Position numbers and translations under genes: made by a program. A model generated the notes under the pieces. That model saw only the letters and a program-made list of their open reading frames with translations. It had not been told where the DNA came from and did not search any database. Below, piece after piece: positions 1 through 24,942 of a stretch of DNA of 24,942 bases. The stretch comes from a virus: IMG/VR virus record IMGVR_UViG_3300029319_004764, positions 1 to 24,942 of that record, one strand, 5' to 3'. The first letter of the stretch is position 1. Every line of letters starts with the position of its first letter.

Positions 1-331
1 AGTCTCTCCTGTCTCTGTCCTTGGGATGGATTGGCACATAGTAGATTGGTATTTGTCTTTTGTTGTCGCCAATGTTTCCTGAGTCATACTTGCGGTTGAT
101 GTATACTGGGTCTTCCACATACTCACCCAGCCTATGCCTGATTAGTGGCTGCATGTCGTCATGACACACAACCCAGATGGTATCGCAGCCAGCCCAAGCA
201 CACTCTAGGACTGCTCGCTCTACTGCTAGATAGTCTGGTCCGATTGGCTGTAGGCAGTCGTGCCAAGGGAAATTAAAATCAAGTGGTTGCCCTGCGGTGG
301 GTACAACGCCAGCTAAATGTCTTACACGCAT
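1..331 (-). CDS. Nucleotidyltransferase-like protein, partial (3' end outside window)
   Basis: This reading frame is open from an ATG at 331 to the window edge (110 codons), so only the N-terminus is seen. The start is supported by the common phage arrangement in which the ATG overlaps the stop of the upstream cysteine synthase gene by 10 nt. The N-terminus reads LAGVVPTAGQPLDF, followed by LQPI, LAVERAVLECAWAGCDTI and WVVCHDD. This resembles the opening beta-alpha-beta of sugar-phosphate nucleotidyltransferases and GT-A-fold enzymes: a G-rich turn after the first strand, a substrate-loop proline, a helix with an A-G-C-D-x-I turn, then a strand. The usual GxGxR/K signature is altered, so catalytic activity is uncertain. 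The family assignment is inference from the pattern. An alternative is a phage-specific glycosyltransferase-like protein. Confidence 0.5.
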   Translation of the reverse strand, partial: MRVRHLAGVVPTAGQPLDFNFPWHDCLQPIGPDYLAVERAVLECAWAGCDTIWVVCHDDMQPLIRHRLGEYVEDPVYINRKYDSGNIGDNKRQIPIYYVPIHPKDRDRRD

Positions 332-1188
332 GAAAGGTATCGTTCGCCTCTATCACAAAGTATTGTTACAACTATTCCATCTGGATCATTTTCTTCGATC
401 CATCTTTCCGATGCTAACACATTTGCTCCCGAACTTATACCCACGAGTAATCCTCTTTGGTGGAGTTGTTTCATTCTTTCAATGGCGTCATCGGTCTTTA
501 CCAATAATACCTCATCTACCTTGTCCAAGTCAACTAAAAACTTTGAGCCATCGCCAATACCTTGGATGCCATGTAACCCTTGCTCGCCTCCGCTCATCAC
601 AGGTGACTCTGCTGGCTCTATGGCTAGGGTTTTAATGTTGGGGTATCTCTCTTTTAGTCTGGCTGAAACCCCCATTAAGGTTCCGCCTGTGCCTGTGCCG
701 TCTAGAAATGCGGCGACTGGTAAGCCCTTGGTCTGCTCTAGTATCTCTGCGCCTGTGGTTTCGTAGTGGCACTCAATGTTATCTGGGTTGTGAAACTGGT
801 TGAAGTTGAAGAAGCCGGGGTCTTTACAGATCTTATTTCTGAGACCTATTGAGCCGTCAAAGTCACCGGGATCTGTTTCTATGACCTCTGCTCCGAACAT
901 ACGCATCATCTGCTTACGCTCCTCACTCATATTAGAGGGCATTACAATGATAACTGGGTAGCCTTTGTTAGCGCCGAACATGGAGACAGCGATACCAGTG
1001 TTGCCACTAGTAGCCTCTACGATGGTGTCTCCCGGTTTTAGATCGCCCCTTTCCTCTGCTTTCTTAAGAATATAATATCCTATCCTATCCTTAATGCTGC
1101 CACTTGGATTGTATGTTTCAAACTTCGCATACAATCTATCACCAAGCTTAATCAAAGGGGTATTCCCCACTAACCTGCTAAGGTCCAT
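322..1188 (-). CDS. cysK: Cysteine synthase (O-acetylserine sulfhydrylase), PLP-dependent
   Basis: This 288-residue protein is a fold-type II PLP enzyme that would make cysteine from O-acetylserine (or O-phosphoserine) and sulfide. The family landmarks are all present in order: LVGNTPL near residue 7, the PLP lysine K33 in NPSGSIKDR, the SGNTG substrate loop at 61-65, the phosphate-binding GTGTGGT at 164-170, EPAESPVMSGG at about 191-201, IQGIGDG at about 208-214, GISSGA at 250-255 and CDRGERYLS near the C-terminus. It is slightly shorter than typical CysK (about 310-320 residues) but nothing essential looks lost. CysK and CysM cannot be separated by eye, so the symbol is the broader choice. 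The gene begins 2 nt after the Gly/Met-rich gene and overlaps the next ORF by 10 nt, so it looks co-transcribed. It is best read as a phage auxiliary metabolic gene. Confidence 0.93.
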   Translation of the reverse strand: MDLSRLVGNTPLIKLGDRLYAKFETYNPSGSIKDRIGYYILKKAEERGDLKPGDTIVEATSGNTGIAVSMFGANKGYPVIIVMPSNMSEERKQMMRMFGAEVIETDPGDFDGSIGLRNKICKDPGFFNFNQFHNPDNIECHYETTGAEILEQTKGLPVAAFLDGTGTGGTLMGVSARLKERYPNIKTLAIEPAESPVMSGGEQGLHGIQGIGDGSKFLVDLDKVDEVLLVKTDDAIERMKQLHQRGLLVGISSGANVLASERWIEENDPDGIVVTILCDRGERYLSCV

Positions 1189-1190
1189 AT

Positions 1191-1592
1191 TTAACCGCCC
1201 ATCATTGATGCGCCGCCCTCTGCGCCGCCGCCCATGTTCTCCATTAACTTCTCAATCATCTTCATCATAATCATCATCATAATTAGCTTCATGAGCTTTT
1301 CCATATCCATCTGACCGGATTCACCCATCTGACCCATTTCAGAGCCACCGCCACCAATCTGAAGACTCTGCTCTGAACTCATGTTCTGAAAAGAACTGAC
1401 CTCGTTTGTAATATTGATGTTGATAGACTGACCGTCTTTGCCGCCCTCGGGTGTGCCACCCATCTCAACACCTTTATTGTTCTCGCTTCCTACTGCTGCC
1501 CCACCATCTGATGGTGTGACTCTTTGGCTAGACGCTGGGGCTGCGGCTGCACCGCCCCCTCCGCCAGCACCTACTGCTGCTGCACCTGACAT
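1191..1592 (-). CDS. Gly/Ala/Met-rich protein of unknown function
   Basis: I place the start at the ATG at 1592 (133 residues) because an AAGGAGG Shine-Dalgarno sequence lies 8 nt upstream. A longer frame starting at 1622 would put that site inside the coding sequence. I do not recognise the family. The N-terminal third is Gly/Ala-rich low complexity, the middle holds a more ordinary segment (GQSININITNEVSSFQ), and the C-terminal third is a methionine-rich amphipathic or hydrophobic helix at about residues 95-118 (MKLIMMMIMMKMIEKLMENM) followed by a Gly/Met tail. There is no signal peptide. It lies between an AT-rich unknown gene and cysteine synthase. Possible roles include a small virion or membrane-associated protein, but nothing in the sequence settles this. 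Confidence 0.7.
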   Translation of the reverse strand: MSGAAAVGAGGGGGAAAAPASSQRVTPSDGGAAVGSENNKGVEMGGTPEGGKDGQSININITNEVSSFQNMSSEQSLQIGGGGSEMGQMGESGQMDMEKLMKLIMMMIMMKMIEKLMENMGGGAEGGASMMGG

Positions 1593-1618
1593 AGTTTTGG
1601 TCCTCCTTGAACTCAAAA

Positions 1619-2533
1619 TCACAGCACCTCCACATTTTTTAACATAGAATTTAGATTCCTAGCAGAACTAGCATTTTTGCCATACTTGCAAATGATTTGT
1701 TCTTCTGTGCTGTTATTGATAACTATGTCACTAATGATATCTTTGCACTTTAAAGTATATTTTTCACACACGGATCTGCTTGCACTAACCAATAATAATT
1801 CTCTTCTATTATGGATTTTTGGGTTGCTCTTGTTCGGTCCCGATTTAGATCCTTCAAAGCCCGCTTGCCTCATTAGCGATGCTACTTTCATCCTAGATAT
1901 TGTGTCAGAATATTCAAAAGAATCTAGCTGCTCCCTAGACAGAATTGATTTGCAAATAATATCTCTATCAGTTTTTTTTGCGCCGTTTCTTTTGCTTGGA
2001 TAGATATAGATTTTATTCACAAAATTATCTCCCGTTTCTATAAATTCTACACTATTTTGATTTGAATGTTTCATATGAATTTTGTCATAAACCTCATAAA
2101 AAACATTTTGTTTTTCTAAGCTTATACCGGACACATTTTCTGAATTGAAAATATGTATTTTTTTATATGCAAAAGGATATTTTTTAGACTTACTATAACA
2201 CTCTATTTGGTTCTGAGATATTTTAATATTAGAAAAGGTGACGCTATTTAGAATCAATCCGGACATTGACAAACACATTATTATTTGATTTTTAACATGC
2301 GTCTTGGGGCAGCCAAAAGTACTTACGCCCTCGACACTGTTTAGAGAAAGATTGTAACAATCTAAATCAATTTGATTAAAATCTAAATGCGGTGAGCAAA
2401 GATCAAATAAGTTATTTTCTGCTTTCTTGTTGATGATGATTGGAAAGTCATTCAAATAACTAAAGATAAGGGAGGGCAAAGAGTGACCTATCACTATGTT
2501 TGCACCGTCAGATACTGATTGCTTGAGGGGCAT
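1619..2533 (-). CDS. Unknown AT-rich protein, possible dinucleotide-binding-like N-terminus
   Basis: This protein has 304 residues and no family I can name. Near the N-terminus, ANIVIGHSLPSLIFSYLNDF is followed by PIIIN. It has the strand / G-x-S-x-x-x-L turn / helix / strand pattern of FAD- or NAD-binding Rossmann domains, but the classical GxGxxG is absent, so a cofactor is conjectural. The C-terminal half is basic and polar, with TDRDIICKSILSREQLDSF, SLMRQAGFEGSKSG and RRELLLVSASRS segments. The ATG at 2533 follows the stop of the upstream secreted-protein gene with no gap, and the C-terminus runs 27 nt upstream of the chosen start of the next gene. Base composition is visibly more AT-rich than the neighbouring cysteine synthase gene, which suggests a recent or different origin. 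The reading frame is intact and the start is only weakly supported by a ribosome-binding site. Confidence 0.75.
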   Translation of the reverse strand: MPLKQSVSDGANIVIGHSLPSLIFSYLNDFPIIINKKAENNLFDLCSPHLDFNQIDLDCYNLSLNSVEGVSTFGCPKTHVKNQIIMCLSMSGLILNSVTFSNIKISQNQIECYSKSKKYPFAYKKIHIFNSENVSGISLEKQNVFYEVYDKIHMKHSNQNSVEFIETGDNFVNKIYIYPSKRNGAKKTDRDIICKSILSREQLDSFEYSDTISRMKVASLMRQAGFEGSKSGPNKSNPKIHNRRELLLVSASRSVCEKYTLKCKDIISDIVINNSTEEQIICKYGKNASSARNLNSMLKNVEVL

Positions 2534-2782
2534 TTAATTAGCTTTTCTATATGAATTATTAATTTCTTCTTTTTCAATTGCTAATTTAGGCGTCGTAAAA
2601 AAATCATTTTTATATTTATTTGTCTTCTTCATGTCATACAAATTGAACTCTCTTAAAACTTCAATTTTTTCAGACTTAGAATCTATAAATCTTATTTTAT
2701 AATTTATCTCATCTGGCTCATCTGCAAACACAGGACCAGCCATAGCCATAACACTAGCGATAACAATAATGGCAGCTTTCAT
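2534..2782 (-). CDS. Small secreted protein of unknown function
   Basis: The start is placed at the ATG at 2782 (82 residues), because AAGGAAG lies 8 nt upstream and the resulting N-terminus, MKAAIIVIASVMAMAGPVFA, is a textbook Sec signal peptide with AxA-type cleavage before DEPDE. The mature part is about 62 residues, charged and lysine/glutamate-rich, with no cysteines and no motif I recognise. It is the first gene after the terminator at 2801-2847 and its stop abuts the ATG of the next gene. A phage protein exported to the periplasm could act in superinfection exclusion, lysis timing or envelope modification, but that is inference from location alone. Confidence 0.7.
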   Translation of the reverse strand: MKAAIIVIASVMAMAGPVFADEPDEINYKIRFIDSKSEKIEVLREFNLYDMKKTNKYKNDFFTTPKLAIEKEEINNSYRKAN

Positions 2783-2800
2783 CAAGGTCTTCCTTTTCAC

Positions 2801-2847
2801 AAAAAAATAAGGCACTCATGGGTGCCTTTGAGCCTCTTGTGAGGCTT
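2801..2847 (-). terminator. Tandem-hairpin Rho-independent terminator downstream of the GroES-like gene
   Basis: Read on the minus strand, a first stem (AAGCCTC / GAGGCTC, loop of 4) at 2830-2847 is followed directly by a second stem (AAGGCAC / GTGCCTT, loop of 6) at 2809-2828, and then by a T-rich run at 2801-2807. The second hairpin plus T tract is a standard intrinsic terminator; the first reinforces it. It separates the GapR-like/GroES-like unit from the accessory genes to the left. Confidence 0.85.
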
Positions 2848-2886
2848 CGTTTGTAAATAGTGCGTAAGTATAGAAAAAGACATTAT

Positions 2887-3189
2887 TTATTCACCTTGCA
2901 CAAACATTCCCACAATATGATTCTCAAGAACAATCTCGTATTCTTCTCCGGCTACATTTACATTTTCAATCATGGTTCCATCGACAACAATTCTCGCCCC
3001 TTCCTGATAGAGAAGTTTATTATAAACACTATCCCTCTTGCAGTCGGTTGCAGTGGATTTTACAGTCGCTACAACATATTTGTCTTTAGGGACCACATAG
3101 CCCTCTGGCAAGAGGACCCCGGTATTTTCAGAGTCTTCTTGCTTCTGGGTCTGAATGAGCAGATGTCTATTTTGTGGTTTAAATCTCAT
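2887..3189 (-). CDS. GroES-like co-chaperonin (T4 gp31 analogue)
   Basis: This 100-residue protein has the length and layout of a GroES/gp31 co-chaperonin, the heptameric lid of the host GroEL chamber. In T4, gp31 replaces GroES to fold the major capsid protein. The N-terminal strand motif KPQNRHLLIQ is followed by a polar mobile loop (about 14-24) ending in the hydrophobic GVLLP that would dock on GroEL, then V-x-x-A-T-V, ARIVVDGTMI and a C-terminal GEEYEIVLENHIVGMF, which matches the usual GroES ending with an E-x-x-I/V-L. An AGGAGG site sits 6 nt before the ATG. The gene follows the GapR-like gene by 8 nt and is followed by a strong terminator, so the pair forms a short unit from the promoter at 3475-3502. 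Confidence 0.85.
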   Translation of the reverse strand: MRFKPQNRHLLIQTQKQEDSENTGVLLPEGYVVPKDKYVVATVKSTATDCKRDSVYNKLLYQEGARIVVDGTMIENVNVAGEEYEIVLENHIVGMFVQGE

Positions 3190-3197
3190 CTTACCTC

Positions 3198-3443
3198 CTA
3201 GTATGGAACCTTAGCTACTTTCTCGTACATATCAAGAAGCTGTTCAATATCTTCATCGTTTTTAAGCATACGATAAGCACGAATAGCAGAAGACATTTCT
3301 TCCTTACTCAGCCATCCGTTCTGAACATAGCTCTTCTTGAGATCTTTACGATGCTCTTGATAGGGCAACATCTCTGCCTCTACCTCTGCGAGGGCACGAA
3401 TAAAGTTTCCAATATACTCTTGTTTAGTTTTGTCGTCAGACAT
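3198..3443 (-). CDS. Small helical protein, possibly GapR/DUF2312-like
   Basis: This 81-residue protein is predicted by eye to be almost entirely helical, with a first helix rich in E, A and L (GNFIRALAEVEAEMLPYQE), a basic turn (HRKDLKKSYVQNGW), and further helices (LSKEEMSSAIRAYRMLKN and DIEQLLDMYEKV). The order of acidic coiled coil, a K/D-x-x-x-x-Y/A-x-x-x-G segment and a basic helix resembles GapR/DUF2312 DNA-binding proteins, but the match is by pattern only and it could be an unrelated phage helical protein. GGAGG lies 6 nt before the ATG. It is the first gene behind the near-consensus promoter at 3475-3502, so it is likely expressed early together with the GroES-like gene. Confidence 0.8.
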   Translation of the reverse strand: MSDDKTKQEYIGNFIRALAEVEAEMLPYQEHRKDLKKSYVQNGWLSKEEMSSAIRAYRMLKNDEDIEQLLDMYEKVAKVPY

Positions 3444-3474
3444 TCTTTCCTCCGGTTGTCTAAGTTACATATAC

Positions 3475-3502
3475 ATAATATACATTTCTGCGAAAATGTC
3501 AA
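3475..3502 (-). promoter_or_regulatory. Sigma-70-type promoter for the GapR-like/GroES-like unit
   Basis: On the minus strand a consensus -35 TTGACA (3502-3497), a 16-nt spacer and a -10 TATTAT (3480-3475) lie in the gap between the reductase stop and the next ATG at 3443. A run of seven A residues just upstream of the -35 could act as an UP element. The overlapping TATATT would give a 14-nt spacer and is less likely. Confidence 0.75.
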
Positions 3503-3511
3503 GCACTTTTT

Positions 3512-5380
3512 TTACTTAATTTCACATGCGCCCCCAGCGCAGGCGAGTTCGCCAGAAAGATCTGTGTTGTCCTCTATTTCAATAACCTTGGTTAGATCCA
3601 CCTCTTCCAAACTCTCTAACATGGCTTCGTAAGTCTCTTTAGAACAGTCTTCAAATGGTGCCTGCTTATAGGTCCCACCATCATACGGTAACACCGACAG
3701 CCCATTATAAACATTTCTATTTTCCCACATCCATTCGCCTACATCAGCCCACTCTGCTTCCTTGATTGAAACTGTAGCAGAAACATTATGGGTGTTTTGA
3801 CCATTTCTTGTCCCCGGCTTAACCCACTCATCGCTGATCTTTGCTACCCTTCGCAATAATTGTAGTGCACTCTCCGTTCTCATAATCGCTCCGTCTGGTG
3901 CTTTTTGGGGTACGGAGATTACCGCCGTGTCGTGAGGTCTGAAGTATTCATCCTCGACCATATCTGGGTGGTAGATAGACAGGTAAGTGTAAATCGCTTC
4001 ATTCTTTCCAACGCGGAGGCGTCGAATATAGTAATCATTATGCCATGCATGAATGCCGCTAGATGTCCCAAGGGTCAACGATGTAGTGCCTGCTGGTTTT
4101 ACAGTTGTAGTCCTTGCGGCTTTTTTCACTCCGATAAGCTTCGCAACTCTTTCATTTTCCATCATTACAACTTTAGAAGCTTCAGTGGTATTAAGATTTA
4201 AAATTTTACCAGAGGCAATGCCAGTCATGCTTACGCCAATGAGCGCCTCCTTCTCAGTAGTTCTTCTCCAAACATCGCGGAGATAATGGAAATCAGTGTA
4301 ACCAGCCTGAAGGGTTCCGATGAATGAGGCTGCTTTCACACGGCTATTTAATTCTCCTTGGCTATCGACATCGCTTACATTTACTTCTGTGAGATTGCAA
4401 AACTGATAGGGTCGTAGTGCTATTTCGCAACAAGGGTTGGTTCCCCAGTCTTTATCATTAGAGAAATAAAATCCCGGCTCACCGCTCCCTGACTCTTTTA
4501 CTCTCTCCCAAAGATCTTGGAAGTACTCTTTAGTAATTCTGTGGCGGAGGAGCACAACTGAGTTGTTTGCTCTACCTCGCTGTGGGGCTGTCTCCCACCA
4601 GTTGCCTGTCTTGGCAGCAATCATTTCGTTATCATCGGCAGAGAACAGAGAGATAAGAGCAGCGCGGCGGATGCCGCCAGCAAGAACTGCATCAGCGATG
4701 TGGCAGATCATATCATGGGCTTCAATTGTGGTGAGCTTATCTCCGTTTTCTTTAGCCTCAAACATGCCTTGGAGCTTTACAAGGCACTCTTTTAGCGGCT
4801 GCGGTCCCGGCGCTTTCCCTCCAGAGGTCACAAGCCTAGCCCCTTTTGGTCGAATATCTGAATAATCAAACCGTAGTTTAGAACCCCCCTTAAAATAAGA
4901 TTGCACCAAAGCCTTGACGGCATCAGCCCAGCCCTCAATAGAATCATTGACCAAAAATCGTCTGGTCCTCTTTGAGGCTGGTTTTTGGATTTCTGGTAGT
5001 TTCTCGACATGGTGTTTCTGTACGCTATAGCCTACCCCGGTGCCTCCCAGCAACAAAAACATAACCTCGCTAAATACTCGCCAATCATCAACAGGTGCGA
5101 AAGCACAATTATAAATACGATTCGGTGCCACCTCAATGGGCTTGCCCCCAAACTGCATTGAGCGCATAGAAGGTAAAACTTTTTTGTCATACACCATCTC
5201 ATAAGCAGATTCAATCTCCTCTGCCAAGTCTGGATAGCTCTTAATGTGCATTGCTTTGTTTCTATCTACAATCTCTGTCCATGTCTCCCTTCTTTCTTTT
5301 TCCTGTATGTATCTAGCATACTTCATGTGTACTGTGATATCCGACAGAATATCCCGTGCCACTTTGTCTTTGTCTGTCAT
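3512..5380 (-). CDS. nrdJ: Class II (adenosylcobalamin-dependent) ribonucleotide reductase, monomeric type
   Basis: This 622-residue enzyme reduces ribonucleotides to deoxyribonucleotides for phage DNA synthesis, using coenzyme B12 to generate the thiyl radical. The catalytic set is complete and has the spacing of the Lactobacillus monomeric enzyme: C92 (in YNCAF) and C328 (in FCNL) as the redox pair, the radical cysteine C317 with E319 and N315 in NPCCEI, and a C-terminal shuttle pair C614-x4-C619 in the last nine residues. GGTGVGYSV at 112-120 and PAGTTSLTLGTSSGIH at about 429-444 are typical of the family. It is about 120 residues shorter than the Lactobacillus enzyme. AAGGGG lies 8 nt before the ATG. 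Only 14 nt separate it from the helicase gene, so no cobalamin riboswitch fits. The host must supply or import B12. Confidence 0.95.
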   Translation of the reverse strand: MTDKDKVARDILSDITVHMKYARYIQEKERRETWTEIVDRNKAMHIKSYPDLAEEIESAYEMVYDKKVLPSMRSMQFGGKPIEVAPNRIYNCAFAPVDDWRVFSEVMFLLLGGTGVGYSVQKHHVEKLPEIQKPASKRTRRFLVNDSIEGWADAVKALVQSYFKGGSKLRFDYSDIRPKGARLVTSGGKAPGPQPLKECLVKLQGMFEAKENGDKLTTIEAHDMICHIADAVLAGGIRRAALISLFSADDNEMIAAKTGNWWETAPQRGRANNSVVLLRHRITKEYFQDLWERVKESGSGEPGFYFSNDKDWGTNPCCEIALRPYQFCNLTEVNVSDVDSQGELNSRVKAASFIGTLQAGYTDFHYLRDVWRRTTEKEALIGVSMTGIASGKILNLNTTEASKVVMMENERVAKLIGVKKAARTTTVKPAGTTSLTLGTSSGIHAWHNDYYIRRLRVGKNEAIYTYLSIYHPDMVEDEYFRPHDTAVISVPQKAPDGAIMRTESALQLLRRVAKISDEWVKPGTRNGQNTHNVSATVSIKEAEWADVGEWMWENRNVYNGLSVLPYDGGTYKQAPFEDCSKETYEAMLESLEEVDLTKVIEIEDNTDLSGELACAGGACEIK

Positions 5381-5394
5381 TCGTTTAACCCCTT

Positions 5395-6747
5395 TTAATT
5401 TTTAAATTCTTTATATATTTTGTTAATCTTGTCTGCTTGTCTTTTTGAATCCGGCTTTTCCACATCCTCTAGCTCACTCTCCAAGACCTCCAAACTGATA
5501 TTTGAAGTATCCATTCGAATAGGGAACGGTATTCCGTCTTTGCCGTTTCTGTTTTTAGCTACAAAAAATCTACCCGTGTTGTTCTTCTTGTCAGTTATGG
5601 TGCGTGATAAAGAGAAAATAAAATCAGCTACAAAGCACTTACTAAATGCTTCTGAGATTGATTCCATTGTGATTAGCTCTGCATTGAGACCGGAGCGATT
5701 TGTTTGAGATGCAGTCCAGACTGGACATTCGAATATTTGGGCAATCGCTCTCAACTCTTCATAGATTGACTCAAGATCATGCCTCTTCTCGCTGCCACGA
5801 GGTGCAGATACTGGCTTTAGCAAATCCCCGTAATCAACTATGATCATATCGATTGGAACACCCTGTTGTTTAAGTTTATCCAAATGCGCTCGTATGGTAT
5901 TTGTACTAGCGGATTTCGTTGGATACTCTTTAATTATAACATTCCCATTAATATCTTTAACCTTTTCGTAAATTTGTTCCTTAAGAGAAAACAAATCCTG
6001 TAGCTGTACTCCAGTTAGGCAACTGTCATATCTTTGACCGATTGTCGTATGGCACAGCTCCAAAGTGTAATGAATCACATTTAATCCTGCTTTTACCGCT
6101 TGTGCCCCAAGATGTACCAAAACCATAGATTTACCAGCCCCAGTTGGAGCAATGACAACACCAAGCTCTCCACTTCCCAAGCCTCCTTTACAGATATCGT
6201 CAACCCTTTCCCACCCAGTCGTGACTGGGTTTCTAGCCCTCAGAACATACCTGTCTTCAAAATCTTTTTTATAATCATATCCGTAATTGCTATCTGCGCC
6301 CAACTTAAGGGCGTCATTAATCACCGTACTGATTTCGTCAAAAGATGAATTATTCAAAAGTTTTACCGATTTCATCATCGCTTCTTTTAGCTTTTGCTTC
6401 TTACAAAAGTCTAAGGAAGTTTCCCTGACATAATCCGCATCCCTAATTATCTCAACATCGGTTATAGACCTCTTAAAATATTCAACAACCTGCTCTTTAA
6501 CAGCACTATCATCATCGGATATGTCAGATTTTATCAATGATCCCACAGCCTTCAGCGATGGGTGGACATCATATTTTTTTTTGTAATCATAAATTTTAGA
6601 AACTAAAACCTGTAGGTATTTTAGCTCCAAGAAGGATATGTCTAGAACTTCTCCTATCTGATCGCAAAAAGGTCTTTCCGTTATAATCAGATAAGCCAAC
6701 TTTTCTTGAAAGTCTTTCCCATATTTTGAAAAACTTGCTTGCTCCAT
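5395..6747 (-). CDS. Replicative DNA helicase, DnaB/T4 gp41 type
   Basis: This 450-residue protein is a hexameric 5'-3' helicase of the RecA-fold DnaB/gp41 family. The N-terminal ~170 residues are helical (primase- or loader-interacting region in relatives). The motor begins with GWERVDDICKGGLGSGELGV; Walker A is APTGAGKS at 200-207, the catalytic glutamate lies in YTLE (about 227-230), Walker B is MIIVDYGD at 301-308, and the sensor segment is TASQTNRSG at about 345-353. A charged tail follows. Its ATG overlaps the exonuclease stop by 1 nt (TAATG), which implies translational coupling. No primase gene is visible in the window, although DnaB-family helicases normally work with one. Confidence 0.92.
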   Translation of the reverse strand: MEQASFSKYGKDFQEKLAYLIITERPFCDQIGEVLDISFLELKYLQVLVSKIYDYKKKYDVHPSLKAVGSLIKSDISDDDSAVKEQVVEYFKRSITDVEIIRDADYVRETSLDFCKKQKLKEAMMKSVKLLNNSSFDEISTVINDALKLGADSNYGYDYKKDFEDRYVLRARNPVTTGWERVDDICKGGLGSGELGVVIAPTGAGKSMVLVHLGAQAVKAGLNVIHYTLELCHTTIGQRYDSCLTGVQLQDLFSLKEQIYEKVKDINGNVIIKEYPTKSASTNTIRAHLDKLKQQGVPIDMIIVDYGDLLKPVSAPRGSEKRHDLESIYEELRAIAQIFECPVWTASQTNRSGLNAELITMESISEAFSKCFVADFIFSLSRTITDKKNNTGRFFVAKNRNGKDGIPFPIRMDTSNISLEVLESELEDVEKPDSKRQADKINKIYKEFKN

Positions 6748-7718
6748 TAATTACCTTCCTTAGTCTGCACTACCATTTTTCGAAACTGGGCAAATAGATC
6801 GGCTAAATCATACGCGCCGAACCCGTCTATCATCATCATAGTTTGAACACCCGTCTTGTTAAACATTAGCTTCGGGTCTTTTAACATGCCCCTAATATAC
6901 TGTGCGCTTTGGGCTGAAATGTTTGGAACATACAACTGCATCATCTTGTAATTCTTTTCAATCAGTTCTCTTTTTTCTACCGTGTTCCTAAAGACCTTGA
7001 GTTTGCTGTCAACACCCTCGGCATACTCAACTAACTCTTGTATCGTGTACGATTTTTCCTCAGAAAGAAAAGGAAATCGCTTAGATACAGTCGCCAAACC
7101 CGCTCCGCCGATGCCGGGGAGGTTGTCACTCTTGTCACCTGCAATTGCTCTAGCAAGTGCGAAGTTTGTTGGGTGGATATCATACTGCTCTAGGATTCTT
7201 TTTTTGTTAAGAATCTCTTTCTGAATTGGTCTGTACAAGATAGTTGAGTCATCACACAACTGGATGAAGTCCTTATCAGAACTTAGGATGATTTTGTGGT
7301 ATTCAGACAGGGCTTGGGACTGAGAGACTAGAGCGATGATATCGTCAGCCTCCACATTTTCAACATAAGACTGCATGATTGGCATTTCATTTAGATACTC
7401 GATCAACCTTTGCTGTTGCCAGTTCTTGTTGTCTTCCTGTTCGCCAGCAGTCATATTGTGAATATCTCTATTAAGACGAACAGGTTTGCGACCGGCTTTA
7501 TAGTTCTTGTCTATAGACTTGCGCTTTTGAGATCCACCGTCCCACGCAACAAATATAAGGTCTGGGTTGATTGTTCTACAGACAGATTGTAGGGATTTGA
7601 TGAAGCCTTTTGTTCCCCCGATGGGTTGACCATTTGTAGACAGGCTTGGATCTACAATGTAGTTTCTCATGAAAAGATTAAGTGCGTCAATAAGTAATAC
7701 TCTTTTTTTACTCGTCAT
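6747..7718 (-). CDS. 5'-3' exonuclease / RNase H of the FEN family (T4 Rnh-like)
   Basis: This 323-residue flap endonuclease-type nuclease would remove RNA primers and 5' flaps from lagging-strand fragments. The metal-binding acids sit where expected: D11 (LLIDALN), D60 (FVAWDGG), E123/D125/D126 (VEADDIIA), D148 and D150 (SSDKDF), and D195/D198 in GDKSDNLPGIGG, which also begins the helix-hairpin-helix DNA-binding motif. Length is close to T4 RNase H (305 residues). It starts at an ATG overlapping the upstream 58-residue ORF by 11 nt and is coupled to the helicase through TAATG. With the helicase, reductase and the small ORF it forms one transcription unit from the promoter at 7937-7965. This matters because the polymerase in this phage lacks any nuclease domain. 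Confidence 0.92.
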   Translation of the reverse strand: MTSKKRVLLIDALNLFMRNYIVDPSLSTNGQPIGGTKGFIKSLQSVCRTINPDLIFVAWDGGSQKRKSIDKNYKAGRKPVRLNRDIHNMTAGEQEDNKNWQQQRLIEYLNEMPIMQSYVENVEADDIIALVSQSQALSEYHKIILSSDKDFIQLCDDSTILYRPIQKEILNKKRILEQYDIHPTNFALARAIAGDKSDNLPGIGGAGLATVSKRFPFLSEEKSYTIQELVEYAEGVDSKLKVFRNTVEKRELIEKNYKMMQLYVPNISAQSAQYIRGMLKDPKLMFNKTGVQTMMMIDGFGAYDLADLFAQFRKMVVQTKEGN

Positions 7719-7884
7719 TATTAAGCTCGATGTTAAGTTCCTTTAAGATTTGTTCCAATTCTTCTTCGAGCTTTCCCTTGTCTTCTTCACTAGCATAGTC
7801 TTCGTTTTTTAGAGCGGTGGCAAAATAAATTGCCTCTTCTATCAATTCGCGATGATGCTCTAGAATTTCTTTCAAACTTTCCAT
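7708..7884 (-). CDS. Small acidic helical protein of unknown function
   Basis: The start is set at the ATG at 7884 (58 residues), with GAGGGAG upstream. A longer frame back to 7965 would read through the terminator and promoter and begin in non-coding sequence. The protein is highly charged and predicted helical (SLKEILEHHRELIEEAIYF, then KLEEELEQILKEL), with an acidic C-terminus. It has no recognised family. It is the first gene behind the promoter at 7937-7965 and overlaps the exonuclease gene by 11 nt, so it is likely translated with it. Confidence 0.7.
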   Translation of the reverse strand: MESLKEILEHHRELIEEAIYFATALKNEDYASEEDKGKLEEELEQILKELNIELNNDE

Positions 7885-7923
7885 ATGATATTCTCCCTCT
7901 ATACATATAGTATGCCGAAAAGG

Positions 7924-7956
7924 AAAAGCCCCACTCACTATAAATGAGATGGGGCT
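7924..7956 (-). terminator. Intrinsic terminator after the His/Arg-rich gene
   Basis: On the minus strand, the stem AGCCCCA / TGGGGCT (7956-7950 with 7933-7927) is extended by an inner CTCA / TGAG pair, with one bulged base and a 7-nt loop, and is followed by TTTTCCTTTT. The interrupted T tract makes it a moderate terminator. It overlaps the promoter at 7937-7965. Confidence 0.7.
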
Positions 7957-7965
7957 AAAAGTCAA
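7937..7965 (-). promoter_or_regulatory. Sigma-70-type promoter embedded in a terminator hairpin
   Basis: On the minus strand a -35 TTGACT (7965-7960), a 17-nt spacer and a -10 TATAGT (7942-7937) lie across the 5' arm and loop of the terminator stem. Initiation about 7 nt beyond the -10 would begin inside the 3' arm, so new transcripts could not form the hairpin. It would drive the 58-residue ORF, exonuclease, helicase and reductase. Confidence 0.7.
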
Positions 7966-7979
7966 GAGTTATTTTTATT

Positions 7980-8312
7980 TTAATGATAGTGAGTTATCCG
8001 GATTACCTTTCTTTTTCCGAGGTATAACCACGGGTCATAATGCCTGTGTTTGTACCTAATTGTGCGGAGTCTTGTTCTTTTTCGCCAAGCCCTATTGTGA
8101 CTATGATAGCTGCGATAGTGCCTATGGTGGCGGTGGGTCCGGTAGACTCTTCTATGTCGATGCGGGTGGTATTCAGATGTAGAAATTTCTAATTCTAAAT
8201 CCCCACCGTCAACATGAGTTACCGTAACAATATCACTATCATGCGCCAGAGCGCTGGGAATGGCTAACAGAAAAGACGCAACAAATGTTAATAAAGCAAT
8301 TTTATATTTCAT
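7980..8312 (-). CDS. Secreted His/Arg-rich protein
   Basis: This 110-residue protein begins with a clear signal peptide (MKYKIALLTFVASFLLAIPS, cleavage after ALA at residue 23). The mature 87 residues hold 15 histidines and many arginines, concentrated at 49-72 (for example HPHRHRR and HRHHRHYRSYHSH) and in the C-terminal tail ITHYH. AAGGAGA lies about 8 nt before the ATG. The composition suggests metal binding or binding to anionic surfaces such as lipopolysaccharide, DNA or peptidoglycan in the periplasm; none of this is shown by a named domain. The gene follows UvsX by 40 nt and ends at a terminator, so it closes the gp32-UvsX unit. I do not recognise a family. Confidence 0.78.
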   Translation of the reverse strand: MKYKIALLTFVASFLLAIPSALAHDSDIVTVTHVDGGDLELEISTSEYHPHRHRRVYRTHRHHRHYRSYHSHNRAWRKRTRLRTIRYKHRHYDPWLYLGKRKVIRITHYH

Positions 8313-8352
8313 TTCATTCTCCTTCTAATATTAGACGATAAACTGATTCAAT

Positions 8353-9456
8353 TTATTCACCCTTTTCTTCATAAAAATCTTCAGCCTTGCCCAATCGTTG
8401 GTCAAACTTCTGAATGACTTCCTCGTCCATAACATCATAAACACGCTGCTTAAAGGCTGGGTCTGCCATCTTTTGTTCCCACTTAGAAGGCTGGAACTTC
8501 TCTACTTTGCCATCACCCATTTCCAAAGAATACCAAGCACCAGAGGAGGTCATATACTTTGAGCCTTTAATTGCCTCAAACAAACTTTGGTCATCCTGTA
8601 CACCAATGTCATCAGTGCCCCATAGAATCTTAAAGTTGCATTGGCGACCTTGGGTTCCGAACCTACTCTTCTCCAGCTTGACCTTAACCTCAGAGCCAAT
8701 ACGGAAACCACTTTCATCTGTGATGTAAGCAGCCTTAGCCTTGCGACCTGTCAGCCAGACACGCAAAGAATATGCGTAGATCATAGCCTTGCCACCGGGA
8801 GTGACATAAGGTGTGGTTAAAGCCTCTGCTGGTCTGTTGGTAATGTTAGTCTTCAACTGGTTAAGTACCAAGAATGTTGATTGACTATTGGCAATCGGAA
8901 CAGTCAACTTTGACATCCCTTTAGCCAAGATTCTTGCCTTTACTGCCATGGAAGACTGCGGATTAAAGTCTCCTTCCACATCGGATATAGCAGGTGTAAG
9001 AGCAAGAGAGTCCCAAATAAAAAGCATACGGTTTTCATTATTAGCCAAAAGGTCTTCAATAGTTTCCAGCACAAACTCAACAGACTGAGCTTGAACATAA
9101 AGTAGAGTACTGACATCACATCCTGCCTTTTCCAAGAACGCAGGATCAATGGCGGACTCAGAATCAAAATAGACTACATCAATACCTTTTTTCTGAGCGT
9201 TTGCTGCAACTTGTGCTGCCAAAAATGACTTACCTGTTGCTTCAAGACCTGCAATCTCCGTTACTTTGCCGACTGGAATACCAGCCAACTTTCCTTTACA
9301 AATAATAGAATCTAACCATCTAGACCCTGTGGGAATCCAATCCGTAACTTCGGTTGGATTTTCCTCATTTAGGTTGTGTGCCACAGTCATACCCGCTCGC
9401 TTGTTAATCAGCTTACGCATATCAGCCATGGACAATTTACCTGCTGCTTTTGCCAT
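8353..9456 (-). CDS. uvsX: UvsX-like RecA-family recombinase
   Basis: This 367-residue strand-exchange ATPase is of the RecA/UvsX family and is used for recombination-dependent replication and repair. The start at 9456 has AAAGGAG upstream; an extension to 9516 would run through the terminator at 9470-9500. Landmarks are ITGSRWLD-like PTGSRWLDSI at about 42-51, Walker A GLEATGKS at 70-77, YFDSESAID (catalytic glutamate) at about 96-104, Walker B LFIWDSLAL, the L2-like region with FLVLNQLKTN, and VTPGGKAMIYAYSLRVWL. The C-terminus is acidic (EDFYEEKGE). It lies between gp32 and the His/Arg-rich gene; an intrinsic terminator upstream suggests it is made by read-through at lower levels than gp32. 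Confidence 0.93.
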   Translation of the reverse strand: MAKAAGKLSMADMRKLINKRAGMTVAHNLNEENPTEVTDWIPTGSRWLDSIICKGKLAGIPVGKVTEIAGLEATGKSFLAAQVAANAQKKGIDVVYFDSESAIDPAFLEKAGCDVSTLLYVQAQSVEFVLETIEDLLANNENRMLFIWDSLALTPAISDVEGDFNPQSSMAVKARILAKGMSKLTVPIANSQSTFLVLNQLKTNITNRPAEALTTPYVTPGGKAMIYAYSLRVWLTGRKAKAAYITDESGFRIGSEVKVKLEKSRFGTQGRQCNFKILWGTDDIGVQDDQSLFEAIKGSKYMTSSGAWYSLEMGDGKVEKFQPSKWEQKMADPAFKQRVYDVMDEEVIQKFDQRLGKAEDFYEEKGE

Positions 9457-9469
9457 AATTTCTCCTTTA

Positions 9470-9500
9470 AAAATAAGGAGGGGAGCACTAACTCCCCTCC
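9470..9500 (-). terminator. Strong intrinsic terminator between gp32 and uvsX
   Basis: On the minus strand a perfect 9-bp stem GGAGGGGAG / CTCCCCTCC (9500-9492 with 9485-9477) with a 6-nt loop is followed by TTATTTTTA. It begins 5 nt after the gp32 stop codon. It fits attenuation so that gp32 transcripts exceed uvsX transcripts, since no separate uvsX promoter is visible. Confidence 0.85.
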
Positions 9501-9505
9501 CGCCA

Positions 9506-10249
9506 TCAACCAACAAGCTCTTGAAGCGCCGCCTCTACATCATTAGAAGGAGCATTATACTTACTAGTTTCACTTGAATTCTCCTCCGCGTCAAGGTCGG
9601 AGTTCATGGCTTCGTCCAAGATAGCGGCGACATCCCCTGTCGTTTTCCTCTCAAAGAGAGTATCAAAATCAGGGACATTATCAATTAGCTCCTGACAATC
9701 TGTATCGCCATCTTCACATAGTGGAGAAGATTTTCGCCGAGGGGTCACAGAGGTTCTCGGGTAAAGCTGACCGGGGTCCTTTGCATATTTTAAAACAAGG
9801 TCTACCCCGTCCTCGGCGTCCGTAATGTCTCCGAAGTCAGGATTCAACACAAGGCTCAAAAGCTCTTGATAAACTGTCTTGCTATACCCCCAGACTCGCA
9901 CACCCTCTTTTTCCTCTCCCCTTACCATAACTGGGGAGAAGAACCTTTGTCGAGCAAAAAGCTTTTTAGCCATGTTAATGCTTTCTGTGTCCCCTTGGTT
10001 GAAAAGCTTTGTTGCGAAGTCGCACACAGGGCACTCTTCACCAAAGTTTCTTTTTGGACACAGGAACCCGTTTTGCTTTCCGACATTATAGTGAAAGTGA
10101 AATTCCTTAAAAGGATCTCCATCTTCAGAGGGGAGAATACGAACTGTATGTTCTCCTTCCGTAATTTTCCAAAAGTCAGATTTGCCGCCCTTGCCATTGC
10201 CTTGGGCAGCCGCCAATTTTGCTTTCATTTTCTTAAGATCAATTCCCAT
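9506..10249 (-). CDS. Single-stranded DNA-binding protein, T4 gp32 type
   Basis: This 247-residue protein coats single-stranded DNA at the fork. The N-terminus is basic (LKKMKAKLAAAQ), as in the cooperative-binding arm of gp32. The zinc ligands match the gp32 pattern: H51-x12-C64-x8-C73-x2-C76 (HFHYNVGKQ, FLCPKRN, EECPVC), against H-x12-C-x9-C-x2-C in T4. The core has ARQRFFSPVMV and VWGYSKTVYQEL; the C-terminal ~60 residues are strongly acidic and end in EAALQELVG, the usual protein-interaction tail. AAAGGAG lies 6 nt before the ATG. It stands first behind a perfect-consensus promoter and directly before a strong terminator, consistent with very high expression. Confidence 0.92.
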   Translation of the reverse strand: MGIDLKKMKAKLAAAQGNGKGGKSDFWKITEGEHTVRILPSEDGDPFKEFHFHYNVGKQNGFLCPKRNFGEECPVCDFATKLFNQGDTESINMAKKLFARQRFFSPVMVRGEEKEGVRVWGYSKTVYQELLSLVLNPDFGDITDAEDGVDLVLKYAKDPGQLYPRTSVTPRRKSSPLCEDGDTDCQELIDNVPDFDTLFERKTTGDVAAILDEAMNSDLDAEENSSETSKYNAPSNDVEAALQELVG

Positions 10250-10278
10250 TAGTTCTCCTTTATCAAAGTTATGTGTGT

Positions 10279-10307
10279 ATTATAAAATACACTCTTTTGT
10301 TTGTCAA
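10279..10307 (-). promoter_or_regulatory. Perfect-consensus sigma-70 promoter for gp32
   Basis: On the minus strand TTGACA (10307-10302), a 17-nt spacer and TATAAT (10284-10279) match the sigma-70 consensus at every position, preceded by an A tract (10311-10318 on the complementary strand) that could act as an UP element. It is followed by the gp32 ribosome-binding site and ATG at 10249. Confidence 0.9.
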
Positions 10308-10319
10308 CACTTTTTTTTA

Positions 10320-11162
10320 TTATTGCACTTGGCTGCTTCTTGCAACGAAATAGGCGTATTTTTGTTCGTAATTGGTGGGGAATATGCCATAAGATATATT
10401 CACATTTTCCATTTGTGGCTTTTCTAAAATTTGCTCTTTAATGCTGTTCAAAAGTTTCTTGTCAGTCTTCAACTCTTCTTCAGGAATTGCATAGTAATAT
10501 GACTTTTCCCCAAGATTATCTAAGTCAAAAAACGGGCTCTCCTCCCCTGTATCAGGATTTAGAATGCCAAAGGTTGCAATTCTGGAAGTTTCCTTTGGTT
10601 TAGAGAAAGTTCCGATGATTTTCTTTTGGTTCTTAAAAACATTAATCATGTGAATAGTAGATACCAAAACTTCATTTAAGAAATCATAGTAGCCCATGAT
10701 TGGAGCACCGTCTATGATTTTATCTAACAAAGCGTTATCAGCAATATACATGTTTTGAAAAACGCCGGATCGAGCGTACTCTTGCAGTACTTTGAAGCAA
10801 GTTCGCTCTTGCAAAGTCCTCAACTCAGACAACGAATTCAAATCTGGTCTGATGTACAAGATACTAACTTTTGTCTTCTTATGAAGATATTCTAAAATTC
10901 TTAGTGCGGCTCCAGATATAATTGATGCGCCTGACAACACAAACAAAGCTTCGCCTTCAATATTGTTAAATCTCCTAGACAAATCCGGCACAGCCTCTTC
11001 ATACTTTTCTGGGTGATCGCACTCGTCCAGCTCAATAAACCTAGAGTTGCCAATGTCTTCTGGTAGTTCCCAATCAATAGTATAACCATTATACTGTGGG
11101 TACTGCAAAAATTTATTTACAATGTTGTGCCCTACCGAGCCTAGTCCTACTATTGTATACAT
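10320..11162 (-). CDS. Divergent FtsZ/tubulin-like protein
   Basis: This 280-residue protein has several segments that line up in order with the FtsZ nucleotide-binding domain. IVGLGSVGHNIVNKF at 4-18 parallels the FtsZ V-x-G-x-G-G-x-G-x-N-x-V-N start. EALFVLSGASIISGAALRIL at 71-90 sits where FtsZ has A-G-x-GGGTGTG-AAP-V-V. Then come a strand (VSILYIRPDL, about 99-108), a helix (LRTLQERTCFKVLQEYA) and YIADNALLDKI at 129-139, parallel to the FtsZ IPNDRLLEI element. The tubulin signature G-G-x-T-G-T/S-G is degenerate, so GTP binding may be altered or lost. It is shorter than FtsZ and its C-terminal domain is not recognisable to me. AAGGAA precedes the ATG; the gene overlaps the polymerase gene by 13 nt. 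This is inference from motif order, not a database match; a Rossmann-type dehydrogenase is the main alternative for the N-terminus. Confidence 0.6.
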   Translation of the reverse strand: MYTIVGLGSVGHNIVNKFLQYPQYNGYTIDWELPEDIGNSRFIELDECDHPEKYEEAVPDLSRRFNNIEGEALFVLSGASIISGAALRILEYLHKKTKVSILYIRPDLNSLSELRTLQERTCFKVLQEYARSGVFQNMYIADNALLDKIIDGAPIMGYYDFLNEVLVSTIHMINVFKNQKKIIGTFSKPKETSRIATFGILNPDTGEESPFFDLDNLGEKSYYYAIPEEELKTDKKLLNSIKEQILEKPQMENVNISYGIFPTNYEQKYAYFVARSSQVQ

Positions 11163-12340
11163 AATTCCTTCATCTCTCCGAAGTTCTTTCCTGCCGACAC
11201 ATTTACTTTAAATGTGCCAAAGGGTGTATTTGAGAACTCTTTGACCAGCATGTTTATCACACTTAGGTCTTGTTTGTCAAGGTCTAAAACAATACTGTCA
11301 TGAATAATAAATGCGATGTTTGATTTTAAATCTCGCAGTGCCTCTTTTATCAAGAAAGCCCTGTCCATAATTAAATCACTACATGTGCTTTGAATAATAT
11401 AGTTTAGCGAGTGATACTCATCGCTTTCTATTTCTCTTTTGTAATAGTTTTTTACAGACTTACCATCCCAATATTCATTCATTACCTTCTTTCTGTCATA
11501 GTGCTTGTCCAAAGCTTTGTCTTTAGAATTAGGATTATAAAGCCACGAAAAGATATTCTTCTTTGCCTGCTCTCTTTCAATGCTGCCTTCGTACAAATTT
11601 TTGATATTCCAGTCGTGTATGTCCCCGTCTGGCTGTGGCATGCCGAGTAAACCTATCAGCACCCTTAGTTCAGCCGCATTGTAATCCAGTTCAACAAACA
11701 TATCGTTGTTTGGCTGAAGCACATTTCGAAACCTTTTGTCCATGGTAAGTATGGGGAATGAATTTCTTTTCGTAGTCAGCCTACCAGTCTTAGTGCCAAA
11801 GGGGTTGTAATTGATATAAGGCGACGCTGATTTAAATCTTTTGAAGAACTCTCTTGTTCTTGGATTCTCGTAAGATTCCTTAAGGGGCTCTAGGTTTACA
11901 TTCAATCTTTGATTAGATATTTCTGTGGTGATAGATACAATTTTCTGCTGTAGTTCGTAGTTGTCTGGTCTCTGGTATGTGTCAAACACATGCTGCGTAA
12001 TTTTGTTTTTTACCTCGCAGAAATCCTTTACAAATTGTTCTGGCAAAAGGTCAAAGAAGCAGTTCTGGTTTAGGTCTACCTTGGCAATCGCAAAAGATTT
12101 GTAGAATGCCTGCATTTTTTTCCAAGCCAAGTCAAATTCTTCTTGATGATGGGGTGGGCAGATCTCAGCCAATGTTTTACCCTTGGCGTATATCTCAGCA
12201 TACTCTATTTGATGATTTTCCAAAAACGACGAATATGCCCAAGTTTTGGTCAAATTGGAAGGAATATGATTATGTACCATATTTCCTTCTAAGTAAATGC
12301 CGACGCAGTATTCTTTATCATCTAATGCTTGAAATAACAA
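11150..12340 (-). CDS. Family A DNA polymerase, polymerase domain only
   Basis: This protein has 396 residues against about 600-930 for full PolA enzymes. Present are GTKTGRLTT (182-190), motif A DYNAAELR (209-216), the O-helix R246-x3-K250-x3-F254-x3-Y258, NYIIQSTCSDLI (303-314) and motif C IHDS (336-339), so the three carboxylate/O-helix centres are intact. The residue matching E. coli Phe762 is Phe. The usual Tyr-Gly end of the O-helix is Tyr-Asn. There is no 3'-5' or 5'-3' exonuclease domain; the first ~100 residues are not recognised. The longest frame begins at a TTG (12340) one base after the previous stop, without a clear Shine-Dalgarno. An internal ATG at 12280 has AAGGAA upstream and a TATAAT at 12341-12346 (weak -35) and is an alternative start. 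It would be the phage replicase. Confidence 0.9.
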   Translation of the reverse strand: MLFQALDDKEYCVGIYLEGNMVHNHIPSNLTKTWAYSSFLENHQIEYAEIYAKGKTLAEICPPHHQEEFDLAWKKMQAFYKSFAIAKVDLNQNCFFDLLPEQFVKDFCEVKNKITQHVFDTYQRPDNYELQQKIVSITTEISNQRLNVNLEPLKESYENPRTREFFKRFKSASPYINYNPFGTKTGRLTTKRNSFPILTMDKRFRNVLQPNNDMFVELDYNAAELRVLIGLLGMPQPDGDIHDWNIKNLYEGSIEREQAKKNIFSWLYNPNSKDKALDKHYDRKKVMNEYWDGKSVKNYYKREIESDEYHSLNYIIQSTCSDLIMDRAFLIKEALRDLKSNIAFIIHDSIVLDLDKQDLSVINMLVKEFSNTPFGTFKVNVSAGKNFGEMKELCIQ

Positions 12341-12341
12341 A

Positions 12342-13526
12342 TTATATCCATGTTAGTTGAGACTTTATCTTATCATTAACATAATCTAAAGCAGACTCAA
12401 AGTCAAGAAAATTATATATTTGCTCTACCTTCAGCATTTCACGAGATATTAGAGTATCGGCAACATTTTTTTGAGATTCATCTAATTTAATCTTATAATA
12501 CAGTTTGAGCCAGAATAAGTCGCTATAATCCTCACCATACTTTTCACTATCTACTTTCTTTCTTTCGACTGCAATCATGTTTGATTGACCATATTCCTGA
12601 CATTGGTAATTAGTGACTCTCTCCCCCTCTATTATGGCGATAGGAGAAATGGATGTATACGCAGAATACATTTGTTTAATGTAAACTTTTAAATTATCTA
12701 TGTCATACATGTATGTTTTAAAATAGCATGTATCAAAAACATTATCTATCGTTAAGTTATACTCGTTCATATATTTTTTCATGGCTGGGGAGTTTAAATT
12801 TGCCACGAGTCGAAAGGGGGCATTTCTATCGATCAAAAATCCATATTTTGCTGCCGCTAAAGTATAAAATTCAAAGTTTGGGCTCTGTATGTATTTGCTA
12901 ATTTTTGAAAAGCTTCTGGTGAAGCTCTCTTTTGAAGTTTCTACGCAAAGACCTGTTGAAGTTGGATTAAAATACTTTGACATTATTAAACCGCTTTTTG
13001 TTATCGGAATTTTTTGTGCAATACTTGGGTAAAAATCATTAAAAAATATTTTAATAAAATCATCTATATTTAATATTTTGTCTTCATTTTTTTTATATAA
13101 TAAATTTCCATTAATAAAAGTCTTGTACAGTTCATCTATTTTTTCATCATAAAAAACATGCGGGGATGACCAGCCTTCATGTGCGTCCCACTTATTAGTC
13201 AAAAATTTATCAGGGACTATTTTTGATCTTGCCTCAAGCCTTATGTAGTTTCTAAAATCCTCAAAAGCGTCAGCAACAAAATTCAAACACTGAACACTAA
13301 GATTGTTGTTAGTATTTATCTCCTTAAGATAAGATTCATTAACATTGACGGTGTTGTTTTTTCCATCTATTCTGCCATAATATACTTGCTTTCCCGCAAA
13401 AAAACTGTGAGAAACAACATCGCTGGGGTATGACTTGGTATACGCATCATTTACCGAAAAAGCATTTTTTGCATTTCCGGAGGTTTTTTCTTGAAAGCCA
13501 GCACCTTTTTGTTTCTTGTATGACAT
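12342..13526 (-). CDS. Unknown 394-residue protein between tail and replication modules
   Basis: I do not recognise this family. The protein is soluble-looking, rich in Asn, Lys, Tyr and Phe, without signal peptide or membrane segment. Its visible segments are FVADAFEDFRNYIRLEARSK (near residue 83), WSSPHVFYDEKIDELYKTF, TLAAAKYGFLIDRNAPFRL, and an aromatic-rich VFDTCYFKTYMYDIDNLKV. Nothing resembles a DEDD 3'-5' exonuclease, which rules it out as the missing proofreading domain as far as I can see. AGGAA lies before the ATG; it starts 9 nt after the hub gene and ends 1 nt before the polymerase frame. Immediate linkage to baseplate genes makes a virion (baseplate) protein the most natural guess. 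The coding sequence is more AT-rich than most of the window. Confidence 0.75.
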   Translation of the reverse strand: MSYKKQKGAGFQEKTSGNAKNAFSVNDAYTKSYPSDVVSHSFFAGKQVYYGRIDGKNNTVNVNESYLKEINTNNNLSVQCLNFVADAFEDFRNYIRLEARSKIVPDKFLTNKWDAHEGWSSPHVFYDEKIDELYKTFINGNLLYKKNEDKILNIDDFIKIFFNDFYPSIAQKIPITKSGLIMSKYFNPTSTGLCVETSKESFTRSFSKISKYIQSPNFEFYTLAAAKYGFLIDRNAPFRLVANLNSPAMKKYMNEYNLTIDNVFDTCYFKTYMYDIDNLKVYIKQMYSAYTSISPIAIIEGERVTNYQCQEYGQSNMIAVERKKVDSEKYGEDYSDLFWLKLYYKIKLDESQKNVADTLISREMLKVEQIYNFLDFESALDYVNDKIKSQLTWI

Positions 13527-13535
13527 TGTTAATTC

Positions 13536-16196
13536 CTAAAAATATTTAAATTCCGCATCTGTGCTATATGGTTTTTGCCCCGCAGGAGTTATAACGGTAG
13601 CATTTACTCTTGTTGTCCATTCTGGATAATAGCTATGTGACACATATTGAACCAAATAATATCCACCCAAGCCCATTATATTTGCTACCGAGTTCTCTGT
13701 AAACGGGGACCCAAGTCCAGTTACGGTTGGGTCTAAATAAATCATCTGTCCAACTTTCATTAAGTTGTTTCCAATAAATTCCATGTCAACATTAAAAATT
13801 GACCAAAGCTGTTGAAAAACATTAGATTCTTGAAAATTTCTAATTATAGCAATTTGACCGCCCATATCTGCTTTTTGAAAACTGAACTCTTTGAGCAATC
13901 CTCGATCTGCCCCTATGTAAAAATGAGGAATACCATTGTTTATGTTCGCCTCATACCTATCTTTATCGCGGATCTCTTCCATGAAGGAGGACATCCTGTC
14001 CTTATATAGTTCTTCATCATAAACCGCATAGTACTCATTGTATGCTTTATATGATTTAGCATAGAATGTAATTCCCTCTTTGGTTTGCAAGGTTGTCTTT
14101 CCAGATGACTGTTCAATATCTTCTAGCCCGTCAGGCACTTGAACCACTTGCCTATTTAGGTGAGGGCTGTAATCGGATCCAAGCTGACCGGGGCATTTTG
14201 TTTTTAATATAGCGGCTGCAAAATTTTGAACTGCGTTTTTTAAAAAGGACATTAAAGAATATATTTTAATATCTTTTTTAATTATGCTGTGCTGCCACCA
14301 CTCATTATAGGATTCCACGGCTATGGGCATTTTCGAAATGTTGAACACTGATATAGGTTGACCCTTGAGGAATTGATATCCAGCGTTGTCTAAAACTATT
14401 GCAAAATTCCTAATCTCTAATTCGGTGTAAATGTCTATATTCGTCCCCATTACAGCATCAAGGAGATCTCCGTAATAGAAGTACTGTATGGTTCTTTTGT
14501 CCATATCTGGGACTGGTGGGGCTGTTGCATCCTTAGCGGCTTCAGTGGCTGCATCTTCTTCATAATCGTTGGTTTTATCCTGTTCATTGCTACTTCCTTG
14601 CTCGAAAGAATATTCTGTTACCACATAAGTGTGTATCATGTCTTTCTTAACCATATATGTCGCTATTCTGTTGTAGAGGGATAATTTGTCAATTTCTTTC
14701 TTGGTCGTTGACGGATCAGATTGCTCCGGATTTTCAGAGGGTTCTGCCGCTGACAACGCAGTAACACCCAAAATCTCACTTCTATTGTCGGAAAAGTACT
14801 CCATGTTTGCCAGAGAATACTCCACGCCAATGTCCAAGGCACCATTAGCCTGAAACGCTATGTCGTACCCAATCATTCCGAGCTTATACATTTGCTCTTG
14901 GGTTGAGAGAGCTTCCCTGAGCCTTCGGGGGCATGTTGCTATAGGAGAATCAATATCATATCCAACTTTTAAAATTATGTCATATTTGTCTCTGTCAATT
15001 TGATTGCTGGATTCTGTCTGATCCCACGCGAAAAGGTCGGCATACCTAAAACCTTCTCCTCTATCAGTAACTAAAGTTTCTGCATTTTGAAAAAGAAATC
15101 TTATATTGCATCCCAAAAGCCTTTCAGCTGTGGCTGGGTTTTGTGCGTCATATGTAAGACTAACATCAGTGATACCAACATCATCTCCTCTAGATTCTCT
15201 ATTGTTGTATATGTCTGAGATTAGATTTCTGGAGTCTTGCCCATGTGGTATGTATATTTCATCCGTAATAGCCCCTGTTTCATCATAATATACCTTCCAC
15301 AACTGTATTTTTGGCACTAAAGATGCCATCTCTAAGGGAGTAGCCTCCAATATAGTTGCCAAATCATCAGGGCTAAGTCTCCCCAGTTTTTGCACAGGGC
15401 TGTCAATTACATCCGAATCTGTCGTTACAATATAGTATTTTGGCTTATCAGAATTTTCAGAAAAATAGTCTCCAGCATGCTGCAACAAGTCTGGCAGTGC
15501 GGACATTAGGACTTGTTGATCTGTCCATTTGTGATCTCTGTTCTCTGGCTTGTTCAGTATTTTCTGTAGTCGTTTCCACGCATCTAGATGTTCTGTACCA
15601 AATTTGTAGTCTTCTCCATATTTGGGTAAGTCAATGCCGTATTCTCTTAATTGAGCATAGAAGTCTTCAAAACCTGTCCAGCCCTCCGGAGGGAAAAAGC
15701 CAGACATGAACTTTCCCTTGCTGCCCTCTTGAGCTGTTGGGTCTTCAGAAGGCACACCAGTTGTGTTGTCTGGGTCGTATCCCTCAATGGTGCCCGTAGC
15801 ACTATCTTGGGTGTTTTGGCTTTGTTTGTCTATTATCTTTTGGGCTTCAGATCTTTTGCTATTAGCATAATCTATGCCCTGCTTTGTAGAGACATAGGGC
15901 TCTGGACCGCTGAATGGCTTGTAGACCTCAAGGGAAACTGGGTCTGATCCTGCTAAATCGTCCGTTTCTTTGTCTATTTTGAATAGTATAAGAAGATAAC
16001 CATATCCATTTTCTCTCGTGTCCTCAAAGAGAACATATTTGTGAGATTGTCCGCTAGATCCCGGTGTATTGATTATGGTTTGGGTAGTGCCCTGTTTGTT
16101 CAGGGGCAACTTTTTGCCGGTGTTTGGATCAATCCACCTATCAGATGTTTCATATTTTTTTAAATATTCTTTTATTTTTTCCGATGCAGCGGACAT
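13536..16196 (-). CDS. Large virion structural protein, putative baseplate hub
   Basis: This 886-residue protein sits directly after the LysM-like baseplate protein. The N-terminal ~160 residues are polar and Gly/Ser/Thr-rich, and a peptidoglycan-type or adaptor role there is not evident. The middle holds YGIDLPKYGEDYKFGTEHLD and RLREALSTQEQMYKLGMIGYDIAF. An acidic linker (about 530-560) precedes a C-terminal domain with FYIGADRGLLKEFSFQKAD, FNVDMEFIGNNLMKVGQMI and VQYVSHSYYPEWTTRVNATV. The last portion looks like the beta-rich end of tail-hub proteins (gp27/gpD type), where a G-x-M/L-I-Y strand and a final T-x-V strand are typical. ACGGAG precedes the ATG, which is 1 nt after the previous stop. 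Position and C-terminal pattern support hub; exact T4 counterpart is uncertain. Confidence 0.7.
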   Translation of the reverse strand: MSAASEKIKEYLKKYETSDRWIDPNTGKKLPLNKQGTTQTIINTPGSSGQSHKYVLFEDTRENGYGYLLILFKIDKETDDLAGSDPVSLEVYKPFSGPEPYVSTKQGIDYANSKRSEAQKIIDKQSQNTQDSATGTIEGYDPDNTTGVPSEDPTAQEGSKGKFMSGFFPPEGWTGFEDFYAQLREYGIDLPKYGEDYKFGTEHLDAWKRLQKILNKPENRDHKWTDQQVLMSALPDLLQHAGDYFSENSDKPKYYIVTTDSDVIDSPVQKLGRLSPDDLATILEATPLEMASLVPKIQLWKVYYDETGAITDEIYIPHGQDSRNLISDIYNNRESRGDDVGITDVSLTYDAQNPATAERLLGCNIRFLFQNAETLVTDRGEGFRYADLFAWDQTESSNQIDRDKYDIILKVGYDIDSPIATCPRRLREALSTQEQMYKLGMIGYDIAFQANGALDIGVEYSLANMEYFSDNRSEILGVTALSAAEPSENPEQSDPSTTKKEIDKLSLYNRIATYMVKKDMIHTYVVTEYSFEQGSSNEQDKTNDYEEDAATEAAKDATAPPVPDMDKRTIQYFYYGDLLDAVMGTNIDIYTELEIRNFAIVLDNAGYQFLKGQPISVFNISKMPIAVESYNEWWQHSIIKKDIKIYSLMSFLKNAVQNFAAAILKTKCPGQLGSDYSPHLNRQVVQVPDGLEDIEQSSGKTTLQTKEGITFYAKSYKAYNEYYAVYDEELYKDRMSSFMEEIRDKDRYEANINNGIPHFYIGADRGLLKEFSFQKADMGGQIAIIRNFQESNVFQQLWSIFNVDMEFIGNNLMKVGQMIYLDPTVTGLGSPFTENSVANIMGLGGYYLVQYVSHSYYPEWTTRVNATVITPAGQKPYSTDAEFKYF

Positions 16197-16197
16197 T

Positions 16198-16536
16198 CTA
16201 AACTCCGTAATAATTCAAAACTCTTTCCAATGGATTGGGTATATAAATAAGGTCTCCGTACCTAAGCAATGATTCTGTCGGCTTTTGATTAAAAAATGCT
16301 ATTACCCACCACATTTTTGGCTGACCGTAGTACCTATGGGCTATGTTGTAGTAGTGGTCTCCGTATTTCCACCTATGTCCAACAACTTTTAATGACTGTA
16401 TTTGCTTCCTTGTGGGGTATGTCAAATTTCTGGTGCCATATTGTTGTATCTGCGTAACACCTCTATCTTTAAAAATGTTCCTGTACACATCGTTATTGTT
16501 TATGAATTTATCAACACTATCATATCTTGATGCCAT
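16198..16536 (-). CDS. Baseplate wedge protein with LysM-like domain (T4 gp53-like)
   Basis: This 112-residue protein has an N-terminal ~45-residue extension followed by a LysM-like module: HRWKYGDHYYNIAHRYYGQP, then MWWVIAFFNQ, and LLRYGDLIYIPNP as the closing strand. LysM modules of this form (x-GD-x-x-x-x-I-A...W-x-I-x-x-x-N...G-x-x-I-x-I-P) occur in tail proteins, and T4 gp53, a wedge protein, carries one. Unlike secreted LysM proteins it has no signal peptide, so a structural role is preferred over cell-wall attachment in the periplasm. The gene lies between the tube-initiator-like gene (31 nt) and the putative hub (1 nt). Confidence 0.8.
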   Translation of the reverse strand: MASRYDSVDKFINNNDVYRNIFKDRGVTQIQQYGTRNLTYPTRKQIQSLKVVGHRWKYGDHYYNIAHRYYGQPKMWWVIAFFNQKPTESLLRYGDLIYIPNPLERVLNYYGV

Positions 16537-16567
16537 TTTATATAACCTCTTTTGTATTTTATTCTAA

Positions 16568-17572
16568 TTAAAACAAGCCCTTGAGGGGATTTAGATCTGA
16601 TTCCAAAACAGCGTCCACCACCTCATTAAAGTCATCCAGTGCGTCCCCTGCGTCATATCCGTCTTCATCGTCGTCAAGCACTTCGTCTATAATTCCACCA
16701 ACGATTCCGCCAACAACTCCTCCCCATGGACCACCATACTTCTCTCCAAGTTCCCGTCCGAAATCCTCTCCGGTTCCAATTTCTGGGAATAATTCGGCGA
16801 TTGTCCCTGTGGCTGCTTCCCATCCCAAAATGTAATCGTGTAAAACCTCAAATTGCATGTTTATGTTTATGACCTTTGGATAAATAAAGTTGTTATAAAG
16901 CTCCGTATGCTCAAATCCTCCAGATTCATAATCTGGTATTATGTTGCATGATCGAAAATAACCGGGGAGAAAGCCACCTTCAGCTGCATCGCCATAGCTT
17001 TGTATCAACTGCATGTGCCTTATCGCCATGAGAGGTGGCTGGGCAATTGTTCTATAGTTGCCTATTTGATGATAGGTTGGATACATCATGTTGCTTAAGC
17101 TAACTAGATCCTTTCCGCCCCGTCCGAGGGTCTTCGAAAAATTAAACGCTGCTTCAAATATGTTTGCAGCAGTCAGCTTGAAGCCTATGTTCAAACTCCT
17201 GCTAGTGTTTTGGTATGTGGCTATGGGATCAGCCCTGCCATACACGGGCTGCTGACTCCATGTAACGCTGTAATTGTTTGAAAAAGTTGTCAGGGCGGCA
17301 AAAAGCCCTACAGCCTTTTTACTTCCGAGATGCTGTATATATAAGAGTTGACCCTTCATGTTTGCTGCCATGTGCGGGTCCCAGTACGGCGAGGGAATTC
17401 CTATTTTATCAAAAGGTTGACCTCCGAAAGTTTCCGGACCTATGCCCAAAAGATCGTTAAAAAAGTCGTTCGCCATATCGACTGCCTCGTCAACAGCCCA
17501 TTCAGCGCCAGCCTCTAAGAGGTTGTCCCACCAACTATCTCCAAATTCAAAATCTGATTCATACCCTGCCAT
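16568..17572 (-). CDS. Putative baseplate / tail-tube initiator protein
   Basis: This 334-residue protein follows the tape measure gene by 26 nt. The core contains LLYIQHLGSKKAVGLFAALT, SVTWSQQPVYGRADPIATYQ and NTSRSLNIGFKL, a YGR-x-DP-x-x-TYQ-x-T-x-R arrangement I associate with baseplate/tube-initiator proteins of T4-like phages, although I cannot name the exact T4 counterpart (gp48/gp54 are the candidates). A Cys-containing CNIIPDYESGGFEH and YPKVININMQFEVLHDYILG follow. The final ~80 residues are Gly-rich and then strongly acidic (VLDDDEDGYDAGDALDDF). GAGGG precedes the ATG. No enzyme motif is present. Confidence 0.65.
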   Translation of the reverse strand: MAGYESDFEFGDSWWDNLLEAGAEWAVDEAVDMANDFFNDLLGIGPETFGGQPFDKIGIPSPYWDPHMAANMKGQLLYIQHLGSKKAVGLFAALTTFSNNYSVTWSQQPVYGRADPIATYQNTSRSLNIGFKLTAANIFEAAFNFSKTLGRGGKDLVSLSNMMYPTYHQIGNYRTIAQPPLMAIRHMQLIQSYGDAAEGGFLPGYFRSCNIIPDYESGGFEHTELYNNFIYPKVININMQFEVLHDYILGWEAATGTIAELFPEIGTGEDFGRELGEKYGGPWGGVVGGIVGGIIDEVLDDDEDGYDAGDALDDFNEVVDAVLESDLNPLKGLF

Positions 17573-17598
17573 TTTATTTATCCCTCATAATTTTGATG

Positions 17599-19920
17599 CT
17601 AGAAAGTATATTTTTTATTTATTCCATCGTGAGCGGTTGTGACAATGTAAGCTTCAAAAGATTTTCTATCATCAACAACTAGTTTTACCTGTTGGTTACC
17701 CATGTCTTGACTTCCTTTTTCCATGAGCGTCACGAGACTATCAACTCTTTTAGACATTTGTTCCATAGCGGTTCTCATTGCTGTCATATTGCTAGAATTG
17801 TCATTTGCCGCGTTGCTCGCTCTATCCGACATTTGTTCCATAGCGGTTTTCATTGCTGTCATATTGTTAGAATTGTCATTTATCGCGCCACTTGCCCTAT
17901 CCATCAAGTTTGTCGTGTCATTGGTGTTGGCAACTTCAGCTCCCGAAGGAAGAGAAAGCATTTCTGGACCGCCTTCGCCAACCATGACATATCCCGAGGT
18001 GGTTACGGTGCCTCCGTCAACTAAGCCTGACATCCCTCCACCACCGGCATGCTGGTGAGGTGATCCCCCAACTGGATGTTCATGACTGACATCCATACCA
18101 CCGCCGCCGCCAGTTGCAGGTGCTCCACCAATTGGATGCGTATGAGTGCCGCCCATACCTCCTCCCCCTCCGGTGCCGGGGGCTCCTCCGGGCACTGTCG
18201 GTGAAGGCGATGGGTTTGTGGGTGGCAGAGGTGCAGGCATTTCATAACCATCTTTAATTTTGTCAAACAACTCCTTTGCCGATTTCATAAGCTCGTTCAA
18301 GCCCTCTTCGGATTTTACCATTTGTTTCAGAGACTCAACGGCATCTTTAAAAGAATCCGGAACGGTAAACGCATTCATTATATTGTTAGAGATTGTACCA
18401 AGGTGTCCCAGTACCGCATCTCCTATGGCTCCTATCTCTCCAAACCCAAGACCGAGCTTATCAAGACCTGTTACCATGAAGCTCTCTCGGAGGCTCTGGA
18501 CTTGATCTTTCAAGGTTACCGTCGCTGTTGTCAGGCTATCGAACTGAGCCGCTAATTGTTGCACCTCTGGTGTGTCTATAGCCGTTGGGTCAGTGACACC
18601 GGCTATCTTACCCGCCTCTTCGTCGGTTATAACATCGTCACCTCCAAGCATCCTCATGACTTCTTGTTCGGATCCAAATCCAAGGCTCTTTAAGGCTCTA
18701 ATTTGAGCGCGACCCATGGCTGAATCTGGGTCGATTTCAGCTCCAGCAGCAGTCATAGAATTTTGAACCATCTGCAAGACACCTGCTGGACCTTCAGTGT
18801 AGTAAGTCCGTACCAGTTCTGCTGGGTCATCAATAACATTCATGCCGAAAACAGCATTAATTGTTTGTGCAGCTTTAGCCGCATCTCCATAGCCAGCAAA
18901 GTTTTCAGCAAAGCCCGTTATGGCTTCTGTTCCAACTTTCATCTTTGATGCCATGAGAGAAACTTGAGCCATATTCGTTCCGGCAGCTGCCCCGAACATG
19001 GAAAAGGTGGGTATCAGTTTTGTGAAATCCTCATTTAATTCTTTCGGCGTTACCCCTAGCTCCCTCATCTGCATCGTTAAAGCAGAAAATGACACGCGAG
19101 CATTTTCTATTGTATCTATTCCCTGATCCGTAACCATGGACTCGATTATTGATGCCGTCCCAGCCTCAACGCCAAGCTGTTTCATCTGCGCCTGTAACGA
19201 AGCTAATGCCGCAATGCTCTCAGGTGTCTCTGTATTTATTCTTCTAAACTCCCCAGAAAGTCCGGGCAAAACATCTATCAAATTCTGAAGTGGCATTCTC
19301 AGCCTAAGTGCTTCTTCTGCCATGGCTCCTTGTGACTTGGCTGCCCCATCCACGGTGCGAATGTATGGTATCATGCCCCTTCTTGCGTCATCCATTTCAA
19401 GGGCAAAATCTTTTATGTCTTTTATTCCGGGTATTATGTTCATCTTGAACAGGGCGAAGGCGGCAACAATCGATCCCAAATTATCAACAATCGTATCTGA
19501 CATTTGCTGAAACATTGGCTCGACTGTGGTTGCGAAAGCCTCTAGCTGCTCTTTCGCAACTCCGAACATCTCTGTCTGCTTCTGTAGAGAATCAACCACT
19601 GCATCAGCTTGATCTGCGCTTAAATCTTTTATTTCAGACAAAGCGCTCCTTTGCGCTTCAAGGCTTTTCATTTCGGCACTATCCTTTGCTCCTAGTGCCG
19701 CGATCTGTTCATTAATCTTACTTATCTGCTTATCTAGTAAATTATTTCTGCTCTCAACATTTTCAATCTCAAGGTATAGTTCAGCCTTACCACGAGCGGC
19801 AGCCTCTGCTGCCGCTCGCTGTTCTTCAGTTGCCTGAAGCTCTTTCATAGCCTCGATATAGCCTTCAATAGCCTCAGTTGCTTCTTTTACCTCTTGAGGA
19901 TCTTTAATGTCATCAGCCAT
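17599..19920 (-). CDS. Tail tape measure protein
   Basis: This 773-residue protein fixes tail length and is ejected with the genome. Residues 1-140 are coiled coil (EATEAIEGYIEAMKELQA onward), followed by an amphipathic or weakly hydrophobic segment (IVDNLGSIVAAFALFKMNII, about 146-165) and a long helical Ala/Met/Gln-rich body. The C-terminal part holds a Pro/Gly linker, three HxH motifs in Gly-rich sequence (about 590-625: THTHP, SHEHP, PHQHA), the common tape-measure segment YVMVGEGGPEML-SLPSGAEVAN, and a near-identical 25-residue duplication. At about 1.5 angstrom per residue the tail would be roughly 115 nm (inference). It follows the 108-residue ORF by 5 nt; position after the assembly ORFs agrees with the identity. 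Confidence 0.88.
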   Translation of the reverse strand: MADDIKDPQEVKEATEAIEGYIEAMKELQATEEQRAAAEAAARGKAELYLEIENVESRNNLLDKQISKINEQIAALGAKDSAEMKSLEAQRSALSEIKDLSADQADAVVDSLQKQTEMFGVAKEQLEAFATTVEPMFQQMSDTIVDNLGSIVAAFALFKMNIIPGIKDIKDFALEMDDARRGMIPYIRTVDGAAKSQGAMAEEALRLRMPLQNLIDVLPGLSGEFRRINTETPESIAALASLQAQMKQLGVEAGTASIIESMVTDQGIDTIENARVSFSALTMQMRELGVTPKELNEDFTKLIPTFSMFGAAAGTNMAQVSLMASKMKVGTEAITGFAENFAGYGDAAKAAQTINAVFGMNVIDDPAELVRTYYTEGPAGVLQMVQNSMTAAGAEIDPDSAMGRAQIRALKSLGFGSEQEVMRMLGGDDVITDEEAGKIAGVTDPTAIDTPEVQQLAAQFDSLTTATVTLKDQVQSLRESFMVTGLDKLGLGFGEIGAIGDAVLGHLGTISNNIMNAFTVPDSFKDAVESLKQMVKSEEGLNELMKSAKELFDKIKDGYEMPAPLPPTNPSPSPTVPGGAPGTGGGGGMGGTHTHPIGGAPATGGGGGMDVSHEHPVGGSPHQHAGGGGMSGLVDGGTVTTSGYVMVGEGGPEMLSLPSGAEVANTNDTTNLMDRASGAINDNSNNMTAMKTAMEQMSDRASNAANDNSSNMTAMRTAMEQMSKRVDSLVTLMEKGSQDMGNQQVKLVVDDRKSFEAYIVTTAHDGINKKYTF
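17753..17902 (-). repeat. 75-bp direct tandem repeat in the tape measure gene
   Basis: Two in-frame 75-bp copies (17753-17827 and 17828-17902) differ at nine positions by my count. They encode a 25-residue unit of the form M-D/S-x-R-A-S-x-A-x-N-D-N-S-x-N-M-T-A-M-x-T-A-M-E-Q-M, near the C-terminus of the tape measure. Confidence 0.9.
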
Positions 19921-19925
19921 CTATT

Positions 19926-20252
19926 TTACCTTACAGGCCACTTTATGCCCGTTGATTTTTCAAATTCTGCAATCGCGCTTTCTAATTCATGGCGAAAATT
20001 CATTGTCTCAGGGTCGTCAATACTGGAGTCCAGAAGAGCCTCGATATACCTTGCCTCATTCCCAAGAGCCTTTGCAAAAGATTTAACTTTGTCAGATTCT
20101 CCTCGAACTGAAACGGGGGCATGCTTTCCTGTCACCATTGCTTTGAGTATTTGACCCAGCTTATAAGCGAAGTTTTTTATATATTCCTCGTTTAGTTCGC
20201 TATTAAAATCCAATGAGATTAATCCAAGCTTATCTTCGTTAATCGGTTTCAT
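19926..20252 (-). CDS. Small conserved-looking protein before the tape measure gene
   Basis: The start is placed at the ATG at 20252 (108 residues), with AAGGAGA 10 nt upstream. A longer frame to 20336 would read through the terminator at 20291-20326. The protein is mixed alpha/beta: KLGLISLDFNSELNEEYI, then a helix FAYKLGQILKAMV, the short VSVRGESDKVKSFAKALGNE, and a helical C-terminus MNFRHELESAIAEFEKSTGI ending in KWPVR. I know no named family. Lying between the small assembly ORF and the tape measure, it could be a tape-measure chaperone or a minor tail-assembly factor; this is by position only. Confidence 0.75.
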   Translation of the reverse strand: MKPINEDKLGLISLDFNSELNEEYIKNFAYKLGQILKAMVTGKHAPVSVRGESDKVKSFAKALGNEARYIEALLDSSIDDPETMNFRHELESAIAEFEKSTGIKWPVR

Positions 20253-20290
20253 TTGACGAGTCTCCTTTTCTGTAAATAGTTGTTTATTAT

Positions 20291-20326
20291 AAAAAATAAG
20301 ACCAAAAACTATTGCCTTTGGTCTTA
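20291..20326 (-). terminator. Intrinsic terminator inside the tail module
   Basis: On the minus strand a perfect 10-bp stem TAAGACCAAA / TTTGGTCTTA (20326-20317 with 20306-20297), with a 10-nt loop, is followed by a T run (20296-20291). It lies between the 65-residue ORF and the 108-residue ORF, so the tape measure side is either reached by read-through or has its own start; a TATAAT at 20291-20286 follows but its -35 is poor. Confidence 0.8.
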
Positions 20327-20336
20327 TACACAACAC

Positions 20337-20534
20337 TTAGAGTGTTTTTACATTTTTGCTTTGCTTTGCTGTTTTGTCTTCATAGTATTTGACTAGTCTG
20401 CGGATAAACCATCTTCTAATTTTTATAGGAAGATTGTAAGCTTCCATAAAAGACCAGTTACCATGCATTTTTAAAGAAAATATTTCTTCATATACGCTTT
20501 CTATGTATTTATTCGTCAGGCCAAAAAAAGTCAA
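20337..20534 (-). CDS. Small tail-assembly protein overlapping the gp26-like gene (TTG start or frameshift)
   Basis: This 65-residue frame contains YIESVYEEIFSLKMHGNW, FMEAYNLPIKIRRWFIRRLV and a basic tail. The Y-N-L-P-I-x-x-R-R-W-F-I/L-x-R-L pattern is one I associate with small proteins encoded just before tape measures (tail-assembly chaperone type). No ATG precedes the conserved part; the frame opens at TTG (20534) with GGAGGT 12 nt upstream, a long spacing. The 26-nt overlap with the upstream gene contains a run of seven T residues at which a +1 shift would fuse the gp26-like protein to this frame. Either independent TTG initiation or frameshifting is possible. It ends 11 nt before the terminator stem. 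Confidence 0.65.
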   Translation of the reverse strand: MTFFGLTNKYIESVYEEIFSLKMHGNWSFMEAYNLPIKIRRWFIRRLVKYYEDKTAKQSKNVKTL

Positions 20535-21390
20535 TGTTAAGCGGTACCTCCAATTCCTGTTCGTGACCGCACTTAGCGCAGGAGTAAAAGCTTTGAATTG
20601 ATACTTTTGGGACTATGTTTTTATAAATAATCCTGATTTTTCTAGATTCTCTAGCTGGCAATGCATCAACAAATTGGTTAATGTAGCCGGGGGTCTGGTT
20701 GCCGTTCACAGATACAATATAGGATTTTAGTCCGTCAGTGACGGCAGATTCTTGCAAATTATTCCTATTTTTTGCGCTGGCTATAGAGTTCAATTTCTTC
20801 TCGTCGCGACCACACAAGGGTCGCACCTCTATTTGGGCATTCATGCTTTCAATATTAATAATAAATGTGCCATTGTCGGTTTCTTGTACATCTGCTAAAT
20901 CGCGCATTTCTTGATCAATAGAATTGGTTATCTTAGCCTTTGACAGGTCAAAGTTAAATTTTGACTTATTTCTGCAAGATGGGCACGAAACCGCCGTTTT
21001 ATAGTCATTGCCATAGCCAGTCATTCGGGCTGCGATAAGAAGAGCATTTCTATCGCCTGTTAGCAAATCATCTGGATTAATGGGTTCCATAATCAGTGAT
21101 TGCAACAATCTATCAAAAACAACCCCCTTTTTTATAAGGGATGTGGAGGCTAATATATCCTCCTCTTTTGCTGTCATAAATTTAAGTTCTAGTGTTTTCT
21201 TGCCGTGCAAGGGGTGCCCTTGGGGGTAAAACTTGCCACCTGAAGGTAGTTCGACAAATTCAGTTGGAACAGAAAATTCCATAGCTGCCCCTTGACCCTG
21301 CATGGGTACTTGGGGCATCTGTGGGCTGTTTTCGGGGATTGGCTGCGGCGGGGGTGGCGCAGTTCTTTCTAAATTATTTCTTTCAGTCAT
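20509..21390 (-). CDS. T4-type baseplate protein (gp26/gp51-like, Pfam T4_baseplate pattern)
   Basis: The start at the ATG at 21390 (293 residues) is supported by GAGG 6 nt upstream; a frame opening at 21417 would lack a ribosome-binding site. The N-terminal ~40 residues are Pro/Gln-rich (PPPPQPIPENSPQMPQVPMQ). The core reads FVELPSGGKFYPQGHPL, LKFMTAKEEDILASTSL and LLTGDRNALLIAARMTGYG, which fits the T4_baseplate family. Two CxxC pairs, CPSC (about 138) and CAKC (about 276), could form a zinc-ribbon-like site, a feature seen in larger members of this group. T4 gp26 and gp51 act in hub assembly and are smaller. It lies directly behind the tail tube gene, the usual place for such a protein in marine T4-like phages. 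Confidence 0.78.
   Translation of the reverse strand: MTERNNLERTAPPPPQPIPENSPQMPQVPMQGQGAAMEFSVPTEFVELPSGGKFYPQGHPLHGKKTLELKFMTAKEEDILASTSLIKKGVVFDRLLQSLIMEPINPDDLLTGDRNALLIAARMTGYGNDYKTAVSCPSCRNKSKFNFDLSKAKITNSIDQEMRDLADVQETDNGTFIINIESMNAQIEVRPLCGRDEKKLNSIASAKNRNNLQESAVTDGLKSYIVSVNGNQTPGYINQFVDALPARESRKIRIIYKNIVPKVSIQSFYSCAKCGHEQELEVPLNIDFFWPDE
20523..20529 (-). other. Seven-T slippery run in the tail gene overlap
   Basis: On the minus strand C-TTTTTTT-GG is read as GAC TTT TTT TGG in the gp26-like frame and ACT TTT TTT GGC in the overlapping frame. Skipping one T (+1, equivalent to -2) joins the frames five codons before the gp26-like stop. Confidence 0.45.
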
Positions 21391-21422
21391 TCTTTCCTCG
21401 TTTTTTTTAGAAGACATGAATA

Positions 21423-21450
21423 ACTATATCATAATTAAAAAAAATGTAAA
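21423..21450 (-). promoter_or_regulatory. Possible sigma-70-type promoter for the gp26-like gene
   Basis: On the minus strand TTTACA (21450-21445), a 16-nt spacer and TATAGT (21428-21423) lie in the intergenic gap after the tail tube gene, 33 nt before the gp26-like ATG. The gap is AT-rich, so chance matches are likely. Confidence 0.4.
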
Positions 21451-21457
21451 CAAATTA

Positions 21458-22069
21458 TTATGGTCCAATCTCGCTGTCTAGGATTCTTGGGTTGTACTCG
21501 GAGACTTCCGCTCTTCCGCTTATAGAATGAATTGTAGCCCAATCATACCTAAGAGTAATGTCCATTTTTAGCATATCTTGACTTTCATAATCATAGTCTC
21601 CCATAGAAACATCTCTCAAGAATGCATTTCTAAGAGTCCATATTTCGACAGGTTTTCCTGCTGCGCCGTAGGCGGTGATTGTGACCGGGGATGTTGCGGC
21701 AACAGAGTCTACCTTGTTTAAAGATTTATAGTTATAGCCAATACCTCCGAACTGTTTATCTGGAAATTTGTAACCTGATGCATTAGCCATCTTCATAAGA
21801 ATACCAGCCGCATCAGGTTGGATTGGGTCCACTGTAGTGAATTTAAGCTGCTTCCACTCAAGCCTACCGGGGTAGTAAAATGAGTGATTATAAAAAACAT
21901 GCTTAGTTTCTGAGATTTCAAAACTTGGTCTATCAACCTTTGTTATTGTCCATACAGGCAACCCTGCTATGTCGAAAGTAAATCTATATTTTCTTTTAGG
22001 TTCGCTGTTTGCGTTTGACCAAAAAGTATCACCTCCGATTAACTCTTGTATCGCTGCGAATGCTGACAT
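21458..22069 (-). CDS. Tail tube protein (T4 gp19 family)
   Basis: This 203-residue protein follows the sheath gene, the usual order in contractile-tail phages. The tube-protein layout is clear: a strand KRKYRFTFDIAGLPVWTIT, then VDRPSFEISETKHVFYNHSF, YYPGRLEWKQLKFTTVDPIQ and, in the second half, an IWTLRNAFLRDVSMGDYDYE strand and MLKMDITLRYDWATI. The P-S-F-E-I-x-x-x-K-H-x-F/Y and the F-x-x-x-V/M-S-x-G-D-Y-D-Y pattern are characteristic of gp19-like tubes. Length is somewhat above T4 gp19 (163 residues). AAAGGAGAAATAAAACA precedes the ATG. It would polymerise as the inner tube around the tape measure. Confidence 0.92.
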   Translation of the reverse strand: MSAFAAIQELIGGDTFWSNANSEPKRKYRFTFDIAGLPVWTITKVDRPSFEISETKHVFYNHSFYYPGRLEWKQLKFTTVDPIQPDAAGILMKMANASGYKFPDKQFGGIGYNYKSLNKVDSVAATSPVTITAYGAAGKPVEIWTLRNAFLRDVSMGDYDYESQDMLKMDITLRYDWATIHSISGRAEVSEYNPRILDSEIGP

Positions 22070-22101
22070 TGTTTTATTTCTCCTTTAAGAATATTATTGT
22101 T

Positions 22102-22121
22102 ATACTATAAATAGTATTTAT
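22102..22121 (-). promoter_or_regulatory. Possible late-type promoter element with a perfect palindrome upstream of the tube gene
   Basis: The 60-nt gap between sheath and tube holds ATAAATAC on the minus strand (22121-22114), like the T4 and cyanophage late promoter core (NATAAATA), and an overlapping perfect 16-nt inverted repeat (22102-22117, stem ATACTA / TAGTAT). AT-rich DNA gives such matches by chance. Confidence 0.3.
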
Positions 22122-22129
22122 TTTATTTT

Positions 22130-24942
22130 TTAATCATCAAAACTAGCGCCGGTATTGGTAATATTAAAATCTATCGCGATAAACTCAATAGATCTTGCTG
22201 GCTTTAAGAATATCTTTGCGTACATAATATTTCTATCTACTAGCTCCGGAGTGGTTGTAGTTTCATCAAGAACAACTTTAAAATCAGTCAAACCAAACGC
22301 TGTCCTGATGTTGCTCAAGAATGGATCAACTTGAGATTTAAATCTATTCCAAGTGGTCGGAACATTTTGGTCAAATAATAGGTTCGCAGCTATTCGTGAA
22401 ACCTGCTTTTTAACAAAGATCATCAATCTTCTAACATTGATTCTATCCAAAGCTGATGGAGTTACTTGAAGAGTTTTTTGACCAAATATCACAATTCCTT
22501 CATTTGGGAAAGATGCGATTGGGTTAATGTTAGCTTCATACAAATCATCTCTGTCAGCCGATGTAAGCTTAGAGCGCACATTTGTGACTGGGAAGCCTGC
22601 TGCACCGAGACTGAGACCTCCTCTATTAAAGCCTGCTGGCGCAAACCAAACAGCTTTTTTCTTGTCAGAGGAAGCCATGGCTCCTATGGCTGCGACTGAT
22701 GGAGGTGCCCAGAGAGAACCACCGGTAATATCATCGCTTAATCTAATCCATGGATAATATGCACAGCCGTAACTTGAATTTATTGCTCTTCGCTGCATAT
22801 TGTTTACAACATCATCAATATGGGTGGCGCTAATTCTATCTTGCTCTGTGCCAGCGAGTTCAGCCGCTGGCGAATATCCACCTCTAGGATCGATAATAGC
22901 CAAGGCATCTGCTCGGTCTTCACAAACATTAATAAGGTGTTGTGTAAGATTTTCGTTAGTAACGCCCGGAATGGTTACGAGGTTCATTTCTACGAACTCC
23001 GGGTCCGCCAAGATGTCAATCGCCTTCTTAACACTATAATACATGGCGTATGTTGTTTCGCCTGCGTCTGCTCTCAAGGCTCTAGTGTTATTGAACGGCT
23101 CTGCTTCGATAACATCTAAGCCGTCAAACCCTCCAAACAGAGGCGCTGTAAATCTGTCGTAACCCGCATCAAGAATGTCTTTATAAGATCCGCTCCTAGC
23201 TGTGACCGAAGTCCCAGCTGCTCTGGAGCCCGAAGAATAAGAGTAGGCTCCTGCCGCACTCGCACTCAAGTCATCAAGACTGAATACAAACATTCTCTTT
23301 GTATAACTATCCGTTGCAAAATTATCAAAATCTGACGGTAGTGGTCTTAATAGGTCGATGTTACTTGCCTCAAACGCCGTATTAACACTACCGCTGTTTG
23401 TGCTATAGCCAAAGTATGCGAGGGTCGGATCTGATAAGTTGCCATCACTCGCTGCGGATCTCTGGAATACATCTGGGAATTTAACATTTGCTACCCACTG
23501 TGATTGTCCAATTGCTCCGGAAACATGGTTGTTGGTGCTACCAGAGCCAATATACAAGCCTCCCCACAGAATTCCATCCGTGACAGCGTTAATTCCCGGC
23601 TGTGCACTTCCAGTTCCGTCCGGCGTTAATAAGCCAGTTTCGTCAACGCCGCCTGTCCACTTAAATGCATTTGCCTTTGTCTTGTACACATTTAAATATT
23701 GTGTATCTACATTGGCATCTTCGAAAGAAGATGTGTGGGACATAAAGGACCCCGTTCCGTATCCAAAAGTTGCAGAACCGCTTGAAAATGACAATCTAAA
23801 ACCCTGTTTCTTGACAGGACCTTGAACACCAAATGGCAATAATTCTGCGTCTGCCTGACCAAGATCAACCTCACTAGCCATTTCAATTCTTAAGATTCTA
23901 GAATTGTTTGGATATGTTCCGTATTCTGTTAATCTCTTCTTTGTATTGTCCCATTTATAATATTGATCTCCAACCATTTTAGCGACATAATTTGCTGAAT
24001 TTGGATTTAAATTACAGTTATCAAATCTCTCAACAACTCTAGGTGCCGAATCATTATCTCTAATCGAACGGATTACTACAGAGAAAGTTCCATATGGATT
24101 AATGTCAGCCCTTTGAGAATACTTGACATTTTCAATAGATATCTTAAAAGTTCTTTGCTCTGCTTCTCCTGCACTAAGCGTGTGGAACTTAAATAATCTA
24201 ACGCAAAGCGCTGGATTGTCTGGGTTGTATGCTGGAGATAGAATATTATTAGCTGGCACAGCGCTGCCAGCGGTTGTTCTTAAATCTTGCGAAACAAAAA
24301 AGCCTGTTTGTGCAGGCACAGCTGCCTTTTTAAAATTTTGTGCTGCGCGAGACCCATTCCCGAGCGGCAAAATAACTCCATAACACTTTGCCCCACTTAC
24401 AGTATCTCCAACTGATTTTTCAAATGTTTCTCCAAGGAAATAATTTTTTCTATCACCATTTGAAGAAACAAGGGCGGTATTTGTCCGAGTTGGATCAGTG
24501 TTGAAGACCTTTCTAGCATAGAATTTAGAGTTTTTATCAAAATTAAACCTAACCACTTCAGAGGCACTACCTTCGCCGTGAGTTCCGCTGGCAAACAATT
24601 CTGCTGTAAATGTATAGCCGGGACTAGAACTTGCCGTTTCGGATTCAATCAAAACTCCAGATCCAGATACTATAGTATTTGATGCACCTGCGATGCTACC
24701 CGATAAAATTAATCCACCTTGATCAAAATACCATGTAGCAGCCAAAACTCCGTCAAATGACCCAGTTGCTCCAGCCGCAGAAGACCCAGAGTTAATCAAG
24801 AAGAGTCCATACGCGCCTCCCGGATTCCCTTGTGCCGCTGGTGTCGATCCCATCTTCCACCCCGCTGCGGAGTCATCTGTTGCTGTTCCGATTGTGGGGT
24901 GTTGATCTCCCAGAATTCTGACAACGGTCAATGGAGCCCCGT
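22130..24942 (-). CDS. Tail sheath protein (T4 gp18 family), N-terminus outside window
   Basis: At least 937 residues are seen; the frame stays open to the window edge, where G-A-P-L-T-V-V-R-I-L-G is the early conserved sheath strand. A TTG at 24931 is therefore internal, not a start. The sheath C-terminus is clear: GGLSLGAAGFPVTNVRSKLT, LYEANINPIASFPNEGIVIF, QKTLQVTPSALDRINVRRLM, IFVKKQVSRIAANLLFDQNV and, in the last ~50 residues, the strand that docks on the tube (IMYAKIFLKPARSIEFIAID). The size exceeds T4 gp18 (659 residues), and the extra portion is Ser/Gly/Ala-rich (for example GTGSFMSHTSSF and SSGSRAAGTS), probably surface insertion domains. It contracts to drive the tube through the envelope. 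The gene order sheath-tube-baseplate supports the call. Confidence 0.93.
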   Translation of the reverse strand, partial: GAPLTVVRILGDQHPTIGTATDDSAAGWKMGSTPAAQGNPGGAYGLFLINSGSSAAGATGSFDGVLAATWYFDQGGLILSGSIAGASNTIVSGSGVLIESETASSSPGYTFTAELFASGTHGEGSASEVVRFNFDKNSKFYARKVFNTDPTRTNTALVSSNGDRKNYFLGETFEKSVGDTVSGAKCYGVILPLGNGSRAAQNFKKAAVPAQTGFFVSQDLRTTAGSAVPANNILSPAYNPDNPALCVRLFKFHTLSAGEAEQRTFKISIENVKYSQRADINPYGTFSVVIRSIRDNDSAPRVVERFDNCNLNPNSANYVAKMVGDQYYKWDNTKKRLTEYGTYPNNSRILRIEMASEVDLGQADAELLPFGVQGPVKKQGFRLSFSSGSATFGYGTGSFMSHTSSFEDANVDTQYLNVYKTKANAFKWTGGVDETGLLTPDGTGSAQPGINAVTDGILWGGLYIGSGSTNNHVSGAIGQSQWVANVKFPDVFQRSAASDGNLSDPTLAYFGYSTNSGSVNTAFEASNIDLLRPLPSDFDNFATDSYTKRMFVFSLDDLSASAAGAYSYSSGSRAAGTSVTARSGSYKDILDAGYDRFTAPLFGGFDGLDVIEAEPFNNTRALRADAGETTYAMYYSVKKAIDILADPEFVEMNLVTIPGVTNENLTQHLINVCEDRADALAIIDPRGGYSPAAELAGTEQDRISATHIDDVVNNMQRRAINSSYGCAYYPWIRLSDDITGGSLWAPPSVAAIGAMASSDKKKAVWFAPAGFNRGGLSLGAAGFPVTNVRSKLTSADRDDLYEANINPIASFPNEGIVIFGQKTLQVTPSALDRINVRRLMIFVKKQVSRIAANLLFDQNVPTTWNRFKSQVDPFLSNIRTAFGLTDFKVVLDETTTTPELVDRNIMYAKIFLKPARSIEFIAIDFNITNTGASFDD

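Follow-up and report, generated by a model that had tools for sequence, protein, structure and literature searches.

A divergent protein family of the tubulin/FtsZ superfamily in the replication cassette of uncultured marine T4-superfamily phages

A large clade of uncultured marine phages encodes a divergent and hitherto undescribed protein family of the tubulin/FtsZ superfamily, here called TUB. In these phages it forms part of the replication cassette as a core gene that occurs in single copy and is inherited vertically. The member described here lies in an IMG/VR virus record of 24,942 bases, which was analysed over its full length (the window). Its membership of the tubulin superfamily is close to certain. 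The superfamily itself is known, but as far as could be checked the TUB family, the state of its motifs and its universal place in the replication cassette are apparently undescribed. The literature searched, which covers few subscription journals and preprints, contained no tubulin of T4-superfamily or Far-T4 phages, and the Far-T4 literature examined does not mention tubulin. To our knowledge, the phage tubulins described to date, PhuZ and TubZ, are cytoskeletal proteins with an accessory role in jumbo or plasmid-like phages.

The gene and its genomic surroundings

The replication cassette of the window contains the following genes, all on the minus strand.

5395–6747 (−): DnaB-like replicative helicase (Pfam DnaB_C, 2.6e-19)
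6747–7718 (−): 5'-3' exonuclease (Pfam, 3.6e-28)
8353–9456 (−): UvsX/RecA-like recombinase (phrog_97, 9.6e-56)
9506–10249 (−): gp32-like single-strand DNA-binding protein (SSB), downstream of TUB (Pfam gp32, 3.8e-14; phrog_1192, 7e-30)
10320–11162 (−): TUB, divergent tubulin/FtsZ-superfamily protein of 280 residues (AlphaFold2, Foldseek, profile-profile homology, dN/dS)
11150–12340 (−): family A DNA polymerase (PolA), polymerase domain (Pfam DNA_pol_A, 4.5e-13), sharing 13 nt with the start of TUB

The overlap of the TUB and PolA frames described in the earlier note is confirmed: the PolA stop codon occupies 11150–11152 and the start codon of TUB is the ATG at 11162, so that 13 nt are common to both genes. 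A first scan of IMG/VR yielded 77 relatives with identities of 34–95%, and a profile scan extended the family to at least 550 confirmed IMG/VR candidates. The dN/dS ratio against close relatives is 0.03–0.06. Because of these relatives and this ratio, TUB is a genuine gene, not a chance reading frame, and is strongly constrained by purifying selection.

The order of the cassette is PolA, TUB, SSB, UvsX, 5'-3' exonuclease, DnaB and B12-type ribonucleotide reductase (RNR). Synteny was assessed in 127 loci that were fetched by their polymerase or SSB, not by TUB, and that contain both. TUB is present in every one of them, always on the same strand between PolA (upstream) and SSB. Furthermore, its identity tracks that of PolA, UvsX and DnaB across the loci (rho 0.82–0.84). 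A link to replication, considered plausible in the earlier note, is thus more firmly founded than could be seen from one stretch of DNA. The position of the gene, which demonstrates linkage and not function, suggests co-expression.

The Gp23 capsid protein is encoded on all eight and the gp21 protease on all six of the long contigs of the TUB clade (98–194 kb) in which they were assessed. Accordingly, these phages belong to the T4 superfamily; the carriers are uncultured marine phages with genomes of approximately 155–194 kb. A tubulin-family search of ten long-contig records returned only weak matches to the TUB genes themselves and no second tubulin. The term paralogue used in the earlier note is therefore abandoned. 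The only match in bacterial genome contigs is a PolA-TUB-SSB-UvsX piece in the chromosome of a WOR-3 metagenome-assembled genome (CP070664.1, locus L155, 2514–7870). Since N runs flank this phage piece within the bacterial sequence, it is best explained as an artefact of scaffolding or binning in the public genome, and a host link was rejected.

Several other genes of the window were recorded. The protein at 322–1188 (−) is a pyridoxal-phosphate enzyme (PALP, 6.6e-69), a cysteine synthase by sequence, and is likely an auxiliary metabolic gene. A GroES/Cpn10-like protein (2887–3189 (−), 7.9e-6) adjoins the B12-dependent RNR (3512–5380). Between UvsX and the exonuclease, at 7980–8312 (−), a small protein is encoded that seems to begin with a signal peptide and has a C-terminus extremely rich in His, Arg and Tyr. 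Directly upstream of PolA, a 394-residue protein (12342–13526 (−)) has no family match; it is found beside PolA in most loci and evolves fast (21–73% identity). One subgroup has a small KL[VI]RD[RK]IP protein with an acidic helical segment inserted between PolA and TUB (L041 4639–5004, L048 4018–4377, L064 4513–4821 and L146 7670–7996), which by eye looks like a MazG-type pyrophosphohydrolase.

The nearest cultured relatives are the group of Flavobacterium phage immuto. The cassette order is common to both clades (tail genes, PolA, slot, SSB, recombinase, exonuclease, DnaB, RNR), and T4-type Gp23 and gp21 are a further likeness of the TUB clade to the genome context of immuto and Far-T4 phages. 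In the immuto group, however, the slot between PolA and SSB holds an unrelated gene. Immuto itself and 80 IMG/VR relatives were inspected. The conserved slot gene gp002 (150 residues; L197 1346–1801 in NC_055915, and L356–L435) accompanies PolA and SSB in 77 of these 81 loci, the other four having no PolA in the fetched piece, and TUB is present in none of the 81. Because the cassette is shared and the slot genes are unrelated, TUB was either acquired in one of the two clades or lost from the other; gp002 is possibly its functional replacement. The idea that the two small slot genes of immuto, gp002 and gp003, represent a split tubulin was rejected: an hhalign E of 0.2 gives no sign of homology for gp002, and gp003 was assessed by eye and by its failure to match the family profile. 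A TUB homologue is not detectable in RM378, a cultured Far-T4 phage.

Predicted fold and distant homology

The AlphaFold2 model of TUB, built with 56 family members, has a pLDDT of 91.2 and a pTM of 0.91. The elements follow in the order S1-H1-S2-S3-H2-S4-[T4]-H4-S5-H5-S6-[T6]-H7 and are followed by a C-terminal domain; this succession of strands and helices is that of FtsZ. Foldseek returned 767 matches in the PDB at E≤1e-3, and the best 50 of these are FtsZ, TubZ and tubulin. The closest is FtsZ (1w58, E 9e-13), and alignments to FtsZ structures span almost the complete chain, with TM-scores, normalized by query length, as high as 0.76. TubZ (2xka) is among the best 50 with a TM-score of 0.71. 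In the viral fold library BFVD, the best matches are an uncultured-phage FtsZ (TM 0.79) and PhuZ-type proteins. A second model, calculated for a relative with 44% identity (L041), has a pLDDT of 92.0 and gives the same families in Foldseek.

Both models thus display the two-domain fold of tubulins with the GTPase half, the central H7 and the C-terminal domain. This agrees with the fold proposed in the earlier note, which had named a Rossmann or ThiF protein as the best structural match that would speak against it; Foldseek places FtsZ at the top instead. The description of the protein as reduced is appropriate for the loops, which are shortened, but not for the domains, both of which are retained in the model.

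The sequence relationship is remote. The TUB protein of the window has no significant match in Pfam, PHROGs or PDB sequences, and tblastn of cultured phages with three TUB members gave no match at E≤1. A match to the PhuZ family was likewise absent from PHROGs and from the tblastn search, which included 141 PhuZ-bearing records; the homology to PhuZ is a distant one between profiles. PF00091 aligns with TUB members below threshold through the T1 region (best E 0.0065 per record, 12.4 bits).

Profile-profile comparison with hhalign, a check of the kind proposed in the earlier note, supports the homology. The TUB family scores 41.2 with FtsZ and 43.5 with PhuZ (E 2.5e-5 for the latter), and the first alignment with FtsZ is collinear over residues 1–280. 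Controls consisted of 100 column-shuffled versions each for FtsZ and PhuZ, plus reversed profiles. The shuffled scores have means of 16 (FtsZ) and 15 (PhuZ) and maxima of 25.3 and 23.2, respectively; PhuZ against FtsZ, the positive control, scores 67.8. The family therefore lies well above the shuffled and reversed controls, and the FtsZ-like order of motifs noticed earlier exceeds chance (41 and 43 versus maxima of 25 and 23).

An alternative assignment to the Rossmann NAD-binding proteins of the TrkA type, with a superficial likeness to tubulin, was considered since Pfam TrkA_N matches 20 of 56 TUB members (best 8.8e-6). In the members examined these matches span just 32–37 residues and all remain below the Pfam cut-off. 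With hhalign, TrkA aligns over 26 columns with a score of 23.8, within the shuffled noise, compared to 174 columns and a score of 45 for FtsZ. No Rossmann enzyme occurs among the best 50 PDB fold matches of either model. With short sub-threshold matches, no whole-domain match and a predicted tubulin fold, this assignment was rejected as extremely improbable.

The nucleotide-binding site

Conservation was calculated from a weighted alignment of 217 sequences (effective number 149 at 80%). The peptides on which the earlier note relied are all present in TUB: IVGLGSVGHNIVNKF at residues 4–18, EALFVLSGASIISGAALRIL at 71–90 and YIADNALLDKI at 139–149. The elements corresponding to the nucleotide site of FtsZ are listed below.

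11124–11153 (−): T1-like loop, residues 4–13 (IVGLGSVGHN; family IIGLGxAGCN), from conservation; aligned to VIGVGGGGGN of FtsZ
11073–11075 (−): T2-like Asp, residue 30 (Asp in 93%), at the S2-T2 'NTD' region of FtsZ
10998–11009 (−): T3-like segment, residues 52–55 (EKYE), shorter than T3 of FtsZ and aligned near its NPE
10911–10934 (−): T4-like loop, residues 77–84 (SGASIISG; family consensus GxGx[IV]SG), from alignments; canonical signature absent
10734–10736 (−): T6-like Asn, residue 143 (YIADN; Asn in 95%), aligned to IPN of FtsZ
10632–10691 (−): core helix H7, residues 158–177, with the conserved N163 and HMxN (171–174); helix in the AlphaFold2 model

In the T1-like loop Gly6 (99%), Leu7 (94%), Gly8 (100%) and Gly11 (97%) are conserved. 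Asp30 presumably corresponds to the T2 Asp of FtsZ at the level of the single residue. The T3-like segment retains Glu52 (94%), Tyr54 (96%) and Glu55 (90%, with Asp in a further 10%). In H7, Asn163 (96%), His171 (96%) and Asn174 (97%) are nearly invariant. The two asparagines expected to contact the guanine, Asn143 of T6 and Asn163 of H7 in the hhalign register, occur together in 96% of the 217 members.

The catalytic motifs, on the other hand, are not retained. The T4 signature (GG[GAS]TG[TSA]G or [SAG]GGTG[ST]G) is found in none of the 217 members, which bears out the missing G-rich loop of the earlier note. The T7 acid of the NxDxx[DE] motif has no equivalent: no position within residues 171–195 is acidic in more than 64% of the 217 members, and the pattern N.[DE]..[DE] occurs in two. 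The register of T7 differs between hhalign and the helix boundary of the AlphaFold2 model. Since the positions of the site are conserved and the canonical T4 and T7 motifs are absent, guanine recognition looks kept and the hydrolysis machinery eroded. With the T4 signature lacking in all 217 sequences and no conserved acid near T7, hydrolysis is doubtful.

The window's clade carries SGASIISG at T4 and NQKK near T7, whereas many relatives have GGSGxISG and NSEP; L041 and L063 are examples with GGSG and NSEP. Judged by these motifs, erosion has gone furthest in the window's clade. The T4 and T7 states do not divide the family cleanly into active and inactive subfamilies. The term degenerate is too strong for the protein: the Asn pair, T1 and the T2 Asp are retained, and the wider family keeps GxGx[IV]SG. 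A short C-terminal tail following a conserved VQ (SYKDLLDDQDIS or NNxFRLDKDLNL types) is present in 137 of the 217 members (e.g. L037 and L031) and absent from the window's protein; by analogy with FtsZ, it could be a binding peptide.

Relation to known tubulins and proposed role

FtsZ is the best PDB fold match and has T1, the T6 Asn and H7 in register with TUB. The two proteins differ in that TUB has an identity of only ~15% to FtsZ, lacks GGGTGTG and the NxDxxD of T7, has a shortened T3 region and is not surrounded by cell-division genes. TubZ, a partition tubulin of plasmids and phages, is longer (~400 versus 280 residues); TUB belongs to the replication cassette of phages whose head genes are of the T4 type. 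PhuZ of the nucleus-forming jumbo phages (Chimalliviridae) resembles TUB in being phage-encoded, in its length (~280–320 residues), in its tubulin fold and in its detectable profile homology. It is dispensable, as one third of Chimalliviridae have no PhuZ (PMC10299810), and PhuZ of phage RAY carries the T4 signature (PMC10299810). In 201phi2-1, PhuZ is encoded away from the annotated DNA polymerase (gp59 versus gp83), whereas TUB adjoins PolA. In contrast to PhuZ, TUB is universal in its clade, belongs to the replication cassette, lacks the T4 signature and occurs in T4-superfamily phages of ~155–194 kb. Two distinct FtsZ/tubulin representatives have been counted in jumbo phages (PMC7824862).

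TUB probably acts in replication or in the organization of the replication site. A more specific reading, held with about even confidence, is that of a GTP-binding scaffold that forms filaments or oligomers and organizes the site of phage replication. Guanine nucleotide would be bound via T1, T2 and the asparagines of T6 and H7. Subunits would associate head-to-tail, giving short filaments or oligomers; produced together with polymerase and SSB, this scaffold would organize or position the phage genome as it replicates. Hydrolysis would probably be weak or missing, with the window's clade as the clearest case (SGASIISG, NQKK). Filament formation as such is about as likely as not.

The fixed place between PolA and SSB is also compatible with a pseudo-GTPase that does not polymerize. 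In that case the tubulin fold would serve in the replisome as an adaptor, monomeric or dimeric and dependent on nucleotide, that connects polymerase with SSB and recombinase. The eroded T4 loop and the unconserved T7 acid are in line with such an adaptor, and the strongly conserved, non-canonical Gln127, Arg131, Ser132, His171, Met172 and Asn174 may serve partner binding. However, the conserved positions are found both around the loops of the nucleotide face and at the end of H7 and the C-terminal strands, as would be expected of a preserved head-to-tail interface, and the adaptor is considered unlikely.

Hydrolysis-driven dynamics in canonical tubulins requires both the T4 signature and the T7 acid. 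A dynamic cytomotive GTPase comparable to PhuZ or TubZ, with a catalytic residue that escapes recognition, would agree with PhuZ as the best profile match, with the acid found at position 180 in 64% of the members and with the conserved Glu52, Glu55 and Asp107. It is nevertheless highly improbable, as the canonical T4 loop is absent, T7 has no conserved acid and the window's clade lacks both. Phage inhibitors of FtsZ exist, and TUB might instead imitate FtsZ during host takeover, co-assembling with the host protein or capping it and so blocking cell division in infection; FtsZ is its nearest fold in the PDB, and a T7 region altered in this way would be consistent with capping. Host-takeover genes, however, are usually early, variable and patchy, while TUB is universal and syntenic in the replication cassette and diverges together with replication proteins, which points to replication. 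Together with the low identity to FtsZ, this makes a mimic improbable.

Every sampled member has TUB fixed between PolA and SSB, an arrangement suggesting that the DNA-copying machinery of these phages is assembled around a cytoskeleton-like protein of their own. It is conceivable, though rather speculative, that this lineage dropped hydrolysis-driven dynamics and that its tubulin, made alongside DNA polymerase and SSB, became an essential structural part of the phage replication factory. An invariant tubulin-superfamily protein of the core cassette would extend phage cytoskeletons to phages of ordinary size and create a direct connection between a tubulin and proteins of replication. TUB would also represent a deep branch that retained nucleotide recognition and lost the canonical catalytic motifs. 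The family opens the direct question whether a phage replisome depends on a tubulin.
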